DNA of 64,000 nt from assembly GCF_009664365.1 (NCBI RefSeq), contig NZ_CP044310.1, positions 390,501 to 454,500 on the forward strand. Reading direction: 5' to 3'. Source of the DNA: Paenibacillus xylanilyticus (GTDB lineage: Bacteria > Bacillota > Bacilli > Paenibacillales > Paenibacillaceae). The notes beneath the pieces were generated by a model. That model was not told the DNA's origin and made no database searches. It worked only from the letters and a program-made list of their open reading frames with translations. The translations under genes and the position numbers were made by a program. Of this stretch, positions 1-64,000 are shown piece after piece. Every line of letters starts with the position of its first letter. Positions within the stretch are counted from its first letter, which is position 1.

Positions 1-134
1 TCCTTAGCCTTGGCAATGGCCTCATCACCATCTGCTGCATCCCCCACGATCCGGATATCATTCTTGCCGTCGAGCAGAGCGATCAGCCCGGAACGCACAA
101 CGACATGATCATCCACAACCAATAGTTGAATCAC
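1..134 (-). CDS. NarL/FixJ-family response regulator, N-terminal part
   Basis: Only the first 44 codons are in the window; the gene runs off the left edge. The reading begins VIQLLVVDDHVVVRSG and has the paired acidic residues (DD) of a receiver domain, then ALLDGKNDIRIVGDAADGDE, typical of NarL/LuxR regulators. The start is GTG, because the nearby ATG at 139 runs straight into a stop; an AGGGGGA ribosome site lies 7 bases upstream. The gene lies 65 bases downstream of the GAF gene on the same strand. By analogy with staphylococcal NreABC it may be the NreC-like regulator, but no kinase gene sits between the two. The DNA-binding half is not visible. Confidence 0.8.
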   Translation of the reverse strand, partial: MIQLLVVDDHVVVRSGLIALLDGKNDIRIVGDAADGDEAIAKAK

Positions 135-199
135 TACATATTCCCCCTGTCCGCTTCCTGGTTCTCTCTTCATGATACCAAAAAAAGCTATTCAGAGCT

Positions 200-676
200 T
201 TAATCTCTGAATAGCTTTTCTGCATGATTTACGCCGGGCCTGCTTAGCTGTGAATGGCTCGCTGCAGCTGCTCTGGCCGCCAGCTCTGCTTCCCTGACCG
301 TGTCCGGTGAGAACGTACATGGCTGCCTGCTGCCAACAAGCAGCACGGCACCAGGGATGCTGCTCTCCAGGAACACAGGCACGGCGATGGCGCATAACAG
401 CCGCTCTGCGATCATCAACGGACAACGGCCGGGTGTACTGGCATTTGTGGTACCTTCGTCCGACAGAGACGTGCGGCCTGTCCGTAGAGCAGTGCCCACA
501 AGATCTTGTCCGGGACGCATCTCCATCCGTGTAACGCGATCATTGGTTGCACCGGAAGTGTACTTCCAGCGCAGCATGGGCCCCGAGAGATAGGCCAGTC
601 CGCAAAAATCAGTGGATGTGTTCAGGCGCAGATTATGGATCATCTCCTGAATGCCGGAAGGGAGTTCATCGTGCAT
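200..676 (-). CDS. GAF-domain sensor protein (NreA-like)
   Basis: A 158-residue protein consisting almost entirely of one GAF domain: helix at residues 1-20, core strands around LRWKYTSGATNDR and CAIAVPVF, and a terminal amphipathic helix. It has no membrane segment, so it should be cytoplasmic. Length and the adjacent NarL-type regulator and fnr gene resemble NreA, a nitrate-binding GAF protein that tunes an oxygen/nitrate two-component system in Staphylococcus. Nitrate binding is inferred from context only. ATG at 676 is preferred, with AAGGA about 10 bases upstream; a GTG three codons earlier is too close to that site. A free-methionine-sulfoxide-reductase-like GAF protein is an alternative. 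Confidence 0.7.
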   Translation of the reverse strand: MHDELPSGIQEMIHNLRLNTSTDFCGLAYLSGPMLRWKYTSGATNDRVTRMEMRPGQDLVGTALRTGRTSLSDEGTTNASTPGRCPLMIAERLLCAIAVPVFLESSIPGAVLLVGSRQPCTFSPDTVREAELAARAAAASHSQLSRPGVNHAEKLFRD

Positions 677-810
677 GAGAGACACTTCCTTTTTGGAATT
701 ACACCATTAGATTAGACCTGGTGACATGGATATGGTTAACCTTTGACCAAGGTGTCCTGAAATATAAGTTTATACGGTAGTTCTATTGTAGTCTCATTCG
801 TCTGAGTTGT

Positions 811-989
811 AATTCAGGGAATTCCCCGATTTCGGTTCTGCAAAATACTGATCTTGGTTAACGTACGGCCTCAATCCGCACACAGCAAGAACTTTACCAT
901 ATCACAACATGCGGTTGCCTTCATAGGATGTGACTTTTCTCACAGCAAATTCAGGGAATTTCTCAGCCAGGTTCAGGTAATCCCCCGAT
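811..989. repeat. Three imperfect direct repeats in the GAF/fnr divergent region
   Basis: AATTCAGGGAATTCCCCGAT at 811-830 recurs as GGTTCAGGTAATCCCCCGAT at 970-989 (16 of 20 identical), and its first 13 bases recur exactly at 948-960. The first copy contains the palindrome GGGAATTCCC (817-826). The copies flank the Fnr box. They may bind the adjacent response regulator; this is inference. The rest of the region between the GAF gene and fnr (677-1114) has no credible gene. Confidence 0.45.
929..944. promoter_or_regulatory. Fnr box
   Basis: TGTGACTTTTCTCACA is an exact match to the TGTGA-N6-TCACA operator of Crp/Fnr regulators, with perfect 5-base arms. It lies 171 bases upstream of the preferred fnr start and about 250 bases upstream of the divergent GAF gene. 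It could allow fnr to control itself and the nitrate-sensing genes under low oxygen. Confidence 0.75.
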
Positions 990-1114
990 AACGTTCACGC
1001 CAGTTTCGCGATAAGATAGATTCATAAGGAAACACGAGGGGGACGAAAGTGATGGGTACGATATTTACAGAAAGAACAACCCAAGCGACAGAACGTAAAA
1101 CGGAGGGAAGCAAA

Positions 1115-1825
1115 ATGACACGAGAGACAGGTGGAATACTTTCGTTCGTAACAGCTGAACAGTGGGCCTGGATTGAGGAAAAAATGCAGCCCAAACGGGT
1201 GAAGTCGGGGTATAGTCTCTTTCTGGAAGGCGATGAAGCCGGATATCTGTACTACATTCGTTCGGGACGCGTGAAAATGACCAAATCGACGGAAGATGGC
1301 AAGGAAATCATTTTGTCGATTCAGCAAAAAGGGGACCTGATCGGGGAATTTGGTGGCATTGGCGGCCAGAATCACAGCTACAGTGCAGAGATGACGGAGA
1401 AAGGCGAACTCGCGATCATCTCGCTCAGTGATCTGGAAAGCGTGCTTAGCAAACATGGGGACCTTGCCTTAAAATTCCTGCAATGGATGGCACTTTCACA
1501 GCGGATTACCCAATCGCGTTTCCGGGATCTGCTGCTCTATGGCAAGGCTGGGGCTTTGGCTTCGACACTGATCCGTGCAAGCAACTCGTATGGCAAAATC
1601 ACTCCTGAGGGGATCGTACTTGAGATGAAGCTGAACCATACGGAGCTTGCGGAGATGATTGGAGCTACTCGGGAGAGTGTTACACGGATGCTGGGGGCCT
1701 GGAAAGAACAGGGGACACTGGACACACTGGATGGCAAACTGATGATTCGCGATCTAGCCGCATTGCGCTGCATGTGTGGGTGTCCTACGTTCCCGAGCTG
1801 TCCAGCAGAGTTATGCCGCCTTTAG
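1115..1825 (+). CDS. fnr: Crp/Fnr-family anaerobic regulator with C-terminal Fe-S cysteines
   Basis: A 236-residue regulator: cyclic-nucleotide-binding-type beta barrel (about 10-120), long dimer helix, then a Crp-type winged helix with LAEMIGATRESVTRML as recognition region. RDLLLYGKAGALASTLIR closely matches Bacillus subtilis Fnr. The last 20 residues hold five cysteines (RCMCGCPTFPSC then AELC), as in Bacillus Fnr, where C-terminal cysteines hold a 4Fe-4S cluster that senses oxygen. ATG at 1115 follows GGAGGG and gives the usual length; an in-frame ATG at 1049, also with a possible ribosome site, would add 22 residues. Expected role: activating fermentative and nitrate-respiration genes without oxygen. 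Confidence 0.88.
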   Translation: MTRETGGILSFVTAEQWAWIEEKMQPKRVKSGYSLFLEGDEAGYLYYIRSGRVKMTKSTEDGKEIILSIQQKGDLIGEFGGIGGQNHSYSAEMTEKGELAIISLSDLESVLSKHGDLALKFLQWMALSQRITQSRFRDLLLYGKAGALASTLIRASNSYGKITPEGIVLEMKLNHTELAEMIGATRESVTRMLGAWKEQGTLDTLDGKLMIRDLAALRCMCGCPTFPSCPAELCRL

Positions 1826-1888
1826 TCTCACCATGGTCATGGATCACAGATCAATCTTCACTGGCGATTGGGGTCGTTACGGAGAAGA

Positions 1889-1926
1889 AAAAAGCTGATA
1901 TCGGTATTAACCGATATCGGCTTTTT
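1889..1926. terminator. Bidirectional terminator between fnr and the acetyltransferase
   Basis: A 16-base stem (1889-1904 and 1911-1926, one G-T wobble) with a six-base loop and A/T runs on both sides. It can end both converging genes. The acetyltransferase stop codon (TAA) lies in the loop, so its last codons are part of the stem. Confidence 0.85.
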
Positions 1927-2455
1927 GGAGTTGAGCATATTCCCTGGCGAGGATCGAATAGACCAACGAATCGTGAAATGCCCCTTTGTAAAACCAATGC
2001 TCCCGCATGAGGCCTTCGTACTCCATGCCGATCTTCTGCATGACTCGCTCGGATGCTTTGTTATTCGGCCGGCATTTGGCGTAGATCCGATGTACACCAA
2101 GGGTATTAAAGGCCCAACCCAGCAGTGCTTGACTTGCCTCGGCGGCATAGCCTCTACCCTGATACTGTGGATTCATCACATATCCCATCTCCGCATTGGT
2201 CCCCTCCTTGTATATGCCAACGCTGCCAACCAGCGTTCCATCAGTTTTCAGGCAGACAGCAAGGTCAAATTGGGATCTAGGCTGTTCCTGTTGCGATTGC
2301 AGAACCTGTTCGATGTACGCAGTGGTATCCTGTTCTGTGTTGGGTCCCCAAGCTGTGTACTTGGTTACTTCAGGTGAAATGGTGTACGTATGTATACTTT
2401 CCCAGTCGTCCAAGCCAATCTCTCGTAAAATCAGTCGTTCTGTCTCTGCTAACAT
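1907..2455 (-). CDS. GNAT acetyltransferase, RimJ/RimL type
   Basis: A 182-residue GNAT protein. It opens with ETERLILREIGLDD, the usual RimJ/RimL beginning, and has YVMNPQYQGRGYAAEA, the acetyl-CoA pyrophosphate loop (QxxGxG/A type), then the conserved NxxSxRVMxKxGM region written here as NNKASERVMQKIGM. Such enzymes transfer acetyl groups to protein N-termini or small amines; the substrate cannot be told. ATG at 2455 is chosen because the upstream GTG at 2464 overlaps the GGGGAG ribosome site. It reads towards fnr and ends inside the shared terminator. Confidence 0.85.
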   Translation of the reverse strand: MLAETERLILREIGLDDWESIHTYTISPEVTKYTAWGPNTEQDTTAYIEQVLQSQQEQPRSQFDLAVCLKTDGTLVGSVGIYKEGTNAEMGYVMNPQYQGRGYAAEASQALLGWAFNTLGVHRIYAKCRPNNKASERVMQKIGMEYEGLMREHWFYKGAFHDSLVYSILAREYAQLQKADIG

Positions 2456-2523
2456 GCCATTCACTCCCCTGGGCGATGATTAAGTTCAATTTACCTGTAT
2501 CGATTGGATCATTATAACAAAAA

Positions 2524-2569
2524 AATAACTCATGAAGCCGATTCAGATCTGAATCCCTCACGAGTTATT
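2524..2569 (-). terminator. Terminator of the 51-residue protein gene
   Basis: Inverted repeat AATAACTCATGA / TCACGAGTTATT, with one mismatch, enclosing a smaller palindrome (GATTCAGATCTGAATC). On the minus strand it is followed by a run of seven T. It lies 10 bases after the stop of the small gene, which supports that gene being transcribed. Confidence 0.75.
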
Positions 2570-2578
2570 GAAAAGGTG

Positions 2579-2734
2579 TTATTGTGGTTGTTTGCATGTA
2601 ACCGCAGGATAAGTATAAGCCAACTTGCGGACAATTTCCTTCTGCCACTTCGTATCACCCAAGGTGATGGCCAGGTTCAGAAGATCCAGATAATCGTCAA
2701 GCTGCAGTGAAGTCTTTTGCAGTGTTGTATTCAT
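2579..2734 (-). CDS. Small 51-residue protein behind a Fur box
   Basis: The reading starts MNTTLQKTSLQLDDYLDLLN and ends VTCKQPQ. It looks soluble, with a helical, leucine-rich first half and one cysteine near the end. The ribosome site GGGGAA lies about 11 bases before the ATG. The gene has its own terminator and a promoter with a perfect Fur box about 80 bases upstream, so it is probably expressed when iron is scarce. I do not recognise the family. Small Fur-controlled proteins such as Bacillus FbpA, FbpB and FbpC help an sRNA spare iron, which is one possible parallel by context; no sequence likeness is claimed. Confidence 0.65.
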   Translation of the reverse strand: MNTTLQKTSLQLDDYLDLLNLAITLGDTKWQKEIVRKLAYTYPAVTCKQPQ

Positions 2735-2812
2735 TTGATGTTCGTTCCCCTTTAGCTATATGATCGGTAATTCATGTAAATTTCAATTGTGAATAAGAGA
2801 CAACCTCAAGAA

Positions 2813-2827
2813 TGATAATCATTATCA
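2813..2827. promoter_or_regulatory. Fur box (7-1-7)
   Basis: TGATAATCATTATCA is an exact 7-1-7 match to the Bacillus Fur operator TGATAATnATTATCA. It sits just downstream of a minus-strand promoter, over or next to the likely transcription start, where a bound repressor would block the polymerase. Confidence 0.85.
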
Positions 2828-2838
2828 CGTATACATTT

Positions 2839-2867
2839 ATTATGCTACGAATACAGCGAAAAAGCAA
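2839..2867 (-). promoter_or_regulatory. Sigma-A-type promoter of the Fur-controlled small gene
   Basis: Minus strand: -35 TTGCTT (2867-2862), 17-base spacer, -10 CATAAT (2844-2839). The predicted start near 2832 lies at the edge of the Fur box. Confidence 0.55.
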
Positions 2868-2881
2868 TGTTGAGAAACCAA

Positions 2882-3178
2882 TTAATCAATATTTTTTTTC
2901 GAAAAAAGACTGATCCATAACAGAAACGGAATGTACACGCCCAAATAAGCCGACGGATAGAGGAACCAGCCATTCAGCAGAAAATGATGAATTTCGGTTG
3001 TAAATGTAGTCATATGTGCATTGGTGGCATACACATCTCCGGCAATGACCGTGTCGGCACTATAGAAACATATAAGAGCCAAGGCATGGAATAACTTTAT
3101 GATCGTTCGGGAACGAAGAGCCAGAAAGACCATCACGAGCGGGACAATGATCAGAAGCAGCAAAAATACAAATCTCAT
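2882..3178 (-). CDS. Small membrane protein of unknown function
   Basis: A 98-residue protein with three predicted membrane segments: residues 2-20 (VFLLLLIIVPLVMVFLAL), 27-45 and about 75-92. A short charged tail (SKKNID) follows. The ATG follows AAAGGAG by about 12 bases. I do not recognise the family. The ORF stops 15 bases upstream of the next minus-strand promoter, so the two genes are probably separate units. Base composition is AT-rich compared with flanking genes. Confidence 0.6.
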   Translation of the reverse strand: MRFVFLLLLIIVPLVMVFLALRSRTIIKLFHALALICFYSADTVIAGDVYATNAHMTTFTTEIHHFLLNGWFLYPSAYLGVYIPFLLWISLFSKKNID

Positions 3179-3345
3179 GGTACATGTTCTCCTTTATCAT
3201 GCTTTTGGTAAACAGTATGGGCAGTCAGGAAGCGGAGCAAACTTTTTTCAAAAATTTTACATAAACAAAGAGGAATTCATCATGTGAAGGATTAAATTAA
3301 AGTGGACAACCCATTAAAAGGTAATCTGAGGAGGAGAAGGAGAAC

Positions 3346-4917
3346 ATGAAGAAGGCGTTGTGGCAGCACTGGATCGGGGCATTCCTAATTTTCATTCTGA
3401 CGGCAACAGCACTGCTGGGGCCAGGTTCACAAGGTCCGGTACAAGCTGCGGCAGCACCGCTTACTGTATCGCAGGCTATAGCTGCTCAGAGTGGTGGAGG
3501 AACGGCGACGGTAGAAGGTTATATTGTTGGACATGCTACCGGCTCACTTACAGCCAAGTTTACATCTCCTTACGCCAATGATTTTAACTTCCTGATTGCG
3601 GATTCTCCGTCAGAGAAGGCCAACGCAAAATTGTTGGACGTACAAGTTTCCTCTTCTTTCCGCTCACAGTATGGACTTGCTACCAATCCGAGCCTTGTAG
3701 GCAAAAAGGTCATCGTAACCGGAACACTTGGTGCATACAACAGCTATGCAGGACTCAAAAACCCAACCTCCATTACACTCTCTACCGGAACAACCAATCC
3801 TGACCCAGAACCGGGCCCAGGGACGACACTGCCTGATGGTACAGGCAAGAAGGTATTGTTCGATAATACCCATGCCCAGACAGCTGGTGCAGCAGACTGG
3901 ATCATTGATGGGGCATTTTCAGACTTCGCGAATGGGCTTCGAAACGCAGGCTTTGCCGTGGATCAGCTTGAACGCAGCATCCCGTATACTTTTGGTGAGC
4001 AGGCCATTACCTACAATACATTAAAAGATTATGATGTCTTCGTCATCGGCGAAGCCAACGTGCCGTTTAAAGCCACGGAGCAGGCTGCCCTGCTGCAATA
4101 CGTACAGAACGGGGGCAGCGTCTTTTTCATCTCCGATCACTATAATGCAGACCGAAACAAAAACCGCTGGGATTCCTCCGAGGTGTTTAACGGATACCGC
4201 CGTGGAGCATTCCTGAACCCGGCCAAAGGCATGTCCTCGGCGGAAGCCGAATCTCCAGCGATGCAGGGAGTTACGAGCTCTGACTGGCTGGCAAGCAACT
4301 TCGGTATCCGTTTCCGCTACAATGCACTGGGTGACGTCAATGCCACCGATATTGTGGCTCCATCACAGTCATTCGGAATTACAAGTGGTGTCAATGCGGT
4401 GGCGATGCATGCCGGATCTACCTTGGCCATCATTGATCCGAACAAAGCCAAGGGATTGGTTTATGTGCCAAGCGGCGTATCCAAATGGAGCAGCGCCGTG
4501 GATCAGGGCGTGTACAATGGCGGTGGGCGTGCTGAAGGCGCATATGCGGCCATTGCCAAGGTAGGTGCAGGCAAAGCCGCATTTATCGGCGATTCCTCAC
4601 CGGTGGAAGATGCGACTCCGAAATATTTGCGAGAAGAAACGGGAGCCTCCAAGAAAACCTATGACGGATTCAAGGAAGTGGACGATGGCACGTTCCTGGT
4701 CAACACGGTAAAATGGCTTGCGGTAAAAGAAAGCTATACGAGTCTGTCGCAGGTATCTGGCCTGACATTGGACACACCGACGAGCCTGCTTGCCATAGAG
4801 ACTCCGGCTAACTCCACAGAACCACAGCTTGAGCCATGGTCTGCTCCGGCTGCAGGATATAAGTGGTACGATCCAACGACGTTCAAGAAAGGTTCATATG
4901 GCGCCGTTACACCTTAA
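3346..4917 (+). CDS. Secreted protein: OB-fold domain plus glutamine-amidotransferase-like domain
   Basis: A 523-residue exported protein. A signal peptide covers residues 1 to about 36 (MKKALWQHW, hydrophobic stretch, cut near VQAAAA). Residues 38-145 look like the OB-fold domain found in the YhcR nuclease family (ATVEGYIVGHATGS then KKVIVTGTLGAY). A proline/glycine linker (PDPEPGPG) leads to a second domain of about 300 residues with KVLFDNTHAQTAGAADW, YDVFVIGEANVPF and GGSVFFISDHYNAD, the pattern of class I glutamine-amidotransferase-like or DUF4350 folds. No nuclease or protease active site is evident, so the function is unknown. A strong GGAGGAGAAGGAG site precedes the ATG. Confidence 0.75.
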   Translation: MKKALWQHWIGAFLIFILTATALLGPGSQGPVQAAAAPLTVSQAIAAQSGGGTATVEGYIVGHATGSLTAKFTSPYANDFNFLIADSPSEKANAKLLDVQVSSSFRSQYGLATNPSLVGKKVIVTGTLGAYNSYAGLKNPTSITLSTGTTNPDPEPGPGTTLPDGTGKKVLFDNTHAQTAGAADWIIDGAFSDFANGLRNAGFAVDQLERSIPYTFGEQAITYNTLKDYDVFVIGEANVPFKATEQAALLQYVQNGGSVFFISDHYNADRNKNRWDSSEVFNGYRRGAFLNPAKGMSSAEAESPAMQGVTSSDWLASNFGIRFRYNALGDVNATDIVAPSQSFGITSGVNAVAMHAGSTLAIIDPNKAKGLVYVPSGVSKWSSAVDQGVYNGGGRAEGAYAAIAKVGAGKAAFIGDSSPVEDATPKYLREETGASKKTYDGFKEVDDGTFLVNTVKWLAVKESYTSLSQVSGLTLDTPTSLLAIETPANSTEPQLEPWSAPAAGYKWYDPTTFKKGSYGAVTP

Positions 4918-4947
4918 GGTAGAATCTTAATGAGCTGCTTGGCTGTC

Positions 4948-4988
4948 GGAAGCCTGTTTGTGACGCTAACGTTGCAAACAGGCTTTCC
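4948..4988 (+). terminator. Hairpin after the secreted OB-fold protein
   Basis: GGAAGCCTGTTTG pairs with CAAACAGGCTTTCC around a 14-base loop. Only a weak T-run follows, so termination may be partial. Confidence 0.6.
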
Positions 4989-5019
4989 TATTTGCTGAAA
5001 CATGACAAGGTTCTGACCG

Positions 5020-5049
5020 GTATAAATGAATCGTACCGCGGGAAACGTA
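5020..5049 (+). promoter_or_regulatory. Possible forespore sigma-factor promoter of cdaS
   Basis: GTATA (5020-5024), a 15-base gap, then GGGAAACGTA resembles the sigma-F/sigma-G pattern imperfectly. Bacillus subtilis cdaS is expressed in the forespore, which is the main reason to point it out. The match is weak. Confidence 0.25.
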
Positions 5050-5095
5050 TAGGTTAACTATGTTGGCATCAATCCAGAAGGAGAGGCGGTAAATA

Positions 5096-5722
5096 ATGAC
5101 CCGGCAAGCAGACTGTGACAGTTCGACCATGAGACAGAGGCTGAAGGAAGATTTGCATCGTGTAGCGGATCGCATGAATCGGACATTGACCCGTTTTGAC
5201 AATGACAGTGTCTGTCTGCTCGCGCAATTCGCTGAGATTCGTACCGAGATCAAGCAGATTGAGGTGCTCGCCTCTTCCTTTTATCTGGATTGTTACCTGT
5301 CTCCCTTTACTGAAAAATTCGCTGAGCTGACGGCAAGTGTACAGCATCTGTCTGATCGCAGATATGGTGCTCTTATCGTTATAGAACGTGAAATCCCTCT
5401 TGAACCTATACTTCATTCGGGTGTTGCTGTGGATGCGCGAGTGACCCATGCGCTGCTTGAATCCCTTTTTATCCCCGGTGCACCGCTGCATGATGGGGCA
5501 GTTCTGGTCCGCGGCAACCAGATTGTCTCCGCAGGCAATGTCCTCCCATTGTCCCAGGCTGCAGCAGGGGAACGTAAAATGGGTACACGCCACCGTGCCG
5601 CTCTGGGGCTAAGTGAATTGACAGATGCCGTAGTACTGGTTGTTTCCGAGGAAACGGGACAAGCTTCTTTTGCCGTGGACGGGGATTTGCATCCCATAAA
5701 TGTCGTTGAGACCATTCATTAA
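5096..5722 (+). CDS. cdaS: Sporulation-type diadenylate cyclase
   Basis: A 208-residue protein, almost the same length as Bacillus subtilis CdaS (YojJ). The first 75 residues form a helical regulatory region with no membrane segment, which separates it from CdaA. The DisA_N catalytic domain follows, with the hallmark DGA at 133-135 (LHDGAVLV) and RHRAA at 165-169 (GTRHRAALGLSE). It joins two ATP into cyclic di-AMP. The N-terminal helices of CdaS restrain activity by oligomerisation, known for the family. The ATG follows GGAGAGGCGG. It stands alone between two differently regulated genes. Its presence supports a spore-forming host. Confidence 0.9.
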   Translation: MTRQADCDSSTMRQRLKEDLHRVADRMNRTLTRFDNDSVCLLAQFAEIRTEIKQIEVLASSFYLDCYLSPFTEKFAELTASVQHLSDRRYGALIVIEREIPLEPILHSGVAVDARVTHALLESLFIPGAPLHDGAVLVRGNQIVSAGNVLPLSQAAAGERKMGTRHRAALGLSELTDAVVLVVSEETGQASFAVDGDLHPINVVETIH

Positions 5723-5778
5723 CGAAAGGCGATAGGAGGCTTCCTAGCTTCGTAATCGTCTTACATCGTGATGTGATT

Positions 5779-5808
5779 TTGCACATTCTGAGATTATCTA
5801 GGTACAAT
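5779..5808 (+). promoter_or_regulatory. Promoter of leucine dehydrogenase
   Basis: -35 TTGCAC (5779-5784), 18-base spacer, -10 TACAAT (5803-5808), about 67 bases before the start codon. Confidence 0.55.
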
Positions 5809-5875
5809 AGAGGATGGCAAAGATACAGAAGCCTTGTGGATTACTCGCAAAAATGGTTGGAGGAGACGGTTAAAC

Positions 5876-6982
5876 ATGAGTTGGTTTGAAGTAATGGAGC
5901 AGCATGATTATGAGGAACTGGTCCTGTGTCAGGACAAAGCTTCCGGGTTAAAGGCGATCATCGCCATTCACGATACAACACTCGGCCCTGCACTCGGTGG
6001 TACTCGGATGTGGACATATGCTTCAGAAGAGGCTGCTATAGAAGACGCACTGCGCCTTTCGCGGGGGATGACATATAAAAATGCCGTATCCGGCTTGAAT
6101 CTTGGCGGCGGTAAAGCTGTGATTATCGGCGACCCGCGCCGCGACAAGAATGAAGCGATGTTCCGTGCATTCGGCAGATACATTCAAGGTCTGAATGGGC
6201 GATATGTAACTGCAGAAGACGTGGGGACCTCGGAGGAAGACATGAACCTGATTTATCAGGAAACGGATTACGTAACAGGCATATCGCCAAGCTACGGCTC
6301 GTCCGGGAACCCATCTCCTGCTACGGCGTGGGGAGTGTACAGGGGGATGAAAGCAGCGGCCAAAGAGGCCTTTGGCACGGATCTGCTGGAAGGCAAAACC
6401 GTTGCCGTTCAAGGTGTCGGCAATGTAGCCATGAGTCTGTGTAAGTATTTGTACGAGGAAGGTGCCCGCTTGATTGTGACGGATATTCATAAGGATTCCG
6501 TGAAGCAAGCAGTGGATCGCTTCGGGGCAACGGCTGTTGATCCGGGGGAGATTACCGGCGTTGAATGTGACATCTATGCACCATGTGCGCTGGGCGGAAC
6601 AATTAATGACGATACACTCAAAACGCTCAAAGCCAAAGTGGTTGCAGGCTGCGCCAACAACCAGCTGCTGGAACAACGTCATGGCGACATTTTGCATGAG
6701 AGAGGTATCGTTTATGCTCCGGATTACGTGATTAATGCAGGTGGAGTCATCAACATCGCGGACGAATTGAATGGTTATAACTCGGAGCGTGCGTGGAGCA
6801 AAATCGGAGAAATTTACACCAGTTTGGAGAAAATTTTCGAAACCTCCCGTACCGAAGGCATTGCAACGTATATTGCCGCAGATCGTTTGGCTGAACGCCG
6901 AATTGAGCTGATGAAGAATACACGCAGCACCTTCCTGCAGCAAGGTCATCACGCACTGAGTGCTCGCCGACTGCGCGGGTAA
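5876..6982 (+). CDS. bcd: Leucine (branched-chain amino acid) dehydrogenase
   Basis: A 368-residue Glu/Leu/Phe/Val dehydrogenase, very like Bacillus leucine dehydrogenase along its length. It oxidatively deaminates leucine, valine and isoleucine to 2-oxo acids with NAD. The glycine-rich substrate loop GLNLGGGK carries the catalytic lysine at position 80, with Lys68 in TYKNA, and the dinucleotide fold shows [10 protein letters not shown] near 185. It stands alone, without the bkd genes that follow it in B. subtilis. The start at 5876 (MSWFEVMEQ) has a strong GGAGGAGA site; an upstream in-frame ATG at 5834 lacks one and would add 14 residues unlike the family. Confidence 0.93.
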
Positions 6983-7034
6983 GTCCAGAAGGAACCATGA
7001 GTTGCATACAGCTGAATGCGTTAAAAAGATAGCC

Positions 7035-7078
7035 AAAGAGGCAGGTATTCCCGAGGGGGGAATGTCTGCCTCTTTTTT
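7035..7078 (+). terminator. Terminator after leucine dehydrogenase
   Basis: Stem AAAGAGGCAG / CTGCCTCTTT followed by a T-run, with a 21-base loop. Confidence 0.85.
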
Positions 7079-7111
7079 GACGGGTTAACCTTTTACAGCG
7101 TATTGGCTGGC

Positions 7112-8533
7112 TTACTTTTGCTGCTGCATTTGATCCTTGAAGCCGCCTTTGTAGCTGGTCGTTGGTGCTTTGACTTTGTCGATTAACAGAATGCCATCAT
7201 ATTGTTCAGTCGGAATGAAGTTCATCGACATCGGATGAATGATTTCATCCACCATGCCATCCTCCGCTGCAAACACCGGGCGGGACAACCAGGCTGCAGC
7301 ACCTGCAGCGTCTTTGGCTTCGGAGAGATCAATGTATGTATTACGGTAGCCGGATTTCATTAAGGTATACTCCAGACTGCCGCGAGGCATCGGAGAGATA
7401 TCAAACGTTTGACCTGTGGAAATCTCGCTCGCTTGTCCTTCATTCATATAAAGCCCGATCACATACATGTCATCCTGCAGCTTCTCATGCATCATTTCGC
7501 CCATGCTTTTGAAGCTGGATTGCCACAACCCGGAGTTCCCGTTACCTTTTCCGATTGGGGGATTGAGAATGGTCGATGTACTCTTGGCGAGATGGTCATT
7601 GTGAGCCCAAAGAATGAATTTTTTACCTGGATACATGACGTCCATTAACCACTCCAGATTATCGGCCATGGCACGGTCGCGGAATTCGTAACTCTCCCGA
7701 GTGTCGTAAGCAGCCATCTCGATAAATTTGCTCCGGTCCTTCAGCACACGGATCATCATGTCAGCCAGTTTCGGGTTGTCCGGGAATGACTTTACGAGTT
7801 CCTGCTTATGCTCGGTGACCCATTGAACCAATTCCTCGTACTGCGGGGAATAAGCATCCTTCACTTGATGAATGGCCGCCTTGAATTCGGGATTGTTGTC
7901 GCTGTCGATACCATATTTGTTAAGGACGGCATACAAATCCGTGATGCCCTGCATCTCAAACGCATAGAACTGCTTGCCTCTGGCAGGATCCAGACTGCTA
8001 ATCCAGTCACTGATAAATTGGGTTAAGTACCCGGTCGTAAACTGCATATCATATCCTGCCAGAATCAGTGGATGATCCGTCTTGCTCTGCTCCTGAATGT
8101 ATTCGTAGAGGCCGAGTGTCTCCTGCGAGTGCCAGATCGGGAAAATGGACAGCTCCATCATCTGGGCAGGCGTCAGGTTTGCTCCTTGTTCATAGGCAAC
8201 AGCTGCATCCCCCATGCCGGATTCGAAGGCAATGACATCATAGCCGAGTTCCTCATGCAAAAATTTGATCATGCGCGTTTTGATGGCACTGTATTCGGCA
8301 ACCCGGTGAAAGTTCTCTCCCAGGCTAACTACTTTCTTGTCCTGCAGCAATGGCTTCAGAAAGGCAAGGTCACTGTAGTTGTCCGAGGTCAGGGATGTAA
8401 TCTCATGGGCATGATCCTGCACCCACTGTTCCTTGGCTATAGGTGAGGCTGCTGCCGAAGTGGAGCCAGCAACCATGGCCATAGCCAGGCCGAGTACAGC
8501 TGTTTTTTGAATAAAACGATGTTTCAGGTTCAT
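7112..8533 (-). CDS. Exported erythromycin-esterase-like protein
   Basis: A 473-residue protein with a signal peptide (KHRFIQKTAVLGLAMAMVAG, cut near STSAAASPIA). The mature part carries erythromycin-esterase-family motifs: VSLGENFHRVAEYSAIK with the family Glu/His pair, YDVIAFESGMGD, and KFILWAHNDHLAK with a further His. Characterised members hydrolyse the macrolide lactone, but many relatives are not resistance enzymes and the export signal here is unlike Ere proteins. Resistance should not be assumed. The start at 8533 has a good GGAGG site; an ORF extension to 8572 lacks one. Confidence 0.8.
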   Translation of the reverse strand: MNLKHRFIQKTAVLGLAMAMVAGSTSAAASPIAKEQWVQDHAHEITSLTSDNYSDLAFLKPLLQDKKVVSLGENFHRVAEYSAIKTRMIKFLHEELGYDVIAFESGMGDAAVAYEQGANLTPAQMMELSIFPIWHSQETLGLYEYIQEQSKTDHPLILAGYDMQFTTGYLTQFISDWISSLDPARGKQFYAFEMQGITDLYAVLNKYGIDSDNNPEFKAAIHQVKDAYSPQYEELVQWVTEHKQELVKSFPDNPKLADMMIRVLKDRSKFIEMAAYDTRESYEFRDRAMADNLEWLMDVMYPGKKFILWAHNDHLAKSTSTILNPPIGKGNGNSGLWQSSFKSMGEMMHEKLQDDMYVIGLYMNEGQASEISTGQTFDISPMPRGSLEYTLMKSGYRNTYIDLSEAKDAAGAAAWLSRPVFAAEDGMVDEIIHPMSMNFIPTEQYDGILLIDKVKAPTTSYKGGFKDQMQQQK

Positions 8534-8617
8534 AATATGTATCCTCCGTATGAATGATAAGTTGAAATCCATAACGCAAGGATACGGGCTAAATCTAAAG
8601 AAAGTATAACGCGGAAC

Positions 8618-9481
8618 TTAGAACGTAATGCATTTCTGATTCAGCAGCTTAATGAATTCATCCAATGCGGTACTGACATACCGCCCCTCCCCACGTACAA
8701 AGGTTGTTGTGGTATGGGTAAACTGCTCAGCCAGATCATGTACAGCGTACGCATCCGGGTTCTTGTGGATCACACTGCAAGGCATAATCGTATATGCAAT
8801 GCTGGATTCTACACAGCTGAGCAAGTTCTCCATCGTACTCACTTCAATCATATTGCGGGCAGATAACCCTTCTTCCTCTAAAAACATTTCCGTAATTTCA
8901 CGGTAGGGGCAGCCCTGAGGGAACACTACCCATGAGACCTGGCACAGGCTCTCAATGGGTGTCTCCGTTCGTTTAGAAATAATATGCACAGTGTCTTGCA
9001 TTTCATATTCCACTCTTAACCCTTCTTTAACACAGGCCCCACTGATAAACGCGCCATCAATCTCATTCGTCTGTATTTTGTGGCGAAGCACTTTTGGAGC
9101 GGTGGCGTTCACTAGCGAGATGGATACCTTTGGATGCGCAATTTGGTATTCGTTCAGAATTTCCATGAAGCGGCTTGAAGCAGCCGTCTCCACGATTCCG
9201 ATTTTTAATGTGCCGGATGGCTCCCCAACATCCTTCATATCCTCTTCCAGGTCGTGCAGCAGATTGTGAATACGTTCGGCATATTTAATAAACTGTTCAC
9301 CTTTGGCTGTGGGTACCACGCCCTTGTGGAATCGGTTGAATAGTTGTACCCCGTACTCCTGTTCCAGCTTTTTGATGCGTGTAGTGACATTAGACTGGGC
9401 ATAGTTCAGTTCTTTGGCGGCTTGCGAGATTTTACCTGACCGTCCGACGGCCAGAATGATATCGATGTCGGATAATTCCAT
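8618..9481 (-). CDS. LysR-family regulator
   Basis: A 287-residue LysR protein. The winged helix occupies residues 1-60 (ISQAAKELNYAQSNVTTRIK), and the periplasmic-binding-like effector domain runs from about 90 (GTLKIGIVETAASSRFMEIL). It is transcribed away from the old-yellow-enzyme gene at 9632, the usual arrangement of a LysR regulator with its target, so it probably controls that gene. AGGAGG lies 6 bases before the ATG. A pair of cysteines (NLLSCVESS and IMPCSVIH) lies in the effector domain; redox sensing is possible but not shown. Confidence 0.9.
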   Translation of the reverse strand: MELSDIDIILAVGRSGKISQAAKELNYAQSNVTTRIKKLEQEYGVQLFNRFHKGVVPTAKGEQFIKYAERIHNLLHDLEEDMKDVGEPSGTLKIGIVETAASSRFMEILNEYQIAHPKVSISLVNATAPKVLRHKIQTNEIDGAFISGACVKEGLRVEYEMQDTVHIISKRTETPIESLCQVSWVVFPQGCPYREITEMFLEEEGLSARNMIEVSTMENLLSCVESSIAYTIMPCSVIHKNPDAYAVHDLAEQFTHTTTTFVRGEGRYVSTALDEFIKLLNQKCITF

Positions 9482-9535
9482 GGGTTGCCTCCTGATTGTG
9501 GAATCTCTTCAGATCATAAATAAATGTACATGAGA

Positions 9536-9552
9536 TATCTCTAGTAGTGATA
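9536..9552. promoter_or_regulatory. Candidate LysR operator
   Basis: TATC-N9-GATA (TATCTCTAGTAGTGATA) is an imperfect palindrome with the T-N11-A core preferred by LysR proteins. It lies in the 150-base gap between the LysR gene and the oxidoreductase gene. Confidence 0.4.
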
Positions 9553-9631
9553 CTTCTATATATTTTAATCATTTTACGATATGTCTGAGCCAGCCTAAAA
9601 TATCCTTAATTACGATGAGAGAAGGGATGGC

Positions 9632-10684
9632 ATGAATAATCATTTGAATTTACTCAATCCGGTTAAGATCAATCAGTGGCAGCTAAGAAATCGTATTGTG
9701 ATGGCACCGTTAACAAGAGGATTTGCGAATGATGCGGATGGTACGGTGACAGAGGAGATGGTGGCCTATTATGAGCAGCGTGCACGAGATGGTGCGGGTC
9801 TGATTATTACGGAGGGGATTAACCCCAGTCTGGCTGGCAAAGGGACGTATGGCATACCCGGCCTGTATACGGAAGAGCAAGCGATCTCATGGCAAAAGGT
9901 AACGGAGGCCGTTCACAGACAGGGCGGGACGATCATTGCCCAACTCTGGCATGTCGGTCGATTGTCCCACTCTGACCTCATTGGAAGAACACCGCAGGCG
10001 CCTTCAAGTATTCAGGCTGAGGGGAAGGTGCATAAGTTGCACAAGCCATACCAGATTCCCGAAACGATGCGCACACAGGATATTCAGAGTACAATTCATC
10101 ATTTTCAGATCGCTGCCCGTCATGCCGTGCTGGCCGGATTCGATGGAATTGAGCTGCATGCAGCTCATGGATATTTAATTGATCAGTTCATCAGTGAGAA
10201 AACGAATCACAGAACCGATGAATATGGAGGCGGGATTATGGGGAGATTACGTTTTTTGAGAGAAATCATCCTGGCAGTAGAAAAGGAAATCAGCGTAGAT
10301 CGCATATCCATCCGATTTTCCGAGAAGAAGGATGATGACCCTTCCTACGTGTGGACAGATAAGGCGGGCATGATTACCGCCTATCTTAACCTGTTCCGTG
10401 AGACCGGTATTACGATTCTTCATCCTTCCAGAGATCAATATACAAGAGTCTGGGCGGGGAAGAAGACCTTTCATGAGATGATCAGGGAACAGTGGGAGCA
10501 CACCATTATTGGAGTGGGGGATCTTGATATTCACACGGCAGAAGAAGGTCTGAATGATGGAGTCATTAATCTTGCCGCCTTCGGTCGGCCTTATATTGCT
10601 AATCCCGATCTTGTGCACAGATTGCGCACAGGTGAGCCGTTAGTCGAGTACGATGTGACTAAGCATTTGCCTATATTGGTCTGA
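9632..10684 (+). CDS. Old yellow enzyme-family NADH:flavin oxidoreductase
   Basis: A 350-residue FMN-binding TIM barrel of the classical old yellow enzyme class (NemA-like). Visible motifs are RIVMAPLTRGFA near the FMN site, IIAQLWHVGR, and GFDGIELHAAHGYLIDQF with the HxxH pair that binds the oxygen of the substrate. Enzymes of this group use NAD(P)H to reduce activated C=C bonds, nitrate esters and N-ethylmaleimide. The likely regulator is the divergent LysR. Length is slightly under the E. coli NemA size (365). The exact substrate is unknown. Confidence 0.9.
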   Translation: MNNHLNLLNPVKINQWQLRNRIVMAPLTRGFANDADGTVTEEMVAYYEQRARDGAGLIITEGINPSLAGKGTYGIPGLYTEEQAISWQKVTEAVHRQGGTIIAQLWHVGRLSHSDLIGRTPQAPSSIQAEGKVHKLHKPYQIPETMRTQDIQSTIHHFQIAARHAVLAGFDGIELHAAHGYLIDQFISEKTNHRTDEYGGGIMGRLRFLREIILAVEKEISVDRISIRFSEKKDDDPSYVWTDKAGMITAYLNLFRETGITILHPSRDQYTRVWAGKKTFHEMIREQWEHTIIGVGDLDIHTAEEGLNDGVINLAAFGRPYIANPDLVHRLRTGEPLVEYDVTKHLPILV

Positions 10685-10692
10685 AAAAAAAG

Positions 10693-10725
10693 GGGGCAGC
10701 TCTAATCCGAAGATTAGGCTGCCCC
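10693..10725. terminator. Bidirectional terminator, oxidoreductase / MFS
   Basis: GGGGCAGC...GCTGCCCC with an inner CTAATC/GATTAG pair and a CGAA-type loop, preceded by a run of ten A that acts as the T-run for the minus-strand MFS gene. Confidence 0.8.
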
Positions 10726-10746
10726 TTCCTGTTGTTACGGGAACAG

Positions 10747-11955
10747 TTATGAGCTGCTGACAATGCCCGGTTTCTTTTCAGTGAAATAGTAACCGAGGGC
10801 CAGCAGCGGCATGATCAGGCCGATCAGTGTCGTCAGACTCCAGCCACCTGATGCGTAAGACCAGCTTCCGATAGAGGAACCAAGGGCACCTCCAATAAAG
10901 AAGATCGACATGAAGATTCCGTTTACCCGTCCTCTGGCTTCACCAGCAAGGGAGTAGATGACGCGCTGCCCCAGAACGAGATTGCCCGAGACGGCCATGT
11001 CGAGTGTAATGGCAACAACGACCAGCAGAACCAGCTCAGCAGTCGAATGTCCCTGGAACACGTACGCAAGGCCGAAGGATAGAACAGCTATCACTATGGC
11101 GAGCCCGGTCAATATCCGGGTCAGGCCTTTGTCTGCCCATCTGCCCGCGATGGGAGCCGCAATGGCCCCGCCCACCCCGGCTAGGGCAAACCACGCAATG
11201 CCCTGCTGAGTCATGCCAAAATCATTCGCCAGCCGCAAGGGTACGGTGGTCCAGAAGAGACTGAAGGCACCAAACAAGCTGGCCTGATACAGCGCCCGGC
11301 GGCGCAGCATGGGCAGCGTTTTAAACAGGGTACCCAGTGAAACAATGAGCTGACCATATTTCATTGCAGGCTGAGGCTTGCGTGCAGGAAGAGCACGTGA
11401 TAATAGCAGAGCGAGCAGTGCAATAACGATAGCGGAGAAGATAAAGACAGCCTGCCAACCAAAAGCATCCGTAATGAAGCTTGCCACCGGGCGAGCCAGC
11501 ATGATGCCAAGAAGAAGGCCGCTCATGACATTGCCTACGACTTGCCCGCGCTGTTCTTCCGAAGTAAGGTAAGTCGCGTAGGGTACGAGAATCTGGGCAA
11601 CGACGGAACCTACACCGATAACCAGAGAGGCCGTTAGAAATAATATTGCATGAGTGGAGAACGCTGCTGCAGCCAAGGCAACAACCAGTAATACCAGAAA
11701 GGAAGTTACGAGCCGCCGATTCTCCATAATGTCACTGAGCGGTACGATAAACAGCAGTCCGATGACATAACCAATTTGCGTTAACGTTACAATTAATCCT
11801 GCCGCAGCAGACGACAATCCTGTCGTATCACTGATCGGCCCGATTACGGTCTGTGCGTAGTACAGATTAGCCACAATGAGTCCGCATGCCGCAGCCAAAA
11901 GGAAAACCAGCCAACGGGGAACCTGTTTTGCTTGCACATCGTTTTTCATGTTCAT
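10747..11955 (-). CDS. MFS transporter (drug/metabolite efflux type)
   Basis: A 402-residue major facilitator protein with 12 predicted membrane segments. The loop after segment 2 reads VPLSDIMENRRLV, the usual MFS motif, and the N-terminal half is like DHA1-type exporters. It is divergent from a TetR regulator at 12231 with palindromes between, the classical arrangement for an efflux pump and its repressor. The ATG at 11955 is chosen because GGAGG is spaced well for it; earlier ATGs at 11964 and 11973 are too close to or upstream of that site. Substrate unknown. Confidence 0.88.
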   Translation of the reverse strand: MNMKNDVQAKQVPRWLVFLLAAACGLIVANLYYAQTVIGPISDTTGLSSAAAGLIVTLTQIGYVIGLLFIVPLSDIMENRRLVTSFLVLLVVALAAAAFSTHAILFLTASLVIGVGSVVAQILVPYATYLTSEEQRGQVVGNVMSGLLLGIMLARPVASFITDAFGWQAVFIFSAIVIALLALLLSRALPARKPQPAMKYGQLIVSLGTLFKTLPMLRRRALYQASLFGAFSLFWTTVPLRLANDFGMTQQGIAWFALAGVGGAIAAPIAGRWADKGLTRILTGLAIVIAVLSFGLAYVFQGHSTAELVLLVVVAITLDMAVSGNLVLGQRVIYSLAGEARGRVNGIFMSIFFIGGALGSSIGSWSYASGGWSLTTLIGLIMPLLALGYYFTEKKPGIVSSS

Positions 11956-11987
11956 GATTATCATCCTCCACATGGTATTAAATTACT

Positions 11988-12000
11988 ACTCAGTATGAGT
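11988..12000. promoter_or_regulatory. Candidate TetR operator near the MFS start
   Basis: ACTCA-GTA-TGAGT is a perfect palindrome 32 bases upstream of the MFS start codon, placed where a repressor would block transcription. Confidence 0.45.
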
Positions 12001-12061
12001 CAATACAGCTGGGATCATTATTTTCTAAACTGTTCGTTCACTAATTACAAACATATAATAA

Positions 12062-12075
12062 ACTAAACGTTTAGT
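12062..12075. promoter_or_regulatory. Candidate TetR operator in the divergent region
   Basis: ACTAAACGTTTAGT is a perfect 14-base palindrome in the MFS/TetR gap. It differs from the site at 11988, so probably only one of the two is the true operator. Confidence 0.45.
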
Positions 12076-12230
12076 ATTGTAAATAGGCGTGATAAAAAAT
12101 GTTTTGAGATCAGCAGCATCGTCGGAGGGTCAAATTGTTTATGTGGAGGGCAATTTAGTATAATGAACGTATCGTTTTTAAGAAAACAGAAAAGCAATGT
12201 ACGGTTAGAAACAAGAAAGGGTTGGTTTAA

Positions 12231-12809
12231 ATGACAGCCAAAAGAGGGCGTCCCCGCAACATGGAAACCCAGAATGCCATTCTGGCAGCTGCGTATGAGT
12301 TATTGCTGGAACATGGCTTTGCCGCGATTACAGTTGAAAAGATAGCTGAGCGAGCGCAAGTAAGCAAAGCAACCATATATAAATGGTGGCCCAATAAGGG
12401 AGCTGTCATTATGGATGGATACATGTCGGCCATGACAGCAAGATTGCCTGTCCCGGATACAGGATCGGTATTTGAGGATGTACGTATTCATGCGAGTAAT
12501 ATGATTCAATTTTTGACCAGCCAGGACGGAAAGGCCATTACAGAGATTATCGGAGAAGGGCAGTCAGATCCAGGTCTTGCGGTAGAATACCGGACCAGAT
12601 ATATTCAGCCTCGTCGGCGTGAAGCTTGGGGAATTATTGAAAAGGGCGTAACGCGTGGCGAATTGAAGAGTGACCTGGATATCGGTTTGTGTATCGACAT
12701 GATCTACGGGCCAGTGTTTTATCGCATGTTAGTGACGGGAGAGCCAATGGATCCAGAGTTTGTACATAGACTATTGGATTCACTATTTGCAGGGATTAAG
12801 TCTGATTAG
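12231..12809 (+). CDS. TetR-family repressor
   Basis: A 192-residue TetR protein. The helix-turn-helix lies in residues 15-60 (ITVEKIAERAQVSKATIYKWWPNKGAVI), and the C-terminal half matches the TetR_C_11 style (ITEIIGEGQSDPGLAVEYRTRYIQPRRREAW). It probably represses the divergent MFS gene and itself. The start codon follows AAGGG at a normal spacing. The next gene downstream is on the other strand, so it is transcribed alone. Confidence 0.88.
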   Translation: MTAKRGRPRNMETQNAILAAAYELLLEHGFAAITVEKIAERAQVSKATIYKWWPNKGAVIMDGYMSAMTARLPVPDTGSVFEDVRIHASNMIQFLTSQDGKAITEIIGEGQSDPGLAVEYRTRYIQPRRREAWGIIEKGVTRGELKSDLDIGLCIDMIYGPVFYRMLVTGEPMDPEFVHRLLDSLFAGIKSD

Positions 12810-12839
12810 TGGAGCGAAAGAACGAAAGCCGAAGGGGAG

Positions 12840-12865
12840 CAGGGCGATTCTCATGAATCACCCTG
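12840..12865. terminator. Hairpin between TetR and luciferase-like genes
   Basis: CAGGGCGATTC / GAATCACCCTG with a four-base loop, one mismatch. The stop codon of the luciferase-like gene is in the loop. There is no clear T-run, so this may be a weak terminator or RNA-end stabiliser. Confidence 0.45.
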
Positions 12866-14017
12866 TATGAAGGCGTATCTGGCGAGGCTGCGACATACCT
12901 GAAACAGGGGAGAGATGGCTGGGGGCCAAGAAGCAGAAGGGTAGGAGGCAGAGGAAGGAGATTGCTGGCTTAACATGGGGGGATTGTTCCATACCACACT
13001 CGGCAATTCTCGTCGCAATACAGGTGCTACGTCTTGGGCAAAACGCTCCACTTGCTCCAGCTGCTCACTATGACTGAGTCCATCCACACTAATGCTAAGC
13101 ACCTGATGTCCAAACGCGGCGTGGTAGTCCATGATTTTCTCAATGACCTGTTCCGGACTACCAATAAGCACGGGGCCACGTGCAATGTTATCTTCCAGAT
13201 CTGTGAAGGGTGACTGATTATGCTGTGCGGCTGCAGTAGCATGAAAAGCATTATAGTAAGGTGTGTAGCGACGAATCGCCTCCTCACGAGTATCTGCCAG
13301 ATACAGGCTGCCTGCTCCCGATCCGATCACCGCGCGGCTTGCATCATGACCATAATGATCGAGGCGTTCAAGGTAATGGTCAATCAATGCTTTGTATTTT
13401 GCCTGGGGATGAAAAGAATTCGAAGTGAAGAGCGGCTCACCATATTTCGCTGCCAGTTCAGTAGAGAGGGTACTCGACGCGCTGCCATGCCAGATTGGAA
13501 TGGATTGCTGGAGTGGTCTCGGCCAAGTGGTAACCTCATGAAGGGGAGGTCGATACGTGCCCTGCCAGGTTACGTTCTCCTCCGTCCACAGGCGCTTCAG
13601 CAGCTCATAACGTTCAGCAAGGGAAACCCACTGTTCCTCTTCACGAATGCCAAACAGCGGATAGTGCCGGGGGTCATTGCCTTTCCCGATGATCATCTCC
13701 AGCCGTCCACCAGATAACTGATCCAGCGTTGCATAATCCTCTGCAACCCGCACCGGATCGAGTACGCTTAGAACAGTGACTGTGGTAAGCAACCGGATAC
13801 GAGAGGTAGCTGCAGCTATAGCAGTCAATACAACTGGAGGTGAAGAGGACAGAAAAGGTGCCCCGTGCCGCTCACCAATCCCGTATGCATCGAAACCCAA
13901 ACGTTCGGCCAGTCTGGCTTGCTCCAGAATGTTGTGGAATTTCTGCTGTGTAGTGAGTGCTTCGCCAGTGACCGCATTAGGCAGGTTCATCATGAGGCTA
14001 AACAAGGCAAATTTCAT
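12851..14017 (-). CDS. Luciferase-like (LLM-class) flavin-dependent oxidoreductase
   Basis: A 388-residue F420/FMN-type monooxygenase relative. Residues 1-340 form the bacterial-luciferase TIM barrel: ARLAERLGFDAYGIGERHG, TTVTVLSVLDPVRVAEDYATLDQLSGGRLEMIIGKGND and GSPEQVIEKI are typical of the family. Such enzymes oxidise small carbonyl, amine or alkyl compounds; the substrate is unknown. The last 45 or so residues (serine/proline-rich SSASYPSASWPP then RYAFIQGDS) look unlike the family and may be an extension after a lost stop or a frameshift. AAGGAGA lies before the ATG. Confidence 0.85.
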   Translation of the reverse strand: MKFALFSLMMNLPNAVTGEALTTQQKFHNILEQARLAERLGFDAYGIGERHGAPFLSSSPPVVLTAIAAATSRIRLLTTVTVLSVLDPVRVAEDYATLDQLSGGRLEMIIGKGNDPRHYPLFGIREEEQWVSLAERYELLKRLWTEENVTWQGTYRPPLHEVTTWPRPLQQSIPIWHGSASSTLSTELAAKYGEPLFTSNSFHPQAKYKALIDHYLERLDHYGHDASRAVIGSGAGSLYLADTREEAIRRYTPYYNAFHATAAAQHNQSPFTDLEDNIARGPVLIGSPEQVIEKIMDYHAAFGHQVLSISVDGLSHSEQLEQVERFAQDVAPVLRRELPSVVWNNPPMLSQQSPSSASYPSASWPPAISPLFQVCRSLARYAFIQGDS

Positions 14018-14282
14018 CTGAACTTCTCCTTGAACTGGATTGGCCAGTCTGTGTTGTTTAACCCCATGGAAATAGTAGGATATTATGAGTTAAACTCACT
14101 GTAACATGTCCGTTTCGATTCTTCTAATGGATTTTTTCTATAAGACGAAATATATTCAATATAAATGTCTAAATGTGCAGGAAATTGCCACGATTTTTAT
14201 TGACCGCTGTAAAATTTAGGATTAAAATTGTACTTATCATAGAAATTCAAATTTCTGGATTTTCATTGTGGAGGTGGGAGAC

Positions 14283-15677
14283 ATGGAACCTACAACTACG
14301 ATACGCTCAAATATTGAGGATTACATCAGGAAACAGGGGTATACCCTTCAATACTTTGCTGATATATCGGGGGTTAACGCCGGGACGTTAAGTGCAATTA
14401 TCAAAGGTACACGGCCGATCGCCATGGCTCAATTGGACCTCATCACTCAGGGCATGAAGCTGGAAGAGGGCCACTTCTACGAAATATATGGTGCTGAATG
14501 TTTTGTGGAGTCCGCACCGCACTGGAGAAGGCTTGAGCCGTTCCTGCAACGCTGCGCTGAGTTGGACAAGCTGGACTGCATACAGAGGGTAATTCAGCAA
14601 GTGACGGATGACCGCTCCTATGTGTCCGAATTGTTCGAGCTGGCCGAGTATATGCTTGAACGTGATCAGAAGAAGGCTGCGCGAATGCTGTACGAATGTG
14701 TCGCCGAGTGCGAGAAGTACCAGCACTCCGAACGTCTGGCACTATGCCATTATCGCATTTTCACCTTGTCTCTTGGCCAGGACCAGCATGAGAATCTCAG
14801 GGCCGCAGTTCACTTCGAGCCGTATATTAACCGGCTGGATGAAGAGCGACAGCTGGACGCGATCAGGGAATTGGCTAATACATATAGTGGATTGCGCCAC
14901 TGGGATAAGGTATTTCAATTAGCTGGTGAACTAGAGCAGCGAGTTGGCTTTTTGGAACAATATCAAACGAAGAAAAAAGGTTTAGATAACCATAGAGTTT
15001 CCAAGCACCCTCTATTCACCTATAGATCTTATGCGCATTTATTGATGTCTAATGTGTGGGGCGAGCGGGGAAATTACGAAAAGGCTTTGAATCTTACAAC
15101 GCTGTATTCCAATGTTGTTGTGGATGACCCTACAGCAGAGGATCTTATATTTATTAAAAGATTTAAGGATTGGGCGGAAGTTAATTCCTACCTTTATAAA
15201 TTGATGTTGGGTGATTACGAAGCCTTAAATTCCTATTTGGATTTTATTGATGAAGACGAAAATGAAACACTTCTTGGGTTGGTTAAAGTTATGGAAGCAG
15301 CAAATCTATACAATTTGAATGTAGACCACGCCCTCAGGAGGTTTGATCTATATATTCATCTTTTATTTGAGGAAGGCAATCACGAAACTAGCTATGTGGT
15401 TCAAGTCAAAGATGATAGGTACACCAAATTTTGGGCAGAATTAGCGTTCTATCAGCTATCTAAGGAAAGATATGAAGAAGGATTTAGGAGTTTAATGACT
15501 TGTTTGTCATCAGCTCATAAAATCAAAGATGACTCAACAATCATTTACTGTGTAGGTTTATTCGAAGAATACAGGCATCAAGCGACTGAATCTGTGAAGC
15601 TAAATTATTCAAATCTTATCAAGGAGGTTTATGGTCGATATGCTAAAAAAAGCCACGTTAGTATTAATGTTGTTTAG
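14283..15677 (+). CDS. RRNPP-type peptide receptor / regulator (AloR-like)
   Basis: A 464-residue cytoplasmic regulator. Residues 5-60 form a helix-turn-helix (YTLQYFADISGVNAGTLSAIIKG), and the rest is a helical TPR-like array with repeated LYECVAECEKY- and LANTYSGLRHWDKVF-type segments. This is the RRNPP plan (Rap, NprR, PlcR, AimR). A short secreted-peptide ORF overlaps its 3-prime end, as in rap-phr pairs. Paenibacillus polymyxa has many such receptors, called Alo. ATG at 14283 follows GGAGGTG. Base composition changes abruptly near 14.95 kb: one 60-base line in the first half is 53 percent GC, one in the second half 33 percent. Whether it activates or represses, and what, is unknown. Confidence 0.85.
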   Translation: MEPTTTIRSNIEDYIRKQGYTLQYFADISGVNAGTLSAIIKGTRPIAMAQLDLITQGMKLEEGHFYEIYGAECFVESAPHWRRLEPFLQRCAELDKLDCIQRVIQQVTDDRSYVSELFELAEYMLERDQKKAARMLYECVAECEKYQHSERLALCHYRIFTLSLGQDQHENLRAAVHFEPYINRLDEERQLDAIRELANTYSGLRHWDKVFQLAGELEQRVGFLEQYQTKKKGLDNHRVSKHPLFTYRSYAHLLMSNVWGERGNYEKALNLTTLYSNVVVDDPTAEDLIFIKRFKDWAEVNSYLYKLMLGDYEALNSYLDFIDEDENETLLGLVKVMEAANLYNLNVDHALRRFDLYIHLLFEEGNHETSYVVQVKDDRYTKFWAELAFYQLSKERYEEGFRSLMTCLSSAHKIKDDSTIIYCVGLFEEYRHQATESVKLNYSNLIKEVYGRYAKKSHVSINVV

Positions 15678-15762
15678 TTCAATCCTTTTGTTTACAGGTA
15701 TGATTAACCCTATGGATTCCATGAGAAGTTCTGTATCTAGTCACGGTACAGGTGGATACTAA
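15631..15762 (+). CDS. Secreted signalling pro-peptide (AloP-like)
   Basis: A 43-residue ORF overlapping the receptor gene by 47 bases in the +1 frame. It starts MVDMLKK, continues with a hydrophobic export segment (ATLVLMLFSSILLFTGM), then a short polar tail ending MRSSVSSHGTGGY. AAGGAGG lies just upstream; the ATG at 15631 is close to it and the in-frame ATG at 15640 slightly far, so either may be used. By analogy with Phr and AloP peptides, export and cleavage would release a C-terminal peptide around SHGTGG, taken back in by an Opp importer to bind the receptor. A hairpin terminator follows. Confidence 0.75.
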   Translation: MVDMLKKATLVLMLFSSILLFTGMINPMDSMRSSVSSHGTGGY

Positions 15763-15802
15763 AAGGCCTTTGGTTTGTGTATAGATGTTGTAAAATGTGG
15801 AC

Positions 15803-15840
15803 GAGCGTTCTTTCCGAATTAAGGAAATGAACGCTCTTTT
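15803..15840 (+). terminator. Terminator of the receptor/peptide operon
   Basis: GAGCGTTC / GAACGCTC with additional TTCC/GGAA pairing and a following TTTT. Confidence 0.75.
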
Positions 15841-16145
15841 GTGAATGTATTCTAATATGAATCACAGTAGTAATTTAGTTATGTTAATAGTTAGCTGCAA
15901 TTAAGAGTTGGTTAATTGGAATCCGTACGTGAAAATAATCATTTGATTCTATACAAGATGTGGAAAGTGAATGCGGTTAAACACCTAAAGCTGGTTAGTC
16001 TTTAGTCTATATCTTGAATTGTTGCAAAATGCTTGGTAATGAATGAATACGCTCTGCAAATAAACTTTTTGATTTGCAAAGGAATAAAATATGAATTTTT
16101 TGGCAATCTATCCTAAAATGGTCTATAAAGAAGGGGGTGCATGCT
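15841..16145. other. AT-rich gap without a gene
   Basis: Between the peptide operon terminator and the Spo0E-like gene. No ORF with a ribosome site was found on either strand. It presumably holds the promoter of the Spo0E-like gene, but no clear -35/-10 pair was found. Confidence 0.5.
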
Positions 16146-16337
16146 ATGAAAGGACCAAGTCAGGTTGTGGACCAGATTGAACGAAACAGGCAAGAATTAA
16201 GTCGTTTGGCGGAGCATCATGGCATGCAAGACTACAAAGTCCTTCAACAATCGATGGTACTGGACGAACTGATTAATGAATATAACCGTTTTAAATATAG
16301 AAAACAACAATATAGGAACAGACAGCCGATTGCATAA
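16146..16337 (+). CDS. Spo0E-like aspartyl-phosphate phosphatase
   Basis: A 63-residue protein of two helices. The second carries QQSMVLDELINEYNR, matching the SxxLD signature of the Spo0E family, which removes phosphate from Spo0A and so holds back sporulation. Small size and lack of membrane segments fit Spo0E/YisI/YnzD proteins. ATG at 16146 has GGGGG 8 bases before it; a GTG at 16137 is possible but overlaps the ribosome site. It is transcribed alone. Its stop codon lies in the loop of the terminator that follows. Confidence 0.85.
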   Translation: MKGPSQVVDQIERNRQELSRLAEHHGMQDYKVLQQSMVLDELINEYNRFKYRKQQYRNRQPIA

Positions 16338-16352
16338 TGCAGTCGGCTTTTT
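16323..16352 (+). terminator. Terminator overlapping the Spo0E-like stop codon
   Basis: AGCCGATTGCA / TGCAGTCGGCT with the stop codon TAA as its three-base loop, then five T. Confidence 0.8.
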
Positions 16353-16433
16353 AGTTTCAAGAAAACGACGTAGTATTATTCCATCCACTGGTAAAGACAT
16401 CTCGTCTTATTGAATTAATTAGTTCATAGAAAT

Positions 16434-16467
16434 AGTCGACTGTAGAGCGGTACAGTCGGCTTTTTTT
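16434..16467 (+). terminator. Second, similar terminator
   Basis: AGTCGACTGTA / TACAGTCGGCT with loop GAGCGG, then seven T. Its right arm and T-run resemble the terminator 100 bases upstream. No gene lies between the two; a short RNA ending here, or a duplicated terminator, are both possible. The remaining stretch to 16634 holds no supported gene. Confidence 0.7.
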
Positions 16468-16634
16468 GTTTTTCATTGAAGGGAGGGTTGGTTTATCTTG
16501 AAATTCCATACCAATCCCAGTGTTGGCAGGATAGCCAACCATCAATGAAACTCGTTATGATATACGCCAACTATATATCCAGCGTAGTTTTTGAAGGTGA
16601 TTCATGAATGACAGAAGTGGGAGGGATCCATTAA

Positions 16635-18467
16635 ATGGACAAGGTGCTAGGTTGTTCAACAAGAAACATGAACCTGCGTACGAAGCTGCTGGTGTTGTTC
16701 GTTGTTCTCACTTTGCTTCCGCTATGTTTGCAGGGAGTGGTCAACTATTACCATTTTTCACAGACAATTGATCGAAAAACCGAGCAGTTCACCATTGATA
16801 TGATCCGGCAGATCAACACCAATCTGAATCGGCTGTTGAAGGATTTCGAGCGTATATCGCTCTTGCCGCTCTATGATCAGACGGTGCTGAGTATTCTGGG
16901 AAAGTACAACGCCCCAATGGGGACTGCTACTTGGGCAAGGTCCGACGATTACTTGAAGATGAAGCTCTATACTTCGGGTCAGGCCTATGATCGTCTGGAA
17001 ATTCGCGGCATTCACTTGATCTCGAACAGTGGCATTCTGTTCTCCAATCTGGATTCATTGGCGGTGAAGCCGGTATGGGACAGTAGGCAGGATCATTGGT
17101 TTGCAGAGTTGGACGGATCGGAGGGAGAGTGGCGACTGCTCCCTCCGCATCATCCGAGCTATTACACAGACAAGGTTGAAGAAGCCTATATCTCCGTTGC
17201 CCGAGAGCTTCGTGATCCAGGCACGCTTAAACGACTGGGATATATTCTGATTGATATCCGGCTGGACGCCTTCCGCCAGCTGCTCTCCAATCTGAATTTT
17301 GAGGAAAATGCGAGTCTCATGATTGTGGACAGTAAACAGCGGCTTGTGTTTGAGCGAACTTCACTCGGTGGAAAATCCACATACAATCAGCTGCTGCAGC
17401 TGGAGCAGCTTCAAGACTATGCAGGAAATCAAAAGGTGGAATTGGATGGGAGCTCCTATCTGTATGTACGGCACCACTCGAATTATTCCGGGTTATCAGT
17501 CATTAGCCTTACACCCATTTCTGTCATTCAAAAGGAATCGGGGAAAATGCTTTCGTTCACTTTTGGGTTCGCTATTCTGTGCATGGCGGGCGTAGCCATT
17601 CTGGCGGCTCTTATATCCTATCGTGTAACAAGGCCGTTAATCAGCCTGAAGCAAAATATGATTCGGGTGGAGCAGGGTGACTTTACCCAGCGTGTGGCAA
17701 GTTTCGGCAGTGATGAATTCGGACAGATTGGCCGGGGGTTTAATCGAATGATGGAAGAGATTCACCGCTTGTTTAACGAGGTGTTTCTACTCGGTATTCG
17801 AGAACGGGAAGCAGAGCTGTCGGCACTGCAAAGTCAGATCCATCCTCACTTTATATACAATACGCTGGAGTCCATTAATATGATGGCCATCCGCAGGAAG
17901 CATGCAGAAGTGTCCAGCATGGTGACGGCGCTGGGCAAGCTGCTGCGTTACACCATTGATAAGGTGGATCGAATCGTACTCCTTCAGGAGGAATTAGCTT
18001 TTGTGCAATCATATGTACGCATTCAACAGGTGCGTTATAACGGAAGGCTGCAGGTAATTTTTGAAGTTGAAGAAGAGGTCATGGATGGTTTAATTCCCAA
18101 GCTGATTTTGCAGCCGCTCGTGGAGAACGCAGTATACCATGGAATTGAAGAGCAGGAGGATGGAGGAATGATTTGGATATCGGCCTTGAAGTTTGATCAG
18201 GAGCTGCTGCTTACCGTTCGAGATAATGGTAAAGGTCTAAGCCAAGAAGAGATTGACCAATGGAACGAGTCATTCTCCCAGCTCCCCTCGAGTGAATTCC
18301 TGCGTTGTAATGCTGGAGGTCATTTAGGGCTCACCAATATAGCACAACGGCTCCATCTTATTTATGGACAAGGCGCCAGTCTGAGTGTTGATGGAAGTCT
18401 CGGGCAGGGTCTGGCTGTCACAATTACTATACCGCTGCAGGAGAAAGGGGATAACGTGCATGTATAG
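16635..18467 (+). CDS. YesM-family sensor histidine kinase
   Basis: A 610-residue membrane kinase. One membrane segment near residues 17-37, an extracytoplasmic sensor region of about 260 residues, a second segment near 305-325, a HAMP linker (ISLKQNMIRVEQGDFTQRV), then the His_kinase domain with phospho-acceptor in SQIHPHFIYNTLESINMMA near residue 405, and an ATPase domain (PKLILQPLVENAVYHGI, then RDNGKGLS). It overlaps the downstream AraC-type response regulator by 8 bases. Such pairs usually sense an extracellular sugar and switch on the adjacent ABC importer. The ATG follows GGGAGGGA. Confidence 0.92.
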   Translation: MDKVLGCSTRNMNLRTKLLVLFVVLTLLPLCLQGVVNYYHFSQTIDRKTEQFTIDMIRQINTNLNRLLKDFERISLLPLYDQTVLSILGKYNAPMGTATWARSDDYLKMKLYTSGQAYDRLEIRGIHLISNSGILFSNLDSLAVKPVWDSRQDHWFAELDGSEGEWRLLPPHHPSYYTDKVEEAYISVARELRDPGTLKRLGYILIDIRLDAFRQLLSNLNFEENASLMIVDSKQRLVFERTSLGGKSTYNQLLQLEQLQDYAGNQKVELDGSSYLYVRHHSNYSGLSVISLTPISVIQKESGKMLSFTFGFAILCMAGVAILAALISYRVTRPLISLKQNMIRVEQGDFTQRVASFGSDEFGQIGRGFNRMMEEIHRLFNEVFLLGIREREAELSALQSQIHPHFIYNTLESINMMAIRRKHAEVSSMVTALGKLLRYTIDKVDRIVLLQEELAFVQSYVRIQQVRYNGRLQVIFEVEEEVMDGLIPKLILQPLVENAVYHGIEEQEDGGMIWISALKFDQELLLTVRDNGKGLSQEEIDQWNESFSQLPSSEFLRCNAGGHLGLTNIAQRLHLIYGQGASLSVDGSLGQGLAVTITIPLQEKGDNVHV

Positions 18468-19236
18468 CGTTTTGCTTGTAGAAGATGAGAGGGTTATCCT
18501 CGACGGGTTACGAGAGTTGATTATTCAGACAGCTCCTGAGTTTCGCGTTATTGGTGAGGCTTCTGGAGGAACTGAGGCTCTGGATTTTATGAGAAGTAAT
18601 GTGCCTGATGTACTGATTACGGATATTCGCATGCGAGAAATGGATGGACTAACCCTGGTATCCAAAGCGCGGGAAATGTACCCCGAACTGCTGATCATCG
18701 TCATCAGCGGCTATGGCGAGTTTGAGTATGCGCGCAGAGCGATGGAATATGGCGTACTGAATTACCTGCTGAAACCAGTGGAACTCCAAGAGTGGGTTAC
18801 CGCCATTCATAAAATTCAATTGCTGCTGAACCGCAGGTACGGCATTTCATCCAGCCAGACGTTAGATACAACGAAGGAAGCACAGTGTAACAGTGGAGAT
18901 ACCCGGAAGACGATTCGTGATGTAAAGGAATATATCAGGCTTCACCCGGATGGAGATCTGCGCCTGCAGACCGTAGCAGCAATTGTTCATCTGAACCCAA
19001 CCTACCTAAGCCAGCTCTTCAAAAATGAAACGGGGATAACCTTTTCCGAATACATCGCTGAGGTGCGCATGGAGCGGGCCAAGTGGCTGTTGGTCAACAC
19101 CCAACTGAAAATCTATGACGTAGCGAGGTTGTCCGGACATCAGAGTCCCAAACACTTCATGCTGGTGTTCAAACAGCAGGTGGGTTGGACGGCAGGGGAA
19201 TATCGGAACCGATTCAGTACGGATGAGCAGCTATAG
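18460..19236 (+). CDS. YesN-family response regulator (AraC type)
   Basis: A 258-residue regulator: receiver domain residues 1-120 with acidic pocket EDE at 8-10 and phospho-acceptor Asp55 (VLITDIRM), then an AraC-type double helix-turn-helix at 155-258 (LQTVAAIVHLNPTYLSQLFKNE and IYDVARLSGHQSPKHFMLVF). It is shorter than the usual 350-540 residues of YesN proteins, because the middle linker domain is reduced to about 35 residues. It probably activates the importer operon starting at 19365. Confidence 0.92.
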   Translation: MYSVLLVEDERVILDGLRELIIQTAPEFRVIGEASGGTEALDFMRSNVPDVLITDIRMREMDGLTLVSKAREMYPELLIIVISGYGEFEYARRAMEYGVLNYLLKPVELQEWVTAIHKIQLLLNRRYGISSSQTLDTTKEAQCNSGDTRKTIRDVKEYIRLHPDGDLRLQTVAAIVHLNPTYLSQLFKNETGITFSEYIAEVRMERAKWLLVNTQLKIYDVARLSGHQSPKHFMLVFKQQVGWTAGEYRNRFSTDEQL

Positions 19237-19293
19237 CAGGTGTCCTACAGCATAAGTCCTTGAAAAATCGTACCATTTCTATAGCTGGCGTGA

Positions 19294-19322
19294 TTTAGAA
19301 CAATTGATTCCTTCGCTATAAT
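19294..19322 (+). promoter_or_regulatory. Promoter of the ABC importer operon
   Basis: -10 TATAAT (19317-19322) is perfect; the best -35 at 17 bases is poor (TTTAGA). A weak -35 fits an activator-dependent promoter, here presumably driven by the YesN-type regulator. Confidence 0.5.
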
Positions 19323-19364
19323 TTGGTTGCACGTGTACACCACTAAGCCACAAGGGGGATTTCC

Positions 19365-20657
19365 ATGAAAAAAGCAGGATGGATGTTCATGCTCGTATTC
19401 ATCATTGTTGCATTAACTGGCTGTGCAGGCTCCAATTCCGGTAGTGACCCTGAGAATGCATCCGTAGGAGATGAAGAGGTTGAACTGAAGTTCATGATGT
19501 GGGGAAATCAGGCGCACATGGACGTCTATAACAAATTGATTGATAGCTTCACACAGGAAAATCCGGGCATCAAGGTGACGATGGAATCCGTACCCTTTGC
19601 GGAATACCAGCAAAAAATATCTGTGCTTGCAGCTGGCGGCTCGCTACCGGATATTGCCTGGGTCTCCGAACGGATGATTCCACAATTCAAATCCAATCAC
19701 ATTCTGGCAGACGTATCCGAATTCAAGGATGATGCAGAGTTCAAGCTGGATGACTATATTCCAAGTACGCTGGATCTGTTTCGGGATGGTGAACAACTGC
19801 TTGGCTTGCCGTTCTCCACGCCTCCGGTCGTCATGTTCTACAACAAATCGCTATTCGACCAGGCTGGCCTTACAGATCCCAACACTCTCGCCGCTCAAGG
19901 ACAATGGACGTGGGAGCGATTTGAAGAGACAGCGAAGACGATTGCCAGCAAGGAAGCAACAAACCGAATTTACGGTGCCAACTTTTTTCGCGATTGGAAG
20001 ACTTGGGCTGTTCTTTCCTCCTATTCCTGGTCCAATGGCAGCGGACCTTTTGATGAGAGCATGACGAAGTTTACCTGGAATGATCCTTATGGTGTGCAAA
20101 CCTTGGAATTGCTTGAACGGATGATGTTCACCGATGAGTCGCACCCGAAGGCAGGCGAGCAGGTCAGCTTCGATGCTGGTAATGTGGGAATGTTCTTCGA
20201 CAACTACAGCTACGTGTCCAAAGCAAGAGAGATTGTGGACTTCGAGTGGAGTATTGCCCCGATGCCTTCAGGATCTCAGGGCAGTGTGCCCATGCTGGGT
20301 CAGGCGGGATATGCCATGTTTAATGACAGCAAACATCCCGAAGAAGCAAAGAAACTGCTGAAGTTTTTTGCTAGTGAACAGGGAATTCAGGCCACGGCAA
20401 CCTACTTTGTTCCTCCGCGTACCTCTGTGCTGAATTCGGATGTTTTCATTAATCAGCCGAATAATCCTAGCAAGGAACATATTGTTCAGGCAGTCATTGA
20501 TGAAATGCCGAAAGCTCGCTTGATTCCGGGCCATATTCGCTGGCAAGACATCGACAATGCGGTATTGCAGGGTTTCGATCGATTATTTGCCCGTTTAGCC
20601 ACACCTCAGGATAATCTGAAGCAGATGCAGGAAGAGATTCAAGGCCTGCTGCAATAA
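19365..20657 (+). CDS. Sugar ABC transporter substrate-binding lipoprotein
   Basis: A 430-residue family 1 solute-binding protein. Signal peptide with lipobox VALTGC puts the lipid-bearing cysteine at residue 20; a short Ser/Gly/Asp linker follows. The mature domain begins VELKFMMWGNQAHMDVYNKLIDSFTQENPGIKV, typical of CUT1 sugar-binding proteins, and holds LLGLPFSTPPVVMFYNKSLFDQAG. It catches the substrate outside the membrane for the two permeases at 21415 and 22313. No ATPase gene is in the operon, as is common for CUT1 systems served by a shared MsmX-type ATPase. The sugar is not identifiable from sequence. Confidence 0.92.
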   Translation: MKKAGWMFMLVFIIVALTGCAGSNSGSDPENASVGDEEVELKFMMWGNQAHMDVYNKLIDSFTQENPGIKVTMESVPFAEYQQKISVLAAGGSLPDIAWVSERMIPQFKSNHILADVSEFKDDAEFKLDDYIPSTLDLFRDGEQLLGLPFSTPPVVMFYNKSLFDQAGLTDPNTLAAQGQWTWERFEETAKTIASKEATNRIYGANFFRDWKTWAVLSSYSWSNGSGPFDESMTKFTWNDPYGVQTLELLERMMFTDESHPKAGEQVSFDAGNVGMFFDNYSYVSKAREIVDFEWSIAPMPSGSQGSVPMLGQAGYAMFNDSKHPEEAKKLLKFFASEQGIQATATYFVPPRTSVLNSDVFINQPNNPSKEHIVQAVIDEMPKARLIPGHIRWQDIDNAVLQGFDRLFARLATPQDNLKQMQEEIQGLLQ

Positions 20658-20689
20658 TTAATAATGGCATATCTAAAGGAGGTAACGGT

Positions 20690-21382
20690 ATGGGGCAATT
20701 GGAAGAAGCGCTGAACGGACAACGCATGTTGCTTGTAGTTAGCCTACGCGCTAACGATGCAGCACTGGCCCGGGCAGCCATTGAAGAAGGGGCAGATGCA
20801 CTAAAAGTACATTGCAATGTCGGACACCGCGCCAGTGGGAATCATTTTGGTCCGCTGGATGAATACATTGAAAACTTCCGTGAAATCCGCTCCCAATTCA
20901 ACGGTCCGCTTGGAGTGGTCCCGTCGGGTAGCATTGATGGGATTCAACGGGAAGATGTGATCAGGCTTTCCGGTTTGGGTTTTGATTTCTATTCCATATA
21001 TGCTCACCATTTACCATCCTTCATGCTGGGTGAGCTCGGTCTGGATAAAACATTCGCGATCAATGAACACTACGATCCTTCCCTGGTTAAGGAGGCTAAA
21101 CATTTTGGTTTTACCGCGTTGGAAGCATCAATTGTTCCTGGAGAAGAGTATGGGACATCGCTAAGCTTCGCAGATGTCCTCCGGTATCGGCGGTTAGTGA
21201 TGCAAGCAGAGCTTCCGGTGTTGGTCCCTTCCCAGAGGAGACTGGTACAGGAGGATGTGCAGGTGCTGCATGATACGGGGGTTAAGGCGATTATGCTCGG
21301 GGCCGTCGTAACAGGTAAAACGGAGGAGCAGCTGCGAAAAGCCGTTAACGCGTTTCGCAATGCCATGGACAAACTGAAGTAG
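20690..21382 (+). CDS. TIM-barrel protein of unknown function
   Basis: A 230-residue protein with the alternating strand/helix pattern of a small phosphate-binding TIM barrel: LLVVSLRAND, AIEEGADALKVHCNVG, GPLGVVPSGS, GFDFYSIYAHHLPSF, ALEASIVPG, LPVLVPSQR and VKAIMLGAVVTG look like successive strand ends. It recalls epimerase and aldolase barrels such as NanE, but the signature residues of NanE are not seen. Being between the binding protein and the permeases of a sugar importer, it probably acts on the imported compound. AAAGGAGG precedes the ATG. Function not assigned. Confidence 0.75.
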   Translation: MGQLEEALNGQRMLLVVSLRANDAALARAAIEEGADALKVHCNVGHRASGNHFGPLDEYIENFREIRSQFNGPLGVVPSGSIDGIQREDVIRLSGLGFDFYSIYAHHLPSFMLGELGLDKTFAINEHYDPSLVKEAKHFGFTALEASIVPGEEYGTSLSFADVLRYRRLVMQAELPVLVPSQRRLVQEDVQVLHDTGVKAIMLGAVVTGKTEEQLRKAVNAFRNAMDKLK

Positions 21383-21414
21383 AAGGAAGACGGATGAGAT
21401 GAGGAGGGCCAGCG

Positions 21415-22329
21415 TTGACCAATTCACGCAAATATTCAGGAAGAGGACCGCTTGCAAGAGAGGCCCAGATTGCAGGATGGCTATTCGTATCTCCGATGGT
21501 TCTTGGTTTTACTCTGCTGCTGCTCTTTCCCATGGGCCTTGCGTTATACATGAGCTTGACCGATTGGCCATTGCTCGGAGACCATCACTTTATTGGGCTG
21601 AATAACTACCGCGAGATCATGGTAGATCAGATGTTCTGGCGGGTACTGGGAAACACCGTATATTTCACAGCTGGACTTGTTCCGCTCAATATCGTGCTGG
21701 CGCTTTTGCTGGCTTTGCTGTTATCCAAAAGTCTGCGTGGCATCGGAGTATTCCGCACTGCCATCTTCGTTCCGGTCATGACGTCACTTGTTGTGTGGGC
21801 CATTGTGTGGAAGCTTATGTATGCGACAGAGTCGGGACTGATCAATCAGCTTCTGTTGATGATAGGCATCAAAGGACCGGCTTGGCTCTACAATCAGGAT
21901 CTGGCGATGCCCGCGGTGATTGTGACCAGTGTGCTAAAAAATGTTGGCCTAAATATGGTACTGTTCATAGCCGCAATTCAGCAGGTACCCAGATCACTGT
22001 ACGAAGCGGCCAAACTGGATGGTGCAGGCAAGCAGAAGACTTTTTTTCATGTGACGCTTCCAATGATTACACCTACAGTATTTTTGACCGTGGTCATGAC
22101 GGTCATTGGATCGCTCAAAGTGTTTGGGCAGATTTATGTAATGACACAGGGAGGTCCAAGCAATAGCACCAAGGTGTTAGTCTATTACATCTGGGAAAAG
22201 GCTTTTAAACTGTTTCAATTCGGCTATGCTTCCGCATTGGCGTATGTGCTATTTTTTATCGTAATGATTCTGACGCTGCTGCAATGGCAGCTGCGAAAGA
22301 GGTGGGTTTTCAATGAAGGCGATGCCTAA
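21415..22329 (+). CDS. Sugar ABC transporter permease 1
   Basis: A 304-residue CUT1 permease with six predicted membrane segments (first at AGWLFVSPMVLGFTLLLLFP). The EAA loop that docks the ATPase reads LYEAAKLDGAGKQKTFFHVTLPMI near residues 195-215. The start codon is TTG at 21415, supported by GAGGAGGG upstream. The gene overlaps the second permease by 17 bases, so the two are translationally coupled. It forms a heterodimeric channel with the next gene. Confidence 0.93.
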   Translation: MTNSRKYSGRGPLAREAQIAGWLFVSPMVLGFTLLLLFPMGLALYMSLTDWPLLGDHHFIGLNNYREIMVDQMFWRVLGNTVYFTAGLVPLNIVLALLLALLLSKSLRGIGVFRTAIFVPVMTSLVVWAIVWKLMYATESGLINQLLLMIGIKGPAWLYNQDLAMPAVIVTSVLKNVGLNMVLFIAAIQQVPRSLYEAAKLDGAGKQKTFFHVTLPMITPTVFLTVVMTVIGSLKVFGQIYVMTQGGPSNSTKVLVYYIWEKAFKLFQFGYASALAYVLFFIVMILTLLQWQLRKRWVFNEGDA

Positions 22330-23167
22330 GCCATCTGTTCATACAGCAGGAGGGGCAGTGGGTACGTATTTATTGCTGACCTTGATCTCGCTGATCATGA
22401 TTGTACCCTTTATTTGGATGATATCCACATCGTTCAAGGAGCCTCAGAGTATATTTACGTATCCACCGCAGTGGATACCGGAAACATTTCGATTTCAGAA
22501 TTACATCGATGTCTTTCGATTAATTCCATTCCATCGTTTTTATTTGAATAGTGCGTATATTGCTGTTTTGGTTGTCCTGGGCACGGTATTCTTCGCCTCC
22601 CTTGCAGGATATGCTTTCGCCAAAATTCCATTCAAGGGCCGCAATGTGGTATTCCTTGTGTTACTAAGTGCCATGATGATTCCTCATGAGGTGACAGCAA
22701 TCCCGATGTTTTTGTTTATGCGGCAGCTGGGCTGGATTGATACACATCTCCCGCTGATTTTACTTCCAATCTTCGGGGCAGGTGGTGTATTCGGAATCTT
22801 TGTGATGCGACAGTTTTTTATTACGGTCCCAACTGAACTGGAGGAAGCAGCAATGATTGATGGCTGCAGCAGGTTCCGGATATATGCGCGCATCATGCTG
22901 CCGATTGCCAAACCTGGCATGGCGACGCTGACGATCTTTACCTTTGTCACCATTTGGAATGAGTTTTTTGACCCGTTAATTTTCATCAATTCACGCGAGT
23001 TAATGACGTTACCGCTAGGCTTGTCCCTGTTTACGGATGAAGTGGGTACGGCCTGGCAATATTTGATGAGTGCTACGGTTATGGCGACTATGCCATTGCT
23101 GATTGTCTTTTTCATAGCTCAACGGCGATTCATTGAGGGTGTTGCGATGACAGGACTCAAAGAATAG
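22313..23167 (+). CDS. Sugar ABC transporter permease 2
   Basis: A 284-residue partner permease of the CUT1 type. Six membrane segments are predicted, starting with TYLLLTLISLIMIVPFIWMI. The EAA loop is ELEEAAMIDGCSRFRIYARIMLPIAKPG near residues 180-205. The C-terminal QRRFIEGVAMTGLKE is a close match to the usual ending of this family. Start ATG at 22313 within the end of the previous gene. Confidence 0.93.
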   Translation: MKAMPKPSVHTAGGAVGTYLLLTLISLIMIVPFIWMISTSFKEPQSIFTYPPQWIPETFRFQNYIDVFRLIPFHRFYLNSAYIAVLVVLGTVFFASLAGYAFAKIPFKGRNVVFLVLLSAMMIPHEVTAIPMFLFMRQLGWIDTHLPLILLPIFGAGGVFGIFVMRQFFITVPTELEEAAMIDGCSRFRIYARIMLPIAKPGMATLTIFTFVTIWNEFFDPLIFINSRELMTLPLGLSLFTDEVGTAWQYLMSATVMATMPLLIVFFIAQRRFIEGVAMTGLKE

Positions 23168-23195
23168 TCAGCTAAACAAGGAGAGGAGGAGTAGA

Positions 23196-24551
23196 ATGAA
23201 CGACCTAAGGAGCATGAAGACAGAACAAGCGGATGTTGTCATTGTGGGTGGAGGCCCTGCTGGCATTGCGGCGGCAATCGCTGCCGGACGACAAGGCGTG
23301 CGTACGGTGCTGGTAGAACGGTATGGGTTTGTTGGTGGAATGTCGACCGCAGCTATGGTCTATCCTTGGATGACATTTCACACGGAGAGCGGCGAGCAGG
23401 TAATTAGAGGTATCGCTCAGGAGATCGTTGACAGGTTGAAGGAGCGGGGAGGATCTCCAGGACATCTCCGCGATACAGTAGGATTTGTGCATAGCGTTAC
23501 ACCATACCATCCGGCCATTTATCAGGTGGTTGCAGCGGATATGCTGCAAGAGGCAGGTGTTCGGCTGTTGTTACACAGCTTCGTGGATGAAGTGGTTGCT
23601 CTGGAAAATCGGGTGGAAGCGGTTAGATTAACAAACAAATCGGGCCGAATGGAGCTTAGAGCAAAAGTATTTGTCGATACCAGTGGAGATGCAGATGCAG
23701 CTTATCTAGCTGGCGCTGCTATCGCAAAGGGACGGGATGGAGATCATCGGTCTCAGCCCATGACCATGAAATTTCGAATGCGTGGCGTTAACCTTGAGCG
23801 AGTAAAGCAGTATATTCTGGAGCACCCGGAAGATTTCTACGCCAAAACACCTGTTGCAGAGCTGGACCGTATTCCGTTAACCGGGGTGAGTGGTTTTTAT
23901 TCGCAATGGCAGAAGTCAGGTATTCCGATTAACCGTGATCAGGTGTTGTTTTTTACCGGGCCTGCTGAAGACGAAGTGTTGATTAACTGTACCAGGGTTC
24001 AAGGGTTGGATGCTACCGATGCAGAGGATCTGACTTCTGCTGAGCAGGAAGGCAGGAAGCAGGTACTCATGATTGCTGAGTTCTTGCAGCGCGATGTACC
24101 CGGATTCGAGCGGGCTTCGATTTCTGCAGTTGCTCCCCAGATTGGCATACGTGAATCGAGACGGATTATTGGACAGTATTCTTTGACGAGGGAAGACGTA
24201 GTTACGGGGCGAAAGTTTGACGATGTGATCGCCAGAAGTGGTTATCCCATTGATATTCATGATCCTTCTGGTCAAGGCGTAGCGGCTGCATTTATAGAAG
24301 GGGATGGAGCATACGATATTCCATATCGATGCCTGATCTCCAGCAATATCCGAAACCTGCTGGCAGCAGGACGCTGCATCTCTACCACGCATGAGGCCCA
24401 TGCTACGACAAGATTGACTCCCAGCTGCATGGCTACGGGGGAGGCAGCCGGAACATCAGCTGCATTGGCAGTGCAAATGAAGCTTGATCCACTGTCAATC
24501 CCGGTTGCTTTGCTGCAGAAAGAATTACGGCAAAATGGAGTGGCAATTTGA
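23196..24551 (+). CDS. FAD-dependent oxidoreductase (FAD_oxidored family)
   Basis: A 451-residue flavoprotein. The N-terminal dinucleotide fold is ADVVIVGGGPAGIAAAIAAGRQG with ERYGFVGGMST after it, the pattern of the FAD_oxidored/glucose-inhibited-division-like oxidoreductases often found beside sugar importers. A second FAD contact is NLLAAGRCISTTHEAHATTRL, and the end reads ATGEAAGTSAALAV. It probably oxidises the imported substrate or a derivative; reaction unknown. It is the last gene of the importer operon; GGAGAGGAGG precedes the ATG, and a strong terminator follows. Confidence 0.85.
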   Translation: MNDLRSMKTEQADVVIVGGGPAGIAAAIAAGRQGVRTVLVERYGFVGGMSTAAMVYPWMTFHTESGEQVIRGIAQEIVDRLKERGGSPGHLRDTVGFVHSVTPYHPAIYQVVAADMLQEAGVRLLLHSFVDEVVALENRVEAVRLTNKSGRMELRAKVFVDTSGDADAAYLAGAAIAKGRDGDHRSQPMTMKFRMRGVNLERVKQYILEHPEDFYAKTPVAELDRIPLTGVSGFYSQWQKSGIPINRDQVLFFTGPAEDEVLINCTRVQGLDATDAEDLTSAEQEGRKQVLMIAEFLQRDVPGFERASISAVAPQIGIRESRRIIGQYSLTREDVVTGRKFDDVIARSGYPIDIHDPSGQGVAAAFIEGDGAYDIPYRCLISSNIRNLLAAGRCISTTHEAHATTRLTPSCMATGEAAGTSAALAVQMKLDPLSIPVALLQKELRQNGVAI

Positions 24552-24576
24552 AATTGGAACCAATACGCAAATAATA

Positions 24577-24618
24577 AAGAGTCCAGCTAGACACAGCGAT
24601 GTGTTTAGCTGGACTCTT
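24577..24618. terminator. Terminator between importer operon and glnP
   Basis: AAGAGTCCAGCTA pairs with TAGCTGGACTCTT, with ACAC/GTGT extension, and short A/T runs on both sides. It can serve both converging operons. Confidence 0.85.
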
Positions 24619-24656
24619 ATGTGCATCCACAATGCCTTTCGATTGATCTAACCGAA

Positions 24657-25307
24657 TCAATTCATTCTTGCCTCAAGGCGCCGGGCTACGATGGAAAGGG
24701 TGTAGTTGATGACAAAATACAAGACCGCTGCGAGCAGGAGCGCCGGGATCACGTAATCGAAGCTCTGGCCGCCCAGGATCTGCACGTTGTGCATCAGCTC
24801 CGGTAAGGAGATGATAATGGCCAGGGACGTATCCTTCAGCAGGGAGATGAACTGACTGACCATCGGCGGCGACATGCGGCGCAGTGCCTGAGGCATAATG
24901 ATGCTGCCCAGGGTCTGTATATAGCTAAGACCGGAGGAACGGGCGGCTTCCACCTGTCCACGCTCAACCGATTTGAGACCGCTACGAACAATTTCGGCGA
25001 TCATGGCGCCTTCGAACAGGCTAAGCCCAACGACGGTAGACCAGAAGACGGACATCTTAATCCCCAGCTGGGGCAGGACAATATGAATGAAGAAGATGAT
25101 CAGCAGCAGCGGCAGGTTCCGAATCGTATCCACAATAACCGCAATGATCTGTGACAGGACCGGAATACGTGTATACCGGATGGTACCCAGCACGGTGCCG
25201 AGGACAAAGCTGAAGACGATTGACAGTCCTGCCACCTGCAAGGTGATCAGGAATCCATGCAGCAGGAAACGAAGGTTGGGCCAGGCATAAGCCCCGCTAA
25301 AGTCCAT
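24657..25307 (-). CDS. glnP: Amino acid (glutamine-type) ABC transporter permease
   Basis: A 216-residue polar amino acid permease of the HisM/GlnP family. About five membrane segments; the ATPase-docking loop is VERGQVEAARSSGLSYIQTLGSIIMPQALRR near residues 114-145. Last gene of a four-gene minus-strand operon in the order ATPase, binding protein, permease, permease, which is the order of Bacillus subtilis glnQHMP. Glutamine specificity is inferred from that order; glutamate or another polar amino acid is possible. GGAGG lies 10 bases upstream. Confidence 0.85.
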   Translation of the reverse strand: MDFSGAYAWPNLRFLLHGFLITLQVAGLSIVFSFVLGTVLGTIRYTRIPVLSQIIAVIVDTIRNLPLLLIIFFIHIVLPQLGIKMSVFWSTVVGLSLFEGAMIAEIVRSGLKSVERGQVEAARSSGLSYIQTLGSIIMPQALRRMSPPMVSQFISLLKDTSLAIIISLPELMHNVQILGGQSFDYVIPALLLAAVLYFVINYTLSIVARRLEARMN

Positions 25308-25363
25308 AGTACATCGACCTCCTTCTGTGAGTAATGCTTAGGCTGAATAGTGGTATGGCTAAA

Positions 25364-26086
25364 TCACATGGTAACCTGCCCGGCCGGCTTGTTTTTCTTC
25401 GGCTTGCCCTTGCGGCCTCGTGCTTCGGCGTCGCTCTGTCCAAACCTTCGCTCCATATAATGAACCAGAAAACTGAGCGGCAGCGTTAATACGAGGTAGA
25501 AGAGCGCAACAATGCTATACACGCTCAGCGGCTGGAACGTATCCGAATTGACAAGATCTGCAAAATACATCAGGTCCATACCGGCAACAACGGCAAGAAT
25601 GGAGGAGTTTTTGACCAGGTTGATAAATTGATTGCCAATGGATGGAAGCACGATCTTGATTGCCTGCGGCAAAATGATCAGGTTCATGGCCTGTACGTAG
25701 GACAAACCTGAAGATCTGGCGGCTTCCAGCTGTCCCCGGGGGACGGTCTGAATGCCTGCCCGGATGGCTTCTGCAATAAAAGCCGCCGTGTAGATGGTAA
25801 GACCCAGCGTACCGGAGACAAACCCGTCCAATGAAATGCCAAGGGAGGGCAGTCCAAGGTAAAAGAAGAACACGACCAGCAGAAGCGGAATATTTCGAAT
25901 GAATTCCACAAAAGCGGTACCGATCCAATTGAGCGGCTTGATGGGGGATATCCGGAAGATGGCCATGATTGCGCCAAGGATAAAACTGCCGATCAACGCC
26001 ATGATGCTTACTTGAATCGTATTGAGGAATCCCTCCAGGAAACGATCGGAATGCTTGAACAATACATCAAAATCCAATTTGCCCAT
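25364..26086 (-). CDS. glnM: Amino acid (glutamine-type) ABC transporter permease
   Basis: A 240-residue partner permease. About five membrane segments, docking loop TVPRGQLEAARSSGLSYVQAMNLIILPQAIK near residues 115-145, almost the same as in the second permease. It has a basic C-terminal tail (ARGRKGKPKKNKPAGQ) beyond the last segment that the partner lacks. It follows the binding protein after a 104-base gap that contains a hairpin. The ATG follows GGAGG by 12 bases. Confidence 0.85.
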   Translation of the reverse strand: MGKLDFDVLFKHSDRFLEGFLNTIQVSIMALIGSFILGAIMAIFRISPIKPLNWIGTAFVEFIRNIPLLLVVFFFYLGLPSLGISLDGFVSGTLGLTIYTAAFIAEAIRAGIQTVPRGQLEAARSSGLSYVQAMNLIILPQAIKIVLPSIGNQFINLVKNSSILAVVAGMDLMYFADLVNSDTFQPLSVYSIVALFYLVLTLPLSFLVHYMERRFGQSDAEARGRKGKPKKNKPAGQVTM

Positions 26087-26117
26087 GTAGGCGAAGCCTC
26101 CGTTCTCCAGATGTGAA

Positions 26118-26170
26118 GCGGCGACTCATGCTGTACGGGTGGTTTAGTCCCTACAGATGAAAACCGCCGC
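26118..26170 (-). other. Intercistronic hairpin between glnH and glnM
   Basis: Outer stem GCGGCG/CGCCGC and inner stem CTGTA..GGG / CCC..TACAG. There is no T-run. Such hairpins often protect the 3-prime end of the binding-protein part of the message, so more binding protein than permease is made. Confidence 0.45.
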
Positions 26171-26190
26171 TCGTTCATCGTTAATCGAGG

Positions 26191-27030
26191 TTACTCGGGC
26201 TTGGTGCCAAGCCATTTTTCATGTAACGTATCGTATTCACCACTGTCTTTCATGCTCTTGAGCAGGCTGTTCACTTCTTCTACAAAAGCAGTGTCGCCTT
26301 TGCGGATGGCCATTCCATATGGCTCGCTTGTGAAGTTGCCACCAACCAGCTTGTAGTTGTTGTCCGTTTGCTGCATGCCGATCAGGATGATATTGTCCGT
26401 CGTCAGTGCCTCACCTTTGCCTGCTTTGAGCGCAGTGAAGGCATCCTGATAGTTGTCGAATTCCAGTACTTCGGCATCCGGAGCTTTTTCACGAATATTC
26501 TGCGCAGAGGTTGAACCTTTAACTGCGAGCACCTTCACGCCTCCAAGGCTCTCCAGTCCGGTGATGGCACTATCATTTTTTACAAGAAGGGACTGTCCTG
26601 CCTCGAAGTAAACGTCACTGAAATCCACCTGCTCCTTCCGCTCGTCCGTGATCGTCATGGTAGCGATGATGATATCGATGTCACCGTTCTGGAGCATGGG
26701 AATCCGTGTTTTGGATGTGACCTCTTTCAGCTCAACCTTGGTCTCGTCTCCAAGGATCTGTTTGGCAAGTGCCTTGGCAATATCGATATCGAATCCTTCG
26801 ACCTCACCACTTGCCGGGTCCTTCAAGCCAAAGAGCTTCGTATCATATTTGACCCCGGCAATCAGCTTGCCGCGCTCCTTAATCTGTTCAATGGTTCCTT
26901 TGGCTGCAGTATTCTCATCACCGCCACCACTACCGCTGCTGGTAGCTTCCTCTCCCGTACTACAGCCGGCCAATGCCAGCGAGAGAACCAAAACAAGGAC
27001 GAACGACGGCCACTTCAGCAAATTCTTCAT
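26191..27030 (-). CDS. glnH: Amino acid ABC transporter substrate-binding lipoprotein
   Basis: A 279-residue family 3 solute-binding protein. Signal peptide with lipobox LALAGC gives lipid attachment at about Cys23, followed by a Ser/Gly-rich linker. The domain opens IKERGKLIAGVKYDTKLFGLKDPASGEVEGFDIDIAKALAK and has NGDIDIIIATMTITDERKEQVDFSDVYFEAGQSLLV, both standard for glutamine/glutamate binding proteins. AAAGGGG lies upstream of the ATG. Works with the two permeases and GlnQ. Confidence 0.88.
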   Translation of the reverse strand: MKNLLKWPSFVLVLVLSLALAGCSTGEEATSSGSGGGDENTAAKGTIEQIKERGKLIAGVKYDTKLFGLKDPASGEVEGFDIDIAKALAKQILGDETKVELKEVTSKTRIPMLQNGDIDIIIATMTITDERKEQVDFSDVYFEAGQSLLVKNDSAITGLESLGGVKVLAVKGSTSAQNIREKAPDAEVLEFDNYQDAFTALKAGKGEALTTDNIILIGMQQTDNNYKLVGGNFTSEPYGMAIRKGDTAFVEEVNSLLKSMKDSGEYDTLHEKWLGTKPE

Positions 27031-27069
27031 GAATAAAGACCCCTTTCAAAATGAAATATTCTATCATTC

Positions 27070-27798
27070 TCAATGATGAATTAAGCGACTTAGGAACTGC
27101 TGTGCCCGCTCTTCCCGCGGGTTATCGAAAAATTCTGTGGCAGAAGCCTCTTCCACGATCCGCCCTTCGTCCATGAAAATGACACGGTCTGCCACTTCAC
27201 GGGCAAAGCCCATTTCATGGGTAACGACAACCATGGTCATGCCATTATGTGCGAGAGAGCGCATGACATCCAGGACTTCCCCGATCATTTCGGGGTCGAG
27301 CGCAGAGGTGGGCTCGTCAAATAGCATAATTTTGGGCTCCATGGCGAGTCCCCGCGCGATGGCGACCCGCTGCTGCTGTCCACCGGACAACTGGGAGGGA
27401 TAGCTGTCAGCCTTGTCGGCAATGCCAACACGGGTTAAATATTTCATTGCCGTAGCAGCTGCCTCCGCTTTGGGCTGTTTGCGTACCTTTACTGGGGCAA
27501 GTGTAATGTTATCGATGACTTTTTTGTGAGGATAGAGATTGAAGTGTTGAAATACCATGCCAATGTCGCGACGGAAGAGGTTGATGTCCACCTTTTTCTG
27601 ATGTAAAGGGACACCGCTGACGACGAGTTCGCCTTCCGAAATGGTCTCCAGACGGTTGATGCAGCGGAGCAGTGTACTTTTGCCGGAGCCGGAAGGGCCA
27701 ATAATGACAACGACCTCTCCTTCTTCAATGTGGAGATGAATATCTTTGAGGACATGAAAATGACCAAAGTGCTTCTGCACACCCCTAAATTCAATCAA
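27070..27798 (-). CDS. glnQ: Amino acid ABC transporter ATP-binding protein
   Basis: A 242-residue ATPase with Walker [10 protein letters not shown] near residue 34, Q-loop [11 protein letters not shown], signature [16 protein letters not shown], Walker [15 protein letters not shown] and switch histidine in [12 protein letters not shown]. It closely matches GlnQ/HisP proteins in full length. The start codon is TTG, with AAAGGATG upstream; no ATG fits. First gene of the operon; a promoter is visible 70-100 bases upstream. Confidence 0.9.
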
Positions 27799-27870
27799 GA
27801 GTAACCCATCCTTTCTGCAACGTTGATTTGAAAAAGGAATAATAAGGAATAAATTGAAACTAGTTATTTA

Positions 27871-27899
27871 ATCATACATAGTCATCCTTCTTCTGGCAA
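27871..27899 (-). promoter_or_regulatory. Promoter of glnQHMP
   Basis: Minus strand: -35 TTGCCA (27899-27894), 17-base spacer, -10 TATGAT (27876-27871). Confidence 0.5.
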
Positions 27900-28258
27900 T
27901 TGGTTTGTAATAAAACATGACATAAGTACGAGGTTGCATAGGGCTGCAGGCTAAAAATGCGTTATGTATTTGTTAAGTTGGTAAGTTGTTTGTGACGAAT
28001 CCTGACAGAAAAATGAATCGAATCTCCTAGAGTTTTTACAACCTTTGGAATAGATGTATAGAGTATACTGATATTGATACCTATCCTATGTCCAGGGTAA
28101 CGGAACAAATAACCTCAAATTCTAACGCTACATGGCAAAAAAGCACAACCTTGGTCCAGATCCCGTTGATATGATGGGTGATAATACTCATTCCTGAAAG
28201 CGATGCTATGTCAATCACAGTCCAATCCCAATACAGAGAAGAGAGGATGTTCTGAACG
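27900..28258. other. Divergent intergenic region, no gene
   Basis: Between the glnQ promoter and the GH28 gene. AT-rich, no ORF with a ribosome site. A weak plus-strand promoter-like stretch (TTTACA, 16 bases, TATAGA) occurs near 28035-28065 and could drive the GH28 gene. Confidence 0.4.
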
Positions 28259-29872
28259 ATGAATACATACTACTCCCCATTACGTACAGGAGAAGGTATC
28301 CAAACTGATACGAAAGCCTATGAGGTTGCTCTACCTGACATTCCTGCTCGGGATTTCCGCATCACGGACTACGGAGCCAAAGGAGACGGCGTGACGGACA
28401 ACACGGAGGTGTTCAGGCTTGCTATAGCGGCGTGTGCTGAAGCAGGTGGCGGACGAATCGTTATTCCGGCAGGAGTCTGGCTGACAGGTCCGATAGTGCT
28501 TCGCAGTCGCATTGAGCTGCACACAGAGGCGGGAGCATTGGTTACGTTCAGTCGCGAGTTTGATCATTATCCTCTAATTGCTTCGAGCTTCGAGGGGTGG
28601 CAGGTGGTGCGATGCCAATCTCCAATTGACGGAGAATCGTTGGAGGATATCGCGATTACAGGTGAGGGAATATGGGATGGCAGCGGAGAAGCATGGCGTC
28701 CAGTCAAACGGTCCAAGATGACCGCTTCACAATGGAGTCGACTCGCTGCTTCCGGTGGTGTTGTAGAGCGTTCGGGTGAAAATGAAGAAATCTGGTGGCC
28801 TTCGGCCTCGGCCCTCGAAGGTGGCGCCATCGCCAACCGGCTTCATATGGAACAGGAGCGTGATTTGTCCGCTTATGAGGGAGCTAGAGACTTTTTACGT
28901 CCGAACATGGTCAGTTTGCGTCGGTGCAAGCGGGTGCTGTTGGATGGTCCAACATTCCAGAACTCACCTGCATGGAATCTGCATCCGTGGGCATCGGAGC
29001 ATGTTACCATACGTAACGTGAGTGTGCGAAACCCGTGGTTTTCACAGAATGGCGATGGGCTGGATATTGAATCATGCCGTCATGTTGTCGTGGAGCACAG
29101 TGTGTTCGATGTGGGGGATGATGCCATCTGCCTGAAATCGGGCAAGGACGCCGAAGGCCGAGAGCTCGGTCTGCCATCTGAATATATTACAATTCGGAAC
29201 TGCACCGTATATCATGGTCATGGCGGATTCGTTATTGGCAGTGAGATGTCGGGTGGCGTACGGCATGTGCGGGTATCGGATTGTACGTTTATGGAGACGG
29301 ATATTGGTCTAAGGTTCAAAAGCGCCCGCGGGCGCGGTGGAGTTGTTGAGGATATTGAAATTCAGCGTATTTATATGAAAGATATCATCATGGAAGCCAT
29401 CTCGTTTTCCTTTTTCTATGCGAATATGGAGGGATCAGCCCGCGGCAGCGATCTGTTTCAGGACATTAGTGAAGAGACCCCGGTGTTTCGCGATATTCGC
29501 ATATCGGATGTTATCTGTGCAGGTGCAGAGATGGCTTTATTCGTAAGTGGACTGCCGGAAATGCCTCTGGATGGTGTAGTGATCGATGGATATGACGTCA
29601 CTGCTCGAAGCGGTATACAGTGTGCTCATGCGAAGCACTTGAGAATTGCCAATCTGAGAGCCCGGATTTCCGAAGGATCATTGATCCATCTACACCAGTG
29701 TAAGGGAGCTGAAATAGAGGGAATTCAGGGAAAAGGGCCTGACGGCAGGCTTCTGATTATAACAGGACACGAGTCTGCCGGAATTGTGTGCCGGGAGGAC
29801 GATGCAGATGAGGAAGGACGCCAGATTTCCATGGGTCCTGAGGTAAGAAGCGGTGTGCTCATCCGCAGATAA
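28259..29872 (+). CDS. Glycoside hydrolase family 28 (polygalacturonase-like)
   Basis: A 537-residue right-handed beta-helix enzyme. It begins with the pectate-lyase-3 type FRITDYGAKGDGVTDNTEVF. The GH28 catalytic motifs are present: NGDGLDIES (first Asp), VGDDAICLKSG (Asp pair), YHGHGGFVIGSE (His) and LRFKSARGRGG (Arg/Lys). It cleaves alpha-1,4 galacturonide or related bonds. No signal peptide is seen, so it should act inside the cell on imported oligogalacturonides, as exo-acting bacterial members do. GAGAGGATG precedes the ATG. It converges with an AraC regulator that could control it. Confidence 0.9.
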   Translation: MNTYYSPLRTGEGIQTDTKAYEVALPDIPARDFRITDYGAKGDGVTDNTEVFRLAIAACAEAGGGRIVIPAGVWLTGPIVLRSRIELHTEAGALVTFSREFDHYPLIASSFEGWQVVRCQSPIDGESLEDIAITGEGIWDGSGEAWRPVKRSKMTASQWSRLAASGGVVERSGENEEIWWPSASALEGGAIANRLHMEQERDLSAYEGARDFLRPNMVSLRRCKRVLLDGPTFQNSPAWNLHPWASEHVTIRNVSVRNPWFSQNGDGLDIESCRHVVVEHSVFDVGDDAICLKSGKDAEGRELGLPSEYITIRNCTVYHGHGGFVIGSEMSGGVRHVRVSDCTFMETDIGLRFKSARGRGGVVEDIEIQRIYMKDIIMEAISFSFFYANMEGSARGSDLFQDISEETPVFRDIRISDVICAGAEMALFVSGLPEMPLDGVVIDGYDVTARSGIQCAHAKHLRIANLRARISEGSLIHLHQCKGAEIEGIQGKGPDGRLLIITGHESAGIVCREDDADEEGRQISMGPEVRSGVLIRR

Positions 29873-29938
29873 GAGTCCTTGATACGAATGAATAGTAAGT
29901 TGTTCGTTGATTCACATTCAGCCGCAGTGGTGTAGCAT

Positions 29939-29980
29939 GTGTCTCCAGATATCATCCTGATTTTTGTGATGTAGAGACAC
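29939..29980. terminator. Weak hairpin after the GH28 gene
   Basis: GTGTCTC / GAGACAC around a 28-base loop, no T-run. A poor terminator candidate between two converging genes. Confidence 0.3.
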
Positions 29981-30040
29981 CTTCATCCGGGTAGGGCTAC
30001 CCACTCGGTTTCTATCTTCAACTTTCCAGGATTCCCCGTA

Positions 30041-30892
30041 TTAGCGATGCTCTTTTCGATAGCGCAAAGGGGTGGTTCCGGTCACCTGCTTGAATGTTTT
30101 GTTGAAATGAGCCGTGTGCTCAAACCCGACCTTCTCCGCGATCAACTGCACCCGCTCTTGGGTGGACAATAGCCGCCGCTGCGCTTCCCGCACTCGCACG
30201 ACCCGTAAATATTCACTGAAGCGAAAACCGGTAAATCGGCTGAACATCCGGCTCAGATAGGACGGGCTGATATAGAAACGGGCTGCCGCATCCTCCAGGG
30301 TAAGCGGTTCGTTGTAATGTCTGTTCACATAAGCGGCAATCTCGCCGATTTTATCCTGCATCGGGTGAATTGGGCCGGGTGACATCAGGCGACTATTCTC
30401 TTCTACCCGATAGATATGAATCAGAAGCTGAGCAAGCAGGCTTCTTACAACCATCTCATAGTGAGGGCGGCGCTCCTTGCATTCGCGCAGCATCTGCCAT
30501 AGCATGCGTTCCATCTCTTGCTGCTCGGATTCGGGGAAGCGAAGCAGTCTTGATCGTTCGAAAGGGAGCAGACCGCACACACCGAGTTCCATCCCGGTGG
30601 CAAACGAAGGAGAGAAGCCGATAAGAATTCGTTCGAATCCGGGCTTGTTTCCTCTGGACGTTGTATGTACATCATGCGGATTAATGAGGATCAGATCACC
30701 TTTTCTCGCGGTCAGGAGCTGGCCGTTCATGGAATACACCCGTTCTCCTTCAAGCAGGTAATACAGCTCGTAAAATGGATGAGCGTGAGGCTGAGGCATG
30801 GCATTGCCTTCATGTCTGCGCATGTATTCAATGGTGAATGAATTTTCCCCAATGCGATATTTGGGTCCGATTCGATCCTCAATCATACTCAT
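30041..30892 (-). CDS. AraC-family regulator with cupin sensor domain
   Basis: A 283-residue regulator. Residues 20-110 form a cupin-like sugar-binding domain (MPQPHAHPFYELYYLLEGERVYSMNG, then GDLILINPHDVHTT). The C-terminal 100 residues are an AraC double helix-turn-helix (LEDAAARFYISPSYLSRMFSRFTG and VQLIAEKVGFEHTAHFNKTFKQVTGTTPLRYRK). The gene faces the GH28 gene end to end and is the best candidate for its regulator. A cre-like CcpA site lies 69 bases upstream. AAGGGAG precedes the ATG. Confidence 0.9.
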   Translation of the reverse strand: MSMIEDRIGPKYRIGENSFTIEYMRRHEGNAMPQPHAHPFYELYYLLEGERVYSMNGQLLTARKGDLILINPHDVHTTSRGNKPGFERILIGFSPSFATGMELGVCGLLPFERSRLLRFPESEQQEMERMLWQMLRECKERRPHYEMVVRSLLAQLLIHIYRVEENSRLMSPGPIHPMQDKIGEIAAYVNRHYNEPLTLEDAAARFYISPSYLSRMFSRFTGFRFSEYLRVVRVREAQRRLLSTQERVQLIAEKVGFEHTAHFNKTFKQVTGTTPLRYRKEHR

Positions 30893-30960
30893 GATCAGGC
30901 TCCCTTCGACTTCGTCTGATTTACGTTTATATCCATATCATAACGGAAAATCCAGTTTGT

Positions 30961-30974
30961 TGTAAACGCTATCA
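30961..30974. promoter_or_regulatory. CcpA cre site
   Basis: TGTAAACGCTATCA fits the cre consensus TGWAARCGYTWWCA fully. It lies 69 bases upstream of the AraC regulator start and 130 bases upstream of the cupin gene. Glucose repression of the regulator, and through it of pectin use, would follow if it works. Confidence 0.6.
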
Positions 30975-31104
30975 AAAATTTCGTTTAAATGGAATGCACG
31001 GGTTCCAAGGGTGACAAACGAACAGCGATGTTTTACAGTAGGGAGAGTGAGGCCAAACTCTGGAAGAGGGTCTCCAATATGATTTGGAAGGAAGGAAACA
31101 GGTT

Positions 31105-31563
31105 ATGACGACACATGAATTATCGCCTCTGGTTGCTGCGCTGGATATGCAGCCCCACGTTGAAGGCGGTTGGTATAAGGAAGTATGGAAGGCTTCTTAT
31201 CAAATCCCGCAATCCGTTCTGCCGGAAGCTTATTCGGGTCCAAGATTCTCCGCAAGCTCGACGTACTTCCTGCTGCACCCGCATGAAATTTCCGAGTGGC
31301 ACACCGTTTTGTCCGATGAGCTGTGGTTGTGGCACAGCGGAAGTCCAATTGAATTGAAACTGGGTGGCAAAGGGGAAAACCCTGGGAATGAGGAAGTGCT
31401 CGTACTCGGCATGGATCTTGCTGCAGGGCAATCGCCGCAGGTACTTGTTCCGGCCGGGGTATGGCAAACGGCACGTCCGCTGGGCGACGAGCCTGTGCTG
31501 GTAACGTGTGTGGTTGCGCCAGGTTTCCACTATGATGATTTCAAGCTGGTTTCCAAAGGCTGA
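31105..31563 (+). CDS. DUF985-type cupin protein
   Basis: A 152-residue single-domain cupin. It starts with LVAALDMQPHVEGGWYKEVWKAS and has the barrel motif STYFLLHPHEISEWHTVLSDELWLWHSGSP, matching DUF985 proteins. The two His and Glu of the cupin metal site (HPHEISEWH) are present. Function in the family is not established; sugar or ketone isomerase-like roles have been suggested by fold only. ATG at 31105 follows GGAAGGAAACAGGTT; an upstream in-frame start at 31084 is inside that region. Transcribed alone, ended by a terminator. Confidence 0.82.
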   Translation: MTTHELSPLVAALDMQPHVEGGWYKEVWKASYQIPQSVLPEAYSGPRFSASSTYFLLHPHEISEWHTVLSDELWLWHSGSPIELKLGGKGENPGNEEVLVLGMDLAAGQSPQVLVPAGVWQTARPLGDEPVLVTCVVAPGFHYDDFKLVSKG

Positions 31564-31585
31564 TCGGTTACAGCAATTGAATGGC

Positions 31586-31630
31586 AAAATCCCGATTCGG
31601 ATGCAGATGCATTCAAATCGGGATTTTTTT
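31586..31630 (+). terminator. Terminator after the DUF985 gene
   Basis: AAAATCCCGATT / AATCGGGATTTT with inner GATGC/GCATTC pairing and a following T-run. The A-run on the left lets it also serve the converging aldo/keto reductase gene. Confidence 0.85.
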
Positions 31631-31671
31631 GGTTTTTCTCTTATTCATGAAGCTTGTCTAAATGACTGAGC

Positions 31672-32499
31672 TTAAAAGTTAAAGTTATCCGGATCCGAAC
31701 CGAAGCGTTTGTTTTCGTTCAGTCCATTAATCTGTTCAATCTCATCCGAAGTCAGTTCAAAATCATATAGATCAGCATTCTCTCGAATACGCTGTGGTGT
31801 AACGGATTTTGGTATGGTTACGATGCCGTTTTGAAGATCCCAGCGCAAAATGACCTGTGCGGGGGATTTGCCGTACTTCGCTGCAATATCCTGAAGAAGT
31901 TGGTGCTCCAGCAGATTCCCTTGGCCGAGTGGAGACCAGGCCTCAATCTGGATCTGGTGTTTACTGCAGTAGTCCCGGAGCTCCGATTGAATCAGCAGCG
32001 GGTGAAGCTCGACCTGATTCACAGCAGGTTTGATGGTGGCATCCGTCATCAGATCCTCCAGATGGTGAATCTGGAAGTTGCTTACGCCTATAGCGCGAAT
32101 GCGTCCTTCCCGGTGCAGTTTCTCCAGTGCTCTCCATGTATCCTTGTATTTGCCCTTGACTGGCCAGTGAATCAAATAGAGGTCCAGATATTCAAGTTCG
32201 AGTCGTTCCATGCTGGCTTCGAAGGCGGCCAATGTTGATTCATAGCCTTGGTCGCTGTTCCATACTTTGGTGGTAATGAACAGATCCTCGCGGGCAACTC
32301 CGGATTCACGAATACCTTGGGCTACACCGGTCTCGTTGTTGTAGGCTTTGGCTGTATCGATGCTGCGATAACCTGCCTGAATGGCCGTTTTGACGGCTTC
32401 AACCACTTCTTCTCCATCTTTCACTTTGAATACGCCAAAACCCAGCCAAGGCATTTTGACTCCGTTATAGAGTGTCGTTGTGTCCTGCACGTTTTTCAT
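31672..32499 (-). CDS. Aldo/keto reductase (YvgN-like)
   Basis: A 275-residue NADPH-dependent reductase. The catalytic tetrad is readable: Asp in YRSIDTAKAYNNE, Tyr in the same stretch, Lys in DLFITTKVWNSD and His in DLYLIHWPVKGK. The cofactor site is IPKSVTPQRIRENADLYDFELT. It is very like Bacillus subtilis YvgN, which reduces glyoxals and other aldehydes, so detoxification of reactive carbonyls is likely. GGGGAGG lies before the ATG. It is transcribed alone. Confidence 0.92.
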   Translation of the reverse strand: MKNVQDTTTLYNGVKMPWLGFGVFKVKDGEEVVEAVKTAIQAGYRSIDTAKAYNNETGVAQGIRESGVAREDLFITTKVWNSDQGYESTLAAFEASMERLELEYLDLYLIHWPVKGKYKDTWRALEKLHREGRIRAIGVSNFQIHHLEDLMTDATIKPAVNQVELHPLLIQSELRDYCSKHQIQIEAWSPLGQGNLLEHQLLQDIAAKYGKSPAQVILRWDLQNGIVTIPKSVTPQRIRENADLYDFELTSDEIEQINGLNENKRFGSDPDNFNF

Positions 32500-32858
32500 G
32501 ATCCGAATTTCCTCCCCTGTTCCTTCAATTGTCCCACTATGTAATTACCCTGCTGCAAGGCAGCCAATCGTATATGATAGGCCATCTTTCCTGATTATAC
32601 TAAAAGCCCTTGGGAAAGGAAAAAGATAGGCAGCAATTTTACGGAAAATCAGTCTCTTTTGCTCTTTTTTGGCAGCTGGAGGTTTGGTTTTGGTGCTTGC
32701 GGGTGATAAGATGAAGTATACGCGATGTGGAAGCGAAAATAATGAAAAGTAAAGTGCTAATTAACGGCCTTGGAATATTCACATTCGAAAAAAGAACGGA
32801 ATATGCACGGACGGAACCAATTGGGATCAGATGTGCGATTAATGATAAAGGAGCAAGA
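32500..32858. other. Divergent intergenic region
   Basis: No supported gene. A minus-strand -10 TATAAT (32599-32594) is a plausible promoter element for the aldo/keto reductase, without a good -35. An ORF open from 32727 is only the upstream extension of the DUF445 gene; it has no ribosome site at its first start codon. Confidence 0.45.
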
Positions 32859-34118
32859 ATGATGGCTAAACCTAAACAAACCAAAAAGGCAGCAGCCTGG
32901 TCACTCGTCGTAATGGGGGCAGGTTTTGCCGCTTCATTGCCGTTTCAGGGCAGTGTTGTAGGCAAGCTGCTGGTGGGTTCATTTGAAGCGGGATTGGTAG
33001 GGGGGCTTGCCGACTGGTTCGCTGTAACGGCATTGTTCCGACACCCGCTCGGCATTCCGATTCCGCATACGGCCTTGCTGCCGAAGAACCGGGATAAGAT
33101 GACGGAGGGCCTTGTTTCTGCGGTGGAGAACAATCTGCTCAACAAAGACAGCATTACCGAGAAAATTGCCGGTTTCAAGGCAGCGGAAACGGTGCTCGAC
33201 ATCATGTCACGTGAACTTCACAATGATGGCGTCAAAACAATGATCGACACGCTGTGCAAACGTATTCTGGCTGGGCTGCCGCTGGAGCAGATAGCGCCGC
33301 TGGTTGCGAGCGAGATCAAATCACAGGCCGGGGCTTTCGACCTTGGACCGATCCTGGAACGGGCGTCCATTCAATTGAGTGAACGTGGATATGACACGAA
33401 GGCGCTGGACTACGGCTTGAAGCAGGCGGAAGAGTGGCTGGTGAAGCCGGAGACCATCACGTTTCTGGGTGAGAGCGGCATGAAGGCAATAAGTGGCATT
33501 CAGATGAATGGCCTTATGCAATTTGCCATGAATGCCTTCCTTGGCTATATGAATGAGGAGAAGCTTGGCAGCATCCTGCAGGGATATTTGTTTGACCAGG
33601 TAGAAGATATGAAGCGTGAGGGAAGTGCCCTCCGATATAAGGTGTTAGGTCTGGTTCGAACTCAAGCGGTGCGTCTTGCCTTGAACGAAAGTGTTCGCGG
33701 CGGATTGAACGGCTGGAAAGACAGCCTGCTGGACAGCTGGAACGCGGAAGAAACCGTGCTGAACAAGCTTACCGAACTGCGGGATAGAGCACTCACCGCT
33801 ATGGAGGATGGAAAGTATGTGGAGACGTATGCGCTCCCTGCCATTGAACGGGTATTGTCCGATCTGCGCTCAGACCGTGCATTGCTGGATGGCATGAATG
33901 CCAAGATTGTCGAAGGCGTAACAACGCTGCTGGAGAAGAACCATTCCAAGATCGGTAATCTGGTCCGTGAAAATGTTGATAAAATGGATAATGCCTCATT
34001 AATCTCATTGATTGAGGACAAGGTAGGCCAGGATCTCCAATGGATTCGGATTAACGGCGCCGTGACCGGGTTCGTTATCGGTATTGCGCTAACTGCCCTG
34101 CGGATGGTACTGGAATAA
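32859..34118 (+). CDS. DUF445 (YjiN-like) membrane protein
   Basis: A 419-residue protein. An N-terminal hydrophobic segment (AWSLVVMGAGFAASLPF), then LVGSFEAGLVGGLADWFAVTALFRHPLGIPIPHTALLP, the hallmark of DUF445 proteins, and a last membrane segment near the C-terminus (VTGFVIGIALTALRMVLE). Between them lies a long helical region of about 300 residues. The family is widespread and its function is unknown. ATG at 32859 follows AAAGGAG; the reading frame is open upstream but unlike the family. Confidence 0.88.
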   Translation: MMAKPKQTKKAAAWSLVVMGAGFAASLPFQGSVVGKLLVGSFEAGLVGGLADWFAVTALFRHPLGIPIPHTALLPKNRDKMTEGLVSAVENNLLNKDSITEKIAGFKAAETVLDIMSRELHNDGVKTMIDTLCKRILAGLPLEQIAPLVASEIKSQAGAFDLGPILERASIQLSERGYDTKALDYGLKQAEEWLVKPETITFLGESGMKAISGIQMNGLMQFAMNAFLGYMNEEKLGSILQGYLFDQVEDMKREGSALRYKVLGLVRTQAVRLALNESVRGGLNGWKDSLLDSWNAEETVLNKLTELRDRALTAMEDGKYVETYALPAIERVLSDLRSDRALLDGMNAKIVEGVTTLLEKNHSKIGNLVRENVDKMDNASLISLIEDKVGQDLQWIRINGAVTGFVIGIALTALRMVLE

Positions 34119-34140
34119 GATCGTAAGCTTAGTAAATTGG

Positions 34141-34170
34141 AGGGCTGCCCCTATATGGGCAGCTCTATTT
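34141..34170 (+). terminator. Terminator after the DUF445 gene
   Basis: AGGGCTGCCC / GGGCAGCTCT, one wobble pair, six-base loop, then a short T-rich stretch. Confidence 0.65.
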
Positions 34171-34372
34171 TGCGTGTCTGCGCAAATACCGCAAAATTGT
34201 TGCAAAAATCAGGAAATGGGGTAATGTAACCCGAATCCTTTGCTGGAACCATTTAGGAGGAAAGTTATATAAAAACGATGCCGTGAGCCGATGTAGGCAT
34301 GTTGATTTTGTACTATGATGCAGTTAACAACATTAAATTGAATGAATGAAAATCAAAGAGAAGGTGATCATC

Positions 34373-34732
34373 GTGCGGTGGATACGCAAATTATCATGTT
34401 TATGCTTATTAACCATATTATCTGCTTGTATTCTGGGAGGGTGTCAAAACATGAAGGAAAGTGAAAAACAAGCCTATTTTACTGAGGCGGAGACAGAAGC
34501 AATAAAGTATTTTAAAGATAAGTTTGAGTTGAACGTCGTTATTACAAATAAGGAATTGCTACCTGAGATGGCGCTGGACTCCATCGCGCTGGAGGGACAT
34601 GTGGCCGAGCATGAGGATCAGGAGTTTACGATCTCATATGATTATAACGAGAAAAAGATGAAAAATTTTGGCATGAGTCCTGCCATCAAGGAAGCGATTA
34701 TAGCTAAAGGCTATGACCCTTATGAAAAATAG
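34373..34732 (+). CDS. Small lipoprotein, candidate immunity protein of the lipase cassette
   Basis: A 119-residue lipoprotein. A basic start (RWIRKL) and hydrophobic segment end in lipobox ACILGGC, giving lipid attachment at about residue 24. The mature part (YFTEAETEAIKYFKDKF, then SIALEGHVAEHEDQEFTISYDYNEK) resembles small DUF1433-type lipoproteins as I remember them. GTG at 34373 follows AGAAGGTGATC; the earlier ATG at 34346 has no ribosome site. It lies 33 bases before the lipase gene. In Staphylococcus aureus the lipoprotein TilA protects against the lipase toxin TslA, so an immunity role is inferred. The gene is AT-rich beside its neighbours. Confidence 0.75.
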   Translation: MRWIRKLSCLCLLTILSACILGGCQNMKESEKQAYFTEAETEAIKYFKDKFELNVVITNKELLPEMALDSIALEGHVAEHEDQEFTISYDYNEKKMKNFGMSPAIKEAIIAKGYDPYEK

Positions 34733-34765
34733 AAGTCCAATGATTCTTTTTGGAGGTGAAGCAGT

Positions 34766-36058
34766 GTGGGGGACGCGCAAAAAATTGATGATGAAACATA
34801 TCGTTTAATGTCCGAACTGGCTTATGAAAATGCAAAAGCGGGCACGGAGTATGCGAATCTGCCTGGCTGGCAGGTTCTCGAAGATACGCATGGTAATTCC
34901 TACTCCGGATTCGATGCCGTGACATTTTATAACCCGGAAACCGAACAGGCTGTCATTGCTTATCGGGGCACAGAGGGAAGTGCCGGATGGGATCGAAAAG
35001 GCCGTGACTTTTACGCGGATGGACAGATTGCCATTCCGGAGCTGGGAAGGAAGATTGAGCAGAGCACGGACATCACACCCGATTGGTTATCTAGTGGAAT
35101 CCAGAAAGTCAGGGATGTGACAGGTATAACCACCGTGGAGAATGCTGTGGGGGAACTGGATAAAAAGCTGGATAAGACATTCAGCATAGGTCCTAACCAA
35201 ATGTATGAAGCCGAAGACTATGCCAAAGACATGCAGAATAAATACAAAAATTTGGATTTCTCATTGACGGGACATTCGCTCGGAGGAGGAAATGCACAAT
35301 ATGCGGCTGCATATACAGGGCTTCCGGCAGTTACGTTCAGTGCACCTTCCGTGATCTCAAGCCTCACGCCAGAGATGAAACGAAAGGCGGAGGAAGGTGG
35401 ATTTGATGATCAGATTATTAACTATGGGCATCCAGGAGATTTTGTAGCAAGTGGTTTTTTCGGAGGGTATGATCGTCATGTTGGGTCCATGTATTACATC
35501 AATTCCAACTACAAAGACATGAATGACAGCATGAGTATGATGGATAAGATTAACAATACATTTGGCGGAAAGGAATACCATGACCTGAAACAATATCAGT
35601 TCGAGAATGGTTATATCTCCAATGATTTGTACGATCCGGTCACAGGTGAGAAGGTGGGATATTCTCCACGTCAGCCGTCGAATGCTTTGTTGGATCTCGC
35701 TGCCTTCATGCGAAATATAGGGGCGCAAGCAAGCAACTTGACCAGAAACATGGCTGCAATGGGGGCCGCTTCCGGTCTGATTCAGGTAACGCCGGAAGAA
35801 CTGAAGAGCGTCGCTTCCCGTTGGAAGCAAAATGCACAGCAGTGCAACGCTGAGCTCAATCAGGTGCGCAGCCGCATGGCTCAATATCTGCATACCAGCC
35901 GCAGTCGCAGACTGGAACCTATTGTAACCCAGCTTGATGCGTCCATTAACGAATTAAGTACATGGCATATGAAGCATACGAGTCAATTCCTCGACTTCAT
36001 TGATCAGAAGGCAGATGCCTTCCGCCAGGCGGATGAGAGTCCGGTTCATTTTAATTAA
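34766..36058 (+). CDS. Class 3 lipase with C-terminal WXG-like domain (TslA-like)
   Basis: A 430-residue protein without signal peptide. Residues 1-300 form a lipase_3 alpha/beta hydrolase: AVIAYRGTEG (oxyanion region), SLTGHSLGGG with nucleophile Ser171, candidate Asp225 in GHPGDFV and His238 in YDRHVGS. Residues 340-425 are helical: VTPEELKSVASRWKQNAQQC, a turn, and a second long helix to DQKADAFRQAD, like a WXG100 hairpin lacking the WxG itself. Toxin domain first and targeting helices last is the reversed order described for TslA, a type VII secreted phospholipase. The start is GTG after GGAGGTG. Secretion and toxicity are inferred. Confidence 0.8.
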   Translation: MGDAQKIDDETYRLMSELAYENAKAGTEYANLPGWQVLEDTHGNSYSGFDAVTFYNPETEQAVIAYRGTEGSAGWDRKGRDFYADGQIAIPELGRKIEQSTDITPDWLSSGIQKVRDVTGITTVENAVGELDKKLDKTFSIGPNQMYEAEDYAKDMQNKYKNLDFSLTGHSLGGGNAQYAAAYTGLPAVTFSAPSVISSLTPEMKRKAEEGGFDDQIINYGHPGDFVASGFFGGYDRHVGSMYYINSNYKDMNDSMSMMDKINNTFGGKEYHDLKQYQFENGYISNDLYDPVTGEKVGYSPRQPSNALLDLAAFMRNIGAQASNLTRNMAAMGAASGLIQVTPEELKSVASRWKQNAQQCNAELNQVRSRMAQYLHTSRSRRLEPIVTQLDASINELSTWHMKHTSQFLDFIDQKADAFRQADESPVHFN

Positions 36059-36114
36059 ACACCGGAGCAGCCAGGAGATCGATAATGATATGTACATAAG
36101 GGGAGGGGATAAGC

Positions 36115-36387
36115 ATGAGCGGACAATTGCTGGTGGAACTGAATGACCTTCGAATTGCGGAGAAGGAGCTTACACGGCTGCTGGCCCGCCTGCAGGCAGA
36201 TGAGCAGGAAGCCAGAGCCCTGTATGCGCGGCTGAATGACTGGAAGGGTCAGTCGGCTGACTACACCAGGCAGCAGATTGAAGGATTCTTCGCAGGGCTG
36301 TCCAGTCGAATCCATTCAATAGAACAGCAGAAGCAGAGCTTGCTGCAATATATTGAGATCATGATTCAGACGGATCAGGAACGTTAA
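36115..36387 (+). CDS. WXG100-like small helical partner protein
   Basis: A 90-residue helix-turn-helix-hairpin protein. The first helix (VELNDLRIAEKELTRLLARLQADEQEARALYARL) is followed by a turn containing W-K-G (DWKGQSADY), the WxG motif, then a second helix to the end. This is the shape of WXG100 proteins and of the Lap/Tla partner proteins that pair with type VII substrates. It follows the lipase gene by 56 bases with its own GGGGAGGGG site. One partner is visible, where S. aureus TslA has two. Identity as the lipase partner is inferred from position. Confidence 0.75.
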   Translation: MSGQLLVELNDLRIAEKELTRLLARLQADEQEARALYARLNDWKGQSADYTRQQIEGFFAGLSSRIHSIEQQKQSLLQYIEIMIQTDQER

Positions 36388-36432
36388 TCGTAAACGTTGA
36401 AAACGAAGAATGGGAAATCTGATCTTACAAGA

Positions 36433-36464
36433 AAGAGCCTTGGCATATCTGCCAGGGCTCTTTT
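36433..36464 (+). terminator. Terminator of the lipase cassette
   Basis: AAGAGCC-TGGC / GCCA-GGCTCTT with a six-base loop and TTTT. It closes the three-gene unit before the converging copper genes. Confidence 0.8.
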
Positions 36465-36495
36465 GTTACGCTCAACTATATTTAAAGACTGTGTA

Positions 36496-37278
36496 TTATT
36501 TCTTTTTGCGGCGTGTGGCGAGTGCAATGCCCAGGAAGGACATAATCAGTGCCAGAATGGATACGATCAGTGTGGCCTGCTGCAGCTTCAATGTACCCGG
36601 ATCTGAGTCCGTATTATTCGGCTCACCTGTAACCGTGTCGTTCAATGCATCACCGAGCGTGGTATCATCGTCAGCCTTGGTATCGTCTGCAGCATTGTTA
36701 TCTCCAGCGGCTGCTTCGTCATCGCTTGCATTGCCAGCTGTACCTGCGCTGTCATGGCCACCCGCTGCGGCTTGATTGCCTGCAGCTGCAGGATCTTCGC
36801 TAATAGCCGTAATGCTGTGAGGTGTGCTGTCATTAGGCTGGCCTGTCCACTCTACGATACTGCCATCGCTATAGTATTGGAATGCGTCCCAGGCGACTTC
36901 CGTTGCTGTATCCGGATTTTGTGCGACAAAGTTAAATTGCTGGAATTGTCCGGCGAGGATCCCCTCGTTATCTCCATCCACTTCCCAGGTAATCGATGTT
37001 ACTTCGTTCGAGCTGTTTTTCTCCGTGGTGATTTTCCATCCAGCCAGTGGCTGATATTGCTTGAATGCTACACCTTCCGGAACCTTCATCGTGATCTTGG
37101 TTGTTGGCAGATCCTTCTCGGAAGGGATCTTGATCGTGTACGTCTGCCATGCTCCAGTCTGTGCAGCCGCCGGGCTGACAGTAACGTGAGCACTCGCGAA
37201 GCCGGCGAACAGCATGAGCGCTGCAGCACCTGCCGCTATAGTGGATGTAAGTTTGGAAGTCCAGGATGTTCTTTTCAA
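36496..37278 (-). CDS. ycnI: YcnI-type copper-binding surface protein
   Basis: A 260-residue DUF1775 protein. A signal peptide ends ASA, so the mature protein begins HVTVSPAAAQTG; in Bacillus subtilis YcnI an N-terminal His and a Trp bind Cu(II), and both sequence contexts are here. The YcnI domain covers residues 31-160 (KIPSEKDLPTTKITMKVPEGV, then SITWEVDGDNEGILAGQFQQFNF). An acidic Ala/Asp/Gly linker leads to a C-terminal membrane anchor and RRKKK. It is 32 bases downstream of ycnJ in one operon and probably passes copper to it. Confidence 0.9.
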   Translation of the reverse strand: MKRTSWTSKLTSTIAAGAAALMLFAGFASAHVTVSPAAAQTGAWQTYTIKIPSEKDLPTTKITMKVPEGVAFKQYQPLAGWKITTEKNSSNEVTSITWEVDGDNEGILAGQFQQFNFVAQNPDTATEVAWDAFQYYSDGSIVEWTGQPNDSTPHSITAISEDPAAAGNQAAAGGHDSAGTAGNASDDEAAAGDNNAADDTKADDDTTLGDALNDTVTGEPNNTDSDPGTLKLQQATLIVSILALIMSFLGIALATRRKKK

Positions 37279-37309
37279 AATAAATAACCCCTCTCTTTTT
37301 CTAGAAAAA

Positions 37310-39004
37310 TTATGGATTCGCTGTGTTGATCTCGAACTCGGTATCCAGTGAATCGAGGGATCGAGTCAACAGGTGAACCTTGATGCTCCATCGTCCAGGC
37401 ATGGAGATGTACTCTTCTGCTTGATACACGCCTGTATCGTTTTTGGGAATGGTGATTTCATAAATTCCCATATCCATATCCAGGTGGGTCAGCGTTAAGG
37501 TGATCTGCTCCAGATCATTGACTACGCTGCCGTCAGGTGCTTTTACACCAACCTCGAACTGATTCTCACCAGTGACATTAGGGCTGACCTGGAGCGTGAT
37601 CGCTGAGCCATCCTCTGTCGTTTGTACTTCCTTGAACGGACCAGCGGCTTCAGGCTGTCCGGGGGACAGATGGGTAAGTACAGCAGCCAGCGCCAGCACA
37701 ACGGCACCTGTCGCGAGCTCTGCTTTGAGACTGCCAGCCAGTCGGGTACCCTTGCCCTGTCTGGCCGTTCGGGCATGCCGCCATGCGAATGCGATCATTA
37801 CCAGCAGCAAAACGATCTTCGCGAGCAGCACATAACCATAGGTGGTGGTGAACAGGGAGGTCAGTACAGGTTTGGGTAAAATGATCAGACTGCTATAGAT
37901 CCCTGTAGCAACCAGAGCGGCCACAGCACCAATGCCCCAAGCTGCAAACCGGCGGATCGCTCCCCAATACACCTCTCCTCGTACCTTCGGAGGAAGCTTG
38001 TCAGCCAGTGGAGGCAGACAAACCGCCATGGCCGTCAGGGCACCAATCCAGAATGCTGCTGCAATCAGGTGGACGTAGTCCATGGTTATGGCAAGTCCGC
38101 GCTGCTCGGCTGCGGCAGGATGACCTGTCATAGCATGCGTGAGCAGCCATCCCAGTACAAGTACCAGTGAACCATAAGATGACCAGAGGCGGATCTTCAA
38201 TGAGCGATCCCGGTCATATCCTGACAGGATTGTGACTGCAAGCAGCATCAGAATGAGCATCTGTGCCATCCATATGAGGCCAAACGACGTTAGCTTCAAG
38301 GCACTGCCCATCAGTGCCCAGCTGAATTCATGGATAGCCACCCCTGACTCGTAAATGGTGTTCAGCGGCAAACTGATGATTGCAGCAACAGAAGCTGCGG
38401 CATAGCTGATCCATAACAGCTTATAGCTGCCTGGCACCTCCATGGGTTCTCTTACCATAGAGGACGGAGCAATCCGGAAGAGCAGGAAGGCGAGCGTGCC
38501 CAGGATGACAGACAATGCAAGATATTGAATCCAATCGGTCAGCGACAGTATCCATTTGATTGGACCGCCCGTTTGACCAGTACCGGAGGCCAGATCCGCC
38601 AGACCCGCAGGGGCACCTGACGGTTCACCGATATGGAATACATAGGCTCCCTGAATGGGATGGCCATCGGCCGACACGGCTTTCCAGCTGACGGCATATG
38701 TACCGTTGCCAAGCCCGCTGCGCAGCCCCGTTTCAAGCACGTGAGGACGCTCGGCATCTATCTGCACGCTGCCGTCATCCGCTTGTGTGCCGTCAGGTGC
38801 GGTAATTTTAATATCATAGAAGGCCGTTTGCAGCGATTCATTGAATTCCAGTGTCAAGCGTTCTGGCGCGGTGGCTATCAGCTCGTCCTCCCCTGGCGAG
38901 GCCTGAACAATATAAGCATGGGCTGAAGCCCATTGCGGCATAACCAGACAACACATGAGCAGCAGTGAAATCATTACGGCCCAGTGCCGTTTGTCCCATC
39001 TCAT
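37310..39004 (-). CDS. ycnJ: CopC/CopD-type copper importer (YcnJ)
   Basis: A 564-residue fusion. A signal peptide precedes the CopC domain, which starts at HAYIVQASPGEDE and runs to about 125 (GAYVFHIG); the copper-binding His at the mature N-terminus is present. Eight or so membrane segments follow with the CopD features (AWIGALTAMAVCLPPLADK-type loop and LTHAMTGHPAA). The C-terminal 110 residues are a soluble beta domain of the FixH/YtkA kind. YcnJ imports copper in B. subtilis. ATG at 39004 is preferred; a TTG at 39025 with GAGGGTGATG upstream is also possible and would add seven residues. Confidence 0.9.
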   Translation of the reverse strand: MRWDKRHWAVMISLLLMCCLVMPQWASAHAYIVQASPGEDELIATAPERLTLEFNESLQTAFYDIKITAPDGTQADDGSVQIDAERPHVLETGLRSGLGNGTYAVSWKAVSADGHPIQGAYVFHIGEPSGAPAGLADLASGTGQTGGPIKWILSLTDWIQYLALSVILGTLAFLLFRIAPSSMVREPMEVPGSYKLLWISYAAASVAAIISLPLNTIYESGVAIHEFSWALMGSALKLTSFGLIWMAQMLILMLLAVTILSGYDRDRSLKIRLWSSYGSLVLVLGWLLTHAMTGHPAAAEQRGLAITMDYVHLIAAAFWIGALTAMAVCLPPLADKLPPKVRGEVYWGAIRRFAAWGIGAVAALVATGIYSSLIILPKPVLTSLFTTTYGYVLLAKIVLLLVMIAFAWRHARTARQGKGTRLAGSLKAELATGAVVLALAAVLTHLSPGQPEAAGPFKEVQTTEDGSAITLQVSPNVTGENQFEVGVKAPDGSVVNDLEQITLTLTHLDMDMGIYEITIPKNDTGVYQAEEYISMPGRWSIKVHLLTRSLDSLDTEFEINTANP

Positions 39005-39183
39005 CGTAAAACGTCCTAAACTCAAAAAAACATCACCCTCAGGTTATAGAATTGTAGTTATTCTTCGGATGCCGATAACAATCTATACCATTATAACTTT
39101 GTCCAAAATAACGGCGTATGACTACATCGGGCTATAAAAAAACGATTATATTCCAAGAATTGTGACAAAAGCATGAATGCTTG

Positions 39184-39840
39184 CTACTTGCGCAGTTTTC
39201 GTCCGGCCAGTCCGCTTTCAAGGGCGTAGCGGGTCAGCTGAACACGGTTTTCGAGCTGCAGCTTCTGCAAAATATTTTTGAGATGATTCTTCACCGTTTG
39301 ATCGGAAATGCCGAGCTGGTCTGCTATTTCGCGGTTGGTATAACCGGCGGATACCCACTGCAGAATCTCTAACTCCCGCGTGGTAAGCGGGTTATCCGGC
39401 ACATCTTCACTTCGAGGCGCGGGGAACTCCTGCAAAATCCGGTATGCCAGCTCCTTGCTGAGCGGTGCATCGTCCGAGACGATTGCGCGTAGATATTCCA
39501 GCCAGGTGGAGGGGGACAGGTTTTTGAGCAAATAACCCTGTGCACCCTGTTTCAGTGCTTCGAACAGATACGTTACATCGTCGGAGACCGTCACCATAAC
39601 GATGATCACGTAAGGATAGCGGAGCTTGATCAGCCGGGTGGCCTCGAGACCATCCATATCGGGCATCTGCACGTCCATCAGAATAAGATCTGGCATCCAC
39701 TGTTCGGTCAGTTCCAGTGCTTCCTGTCCATTTGATGCCGTACCAATGACTTCAAATAGGCTGTCTTCCGATAAAATACTGCATATCGCTTCGCGTGCAT
39801 GGGCGTGGTCATCCACAATCAGTACACGTACATGTTCCAT
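39184..39840 (-). CDS. NarL/LuxR-family response regulator
   Basis: A 218-residue regulator: receiver domain 1-120 with DDH near the start and phospho-acceptor Asp56 (DLILMDVQM), then a LuxR helix-turn-helix (LTTRELEILQWVSAGYTNREIADQLGISDQTVKNHLKNIL). It closely follows its kinase, one base after the kinase stop. GGGGGATG is well placed for the ATG at 39840 and not for an upstream ATG at 39849. It sits 180 bases upstream of ycnJ on the same strand, so copper genes may be its targets; this is inference. Confidence 0.9.
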   Translation of the reverse strand: MEHVRVLIVDDHAHAREAICSILSEDSLFEVIGTASNGQEALELTEQWMPDLILMDVQMPDMDGLEATRLIKLRYPYVIIVMVTVSDDVTYLFEALKQGAQGYLLKNLSPSTWLEYLRAIVSDDAPLSKELAYRILQEFPAPRSEDVPDNPLTTRELEILQWVSAGYTNREIADQLGISDQTVKNHLKNILQKLQLENRVQLTRYALESGLAGRKLRK

Positions 39841-39841
39841 A

Positions 39842-40672
39842 TTAAGCATCCCCCTTACCTATCGTCATTCGTGTTAGGCCCGGTTTGGAATCCAGGGAAA
39901 AGGACCAGCCCATCTGAATGGCACGTTCCTTCGTAATCCGCAGTCCATATCGGTCCTTAAGATGCAGTGGATCACCACTGACACCTACGCCGTTATCCTG
40001 AATGCGAACAGACCAGGAGAGAGAGTTGCCCTCCGCTTCCACTTGAACATGGGAGGCCTGCGCGTGTTTGCGTACGTTAATCAGAGCTTCCCGAATACAG
40101 GAGAGGAGCTCAACTTGTTCTTTTGGCGTAAAAAAATGACTGTCCAGTTCCCAATGAACCTGGGCTCCAGGTATCGTTTCCTGCGTTAGGGATTCGACCT
40201 GTCCTTGAAGTGAAACTCCCGTAGGCATGGCGGTATGGCTGGGCACATATCGCAGCTGGGCGATGGCCTGCCGGACATAGGCATTTACTTCGTGTACGGT
40301 CTTGCGGATTTCCTGAATTTCATGTTCGTGCCCGGTGCCGGCCATAGCACGCTCGGCTTTGTCAGTTTTGACAGACAAGAGAAAGAGGGATTGCGCAATT
40401 CCGTCGTGGAGCTCGCGAGCCAGCTGGTCCCTGGCCTCAAGGGCTGCCTTGGAGGCACGTTCCTGTTCCAGTGCAGCTCTTGCACCTTCCAACATCTTGA
40501 ACAGACGGCTCAGCAGCGTTACGCTGACAAGGTATACGATTACGGGAGTGAGCCAATTCCCTGCATCCATGGAGAGGTAGGGCATTAAAAATTGATGACG
40601 TATGTATTCCCAGAGGCCAACGGTTAGTGTGGGAATCAGCAGGATCATCCACTTGATTTGTTTGTAGGACAT
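39842..40672 (-). CDS. NarL-type sensor histidine kinase
   Basis: A 276-residue kinase with two membrane segments at the N-terminus (about 8-25 and 42-60) and almost no external loop, so it probably senses within or beside the membrane. A coiled-coil linker leads to the HisKA_3 domain with ARELHDGIAQSLFLLS (His phospho-acceptor) and the ATPase domain with REALINVRKHAQASHV and IQDNGVGVS. The architecture is like LiaS/DesK kinases. AAAGGAG precedes the ATG. Signal unknown. Confidence 0.9.
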   Translation of the reverse strand: MSYKQIKWMILLIPTLTVGLWEYIRHQFLMPYLSMDAGNWLTPVIVYLVSVTLLSRLFKMLEGARAALEQERASKAALEARDQLARELHDGIAQSLFLLSVKTDKAERAMAGTGHEHEIQEIRKTVHEVNAYVRQAIAQLRYVPSHTAMPTGVSLQGQVESLTQETIPGAQVHWELDSHFFTPKEQVELLSCIREALINVRKHAQASHVQVEAEGNSLSWSVRIQDNGVGVSGDPLHLKDRYGLRITKERAIQMGWSFSLDSKPGLTRMTIGKGDA

Positions 40673-40818
40673 GCATCCAGAACTCCTTTAATATCGACTC
40701 TTGGTACGAATCTATGCCCCATTATAACCCAACCTGTCTCATGCACCTAGTCTGTTGGTCTCGGAGGATGTATAGGTGGATACGGGAGTATATAGAAGGA
40801 TATCTAAGAACGACATGT

Positions 40819-40835
40819 CGTGACAGAATGTCACG
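40819..40835. promoter_or_regulatory. Perfect 7-3-7 palindrome
   Basis: CGTGACA-GAA-TGTCACG lies in the divergent gap between the kinase gene (start 40672) and the small gene at 40961. It looks like a dimeric regulator site; the owner is unknown. Confidence 0.4.
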
Positions 40836-40960
40836 GAGTGTGAGGGTGCATGTATACGGGAGAGGGGAGCTGTGCCTGTTTTCCCTCAGGCGGAAGGTTC
40901 TTTATACTTATATAGAACGTGAATTCATGACAAACCATGTTAAGGAGTGAACGCAACAAC

Positions 40961-41128
40961 ATGAATCAAGAGGTATTGGAACGTCGTAGTGAGTTGCTCA
41001 AGAAGAATATTCATCAGATGCTTCTTCAAGACAATCAGCACGGAATCAGTCGCCAGGATAACATGTTTTTGCAGCAGATGATCAAAGAGCTGCATCAAAC
41101 TTCACATGAGCTGAACACCACCCGTTAA
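40961..41128 (+). CDS. Small 55-residue helical protein
   Basis: The reading starts MNQEVLERRSELLKKNIHQM and ends HELNTTR; it is polar, Gln/Leu/His-rich and predicted fully helical with no membrane segment. AAGGAGTGA lies about 13 bases before the ATG, rather far; an in-frame ATG at 40937 (adding MLRSERNN) overlaps that site. A promoter-like TATACTTATATAGAA stretch lies just upstream. A strong terminator follows. I do not recognise the family. Confidence 0.55.
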   Translation: MNQEVLERRSELLKKNIHQMLLQDNQHGISRQDNMFLQQMIKELHQTSHELNTTR

Positions 41129-41192
41129 TTGGAATTGGTTCGTTAAGAACTGTTCTGAATTCCAAGATTGACCCAGTGATGAAAATGAAAAT

Positions 41193-41223
41193 GGCGCTAT
41201 CCCCAATGAACCGGGGGTAGCGC
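41193..41223. terminator. Terminator after the 55-residue gene
   Basis: GCGCTATCCCC / GGGGGTAGCGC stem with a short loop. The T-run after it is short. Confidence 0.65.
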
Positions 41224-41273
41224 TTTGGCATTATATAGGGATATAGTGGTGGACAGCCTTACGTTATCGTGCG

Positions 41274-43106
41274 TTAGGATAACAGCTGCTGTGCTGTCTT
41301 CTTCTGAATGTAACGGATGAAAAGCTCCGCCAGCTCAGGATCGAATTGGGAGCCTGCACATGCCCGCAGTTCGTTGATCGCTTCATCCACCGTTTTGGTT
41401 TTCTGATAAGGTCGTTCGGTGGTCATCGCGTCGAATGAATCAATGACAGTCAGCATTCGGCACAAGCGGGGAATTTCACGGTCTCTTAAACCGTAGGGAT
41501 ATCCTTTGCCGTCAAACCGCTCATGATGCAATTCAATATACGGGATCAGATCGTTGAAACGTTCGTTGGTCATCACCATTTTTTTGCCCCAGGTGACATG
41601 TCCTTTAATCGTTTCCCATTCCTCTGCGGTAAGCTTTTCCTTTTTGTTCAGGATGGACCACGGAATCTCCAGTTTACCGATATCATGAATCAAGGCACCC
41701 AGTACAAACCGCCGTTTCTCCGCATTGTCGAGTTCCAGCAGCTCACTGAGATCGAGGGCATATTTATATACTCTTTTGGAGTGTTTGAATGTGTCGATAT
41801 CCTTGTACCTGAACAGGTTCAGCTGTTGCTCGATATCCCGCACATCCTGCACCAGGTCAATTTCATGTTCCATGCCGTCATTGCTGCCATGACGATGGAC
41901 ATTGTTTTTACCTTGTTTTTTGGCATAATAGAGCGCCTTGTCAGCTTGGTCCACAAGCTGTGATTTATTGTACATATCGACCTGGTATCTTGCGACCCCT
42001 GCGGAGAAGGAGAGACAGCCGTGCGGGAACACCTCGACTCCTTCAAAAGGAGTATCGTTCAGCTGCTTGCGCAGTTTGTTCATAAAGGTATAAGCCTCGT
42101 CGAGCTCCATGCCTGGCATGAGCAGTGTGAATTCTTCCCCGCCATAACGAAAAGCAGTGACTTGGGTACCCTCCGTCTTGCGGTTTAGAAATTCTCCTAG
42201 CAGAGCAAGCAGACTGTCACCCTGCAGGTGACCGAAGCGGTCATTATACTTTTTGAAATCATCAATATCGATTAGCCCCAAGGAGAGCGGGGTTCCTGCT
42301 GCACGGGCAGATGCCAGCTCATTTTCCAGCATGTTCTCGAAGTGGCTGTGGTTAAAGAGACCGGTTCGTTGATCGGTATTTGCCTTTTCTTCAATGCTCT
42401 GGTACATCAGGAACAGCTGCTTGAACGCGTGAGATAACAGAATGCTGAGACTCAAGTAGAGCAGCAAGCCCAGAATGCCGTTATGAATGACCAGTATCGT
42501 CAGCACTAACGCCAGAATCAGTGTACATAGATAGACGAGCAGCGACTCGGTCACGAACGCACGTTTCATCTGCTGGAGAGCATCCTTGGTGGAGAAATGA
42601 AAGAATAAGCCCAGCGTGATCGTATTAATGATAAAGTATGCGCCCAGAGCTGCAAAATAAGGAAACAGATTATACCCGTCCAGCGCTCCTGGAACACCGC
42701 CTGTCCAGGTGAATATGGAAGCGGCTCCCGCAATCATAAGGCTGTAAATGCTGAAATTAACAATGTGTTTCCACCAGGCAAGCTTGCGATCCTTGATTAA
42801 TAATATGAGGGAAACGGGCAGGAGCACAGACAGGCTGAATGCACCGCCGAACATGAAGATACAGGCCAGATACACGGAAGAGTCCATGGATTGCTGATTA
42901 CCCTTCGGTGGGATCTGAAAGGTGAAGTAATCCAGAATCAGCGCGGCACCCAGCATGGTGTAGACCATTACCCATTCCTCTGTGGAGAGGTGCAGATAAG
43001 ACAACTTGTTCATATACAGAAAAATACCGATGCCTGCACAGCACAGCAAAACAACATACATGCTGCTTCGGTCTGCTTTATGGATAAGATTACGAATAAA
43101 GTTCAT
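41274..43106 (-). CDS. Membrane GGDEF / HD-GYP protein
   Basis: A 610-residue protein with about seven membrane segments (residues 15-225), a GGDEF domain (about 240-400) and an HD-GYP domain (about 420-600). The cyclase site reads RYGGEEF, a functional form, and DIDDFKKYNDRFGHLQGD is intact; an RxxD product-inhibition site is not found in its usual place. The phosphodiesterase site is intact, with HDIGK and HHERFDGKGYP. It may both make and break cyclic di-GMP. ATG at 43106 follows AGGAGAA; a longer reading to 43184 lacks a site. It reads downstream of the DUF5317 pair, but a terminator stands between. Confidence 0.9.
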   Translation of the reverse strand: MNFIRNLIHKADRSSMYVVLLCCAGIGIFLYMNKLSYLHLSTEEWVMVYTMLGAALILDYFTFQIPPKGNQQSMDSSVYLACIFMFGGAFSLSVLLPVSLILLIKDRKLAWWKHIVNFSIYSLMIAGAASIFTWTGGVPGALDGYNLFPYFAALGAYFIINTITLGLFFHFSTKDALQQMKRAFVTESLLVYLCTLILALVLTILVIHNGILGLLLYLSLSILLSHAFKQLFLMYQSIEEKANTDQRTGLFNHSHFENMLENELASARAAGTPLSLGLIDIDDFKKYNDRFGHLQGDSLLALLGEFLNRKTEGTQVTAFRYGGEEFTLLMPGMELDEAYTFMNKLRKQLNDTPFEGVEVFPHGCLSFSAGVARYQVDMYNKSQLVDQADKALYYAKKQGKNNVHRHGSNDGMEHEIDLVQDVRDIEQQLNLFRYKDIDTFKHSKRVYKYALDLSELLELDNAEKRRFVLGALIHDIGKLEIPWSILNKKEKLTAEEWETIKGHVTWGKKMVMTNERFNDLIPYIELHHERFDGKGYPYGLRDREIPRLCRMLTVIDSFDAMTTERPYQKTKTVDEAINELRACAGSQFDPELAELFIRYIQKKTAQQLLS

Positions 43107-43206
43107 ACAAATTCTCCTGCTTGGTTTAGTCGGCTCTTGATGTATAGATATCGGTTCATACCATATAGATGTATAACATAACAAGTTACCTGGTAAAAAT
43201 CCAGAA

Positions 43207-43235
43207 AGAAAAAACAGGCCGCTGGCAGCCTGTTT
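43207..43235 (-). terminator. Terminator after the 34-residue peptide gene
   Basis: AAACAGGC / GCCTGTTT with an eight-base loop; on the minus strand it runs into six or more T. It lies 23 bases after the peptide stop. Confidence 0.75.
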
Positions 43236-43257
43236 GTCTTGGTTGGCAAAGTATGTA

Positions 43258-43362
43258 CTAGCCGCCCAGCTTGTATCCCGAAGTCAACGCGACAACGACA
43301 GAAGCTACGATGATTGCATTGATGACGATACGGGAATATTTAATACCTTCGAATTTTTTCAT
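43258..43362 (-). CDS. 34-residue membrane peptide
   Basis: The reading starts MKKFEGIKYSRIVINAIIVA and ends with SGYKLGG. A short basic head is followed by one membrane-spanning stretch (IVINAIIVASVVVALTS). It overlaps the stop of the DUF5317 gene as ATGA, so translation is coupled; GGGAGG lies inside the upstream gene. A terminator follows. The ORF is too regular in its signals to dismiss. Unknown function: it could be a small subunit of the DUF5317 protein or a signal peptide precursor; there is no cysteine of an AgrD type. Confidence 0.65.
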   Translation of the reverse strand: MKKFEGIKYSRIVINAIIVASVVVALTSGYKLGG

Positions 43363-43991
43363 GGAAAAGACCTCCCTTCCTTGGAGTCTGTCCTAATCTC
43401 TTCAGGCCGGATGGATGTCGCTGGCGCTGCAGCCTTGCCGGAACGATTCACCATCATGTACTGGATAAACAGGAATATACCAATGTTCATGACCACATCG
43501 CCGATGCTGATCACCTGGGTCCGCGGATAGGGACTGGAGAGCGGGATGATATCACCCAGGAAGGAAAGGTGGGTAGATGCATCCATCATATAGTGTTTCG
43601 ATACCGCTCCACCTTCACGAAGCATATCCACATAGTAAGGTCCGAGTACAGCGGAAGCCTCCACCGAGACAGGCATGCGTCCACCATTCACCGCCATAAC
43701 GATGAAATTGAGGAACACGCCAATCCAGATCAGCGTAAATCCCCGGTGATGCCGGTTCAGCCACAGAAATGCAAGTCCTGTGACGTACACCGCCGCAAAG
43801 AGGTACCCATTGATGGATGCAACCCAATCCAGTCTTCCCTGCAAGAAAAAGATAAGGAATTGGGCAAGCAGCAACAGTGGGAATATCCACCCGCCGCGAA
43901 GTTGAAGTGTTGCAAATTGGTGGAGACCATACCGGTACCCGCCCCGGAACAGTCCAACGATCAAACCGAGCAGAATGCCGTCATATACCAT
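43359..43991 (-). CDS. DUF5317 membrane protein
   Basis: A 210-residue protein with five or six membrane segments (first at VYDGILLGLIVGLFRGG, later LLLLAQFLIFFLQGR and TLIWIGVFLNFIVMAVNGGRMPVS). The loop NGGRMPVSVEA and the stretch THLSFLGDIIPL match DUF5317 proteins as remembered. Function not known. It is coupled by an ATGA overlap to the 34-residue peptide and lies upstream of a cyclic di-GMP enzyme on the same strand. GACAGGAG precedes the ATG. Confidence 0.8.
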   Translation of the reverse strand: MVYDGILLGLIVGLFRGGYRYGLHQFATLQLRGGWIFPLLLLAQFLIFFLQGRLDWVASINGYLFAAVYVTGLAFLWLNRHHRGFTLIWIGVFLNFIVMAVNGGRMPVSVEASAVLGPYYVDMLREGGAVSKHYMMDASTHLSFLGDIIPLSSPYPRTQVISIGDVVMNIGIFLFIQYMMVNRSGKAAAPATSIRPEEIRTDSKEGRSFP

Positions 43992-44122
43992 GATTAACTC
44001 CTGTCATTCAGATATGTGTGATTGCGGTTTCTTTTTGTGTACATATGTTATTCGACCTTTTACTGGTAAATCCTGCAAAGCGAAAATGATTTTGAAGAAG
44101 AATTTTGCAAAAAATAAATGAA

Positions 44123-44179
44123 AAGCCGTCTTTACGGAACCATGGATTGAATCCATCGCGCGGTTCGCGAAAAACGGCT
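44123..44179 (-). terminator. Terminator of the SLH-like protein gene
   Basis: Outer stem AAGCCGT / ACGGCT, middle GAACC / GGTTC and inner ATGGATT / AATCCAT; on the minus strand it runs into TTTTC. It lies 50 bases after the gene stop. Confidence 0.65.
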
Positions 44180-44228
44180 GTTTGTGTGACAAATTAAGAG
44201 ATAATCCTAACAGGCAACGCTTATGGGT

Positions 44229-45671
44229 TTACTCCGATTCCCCGTTCAGATAATTGAAGAAAGGCTGATCTACCCAGAAGTTGTAGCTGGTAATGTCCGC
44301 ATCTGGAGCAAGCTTCCGGAAGCCTTCCTGAATCCCTTTGGCATTTTCCTTCAATGAGAAGGATTGAGCGTAGTAGTTGCCAAGTGCAATCTTGTTGTTG
44401 CTAATGACCGGATAGCCCTGAACAGCTGTCGGTGAATAATACAGTGGTTGCCACCAGGAAGCATAAATGAGGGCAGAGGCATCATCGCTGTTCTTTTTGG
44501 CGTATTTCAGAATAATGTCATTGAAGCGGGCCTTGTCTGCTGTGTTGTTGAATTCGAATTGAATATCATATTCCTTGGCATAGGCAATATAATTACCATT
44601 TTCAATTTGGGTCACCTTGTAATCCGGCGTTTCCTTGGGCTCGCCCCATTCCTTCAAATAAATGAAGGCAGAGGTTTTTGGCTGGAATTGCACATCGGCA
44701 TCGATGCCCTCGCTGCGAAGCAGGCCAATCAGCTGCACGGCGTGTTTGATATCATCATGTCCATAAGTCAACGTCAGTTCATCGATAAAATTGGAATCGA
44801 AACGGCTATCCTTCAGGTTGTATCCTGTAACGAGGTCATCCCGGAGTGCCTGATCCACAATCTCTCTTAATTCGGGTGCTTCAATCAGATCCGCTGTGCG
44901 ATACGCGGCATACAGTTTGGAGTAGATGTCGGCATCGCCAGAGCGTCCGATCTCATGCTTGTATTTTCCCTGACTGGTCAATACCCGGCCAAGTAAGATG
45001 TTGGCAAATTCAGTACTCGCCGCTCCGCCCTTACGCAGAGCAGGATAGAGGCTTTCCGGAACCAGACCGGTATCGATGGCAGCGGCAAGCTCCTGAGCCG
45101 CCTGACCCTGAACGCGATTCGGGCTGATGCCAAGCTTGGTGAGCGCTTGTTTTGTTTTCTCTTCCGGATATGTATACGCAAGTTCCTTGAATCCAGCTGC
45201 CTTGACGGCAATGAATACCGCAGCATAAGTGCTAAGGGTGTCATCGGCACGAACTTCTGTACCAGACAGGATACCATTATTATGTAGGGTGATAGCTGCG
45301 TCATAAGATGAATCTCCCGAGCTCAGATCGGTAAAAGCAGGAGCCTGGGTTTGACTGTCGCCGGCTTCTTCCGTAGAGTCCGCTGCTGAATTTGCTCCAA
45401 TAATAGCTGCTATGGCTTGAATAAAGTCACCCTTGGTCAGCTGCTGTGGCAGCTGGATGCCATACTTGGCCTGCAGGAACTGAGCATAATCGGCTGCACT
45501 CTCCGTATACACGGATGGAGTTTTGGGTGTGGTTGTTTTTGCGGTTTGCGTGGCGGATGGCACGACGGGAGAAGCGGATGCAGCGGAAACCGAAGCAGGC
45601 AAGCTGAGGCTGCCGATCGTGACTGGCGCGGCGAGCAGGGCCGCCAGTGTGAACTGGGTGATTTTTTTCAT
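44229..45671 (-). CDS. Secreted protein with SLH-like N-terminal region
   Basis: A 480-residue exported protein. Signal peptide MKKITQFTLAALLAAPVTIG is cut near SVSAASA. Residues 60-170 resemble one or two degenerate S-layer homology motifs (LTKGDFIQAIAAIIGAN, FTDLSSGDSSYDAAITLHNNGILSGTEVRADDTLSTYAAVFI). The C-terminal 250 residues are a mixed domain of unknown type, with an aromatic YASWWQPLYYSPTAVQGYPV stretch. Attachment to the cell wall by the SLH region is likely but its completeness is doubtful. ATG at 45671 has GGAGG 8 bases upstream; the reading open to 45875 has no site. Confidence 0.75.
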   Translation of the reverse strand: MKKITQFTLAALLAAPVTIGSLSLPASVSAASASPVVPSATQTAKTTTPKTPSVYTESAADYAQFLQAKYGIQLPQQLTKGDFIQAIAAIIGANSAADSTEEAGDSQTQAPAFTDLSSGDSSYDAAITLHNNGILSGTEVRADDTLSTYAAVFIAVKAAGFKELAYTYPEEKTKQALTKLGISPNRVQGQAAQELAAAIDTGLVPESLYPALRKGGAASTEFANILLGRVLTSQGKYKHEIGRSGDADIYSKLYAAYRTADLIEAPELREIVDQALRDDLVTGYNLKDSRFDSNFIDELTLTYGHDDIKHAVQLIGLLRSEGIDADVQFQPKTSAFIYLKEWGEPKETPDYKVTQIENGNYIAYAKEYDIQFEFNNTADKARFNDIILKYAKKNSDDASALIYASWWQPLYYSPTAVQGYPVISNNKIALGNYYAQSFSLKENAKGIQEGFRKLAPDADITSYNFWVDQPFFNYLNGESE

Positions 45672-45882
45672 ATGAATAGCCTCCTTAAGATAGGGTTGGA
45701 AAATGAAACAGTTTGCGCTATAATTCTGACAAAACCGATGTGAATTTAATAATTGGATTGACTTTAGCACGGCGAAGCCATCCATGTCAACGGAAAAAAG
45801 CCATTCTGGAGCGCTTTCCAAAGTATCTTCGTAGGTGATGAAATAATTATATTTAATTTGAATGTTTATGCACAAAGATTTA

Positions 45883-45912
45883 TTGACAAGGATCGACAGT
45901 ATCCGCTAGGAT
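45883..45912 (+). promoter_or_regulatory. Promoter of the nup operon
   Basis: -35 TTGACA (45883-45888), 18-base spacer, -10 TAGGAT (45907-45912), 37 bases before the start codon of nupN. Confidence 0.5.
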
Positions 45913-45949
45913 TATTAAAAAAAGAATGTGGAAAAGGGGAATCTTCAAA

Positions 45950-46981
45950 ATGAAAAGAGGCTTATCGTTCGTCTTATCGATCATCATGTTGGCAGTTTTG
46001 CTCGCGGCTTGTGGAACTTCGGCTTCCAAAGACGAACAATCGGCCCAAGGTGGCGACAGTGAGAAATCACTGCGCATGGCACTCGTACTTCCTGAAAAAA
46101 TCGGGGTAAACCCGTTCTTTGTACAAATGGATGAAGGTTTCAAAAAAGCAGGCGAAGAGTTTAAAGTCGATACCAAAACGATCGAATCTACAGACCCGGC
46201 AGCATTCGAGCAAAATCTGCGTGCTGCGGTTGCGGAGAACTACGATCTGATTATTACGGCGACATTCCAGGCAGAAGATGCACTGAAAAAGGTGGCTGCC
46301 GAGAATCCGGACAAGTCGTTTGCCATTGTGGATACAACGGTTGATCTGCCTAACGTACGTAGTGTTGGTTTCCGTGAATACGAAGGAGCGTATCTGCTTG
46401 GTGCGGCTGCCGGACTATCCACCAAAACGGATAAAGTCGGCATGATCGCAGCAGTGGACGTTCCATTGATCAAGAAATATACCGAAGGTTTCAAAGCGGG
46501 TCTGGAATCCGTTAACCCGGATGCAGAATTCCTCGTGAACTACGTTGGTGGCTTCAATGACCCAGCCAAGGCAAAAGAACTGGCATTGGTACAATTCGGC
46601 AAAGGCGCTGACTTCATTGCTGGTGCATCTGCAGTAGGTGACCTTGGCGTATTCGAAGCGGCGAAGGAAAAAGGCTTCTATACATCCGGTCAGGATACCG
46701 ATCGCACGGTTGAAGATCCAGAGCACATCGTATTGTCCCAATTGAAATCCACAGATACGGTTGCTTATGAGACAGTGAAGGATTTCGTAGAAGGAAACTT
46801 CAAAGCAGGTGCTGTAAACTATGGCCTGAAAGAAGACGGTGTTGGTCTGACTTTCGTTACACGTGATAGCGAATCCGCACTGAGTGATTTTGTTGGACAG
46901 GAAGTTATCGACAAGGTAAAAGCAATTAATGAAGATATCATATCCGGCAAAATCGTTGTGAAGGATCCATTGCAGCAATAG
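45950..46981 (+). CDS. nupN: Nucleoside ABC transporter binding lipoprotein (BMP family)
   Basis: A 343-residue BMP-family lipoprotein. Lipobox LLAAC puts the lipid Cys at about residue 20. The domain shows ALVLPEKIGVNPFFVQMDEGFKKAG, DLIITATFQAEDALKKVAAENPD, VRSVGFREYEGAYLLGAAAGL and DFIAGASAVGDLGVFEAA, all standard for PnrA/NupN purine nucleoside receptors. It serves the ATPase and two permeases that follow. ATG at 45950 follows AAAAGGGG; an earlier ATG at 45926 lacks a site. Confidence 0.92.
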   Translation: MKRGLSFVLSIIMLAVLLAACGTSASKDEQSAQGGDSEKSLRMALVLPEKIGVNPFFVQMDEGFKKAGEEFKVDTKTIESTDPAAFEQNLRAAVAENYDLIITATFQAEDALKKVAAENPDKSFAIVDTTVDLPNVRSVGFREYEGAYLLGAAAGLSTKTDKVGMIAAVDVPLIKKYTEGFKAGLESVNPDAEFLVNYVGGFNDPAKAKELALVQFGKGADFIAGASAVGDLGVFEAAKEKGFYTSGQDTDRTVEDPEHIVLSQLKSTDTVAYETVKDFVEGNFKAGAVNYGLKEDGVGLTFVTRDSESALSDFVGQEVIDKVKAINEDIISGKIVVKDPLQQ

Positions 46982-47013
46982 TTTGGAATGTTTGATGGAA
47001 TTGTATTGATCAG

Positions 47014-47041
47014 CCGGCTGCCCGATCAGGCAGCCGGTTTT
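47014..47041 (+). other. Hairpin between nupN and nupO
   Basis: CCGGCTGCC / GGCAGCCGG, six-base loop, then TTTT. It looks like a partial terminator that would lower expression of the downstream ATPase and permeases compared with the binding protein. Confidence 0.65.
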
Positions 47042-47084
47042 GCTGCTATTAAATGCCCGAGACCGAAAGGAGCGAACGCGAGAT

Positions 47085-48584
47085 ATGCTGTTGGAGATGG
47101 ATCAGATTACGAAGAAATACGGCGGCTTCACCGCCAATCGGGATATCCGTTTTAATTTGCGTGAGGGAGAGATCCACGCCCTCGTTGGTGAGAATGGAGC
47201 GGGCAAAACAACCCTGATGCGCATGCTGTACGGAATGGAGCAGCCCACGTCAGGTACGATCAAAGTCCGGGGGCGCGAGGTAAGCTTCGCCACTCCGTCT
47301 CAAGCCATGGCAAGCGGTATTGGCATGGTGCATCAGCATTTTATGCTGTTTCCTTCCTTTACGGTGGCTGAGAACATTGTCATTGGCCGCGAGCCGGCTG
47401 CAGCGGGCGTATTTGACCGTAAGCAGGCAGCTGCTCAAGTGAACGACCTGGGCCAAAAATACGGCATGCCCGTTGACCCATGGAAAAAAGTATCCGAATG
47501 TCCTCTTGGCATGCAGCAGCGTGTAGAGATTCTCAAAGTGCTGCATCAGGGTGCGGATATTATTATCCTGGACGAGCCTTCAGCGGTACTGACACCACTG
47601 GAAGTCAAGGAATTGCTGGCAAATATGAAATCTCTTGCGGCGCTGGGCAAGACCTTCGTATTAATTACCCACAAATTGCAGGAAGTCATGGACGTGGCTG
47701 ACCGGATTACAGTTCTGCGCGATGGTCAGGTGACGGGCACATTGGAGGCGAAGGACACCAATGTGGAGGAATTATCCCGTTTAATGGTTGGGCGTGAATT
47801 GGTACGTCTCGACAAGCAGCCATCCGTGCCTGCAGAAGCCGTACTCCAGGTGGAGGGCGTAACCTTGTCCGGAGCGAAGGATCGCTCGGCACTGAAGGAT
47901 ATCCATATGCAAGTTCGAAAAGGAGAAGTCGTTGGCATTGCAGGCATCTCGGGTAACGGTCAGTCCGAACTGATCCAGGTTATTGCCGGACTGCGCACTG
48001 CAGACAGCGGCCGTGTCCTGCTCTCGGGGCAGGATACAACGAATTGGCCTGTTCGCCGCATTCGAGAGCATGGACTTGCTCACATTCCCGAGGATCGGTA
48101 TATGTGGGGCGCAGCCAAGGATGCCAGTGTGCGTGAGAATGGACTCATGGGACATCATCACCGGCTTCAGACACGAGGCGTTATTAAGGCCAAAGCAGCA
48201 CGGGCTATGGTGGAGGGCTGGATCAAACAGTTCAGCATCAAGACCGGTTCGGCAGAGACGAAGGCACAGTTCCTGTCAGGAGGTAATCTGCAGAAGCTGA
48301 TTGCTGCACGTGAATTTGCACAGGATGCTCCGTTCCTGATTGCAGCGGAACCGACACGTGGCGTGGATATCGGAGCGATGGAGACGATTCATGCCGAGCT
48401 GCTTCGCAAACGCAACGAAGGTGCTGGTGTGCTGCTCGTTTCTTCCGAGCTGTCCGAGATTTTGCAATTATCCGATCGAATTATTGTGATGTATGAAGGC
48501 GAGATTGCCGGGGAACTGAAGGCAGATGAAGCCACGGAAGAACAGATTAGCTTATTGATGGCAGGAGGGAAAGAGCGGGTATGA
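47085..48584 (+). CDS. nupO: Nucleoside ABC transporter ATP-binding protein (two ATPase domains)
   Basis: A 499-residue double ATPase as in RbsA/NupO. Domain 1 has Walker A GENGAGKTT, signature SECPLGMQQRVEIL and Walker B ADIIILDEPSAVLTP. Domain 2 has a degenerate Walker A GISGNGQSE, signature LSGGNLQKLIAAREF and a Walker B region FLIAAEPTRGVDIGA. The alternating normal and odd motifs are typical of this family. The start at 47085 follows AAGGAG at a long spacing; the frame is open upstream. It overlaps nupP by 4 bases. Confidence 0.92.
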   Translation: MLLEMDQITKKYGGFTANRDIRFNLREGEIHALVGENGAGKTTLMRMLYGMEQPTSGTIKVRGREVSFATPSQAMASGIGMVHQHFMLFPSFTVAENIVIGREPAAAGVFDRKQAAAQVNDLGQKYGMPVDPWKKVSECPLGMQQRVEILKVLHQGADIIILDEPSAVLTPLEVKELLANMKSLAALGKTFVLITHKLQEVMDVADRITVLRDGQVTGTLEAKDTNVEELSRLMVGRELVRLDKQPSVPAEAVLQVEGVTLSGAKDRSALKDIHMQVRKGEVVGIAGISGNGQSELIQVIAGLRTADSGRVLLSGQDTTNWPVRRIREHGLAHIPEDRYMWGAAKDASVRENGLMGHHHRLQTRGVIKAKAARAMVEGWIKQFSIKTGSAETKAQFLSGGNLQKLIAAREFAQDAPFLIAAEPTRGVDIGAMETIHAELLRKRNEGAGVLLVSSELSEILQLSDRIIVMYEGEIAGELKADEATEEQISLLMAGGKERV

Positions 48585-49648
48585 ATCGGGTAAAAGAAAC
48601 ACTTCGCGGACTCGTACAGCCGCTGCTTGCCATAGTAATCGGTTTGCTTGCAGGAGCTGTGGCAATTCTGGTTGTTGGCGGGAACGTCTTCGAAACATAT
48701 GCAGAGATGTGGAAGGGAGCCTTCGGGAACTTCTACTTCTTCACGAACACACTGGCTCGTTCGACACCCATTATCCTTGCTGGACTGGGTGTAGCACTTG
48801 CATTCCGTGCGGGATTCTTCAACATGGGAGCTGAAGGACAGATGATCCTCGGGGGGCTCAGTGCAGCGCTCACAGCGCTCTATCTGCCAGGCCCGGGCTG
48901 GTTTGTCTGTATTGCGGCCATTGTGGCAGGAATCCTGGCCGGAGGAATCTGGTCCCTATTTGCCGGCTGGCTGGATGCCCGGTTTGGCATGAACCTGTTG
49001 ATTACAACGCTGCTTCTTAACTATATTGCCATCTATTTCGGCGGGTATATGGTATCTTATCCGTTCAAGGATCGCACGGGATCTGCAGCGATGGCGCAGA
49101 CGCCGATGATTGATCAGGGCGTCTGGCTGCCGAAGCTGTTCCAGGGCATGGGACTGCATGCCGGTTTCATCATTGCGATTGTAGCTGCAATCCTGATCTA
49201 TTGGTTTACGCACAAAACGGTAACCGGTTATGAGATTCGCATGCTCGGAAGCAATCCGTCGTTCGCGACGTATGGCGGGGTTCGCCGGATTCGGATGATG
49301 ATGCTGTCCATGGTGATCAGCGGTGGATTGGCAGGTCTGGCAGGGGCAGGCGAAGTGCTGGGAACACAGTACCGTTTCCTGGATGGCTCGCTGTCATCTG
49401 CAAGTTACGCATGGAGCGGTATCATGGCTACACTGCTCGCCCGCTCGCACCCACTCGGTACGGCTGTAGCGGCCATTTTGCTTGCTGCCCTGCAGACAGG
49501 TGCAATGGGGATGGAACGAAATACGGATGTGCCGCTTGAAGTCGGCAGTGTAATCCAGGCCGTGCTTACGTTATTTGTATCAGCCCAGATCGGGTATTCA
49601 TTCCTGAAGCGGAGAAAGGAGAAAAAATCCAATGCAGCAACTGTTTGA
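48581..49648 (+). CDS. nupP: Nucleoside ABC transporter permease
   Basis: A 355-residue BPD_transp_2 permease of about ten membrane segments. Conserved stretches are ILAGLGVALAFRAGFFNMGAEGQMILGG and GYEIRMLGSNPSFATYGGVRRIRMMMLSMVISGGLAGLAGAGEVLG, matching NupP/YufP. It starts within the stop of nupO (ATGA) and overlaps nupQ by 17 bases. Together with NupQ it forms the guanosine channel in Bacillus. Confidence 0.92.
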   Translation: MNRVKETLRGLVQPLLAIVIGLLAGAVAILVVGGNVFETYAEMWKGAFGNFYFFTNTLARSTPIILAGLGVALAFRAGFFNMGAEGQMILGGLSAALTALYLPGPGWFVCIAAIVAGILAGGIWSLFAGWLDARFGMNLLITTLLLNYIAIYFGGYMVSYPFKDRTGSAAMAQTPMIDQGVWLPKLFQGMGLHAGFIIAIVAAILIYWFTHKTVTGYEIRMLGSNPSFATYGGVRRIRMMMLSMVISGGLAGLAGAGEVLGTQYRFLDGSLSSASYAWSGIMATLLARSHPLGTAVAAILLAALQTGAMGMERNTDVPLEVGSVIQAVLTLFVSAQIGYSFLKRRKEKKSNAATV

Positions 49649-50555
49649 TGCAGCCATGTTCGGTTCGACCTTGCGGATTATGACGCCGATCCTGCTTGCA
49701 GCGCTCGGCGGGGCATTGTGCTCCCGTGTTGGCCTTTTCAACGTGGGACTCGAAGGACTCGTGCTGATCGGTGCTTTCTCCGCGATTGTAGGCAACTATT
49801 TGTTTGGCAACGTACTTCTGGCCGTTATCTTCTCTATTATTATTGTGATGTTGTTCTCGGCACTGTTTGCCTTTATTAGTATCAATCTCAAGGCGAATGC
49901 CATCGTGGTCGGGATATCCCTGAATTTCCTGGCAACAGGTCTGACGACCTTTGCACTACGGGCGATTTTTGATGTAAAAGGTGCATACTACGACAAGGAC
50001 ATGGTGGGACTTCCCAAATGGGATATTCCACTGATTAAGGACATTCCGTGGGTAGGCAGCGTATTTTCCGGGCACAGCCCGCTCGTGTACCTCGGAATCA
50101 TACTCGTTATTGCACTACAATTTTATTTGTTCAAAAGTGTATCAGGTTTCCGTCTGCGTTCCGTCGGCGAGAATCCAATTGCAGCGCAAAGCATCGGGAT
50201 CAAGGTACGCGGCATTCAGTATGGCGCGGTTCTGATGTGCGGTATCCTGTGTGCCCTGGCTGGCGCTCAGTTGTCGCTCGGTCAGGTGACGATGTTTACG
50301 GAGGGCATGACCGCAGGTCGCGGCTTCATCGCCTTGGTAGCAACGATGCTGGGACAAGCGAATCCGCTGGGCGTAATGGGTTCCAGTGTACTGTTCGGCT
50401 TCATGGAAGCACTCAGCATTCGTCTGCAGGGCTTCTCCCTGCCAACGCACTTCACCCTGATGCTTCCATATATTGTGACGCTGGTAGCCATGTTCTTTTT
50501 CAAAGACCGTACGTATGCACAGGATGCACTGAAAGCGGGCGGAAGCTCGCGCTAA
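49632..50555 (+). CDS. nupQ: Nucleoside ABC transporter permease
   Basis: A 307-residue partner permease, about eight to ten membrane segments. LAALGGALCSRVGLFNVGLEGLVLIGAF and GFRLRSVGENPIAAQSIGIKVRGIQYGAVLMCGILCALAGAQLSLG are typical of NupQ/YufQ. The ATG at 49632 overlaps nupP and is preceded by GGAGA. It ends the transporter part of the operon; the next gene begins 23 bases later. Confidence 0.92.
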   Translation: MQQLFDAAMFGSTLRIMTPILLAALGGALCSRVGLFNVGLEGLVLIGAFSAIVGNYLFGNVLLAVIFSIIIVMLFSALFAFISINLKANAIVVGISLNFLATGLTTFALRAIFDVKGAYYDKDMVGLPKWDIPLIKDIPWVGSVFSGHSPLVYLGIILVIALQFYLFKSVSGFRLRSVGENPIAAQSIGIKVRGIQYGAVLMCGILCALAGAQLSLGQVTMFTEGMTAGRGFIALVATMLGQANPLGVMGSSVLFGFMEALSIRLQGFSLPTHFTLMLPYIVTLVAMFFFKDRTYAQDALKAGGSSR

Positions 50556-50578
50556 TGTAAAAAGAAGGAGGGTTATCA

Positions 50579-51250
50579 TTGCATAACAAGGCTGAACGTC
50601 TGAAGAAAACCAAAACTCCAGCGCCCAAAGCGGGTGCTGAGCATGGAGATCGGCTGCCGCCGGGACAGATGCTAACCGAGAAATTCCCGATTTTGCATGA
50701 AGGAGAAGTGCCTGAATACGACCTGTCCACATGGGATCTGAAAGTGTTCGGGGAGGTAGAGGAAGAGAAAGTGTTCTCCTTTGCCGAGCTTCAGGCCATG
50801 CCGCAGGTCAATACGGTGAGCGATATTCACTGTGTGACCCGCTGGTCCAAGTTCGATACCCCATGGGAAGGCATTCGCTTCTCGGATTTCATCAAGCTTT
50901 TGGGTGTTAAACCGGAGGCCAAATATGTCATGATCCATGCTGATCACGATTATGAGACGAATGTTCCGCTCGAAGAGTTGATGCATGATGATGTCCTGCT
51001 TGCCTTCAAATATAACGGCGAGCCGCTTACACCGAAGCACGGCTACCCGCTGCGCCTGGTGGTGCCGCAGCTGTACTTCTGGAAAAGTGCGAAGTGGATA
51101 CGCGGTCTGGAGTTTATGACCGAAGATCGCAACGGATTCTGGGAGAGCAACGGGTTTCATCACTTTGCCGATCCGTTCAAGGAACAGCGCTTCTCGGGCG
51201 AAGATCTGCCGATCCCCGAAGATGAATGGACGAAGAAGGAGTTTGATTGA
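50579..51250 (+). CDS. Sulfite-oxidase-fold molybdopterin protein (YuiH-like)
   Basis: A 223-residue protein of the oxidoreductase molybdopterin-binding domain family. The molybdenum-ligand cysteine sits in SDIHCVTRWSKFDTPWEG (Cys85), and later PLRLVVPQLYFWKSAKWIRGLEF is diagnostic of the fold. No heme domain and no signal peptide, so it is a cytoplasmic single-domain enzyme like B. subtilis YuiH; its substrate is unknown. The start is TTG after GGAGGG. Its place between nupQ and the nucleoside phosphorylase, sharing the operon, is unusual. Confidence 0.88.
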   Translation: MHNKAERLKKTKTPAPKAGAEHGDRLPPGQMLTEKFPILHEGEVPEYDLSTWDLKVFGEVEEEKVFSFAELQAMPQVNTVSDIHCVTRWSKFDTPWEGIRFSDFIKLLGVKPEAKYVMIHADHDYETNVPLEELMHDDVLLAFKYNGEPLTPKHGYPLRLVVPQLYFWKSAKWIRGLEFMTEDRNGFWESNGFHHFADPFKEQRFSGEDLPIPEDEWTKKEFD

Positions 51251-52014
51251 CGATGTTAATGCCCATTTTGCAGATTCATTCGGAAGATATGCCTGCTTAT
51301 GCCATTGTCTGTGGTGATCCCGCTCGTGCGGAGAAGATCTCCCGGAAGCTGGAGCAGGTGAGAGAACTGGCGTTCAGCCGGGAGTATCGTACATTCGTTG
51401 GACTATATGAAGGAGTGCAGATGGCTGTTGTCAGCCATGGCGTAGGTTCTCCGGGAGCGGCCGTCTGCTTCGAGGAACTGATTCGGGCAGGGGTGACAAC
51501 CCTGATTCGAGTCGGAACAGCCGGCTCCTATACGGCAGATTATCCTGCGGGCAGCGTCATTGTCAGTACGGCAGCAGTCCGTTCGGACGGATTGACCCGT
51601 CAGCTGGTGCCAGATGGTTTCCCTGCAGTAGCGGATATTGGAGTCACCCTGGCACTCATTGAAGCTGCACAGGAAAAGGGTGACCATGTAGATCCGGCTA
51701 TGAATGCAGGCAAAGTCGGTGTAGGCATTACCGTTACACTGGATGCATTCTTCACAGGGGTGGAGGAGATCCCTCACCGCAAGTATAAACAGGCCGGCGC
51801 ACTAGCGGCCGAGATGGAAATTGCCGCACTGTACATCGTCAGCACACTGCGAGGCACGCGTGCCGGTGCGATTGTGGCCATCGACGGCTTCGCCGACAGC
51901 GATCTGGCTGCTGAATATGATCCGCATACAGATGCGGTAGCACATGCGGTTGAGCGTGAGATCAACGCGGCTCTGCGTGCACTTGCTGCGCTCGCTCGGC
52001 AGGATCAGGCGTAA
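51247..52014 (+). CDS. Nucleoside phosphorylase (uridine/purine, PNP_UDP_1)
   Basis: A 255-residue phosphorylase. It has YAIVCGDPARAEKISRKLE (phosphate site), VSHGVGSPGAAVCFEELIRAGVTTLIRVGTAGSY, and AAEMEIAALYIVSTLRG with the nucleoside-binding Glu-Met-Glu. Length and motifs fit hexameric uridine phosphorylase or PNP-I enzymes. It splits nucleosides to base and ribose-1-phosphate, a natural fate for what NupNOPQ imports. The TTG at 51247 overlaps the YuiH stop; an ATG at 51253 is also possible, as AAGGAG stands upstream of both. Specificity cannot be settled. Confidence 0.88.
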   Translation: MTMLMPILQIHSEDMPAYAIVCGDPARAEKISRKLEQVRELAFSREYRTFVGLYEGVQMAVVSHGVGSPGAAVCFEELIRAGVTTLIRVGTAGSYTADYPAGSVIVSTAAVRSDGLTRQLVPDGFPAVADIGVTLALIEAAQEKGDHVDPAMNAGKVGVGITVTLDAFFTGVEEIPHRKYKQAGALAAEMEIAALYIVSTLRGTRAGAIVAIDGFADSDLAAEYDPHTDAVAHAVEREINAALRALAALARQDQA

Positions 52015-52060
52015 GCAGCGTTCAACGAATGCTGAGAATATAACTGTACACAAAACAATA

Positions 52061-52114
52061 AAAAAAGGACGTCCGCTTGGTCATGTAATGTGACTTTGTG
52101 GATGTCCTTTTTTT
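52061..52114. terminator. Terminator closing the nup operon
   Basis: AAAAAAAGGACGTCC pairs with GGATGTCCTTTTTTT around a 24-base loop containing a smaller GTCA/TGAC pair. It also serves the converging LysR gene, whose stop is 6 bases away. Confidence 0.85.
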
Positions 52115-52119
52115 TGTGT

Positions 52120-53010
52120 TTAGCTGCGCTGTCCAAACAATTGCTGCGCCGTCTCGATGAACAAACGGGAAGCTGGAGAGGCCTCCACCAGAGAAGGGAC
52201 GGCGATCTCGATGTGGCGATAAGCCTTCGGTTCGGTAGGGAGTGCCTTCACACCAGGAGGGAGCCAGGACAGAGAGATGGCAGGCAGCATGGCCGTTCCA
52301 AGCCCCTGTTCAATCATGTTCAGGCATGTGTTGACGTTATGGACAACAAACCCGAAATGGAGCTCCGTTTCCGCACGTTTGAACAGATCCACGATCGGCA
52401 CTTCATATCCGCCTTGGCATACAATCATCGGATGTTGATTCAACATCTTCACTGGCAGGATCTCCTGATCGGCAAACGGCTCATCGTCCCGAAACACAGC
52501 CAGCATTTCTTCGTTATAGAGCGGCATGGTTTCGTAAGACTTCTCTACCGGCTCCTGTTCCGTCACAATAATGAGAGCAACATCAATCGCGCGTGAGTTA
52601 AGCCATTCCTGAATTTCATGAATATTTCCCTCATGCAGTTCAAATTCGATGTTAGGGTAGCGATCGCGAATGGATCGGATAATCTTGGGCAGCAGATGAG
52701 CCGATGACATGGGAAAAGAACCGACGCGTATCGTACCAATTTCGAGCCCCTTTTCTGCTGAAACGACCTGCTGCACCTTATCATATTGCTGTAAAATCCG
52801 GCGGAAAATGACGAGTATTCGCTGTCCTACATCGGTCAGCACAATGCCGTTTCGCCGGTCCCGTATGATGAGGGTGACGTCCAATTCATTTTCCAGCGAT
52901 GAGATAGCCCGGCTAACCGCGGGCTGTGTCATATTCAGTTCCTGCCCGGCGCGAGTGAAGCTTCCGGTCTCGGCAATTTTTACGAATAATTGTAATTGTG
53001 AATTGTTCAT
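52120..53010 (-). CDS. LysR-family regulator
   Basis: A 296-residue LysR protein. Helix-turn-helix in residues 1-60 (SFTRAGQELNMTQPAVSRAISSLENELDVTLIIRDRR) and effector domain from about 90. It is divergent from the DMT permease gene at 53210 and is its likely regulator. ATG at 53010 gives the family start MNNSQLQLFVKIAETGSF, although AAGGAG lies 17 bases upstream, further than usual; the frame is open up to 53289 without a family match. Confidence 0.88.
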   Translation of the reverse strand: MNNSQLQLFVKIAETGSFTRAGQELNMTQPAVSRAISSLENELDVTLIIRDRRNGIVLTDVGQRILVIFRRILQQYDKVQQVVSAEKGLEIGTIRVGSFPMSSAHLLPKIIRSIRDRYPNIEFELHEGNIHEIQEWLNSRAIDVALIIVTEQEPVEKSYETMPLYNEEMLAVFRDDEPFADQEILPVKMLNQHPMIVCQGGYEVPIVDLFKRAETELHFGFVVHNVNTCLNMIEQGLGTAMLPAISLSWLPPGVKALPTEPKAYRHIEIAVPSLVEASPASRLFIETAQQLFGQRS

Positions 53011-53209
53011 AACAAATATGATATGCTCCTTATGATTAACATGCATTTCAATTATTACGCTTGTTATTGTATCATGGAGAAACAGAACGATCAACGGGAG
53101 GGCATGGGCCCGTTCGACGCTGAATATAGATGGGCTGAGACAATGGCATGAATCTGGTGCCTGATTGTGGATCGGCTCTGAAACTGTGCCAGATAGGAGA
53201 GGTTGATTT

Positions 53210-54100
53210 ATGGCTTTATCACGTGCAAAAGCAGGCTGGGTCCTGGCTTTTCTAGTACTCATGTGGGGAGTGAATTGGCCCCTGACCAAATACGCTTTAA
53301 ATTATGCACCTCCGCTTTTATTTGCAGGCATGCGCCTGTTGATTGGCGGACTGGTGCTCGGTATCTATGCCTTTCCAAGGTACAAAACGCTGCGGCTTCG
53401 GGAAACCTGGCATATCTATGCGATCTCGGCGGTGCTGAATATCATTTTCTTCTATGGCTTTCAGACTGTAGGTCTGACGGAAGTACCCGCAGGTTTATTT
53501 TCCTCCATCGTATTCCTGCAGCCTGTGCTGCTCGGTATTGGAGCTTGGCTGTGGCTGGGTGAGTCGATGTATGGGCTGAAAATTGCCGGACTGGTCCTCG
53601 GTTTTGCAGGAGTGGCAACGATCAGTATCGGCGGCATGACTGGCAAAGTATCACCTGAAGGAGTTATGCTCGGACTGTTTAGTGCCATCAGTTGGGCAAT
53701 CGGAACCGTATATATGAAGAAAACCTCGACGAAGGTGGATGGAATCTGGATGACGGCCATTCCGATTTTGATTGGCGGGGTTGTCCTGACATTGACGGGT
53801 ACAGCGACAGAGAACTGGGCTGAAGTACAATGGGTACTTCCATTTATATTGGATATGCTGTTCATTTCGGTCTTCGTCATTGCGCTGGGATGGCTCGCAT
53901 TCTTCAAACTGGTCAGCTCAGGAGAAGCGAGTAAAGTGGGATCCTTCACATTTCTGATTCCGCTGATTGCACTGTTCTGCAGTGTATTGTTCCTTGGGGA
54001 ATCCGTGACGGTTAATCTGATTGCCGGCTTGGTCATGATTATTGCTAGCATTCTGCTCGTAAACATGAAGATGAAGGGCAGCAAAGTGGCTAAAATATAA
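53210..54100 (+). CDS. EamA/DMT-family transporter
   Basis: A 296-residue drug/metabolite transporter with ten predicted membrane segments in two EamA repeats (first AFLVLMWGVNWPLTKYAL, second LGLFSAISWAIGTVYMKK). It probably exports a metabolite or amino acid; substrate unknown. Divergent LysR regulator at 53010. AGGAGAGG lies before the ATG. A tandem hairpin terminator follows. Confidence 0.9.
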   Translation: MALSRAKAGWVLAFLVLMWGVNWPLTKYALNYAPPLLFAGMRLLIGGLVLGIYAFPRYKTLRLRETWHIYAISAVLNIIFFYGFQTVGLTEVPAGLFSSIVFLQPVLLGIGAWLWLGESMYGLKIAGLVLGFAGVATISIGGMTGKVSPEGVMLGLFSAISWAIGTVYMKKTSTKVDGIWMTAIPILIGGVVLTLTGTATENWAEVQWVLPFILDMLFISVFVIALGWLAFFKLVSSGEASKVGSFTFLIPLIALFCSVLFLGESVTVNLIAGLVMIIASILLVNMKMKGSKVAKI

Positions 54101-54125
54101 AACCTTGTGGCGAACCTCTTCGCAC

Positions 54126-54162
54126 CCGGCTATCTTAGCCGGACGAGAGGCTCGTCTTTTTT
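54126..54162 (+). terminator. Tandem hairpin terminator after the DMT gene
   Basis: CCGGCTATCTTAGCCGG directly followed by GACGAG-AGG-CTCGTC and six T. Confidence 0.8.
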
Positions 54163-54294
54163 GTTTTGCAAAAGCGTTAATTGCAATCTATGAGAGGGAG
54201 CGAACGTAGAGTAGCGAATAGTTTCTATTAGATACTGATATTCATTGGGTACCTAAGTCAGTGGTGAACTTTAATATTGGGAGGAGATTAGCAT

Positions 54295-54912
54295 ATGAGT
54301 TCAGGTTGGAGTGAATTTCGTGTCATCCCTTATGAGTACAATGATCAGGTACGGCAGATTGATGAACAGCTGCTTCGGTTGGTCGCTCAAAGGAAGCAAA
54401 TAACAGGAGCGGTTCAGTACCATCCACCTCAGGAAGTCATAGACGAATGGACAGCGTCTCTGGATTTAAAAGAGGAAGATATCCGTTATGTCCTGCGTAG
54501 TGTACAACCAATGCCTCAGAGGCACTTTTTCCCGCCTGAAGAGCTCCCATTGATAGGTGTTGTTCCGATTATGAAGAGAACAGTCCAGGATTCCTGCGAA
54601 TATCTCATCACACATTCGATGCAATATGAGACGGAAAGTATCATTCATGTGGAGATTCATTATAAAGGAAATGAAACGGATCGTGTACACGTGGTGCCTC
54701 ATTTGGCGTTAGAAGTGATTAGTGAACAGAACCATATGTCGACGAGACATAGCAGTCGTGGAGGAGGCGGTGAGACACATCTGAGTTATCGGGTCGTGCC
54801 CGCGCTGCCTTCCTCTCTCGAACAGGTTCAATTTTCACTGGTCCCTTCAATTCCTGAACTGGAACATAAGATGGAAGAAGTTATTTTGGATAAACAGGTG
54901 GATTTCGAATAG
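54295..54912 (+). CDS. Hypothetical protein with chorismate-mutase-like first helix
   Basis: A 205-residue soluble protein. Residues 19-41 (VRQIDEQLLRLVAQRKQITGA) resemble helix 1 of AroQ chorismate mutases, but the rest does not supply the other catalytic residues. The middle has paired strands (SEYLITH, ESIIHVEIHYKG), a glycine/serine-rich stretch (STRHSSRGGGGET) and an acidic C-terminal helix. No signal peptide or membrane segment. GGGAGGAG precedes the ATG. I do not recognise the family. Confidence 0.65.
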   Translation: MSSGWSEFRVIPYEYNDQVRQIDEQLLRLVAQRKQITGAVQYHPPQEVIDEWTASLDLKEEDIRYVLRSVQPMPQRHFFPPEELPLIGVVPIMKRTVQDSCEYLITHSMQYETESIIHVEIHYKGNETDRVHVVPHLALEVISEQNHMSTRHSSRGGGGETHLSYRVVPALPSSLEQVQFSLVPSIPELEHKMEEVILDKQVDFE

Positions 54913-54998
54913 CCACATGGCGAATGGGAATGAAAAAATTGGGTAAGTTATATAAAGGAACATCATTATGATGATGAAATATAAAGGAGGACTCTAAG

Positions 54999-55181
54999 AT
55001 GACACAGAATAATCAACCTCAAGACGAGGCGGAAATTCGCAACAAGCTGGACGAAGACGGGGATTCCTTGATGGAGAAAAAGAAAATCATGAACGGTGTG
55101 GACATTGAACCACAAGCTGACGATTGGGCAGCTAAGCCATCACCGGTTGCATTTAATGAGGATAAATCCTCCAAAGAATAA
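54999..55181 (+). CDS. Small acidic protein, 60 residues
   Basis: Highly charged and Gln/Asp/Glu-rich (MTQNNQPQDEAEIRNKLDED), with no hydrophobic core, so probably disordered. AAAGGAGG lies 10 bases before the ATG, and a strong terminator ends the gene, so it is likely real. It follows the previous gene by 86 bases. Function unknown. Confidence 0.6.
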   Translation: MTQNNQPQDEAEIRNKLDEDGDSLMEKKKIMNGVDIEPQADDWAAKPSPVAFNEDKSSKE

Positions 55182-55208
55182 GACGAGACGCATGAGTCGT
55201 TTCTGACG

Positions 55209-55239
55209 AAGCAGATACCGCCTGAGGTATCTGCTTTTA
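55209..55239 (+). terminator. Terminator after the small acidic protein
   Basis: AAGCAGATACC / GGTATCTGCTT with a short loop and TTTT. Confidence 0.85.
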
Positions 55240-55290
55240 TTATATTTTGTTGTATAATAATGTAAATTTAAGCAGGAAGGTGTGATTGAA

Positions 55291-55773
55291 GTGGATTCAA
55301 TCCAGATTAGAAAGGCAGCGGCTAGTGACTATCCCGGTGTTTCCCTCTTAATGGATGAGCTGCATCAAATGCATGTTGAGGCTCGGCCTGATGTGTACCG
55401 AGCACTGCAACCCAGAATGGAGAAACAGGAGTTTGTAGCATTGCTGGAGACGGATAAGCGTTATCTGTATGTTGCTGAATCGGTAAGCACGGGGGATATT
55501 CTGGGATACGGTAGTGCGCAGCTCAGTTTGATTCAGGGGGTTGAACTGCTGTTGGATCGCAAGATGCTGTATATTAATGAATTGGTTGTTGGCAGTGATG
55601 GGCGGGGTCAGGGAACAGGTAAGAAATTAATGCATGCTCTAATTGAACTGGGCAGGGAGCTTCAGGCGGATAGCGTAGAATTAACAGTATCCACATTTAA
55701 CACGGGTGCGCAGGCCTTTTATGAACAAATGGGTCTAGCCGTTCGCAGCAGCAGGATGGAATACATACTGTAA
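55291..55773 (+). CDS. GNAT acetyltransferase
   Basis: A 160-residue GNAT enzyme. The conserved ELVVGSDGRGQGTGKKLMHALIELG contains the acetyl-CoA loop (RGQGTG), and FNTGAQAFYEQMGLA is the usual motif B. Substrate unknown. GTG at 55291 follows GGAAGG at a good spacing; a GTG at 55282 is too close. Transcribed alone. Confidence 0.85.
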   Translation: MDSIQIRKAAASDYPGVSLLMDELHQMHVEARPDVYRALQPRMEKQEFVALLETDKRYLYVAESVSTGDILGYGSAQLSLIQGVELLLDRKMLYINELVVGSDGRGQGTGKKLMHALIELGRELQADSVELTVSTFNTGAQAFYEQMGLAVRSSRMEYIL

Positions 55774-55855
55774 TGATGACTTGCACAAGGTATAACGTAA
55801 AGGTTTCAAAGAGCTCTTATGGGGAGAAATAAACAACAGTATTTTTAGTGCTTGA

Positions 55856-55872
55856 ATACCCCCATGGGGTAT
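55856..55872. promoter_or_regulatory. CsoR-type operator upstream of csoR
   Basis: ATACCCC-CAT-GGGGTAT is a perfect palindrome of the TACCC...GGGTA type bound by CsoR copper repressors, 40 bases before the csoR start. Confidence 0.8.
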
Positions 55873-55911
55873 GTTACACTGTGAAAAGAACGAAGAAAAG
55901 AGGTGTTCATG

Positions 55912-56307
55912 ATGGATCATCAGAGCCATCCCAAGGAACCCTTGGAACCATCCGTAACGCCGTCCGAAGATCATATACCCGATCAACAAGCATCGGCATG
56001 CCATACCGAAAGCACTGACGGGAAGCATGTGCGCAAGAGCCATCACTCGCAGGAGATGAAGAGCAACCTAATCTCCCGTTTGAACCGGGTAGAAGGCCAG
56101 ATTCGCGGAATCAAGGGATTGATCGAGAAGGATACGTATTGTGATGATGTGCTTACCCAGATTGCAGCTGCGCAGTCTGCACTGAATTCAGTGGGCAAGC
56201 TGCTGCTTGAAGGCCACATGAAGAGCTGTATTGTCGAACGGATTCAGGCAGGGGAACACGAAGTAGTGGATGAACTGCTCGTAACGGTAAGGAAGTTGAT
56301 GAAGTAA
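55912..56307 (+). CDS. csoR: Copper-sensing repressor CsoR with His-rich N-terminal extension
   Basis: A 131-residue CsoR. The conserved core starts at about 48 (SNLISRLNRVEGQIRGIKGLIEKDTYC) and keeps the copper ligands C-H-C: Cys in DTYCDD, then His and Cys in EGHMKSC. Copper binding releases it from DNA so copZ and copA are made. The first 45 residues form an unusual tail rich in His (seven) with one Cys (DHQSHPKEP then ACHTESTDGKHVRKSHHSQ), longer than in B. subtilis. ATG at 55912 follows AGAGG; neighbouring start codons at 55903 and 55909 are possible. Confidence 0.9.
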   Translation: MDHQSHPKEPLEPSVTPSEDHIPDQQASACHTESTDGKHVRKSHHSQEMKSNLISRLNRVEGQIRGIKGLIEKDTYCDDVLTQIAAAQSALNSVGKLLLEGHMKSCIVERIQAGEHEVVDELLVTVRKLMK

Positions 56308-56361
56308 TTCGATTTTCAAGGAATAAAGCAATCATTTATATATCCCAAGGAGGAATGAATC

Positions 56362-56562
56362 ATGTCTAATGTTACGCTGAATGTTACTGGAATGTCGTGC
56401 AACCACTGTGTCAAATCGGTTGAAGAAGCGGTGAAGAACGTAGGTGCCAAAGGACAGGTTGACCTGGCAGCCGGAACGGTTGCCGTGGAATATGATGAGC
56501 AGCAGGTGAATGTAGAGCAAATCAAGGCTGCTATTGAAGATCAGGGGTACGATGTAGTCTAA
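56362..56562 (+). CDS. copZ: Copper chaperone CopZ
   Basis: A 66-residue heavy-metal-associated protein with the copper site GMSCNHC near residues 11-17 and the usual beta-alpha-beta fold through IEDQGYDVV. It carries Cu(I) to the ATPase. GGAGGA precedes the ATG. It lies between csoR and copA. Confidence 0.93.
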   Translation: MSNVTLNVTGMSCNHCVKSVEEAVKNVGAKGQVDLAAGTVAVEYDEQQVNVEQIKAAIEDQGYDVV

Positions 56563-56669
56563 CCTATAATGGCTTAAACGGATTTCTCATTGTCTATGGT
56601 CTGAACCAAGGCGGCGATAGACTTCAGATGCGAGAGATCATCGTTTAAGCCTGATTTTTGGTCTGTATT

Positions 56670-56686
56670 ATACCCTCTAGGGGTAT
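56670..56686. promoter_or_regulatory. CsoR-type operator upstream of copA
   Basis: ATACCCTCTAGGGGTAT resembles the csoR operator with one imperfect pair. It lies 36 bases before the copA start, so copA probably has its own copper-controlled promoter. Confidence 0.75.
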
Positions 56687-56721
56687 GTGTGTGAATAGTT
56701 CATATGAAAGGAGAACCCATC

Positions 56722-59247
56722 ATGGATAAATCATCATCAACGGAATATACACCTGCCGCCGGAACACAGCCAGATGGAGCGCAGACAACGCTGCAGATTA
56801 CGGGCATGACCTGTGCCGCCTGTTCCACGAGAATCGAGAAGGGATTATCGCGTATGGAAGGGGTTCAGCAGGCCAGTGTTAATCTCGCCATAGAACAAGC
56901 AAGCGTGACGTATGACCCGAAGGCTGTAAGTGTCAATGCATTGCGGGATAAGGTAGAGGCGCTCGGCTACGGTACAGTGACGGAATCCATTGATCTGGAC
57001 ATCACAGGCATGACCTGTGCTGCGTGCTCCGCCCGGATTGAGAAGGGGCTTTCCCGCCTGCCGGGTGTATCGCGAGCGAATGTAAACCTGGCACTGGAGA
57101 CGGGACACGTTGAGTTTGCAGCGGGAGCACTGAAACCTTCCGATATTACAGCCAAAATCAAACAGCTGGGATATGGTGCCGAATTGCAGCAGACGCAGGA
57201 AGAAACCTCATCCGTTCGCGAACGTGAGCTGCAGCGCAAAAAATGGAAATGGATGATCTCCGCCTTATTATCCATACCGCTGCTGTGGGCCATGGTCGGC
57301 CACTTCTCATTTACATCATGGATTTGGGTGCCGGATCTGTTCATGAATCCATGGTTCCAGCTGGTACTGGCCGCACCGGTGCAGTTCATTATTGGGTGGC
57401 AATTCTATGTCGGGGCTTACAAGGCGCTGCGTAACGGCAGTGCCAATATGGACGTACTGGTCGCTCTGGGTACAAGCGCGGCATTCTTCTACAGCCTGTA
57501 TCTGACACTCACGAGTGGAATGATACCTTCAACGGCACCGATGGATCATGGCGGGATGGGCACGAGTGCGGGTGGCGCTATGCCTTCGGTTGAGCTGTAT
57601 TACGAGACGAGCGCGATTTTAATTACATTGATTTTGCTTGGAAAATGGTTCGAAGCCGTAGCGAAAGGCCGCTCGTCCCAGGCCATCAAAAGCCTGATCG
57701 AACTGGCTCCTCGCGAAGCCCGGGTCATCCGGGACGGCCAGGAAGTGCTTGTGCCTGCAGCGTATGTAGCAGTAGGTGACATTGTGTTGGTGAGACCAGG
57801 GGACAGCATCCCGGTGGATGGGGTTGTGGAAGAAGGGCAGTCCTCGGTCGATGAATCCATGCTCAGCGGCGAAAGCTTGCCTGTCGATAAAAGGCCGGGG
57901 GACGCCGTTACGGGTGCTACACTGAATAAAAACGGTGCACTAAGGCTGCGCGCAACACGAGTCGGCTCGGACACCGCATTATCTCAGATCATTAAAGTGG
58001 TTGAACAGGCACAGGGGTCCAAAGCACCCATTCAGCGGATTGCGGATGTCATTTCAGGCATCTTTGTCCCGATTGTAGTTGGCATTGCTGCGCTGACATT
58101 CTTGATCTGGTATCTGTTTGCCAGTCCCGGTGACTTCGCAGGATCTCTGGAAAAAGCGATTGCCGTACTGGTCATTGCCTGTCCATGCGCCTTGGGCTTG
58201 GCAACACCAACCTCTGTCATGGCTGGATCAGGACGGGCGGCTGAGTATGGCATCCTGTTCAAAGGTGGAGAACATCTGGAATCGGCACAGCAGATTCAGA
58301 CGGTTGTTCTGGACAAAACAGGGACAGTCACTCAAGGTAAACCGGTGCTGACGGATGTGATCACAGCACAAGATTGGACAGAAGCAGAACTGTTGAAATG
58401 GGTTGGAGCGGCAGAACAAAGCTCTGAACATCCGCTGGCGGAAGCTATCGTAGCCGGAATTCGTGACAAAGGGATCGTATTGTCCCAATCAGAGCAGTTT
58501 GAGAACATACCTGGATATGGCGTTCGGGCCAGAGTACAAGGACAGGAAATTCTGGTTGGAACACGTCGGCTGCTTGCCGATGCTCATGTGGAGGTAACGG
58601 AGGCAGCCGCTCGCCAGATGAATGAACTGGAGGAGCTCGGCCGCACAGCAATGCTGATAGCAGTCGATGGCCGCTGGGCAGGTATTGTAGCTGTGGCAGA
58701 TACAATCAAGGATACATCACGGGAAGCCATTCAACGTCTGCAGGCGATGAACATCGATGTGATCATGATTACGGGAGACAATGAGCGTACGGCACGTGCC
58801 GTGGCGGAGCAAGCAGGCATCCAACATGTCCTGGCAGAAGTCCTGCCTGAGGGTAAAGCAGTCGAAGTGAAGAAGCTGCAGGATAGCGGGCTGAAAGTAG
58901 CAATGGTTGGTGACGGCATCAATGACGCACCTGCCCTGGCTACAGCAGATATCGGTATGGCCATCGGGACTGGAACAGACGTAGCGATGGAAGCAGCAGA
59001 TATCACGCTGATGCGTGGTGACCTGAACAGTATAGCGGATGCGATCGAGATGAGCCGGCGCACCATGGGCAATATTAAGCAAAACTTGTTCTGGGCGCTT
59101 GGTTATAACGTCATTGGTATTCCAATCGCTGCAGTAGGCTTCCTGGCTCCTTGGCTGGCTGGTGCGGCCATGGCATTCAGTTCCGTATCGGTTGTATTGA
59201 ATTCGCTGCGTTTGCAGCGATTGAAGCTGGAACGCAATCCAAAGTAG
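56722..59247 (+). CDS. copA: Copper-exporting P1B-type ATPase
   Basis: An 841-residue ATPase. Two N-terminal metal domains carry CAAC at 31-34 and 99-102. Eight membrane segments are expected; the sixth contains CPC (near 487) in [12 protein letters not shown]. Other sites are SGES in the actuator domain, the phosphorylated Asp (near 531) in LDKTGT, HP in SSEHPLA and [11 protein letters not shown] near 731. It pumps Cu(I) out of the cell. A His/Met-bearing outside loop ([16 protein letters not shown]) lies between early segments. ATG at 56722 has AAAGGAG; an ATG at 56704 overlaps that site. Confidence 0.95.
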
Positions 59248-59298
59248 AAAGAATGCAGGCGATAGGCGTACGATTACCCTCAGCCTAGCCTGAAATGA

Positions 59299-59330
59299 AG
59301 CGCGGCTCGCTGCGGTGAGCCGTGCTTTTT
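59299..59330 (+). terminator. Terminator after copA
   Basis: AGCGCGGCTC / GAGCCGTGCT with a short loop, then five T. Confidence 0.8.
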
Positions 59331-59402
59331 CTTGTCTTTTTATGAAAAGGGAAATGGACTTTATGAAACAAGAATGATGTTTCTGAACATTTCAGAAATC
59401 TG

Positions 59403-59431
59403 TTGACAATAATGACATATGCCTTTAAAAT
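59403..59431 (+). promoter_or_regulatory. Promoter of the ABC-2 type exporter
   Basis: -35 TTGACA (59403-59408), 17-base spacer, -10 TAAAAT (59426-59431). The palindromic operators begin 2 bases downstream. Confidence 0.7.
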
Positions 59432-59433
59432 TT

Positions 59434-59462
59434 AAACAATTGTTTGATTCAAACGATCGTTT
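59434..59462. promoter_or_regulatory. Tandem palindromic operators over the exporter promoter
   Basis: AAACAATTGTTT (59434-59445) and AAACGATCGTTT (59451-59462) are two perfect 12-base palindromes 5 bases apart. They cover the likely transcription start. The TetR regulator at 60881 is the natural candidate. Confidence 0.65.
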
Positions 59463-59503
59463 AAATCAAATGTGAACTAATCAATATTGGAGGACCTTAT
59501 TCT

Positions 59504-60664
59504 ATGCTACAGGCATTACGCATTTTATTGAAAAAACCGCCAGTGATTGTGGGGATCGTAACAGCACTTATGTTCCAAGTGATCTTCAGTGTCATCTGGA
59601 TGACTGCATACTCCGGCGTGAACGACCGCACGAATGAATTGACGGTAGCCATTGTGAACGAAGATGGCCAGATGTCCCAAGGTATTGCGGATAGTCTGAC
59701 TAAGACGCTGCCTTTCCATACGGTATCGGATCTCAGTTCCGCTGAGGCATTGGATCAGCTGAATCACCACCAGGTTCATATGGTGCTGAATATTCCGGCT
59801 GGCTTTAACGAGCTTCTTCAGACTGCAGGTTCCACAGCTGAGATCAAGTACACCATTAACGAAGCTAACCCGGTGACGATCAAAAGCATGATGCAGGGCG
59901 TCTCCCAAAGTGTGACAAACACAATCAATAAGCAAGCGACTGCGCAAGGCGTACAGACCGTACTGACTGCTGCAGGAGCACCTGCGGATCAGGCGGCTGA
60001 TGCTGCTGCCAATCTGGCTACCCGGGTTGAAGGCACAACAACTTCGATTAATCCGGTGAACGGCATGAATAATCAGATGGTACCGATGATGATGGTACTG
60101 GCTTCTTATGTTGGCGCAATGATCATGGGTATGAATCTGCAAACGGCTATGGGAATGCTCTCGGCAACCCACTCCCGCTTGACCCTGTTTGGTGCGAGAA
60201 TCGTGATTAACATCGCATCTGCTCTGGTTGTTTCCCTTTTGGGTTCATCGCTGATTGTTGCGCTCGGAGGACAGATTGCCCAAGGATTCATCGCCTTCTG
60301 GTTGTTCCAGGCTCTGTTCCTCTGCACGTTCATGTTCTTCTCGCAGTTCTTCCTGATCTGCTTCGGACCTGCAGGAAGCCTGTTCAACATCATCTCACTG
60401 TCTCTGCAATTGGTATCTTCCGGTGCAATGGTACCCCGTGAGCTGCTCAACGGTTTCTACAGCGGTATCGGACAGTACTTGCCTGCAACGTACGCAGTTC
60501 AAGGTATTCTAAGCGTTCAACTTGGTGGACCTGGCGTTCAGTCGGCAGCCGGATCGGTTGCGATTGTTCTGGTCATCGCGGTTGCCCTCTCCCTGGTAGT
60601 GACCTTGCTCAAAAAACGGCGCATGCCAGCAGGTGCACCAAGCCCGGCACAAGTGAACAGCTAA
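59504..60664 (+). CDS. YhgE/ABC-2-type membrane export protein
   Basis: A 386-residue protein with one membrane segment near residues 14-36, an outside domain of about 160 residues (ELTVAIVNEDGQMSQGIADSL start) and five or six segments at the C-terminal end. This is the layout of ABC-2 permeases and of the YhgE/Pip-like proteins. No ATPase gene is next to it. A TetR regulator follows, as in B. subtilis yhgD-yhgE. It could take part in solvent or drug export. GGAGG lies before the ATG. Substrate unknown. Confidence 0.85.
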   Translation: MLQALRILLKKPPVIVGIVTALMFQVIFSVIWMTAYSGVNDRTNELTVAIVNEDGQMSQGIADSLTKTLPFHTVSDLSSAEALDQLNHHQVHMVLNIPAGFNELLQTAGSTAEIKYTINEANPVTIKSMMQGVSQSVTNTINKQATAQGVQTVLTAAGAPADQAADAAANLATRVEGTTTSINPVNGMNNQMVPMMMVLASYVGAMIMGMNLQTAMGMLSATHSRLTLFGARIVINIASALVVSLLGSSLIVALGGQIAQGFIAFWLFQALFLCTFMFFSQFFLICFGPAGSLFNIISLSLQLVSSGAMVPRELLNGFYSGIGQYLPATYAVQGILSVQLGGPGVQSAAGSVAIVLVIAVALSLVVTLLKKRRMPAGAPSPAQVNS

Positions 60665-60697
60665 TATTACAGATGTAAAGGATTCTATAGTATTGGA

Positions 60698-60733
60698 GCA
60701 GGCACCCCGGTGGATCTCAACCGGGGTGCCTGC
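60698..60733 (+). terminator. Terminator after the exporter
   Basis: GCAGGCACCCCGG / CCGGGGTGCCTGC with a ten-base loop, very stable. No long T-run. Confidence 0.7.
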
Positions 60734-60880
60734 TGTGTATCAAGGACCAGTTAGAGCTCTGACATGATATGGTCATGCCTTGCGCTTTGAAAGTTAAACT
60801 TTCATAATAAATAGATGAGACAGCTGGCTGCAGCCCCGGAAGCTGGAGCAAGATAAGAACGGACAAGAGGAGCGAACGGA

Positions 60881-61477
60881 ATGACAGAACCGGAATTGGA
60901 TATCAAAACGAGGATTTTGCTCGCAGCCAAAAAACTTTTTGCGCAGCAGGGGTATGACGGGACAAGCGTTCGTCAAATCTGTGATGAGGCGGGTGCCAAT
61001 GTGTCACTGGTCTCGTACCATTTTGGCGGAAAAGAAAAGGTGTTTGAAGCGATATTTGAGCACTTCTTTCCTGGTCACATGCTGACTGATTTGGCTGCGG
61101 AGTCCTTGTCCCCTGTGGAGGGTATCAGCAAAATTGTCGGTGAAGTCGTGAAGTTCACGATGACGGACTGGGAGATGAGCGACATTGTACAGCTAGAAAT
61201 TACACTGAACACGCATCGCACGGCCACCGTATTCCGGTTCCTGGACCCGGTCTGGACCAAAGTGAATGATTTGCTGCAGGAAGGCAAAGACCAGGGTGTA
61301 TTCCAGATTGATTCCGTATCTTATGCAATGCTTCAGGTCATGGGAGTGGCTCTGGCACACAAACGTGCCAAAAACTCACGGTTTACGTTTAACTATGAGG
61401 ACATGGATACAGAGAAGCTGGCTGAACAGACGATTGAGTTCGTACTACGAGGATTGGGAGTGAACAGACATGAATGA
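60881..61477 (+). CDS. TetR-family regulator
   Basis: A 198-residue TetR protein. The DNA-binding domain covers residues 8-55 (TRILLAAKKLFAQQGYDGTSVRQICDEAGANVSLVSYHFGGKEKVF). The C-terminal part is like CerR-type TetR proteins. It overlaps the nitroreductase gene by 8 bases, so the two form an operon. The double operator at 59434 suggests that it controls the exporter upstream. AGAGGAG lies before the ATG. Confidence 0.88.
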   Translation: MTEPELDIKTRILLAAKKLFAQQGYDGTSVRQICDEAGANVSLVSYHFGGKEKVFEAIFEHFFPGHMLTDLAAESLSPVEGISKIVGEVVKFTMTDWEMSDIVQLEITLNTHRTATVFRFLDPVWTKVNDLLQEGKDQGVFQIDSVSYAMLQVMGVALAHKRAKNSRFTFNYEDMDTEKLAEQTIEFVLRGLGVNRHE

Positions 61478-62213
61478 AACCATTGAATTGATGATGAAAC
61501 ACCGCTCGGTGCGGAAATTCAAGCCGGATCCGGTAAGCGAGGAGCAGCTTGCGACAATCGTGGCTGCCGGGCAGATGGCTTCCTCTTCCAGCAGTGTACA
61601 GGCATATAGCGTCGTTGCCGTGACGGAACCGGAACTAAAATCGAAGCTCGCTGCATTGGCAGGCAACCAGGCTTATGTGGAAGAATGCCCTGTTTTCCTC
61701 GTGTGGTGTGCAGACCTGTATCGACTGAGTGATGCGGCGAAGCGCCACCATCCCGAGAAGGAGTCGTATGCCGATTCAACAGAGAATTTTATGGTAGCAA
61801 CGATCGATGTGGCTCTTGCCTCCCAGAATGCCGCTCTGGCAGCAGAGTCGCTCGGTTTCGGGATTGTATATATCGGGGGTCTGCGTAACAAGATTGAAGA
61901 AGTGACGGAACTACTGGGACTGCCGGAAGGCGTATACCCTGTCTTCGGCATGTGTGTCGGTATAGCTGATCAGGAAACCGGCATCCGTCCGCGTCTGCCG
62001 CTGAATGCTGTTCTTCATCGTAATCGCTATGATGCCGAAGAGACGCTTCGGGGTGTGGAAAGTTATGACGAAACCACGAAAGCCTATATGGCCGCCCGTA
62101 CGAATGGCGAACGTACAACGCCATGGTCGGAATTGATGGCCAAACGTCTCACCGAGCCGGCACGTCTGCAGATGAAATCGTATCTCGAAGGCAGAGGGTT
62201 TATGAAACGTTAA
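61470..62213 (+). CDS. Nitroreductase family protein (NfsA/NfrA-like)
   Basis: A 247-residue FMN oxidoreductase. The N-terminal FMN motif HRSVRKFKPDPVSEEQL, the central ESLGFGIVYIGGLRN and the C-terminal KAYMAARTNGERTTPWSE are characteristic of NfsA/NfrA NADPH oxidoreductases. They reduce nitro compounds, quinones and flavin by two-electron steps. Coupled by an 8-base overlap to the TetR gene, so it may be induced together with it. A terminator follows. Confidence 0.9.
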   Translation: MNETIELMMKHRSVRKFKPDPVSEEQLATIVAAGQMASSSSSVQAYSVVAVTEPELKSKLAALAGNQAYVEECPVFLVWCADLYRLSDAAKRHHPEKESYADSTENFMVATIDVALASQNAALAAESLGFGIVYIGGLRNKIEEVTELLGLPEGVYPVFGMCVGIADQETGIRPRLPLNAVLHRNRYDAEETLRGVESYDETTKAYMAARTNGERTTPWSELMAKRLTEPARLQMKSYLEGRGFMKR

Positions 62214-62225
62214 TCAAGGTCAACG

Positions 62226-62260
62226 AAAAGGGTCAGCCGGGAAGTCCGGCTGACCCTTTT
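62226..62260. terminator. Bidirectional terminator, nitroreductase / TatD
   Basis: AAAAGGGTCAGCCGG / CCGGCTGACCCTTTT, perfect 15-base stem with a five-base loop. It serves both converging genes. Confidence 0.9.
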
Positions 62261-62280
62261 GTCGTCTATCTGCACTTGCA

Positions 62281-63087
62281 TTAAGGTAAACGGTAGAACC
62301 GCTTCGTGTTCTGGTAAAAGAGACGCGCTGCCCGATCAGTTCCCATGCCCGTGATCTCGCTCCAGGCCTGAATCACCTGTCTCGTCATGGCGGGATGTGT
62401 CATTCTTCCCTGAAACGGCCCTTCGAAAGGCCAAGGTCCGTCCGTCTCTGCCATGACCTGTTCAGATGGATATTGTCTTACCAGCTCACGAATTTCCTCT
62501 TCATACTGAATGTCTGGCGTAAAGGAGATGAAGTACCCGTTATCCGCCATTCGCCGCACGGTTTGACGGGAACCCTTGAACCAGTGGAAATGGGCGCGTC
62601 TGACCTGATATTGCTCCAGCAAGTCGCATGCGATGTCGGCATCCTCGTAAACGGCATGAAGCACGATGGGTTTGTTATGCCGCTTGGCGAGTTGAATAAA
62701 CCGTTCGAGCAGCTCGATATATCCACTCTGATCAAAAGCAAGTCCTGCCTGTTCTGCTTCCTGGCGATTGTAGTAGGGCAGTCCAACTTCCCCGATGGCT
62801 GCAGCTTGTTCGATATGCCTTTCAATCCAGTCGAAGAACAGGTTCTGATCCTGCGCCGATGGCAGGGGCTGTTCCGGATGAAAGCCAAAAGCCGGATAGA
62901 TGAATCGGGGATTCTGTCTCGCCAGATCCAGATTGTCCTGTGCCGAGGTGATATTCATGGAAACGGCGATGACAGCCTCAACCTGTTGATCCGGGAAAGA
63001 TTGCAGCATATGCTGCTGTTCCTCCACGGTATATTTGTCAAAATGGATATGAGCATCAATCAGTGGTGCAAAAGCTTGGGAATGCAT
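62281..63087 (-). CDS. TatD-family metal-dependent hydrolase
   Basis: A 268-residue TIM-barrel hydrolase. Metal ligands appear in order: IDAHIHFD near residue 10, Glu in AAIGEVGLPYY, His in KPIVLHAVYED, His in RRAHFHWFKGS and Asp in AETDGPWPF. TatD proteins are metal-dependent DNases or related hydrolases; several members act on other substrates. The position of the usual SHP-type His motif is changed here (HFHWFKGS). AGGAGGGG lies before the ATG. Confidence 0.87.
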   Translation of the reverse strand: MHSQAFAPLIDAHIHFDKYTVEEQQHMLQSFPDQQVEAVIAVSMNITSAQDNLDLARQNPRFIYPAFGFHPEQPLPSAQDQNLFFDWIERHIEQAAAIGEVGLPYYNRQEAEQAGLAFDQSGYIELLERFIQLAKRHNKPIVLHAVYEDADIACDLLEQYQVRRAHFHWFKGSRQTVRRMADNGYFISFTPDIQYEEEIRELVRQYPSEQVMAETDGPWPFEGPFQGRMTHPAMTRQVIQAWSEITGMGTDRAARLFYQNTKRFYRLP

Positions 63088-63177
63088 GAAAGTGGCCCCT
63101 CCTAATTATCTTTTATCTTTTGAAGGTTGATACGTAAATATCATGAATGCGGATCACCGTTTTGGAAAAATATAACG

Positions 63178-63205
63178 AAAAACCCGCGCTATGGAGTTAG
63201 CCGGG
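63178..63205 (-). terminator. Terminator overlapping the ABC ATPase stop codon
   Basis: CCCG-C-GCTA / TAGC-CGGG with a bulge; the minus-strand T-run is at 63182-63178. The stop codon of the upstream gene lies in the stem. Confidence 0.65.
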
Positions 63206-64000
63206 CTTTTCTCTGTTCTTCTTTCATCCACTCCGAAATCTGCCGTTTGCGTTCGAGGAAAGCCTTCTCTTCCGTTATTTCTTCACGTCTTGGACGATCA
63301 AAAGGGACATGTACCTCATGCAGCACAGTCGCAGGTCGGTTGGATAATACATAGATTCGATCGGCAAGCAGCAGTGCCTCTTCGATATTGTGGGTGATAA
63401 ACAGGACGGATCGGCGGTTCTGTTCCCATATATCGAGCAGCCATCGCTGCATGTCACTGCGTGTCAACGCATCGAGGGCGCTGAAGGGCTCATCCAGCAG
63501 CATCAGTTCCTGCGGGCTGAGCAGGGCACGTAAAAAGGCTGCCCGCTGCTGCATACCGCCCGATAACATGTGCGGATAAGCCTGTTCAAATCCTCCCAGA
63601 CCGACGCTGGAAAGCCACTTCCGTGCTTCCGCAAGCGCTTCTGCCTTGGGTGGCGTATGTGCTGATACTTCCCCGGCCAGCAGCACGTTGTCTTCAATGG
63701 TACGCCAAGGAAAGAGAGCGGGCTGCTGCGGCATATAGCTGATTTTACCCCGCTGCCCGGTAACGTTCTGTCCGTTCATGAGAACCTGGCCGGTTTGGGG
63801 TTTCAATAATCCGCCAATGATATGGAACAACGTACTCTTGCCGCATCCGGATGGCCCAACGATCGCTACGAATTCGCCCTGTTCTACGGTCAGGGATAAT
63901 CCGTTCAGGACAGACAGCTTGTTCCGTCGTTCACGGAAGGAAGCGTGGACGTCCTGAACTTCCAGTGCAGGCAGGCTCTGCTTACCCGAATCGGAGGTAG
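63189..64000 (-). CDS. ABC transporter ATP-binding protein, 5-prime end missing
   Basis: The frame is open to the window edge, giving 269 codons. Upstream of the first in-frame ATG it continues with ALEVQDVHASFRERR and the Walker A GPSGCGKST, so the true start is outside. Q-loop YMPQQPALFPW, signature MLSGGMQQRAAFLRAL, Walker B ELMLLDEPFSALDALT and switch His in FITHNIEEALL are all present. The sequence is of the NitT/TauT (SsuB/TauB/ThiZ-like) class, which imports nitrate, sulfonates or pyrimidine precursors. The substrate cannot be told without the missing partners. Confidence 0.85.
   Translation of the reverse strand, partial: TSDSGKQSLPALEVQDVHASFRERRNKLSVLNGLSLTVEQGEFVAIVGPSGCGKSTLFHIIGGLLKPQTGQVLMNGQNVTGQRGKISYMPQQPALFPWRTIEDNVLLAGEVSAHTPPKAEALAEARKWLSSVGLGGFEQAYPHMLSGGMQQRAAFLRALLSPQELMLLDEPFSALDALTRSDMQRWLLDIWEQNRRSVLFITHNIEEALLLADRIYVLSNRPATVLHEVHVPFDRPRREEITEEKAFLERKRQISEWMKEEQRKARLTP

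What the first reader, a model, noticed from the sequence alone, without database searches (positions are those of the whole stretch)
34373..36387. Candidate type VII toxin cassette with reversed domain order (lipoprotein, lipase, WXG-like partner)
Three tightly packed genes: a lipoprotein, a lipase with catalytic GHSLGG at its N-terminal half and a WXG-like helical domain at its C-terminus, and a 90-residue WxG protein. The reversed order (toxin first, targeting helices last) matches what is known of Staphylococcus aureus TslA, with TilA immunity lipoprotein and TlaA partners. Here there is one visible partner rather than two, and the lipase is fused to a WXG-like module without the WxG. No other T7SS gene is in the window, so the system would use machinery elsewhere. 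Lipase, lipobox and WxG motifs are seen; secretion and toxicity are inferred.
Basis: partly seen in the sequence, partly recalled or inferred. Interest (0 to 1): 0.88.

Follow-up and report, generated by a model that had tools for sequence, protein, structure and literature searches.

The report
Tail-first type VII lipase toxin cassette
A Paenibacillus genome carries a three-gene set (a predicted lipase with its helical export domain at the tail end, a small helical partner, and a likely membrane lipoprotein) that is predicted to work as an antibacterial toxin sent out by an unusual kind of type VII secretion machine, with the lipoprotein likely shielding the producer, and its sequence suggests that the toxin itself would carry the export tag that earlier work had looked for on the partners.

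Summary
Window 34373-36387 holds til (lipoprotein, LGGC lipobox), tsl (lipase fold, GHSLGG, C-terminal helical hairpin) and tla (90 aa, WKG). They form a conserved cassette: til beside 63 of 63 and tla beside 58 of 63 distinct full-length tsl genes examined. Tsl models as a class-3 lipase fold plus a WXG100-type hairpin. The genome has one EssC, in a T7SSc-type cluster, and no EssB; in three relatives the cassette sits beside such a cluster. Til and the lipase domain were exchanged together while hairpin and tla stayed. Different from TslA: WXG100-type module, one partner, T7SSc, a DUF1433-related rather than DUF576 lipoprotein, and a divided export signal: 63 of 63 lipases end in FxxxD and lack WxG, while 58 of 58 Tla have WxG. 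I file it as a new variant of the reverse-order T7SS lipase. Secretion, pairing, enzyme activity and immunity are inferred, not tested.

The parts
34373..34732 (+). til: predicted lipoprotein (119 aa from GTG 34373; 128 aa from ATG 34346), likely immunity protein
   Evidence: beside 63 of 63 distinct full-length lipases; model of the mature part pLDDT 90.7; profile match to DUF1433-type lipoproteins
34442..34444 (+). lipobox Cys codon (LGGC)
   Evidence: Aligned Cys in 60 of 63 relatives
34766..36058 (+). tsl: lipase-fold protein with C-terminal WXG100-like hairpin (430 aa)
34766..35761 (+). lipase domain (about residues 1-332), the exchangeable half
35270..35287 (+). GHSLGG nucleophile elbow (S171); D225 and H272 are the proposed rest of the triad
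   Evidence: Invariant in 62 sequences; choice of H272 over H238 by recalled class-3 lipase topology
35780..36037 (+). C-terminal helical hairpin (residues 339-424), WXG100-like, no WxG
36020..36034 (+). F419-R-Q-A-D423, FxxxD motif on the toxin, proposed export arm
   Evidence: F and D present in 63 of 63 and in 62 of 62 rows of A1
36115..36387 (+). tla: 90-aa predicted helical partner with WxG
   Evidence: profile match to TscA-type proteins
36241..36249 (+). WKG (W43, G45) of Tla
   Evidence: W.G in 58 of 58 Tla
34331..35761 (.). block exchanged between relatives: til plus lipase domain; flanks 33273-34330 and 35762-37565 are 91.6% and 92.5% identical to L040

Best explanation
This is a til-tsl-tla cassette that would make an antibacterial phospholipase toxin (Tsl) for export by the genome's T7SSc-type machine, its C-terminal WXG100-like hairpin likely pairing with the small partner Tla, while the lipoprotein Til is predicted to neutralise the lipase outside the membrane of producer and kin. 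Proposed mechanism: the Tsl hairpin and Tla form a WXG100-type heterodimer; Tla supplies the WxG turn and Tsl supplies the FxxxD export arm, giving one complete two-part signal for the EssC-type ATPase (TscC). The toxin half sits in front of the signal, so the molecule is read tail-first. Shown here: gene content, conservation, fold models, machine type, linkage to T7SSc-type loci in relatives, the complementary motifs and the joint exchange of til with the lipase domain. Inferred: secretion, pairing, enzyme activity and substrate, killing and immunity.
For: Cassette: til at 63 of 63, tla at 58 of 63 distinct full-length tsl; four of the five without tla lie in arrays whose locus has a tla after another tsl (broken in two of them). 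Machine: EssC 1211.7 bits over cut-off, with YukD-like, TscG-like, WXG100, kinase-, vWA- and PP2C-type genes around it; no YukC/EssB. Linkage: cassette beside a T7SSc-type cluster in L086, L087, L088; about 50%-identity paralogues 15-49 kb from a second EssC in six genomes, which is in a T7SSc-type cluster in the five whose EssC region I fetched. Co-occurrence in 295 family genomes: EssC in 54 of 55 with a lipase match, 71 of 240 without. Folds. Signal halves; published two-part signal, PMC13355648 and PMC9600955 (passages). Modularity: identity matrices of 58 trios correlate best for hairpin-Tla (r 0.977) and, for Til, with the lipase domain (0.918); L040 keeps hairpin 99% and Tla 100% but lipase domain 62% and Til 68%, with breakpoints just before til and at the hairpin start. 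Immunity-like behaviour of til: repeated copies beside one lipase (4 in L069; 5 in L088 and up to 7 til ORFs, some short, in L094), til present in 4 of the 10 genus genomes without a lipase match, and an orphan til in this genome.
Against: No secretion, binding, enzyme or killing assay exists. The complex was not modelled, nor Tla itself. Tla and the hairpin score below WXG100 curated cut-offs. Hairpin confidence is only about 70 pLDDT. In the window genome the cassette is about 2.1 Mb from the T7SS. Tla keeps M-xxx-D (D87 in 57 of 58), which fits the looser hydrophobic-xxx-D definition, so it is not stripped of that half. Among named relatives 3 of 55 Tla (L161, L162, L164) lack an exact WxG and one (L165) has F/YxxxD/E near its end. 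All identity matrices correlate at 0.86 or more, as shared descent alone would give. The Fisher values ignore phylogeny, and lipase matches include fragments such as the one in G212. Not all about 50%-identity paralogues lie near the second EssC, and in G006, which has a second EssC, none was seen on that contig. Two genomes with the WXG100-type module (L161, L162) have a strong EssB match and a third (L160) a weak one.
Confidence: 0.74

Rival explanations
1. Til is a membrane-bound foldase or chaperone for a secreted nutritional or housekeeping lipase rather than an immunity protein; the hairpin and Tla still target it to T7SSc.
For: A lipoprotein gene directly before the lipase would also suit a lipase helper; nothing here measures toxicity.
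Against: til is repeated beside single lipases, is present where no lipase is detected (4 of 10 genomes; own-genome orphan) and changes together with the lipase domain; a helper needs none of this.
Confidence: 0.1
2. It is simply a TslA orthologue with a T7SSb-style LXG-like domain and a second partner that was missed.
Against: One partner only: no second small ORF of 50 aa or more between tsl and tla and never more than one hit of the Tla profile per lipase in the fetched cassettes; the tail aligns with TscA-type proteins over its length and lacks the inserted segments of the LXG-like tails of L169-L184; no DUF576 match; no EssB in the genome. A second partner of another sequence family, encoded elsewhere, is not excluded.
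Confidence: 0.1
3. The lipase is exported by T7SSc but acts on eukaryotes (fungi, protozoa, plant or nematode cells) and Til only guards against self-damage.
For: Fold matches include fungal lipases and plant EDS1 lipase-like proteins, which say nothing of the target; Paenibacillus lives in soil and on roots (general knowledge).
Against: Copies and variants of til and exchange of a toxin-til block between relatives fit kin competition; the same lipase-lipoprotein pairing occurs in many Bacillota.
Confidence: 0.06

Closest known systems
TslA-TilA-TlaA1-TlaA2 of Staphylococcus aureus (PMC10730906: abstract, Results parts 1-2 of 3, Discussion and passages seen)
   Same: [quoted passage not shown] toxin half polymorphic; class-3-lipase-like fold.
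   Different: One partner, not two; WXG100-type hairpin, not LXG-like; no DUF576 match in the lipoprotein; T7SSc-type genome without EssB; clear FxxxD at the toxin end, whereas the paper reports no clear F/YxxxD/E in TlaA1 or TlaA2. TslA's own letters were not compared here.
Reverse lipases noted at T7SSe (Neobacillus) and T7SSg (Paenibacillus aquistagni) loci (PMC11217815: abstract, Results part 1 of 3, the section on substrates and passages seen)
   Same: Lipase with a C-terminal helical domain, beside a machine other than T7SSb; Paenibacillus in one case.
   Different: That section's T7SSc substrate examples are an HNH nuclease and an Rhs protein; it gives no reverse lipase for T7SSc. Those proteins were not aligned here.
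LXG toxin plus Lap proteins of T7SSb (PMC9600955, PMC13355648: passages seen)
   Same: Toxin plus small helical partner forming a WxG/LxG plus hydrophobic-xxx-D signal.
   Different: There the toxin has the LxG side and the Lap has FxxxD; here the toxin has FxxxD and the partner has WxG; domain order reversed.
DUF1433 lipoproteins (Lin0334, PDB 2k3d)
   Different: Window Til has no DUF1433 match in Pfam at E 1; 3 of 49 family members do at E 0.1, best E 8.5e-4.

Membership tests
[quoted passage not shown]
   (predicted structure)
Reverse-order T7SS lipase (TslA-like, functional class) | Lipoprotein gene next to the toxin half and helical partner gene next to the targeting half | tested here: met
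Reverse-order T7SS lipase (TslA-like, functional class) | Export that depends on a T7SS | not testable with these tools
   Only the presence of the machine was shown
TslA proper (Tsl1 with LXG-like domain) | Two partner genes (TlaA1, TlaA2) | tested here: not met
   One partner in the window and at most one Tla-profile hit per lipase in the fetched cassettes
TslA proper (Tsl1 with LXG-like domain) | LXG-like C-terminal domain in a T7SSb genome with EssB | tested here: not met
   WXG100-type hairpin; no YukC/EssB
TilA (DUF576) | Match to the DUF576 family in Pfam | tested here: not met
   No such match at E 1 for the window protein or at E 0.1 for 49 members
DUF1433 | Match over the Pfam cut-off | tested here: not met
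   No match for the window protein; 3 of 49 relatives match at E 0.1; profile-level relation only
WXG100 (Tla and the Tsl hairpin) | Score over the curated WXG100 cut-off | tested here: not met
   18.9 vs 27.3 bits and 26 vs 44.85 bits for Tsl; 13.4 vs 44.85 bits for Tla
WXG100 (Tla and the Tsl hairpin) | Helical hairpin of WXG100 type | tested here: inconclusive
   [not shown]
T7SSc (the machine) | EssC without FHA domains, with TscA, TscB, kinase, vWA, phosphatase and TscG genes | tested here: met
   EssC 1334 aa with no FHA match; PP2C over its cut-off; vWA and kinase matches below their cut-offs in this genome; TscB and TscG assigned by position and look, without a Pfam match
T7SSc (the machine) | Absence of EssA, EssB and EsaA | tested here: inconclusive
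   EssB absent; EsaA-family matches only below cut-off and elsewhere; EssA not searched

The most novel reading that the evidence does not exclude
Reverse-order type VII toxins carry their own export arm: the toxin's last helix supplies the hydrophobic-xxx-D half of the signal and the small partner supplies the aromatic-x-G half, the mirror image of LXG toxins. One lipase-immunity pair has been grafted onto two kinds of targeting module that follow the machine, a WXG100-type hairpin with Tla in T7SSc-type genomes and an LXG-like module in T7SSb genomes, so that T7SSc also reads substrates tail-first.
Probability: 0.43. Interest if true: 0.82.

Novelty: new variant of a known kind. Interest (0 to 1): 0.72.

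Why it matters
How the T7SS recognises substrates whose targeting domain is at the tail is open: the TslA paper found no clear F/YxxxD/E motif in its partners and called for more work. Here one half of the known two-part signal is invariant at the end of the toxin and the other half is invariant in the Paenibacillus partner, so a few point mutations test the idea. It also gives T7SSc, for which few substrates are reported, a candidate effector family found in most genomes examined of one genus, and shows natural exchange of a toxin-immunity block in front of a constant export module.

Tried and rejected
Looked for a second small partner: none of 50 aa or more between tsl and tla, and no second Tla-profile hit beside a lipase in relatives. 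Looked for canonical T7SSb parts: EssB absent; EsaA-family hits below cut-off and in other places. PADLOC gave nothing useful. Solved-structure sequence searches gave nothing under E 0.05 for the window proteins or the Til profile. Til gave no Foldseek match under E 0.001. Promoter scan at chance level. Idea that EssC presence predicts the cassette within the genus: uninformative, since 74 of 75 genomes have EssC, 9 of the 10 without a lipase match among them. Idea that Tla has wholly lost the acidic half: rejected, it keeps M-xxx-D. Idea that module type strictly follows machine type: only a tendency (EssB over cut-off in 9 of 9 genomes with LXG-like module and 3 of 11 with WXG100-like module, one of those at 35.5 bits; the count of 2 of 11 left that weak one out). 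An earlier count said 24 of 25 for the tail motif; the right count is 21 of 22 distant sequences, 13 of 14 with LXG-like tails, with a pattern loosened after looking; with F or Y only it is 7 of 14.

Full report
What is there. Three tightly packed genes lie on the + strand between a DUF445 gene (32727-34118) and two minus-strand genes (36496-39025, YcnI- and CopC/CopD-like by eye): til 34373-34732, tsl 34766-36058 and tla 36115-36387, each with a ribosome-binding sequence by eye. The names til/tsl/tla are mine, after TilA/TslA/TlaA. The genome is one contig of 6,447,596 bases, the window being 390501-454500. The closest named lipases, 98% identical, are from Paenibacillus illinoisensis and P. 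xylanilyticus.

Conservation. A match to the lipase or its paralogues is found in 65 of 75 genomes of the genus. All three genes are present at 29 of 29 near-relative loci (L012-L040). I then took further loci chosen for spread, not at random. Of 64 tsl ORFs of 400 aa or more, one was a duplicate; in the remaining 63, til is adjacent in 63 and tla in 58. Of the five without tla, four are in arrays (L052, L054, L055, L062) whose locus has a tla after another tsl, which is broken in L052 and L054; L083 has none. In the most distant Paenibacillus subfamily (about 28% identity) til is transcribed divergently but stays next to the toxin half.

Machine. The genome has one EssC over the family cut-off, at 2556859-2560755. 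Around it are a YukD-like gene, a 276-aa TscG-like gene, WXG100-type genes of 182 and 100 aa, a kinase-type gene, a vWA-type gene and a PP2C-type gene; the kinase and vWA matches are below Pfam cut-offs here, and the YukD-like and TscG-like genes are assigned by look and place. There is no YukC/EssB match anywhere. This agrees with the T7SSc set described in PMC11217815. The cassette itself is about 2.1 Mb away. In three genomes of another genus the cassette lies beside a cluster with TscC, TscA, TscE, TscD and TscG relatives (L086, L087, L088; no TscF relative seen there). In six genomes of the own genus about 50%-identity paralogues lie 15-49 kb from a second EssC; in the five of these whose EssC region I fetched it is in a cluster of the same kind (L047, L049, L050, L053, L056). 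Other paralogues of that group lie elsewhere, and in the seventh genome with a second EssC (G006) none was seen on that contig. Over 295 genomes of the family, EssC is present in 54 of 55 with a lipase match (the exception, G322, is 85% complete) and 71 of 240 without; outside the own genus 15 of 16 against 66 of 235. These tests are not corrected for descent and count fragments as matches. The same genome encodes four forward-order proteins of 367-482 aa that begin with a WXG100-type domain (three over the cut-off) and have FxxxD at its end.

Divided signal. In 63 of 63 lipases the last 30 residues hold FxxxD and in 0 of 63 is there a WxG in the last 100. In 58 of 58 Tla there is a WxG, and in 0 of 58 an F/YxxxD/E in the last 20 residues; but Tla keeps M-xxx-D in most (M83 53 of 58, D87 57 of 58), which fits the looser hydrophobic-xxx-D definition. 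In the named set (overlapping in species) 61 of 61 WXG100-type tails have F/YxxxD and none has WxG; 52 of 55 Tla have WxG, the exceptions being L161, L162 and L164 outside Paenibacillus, and L165 has F/YxxxD/E near the end of its Tla. Because the lipase has no WxG, the only complete pair in a heterodimer is Tla's WxG with, by the geometry of known WXG100 dimers, the FxxxD of Tsl. PMC13355648 and PMC9600955 (passages) describe this two-part signal, with LxG on the toxin and FxxxD on the partner in LXG systems; here the sides are swapped. PMC10730906 (Discussion) says TlaA1 and TlaA2 show no clear motif. In 21 of 22 distant relatives a hydrophobic-xxx-D lies near the end of the lipase at the same aligned place, among them 13 of 14 with LXG-like tails (my sorting by eye); the pattern was loosened after looking, and with F or Y only it is 7 of 14. 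Of their partners read, L169, L170, L172 and L173 carry FDG and L174 TDG; the Listeria ones (L178, L181) show no aromatic-x-G.

Modularity. Over 58 trios the identity matrices agree best for hairpin and Tla (r 0.977) and, for Til, with the lipase domain (r 0.918); all pairs are 0.86 or higher, so shared descent explains much. The clear case is L040: hairpin 99% and Tla 100% identical to the window, but lipase domain 62% and Til 68%. At DNA level, blocks 33273-34330 and 35762-37565 match at 91.6% and 92.5%, while 34301-35800, from just before til to the start of the hairpin, matches at only 50-76% per 100 bases against 94-99% in the 600 bases that follow. I read this as a natural exchange of toxin and immunity as a unit in front of a constant export module.

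Wider family. In 20 named genomes with reverse lipases, chosen by me, EssC is present in 20. EssB is over the cut-off in 9 of 9 with LXG-like tails and in 3 of 11 with WXG100-type tails, one of the three being weak at 35.5 bits (Fisher 0.0014, descent not corrected). So related lipase-lipoprotein pairs appear on two targeting modules that tend to follow the machine. L161 and L162 are exceptions, and L164 has a long EssC without EssB.

Literature. In five paper searches none of the listings or passages seen reports a reverse lipase for T7SSc; the substrates section of PMC11217815 names them for T7SSe and T7SSg only. PMC3935865 and PMC12558993 were seen as passages; others only as listings. Most subscription papers and all preprint-server papers are outside the library.

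Verdict. A real, conserved, likely antibacterial toxin-immunity cassette; a new variant of the reverse-order T7SS lipase, with a specific and testable account of its export signal. Secretion, pairing, activity and immunity are untested.

Noticed in passing
G000:C1 about 6366252, 1014529, 1058127 and 2616043 (L005, L007, L008, L009), outside the window: Four forward-order proteins (482, 462, 407, 367 aa) with an N-terminal WXG100-type domain ending in FxxxD (the last one just below the WXG100 cut-off and without WxG); likely further T7SSc substrates, one followed by an SMI1-like gene by eye.
   Followed up: partly
G000:C1:1576305-1576547 (L187:3297-3635): Orphan til lipoprotein gene with a weak 33-codon trace of a tsl gene about 100 bases away: possibly a decayed cassette that kept its likely immunity gene.
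   Followed up: yes
L046, L052, L054, L055: In genomes with several copies, large genes lie between successive til-tsl pairs near the second EssC; the two tested, in L046, have S-layer homology and DUF5704 domains; relation unknown.
   Followed up: partly
window 34373-34441: Database versions of til often start after the lipobox (93 aa), which hides that it is a likely lipoprotein.
   Followed up: partly
L047:2669-7480: A 1603-aa Rhs-repeat protein with a pre-toxin domain beside the second T7SSc-type cluster, as reported for another T7SSc locus.
   Followed up: no
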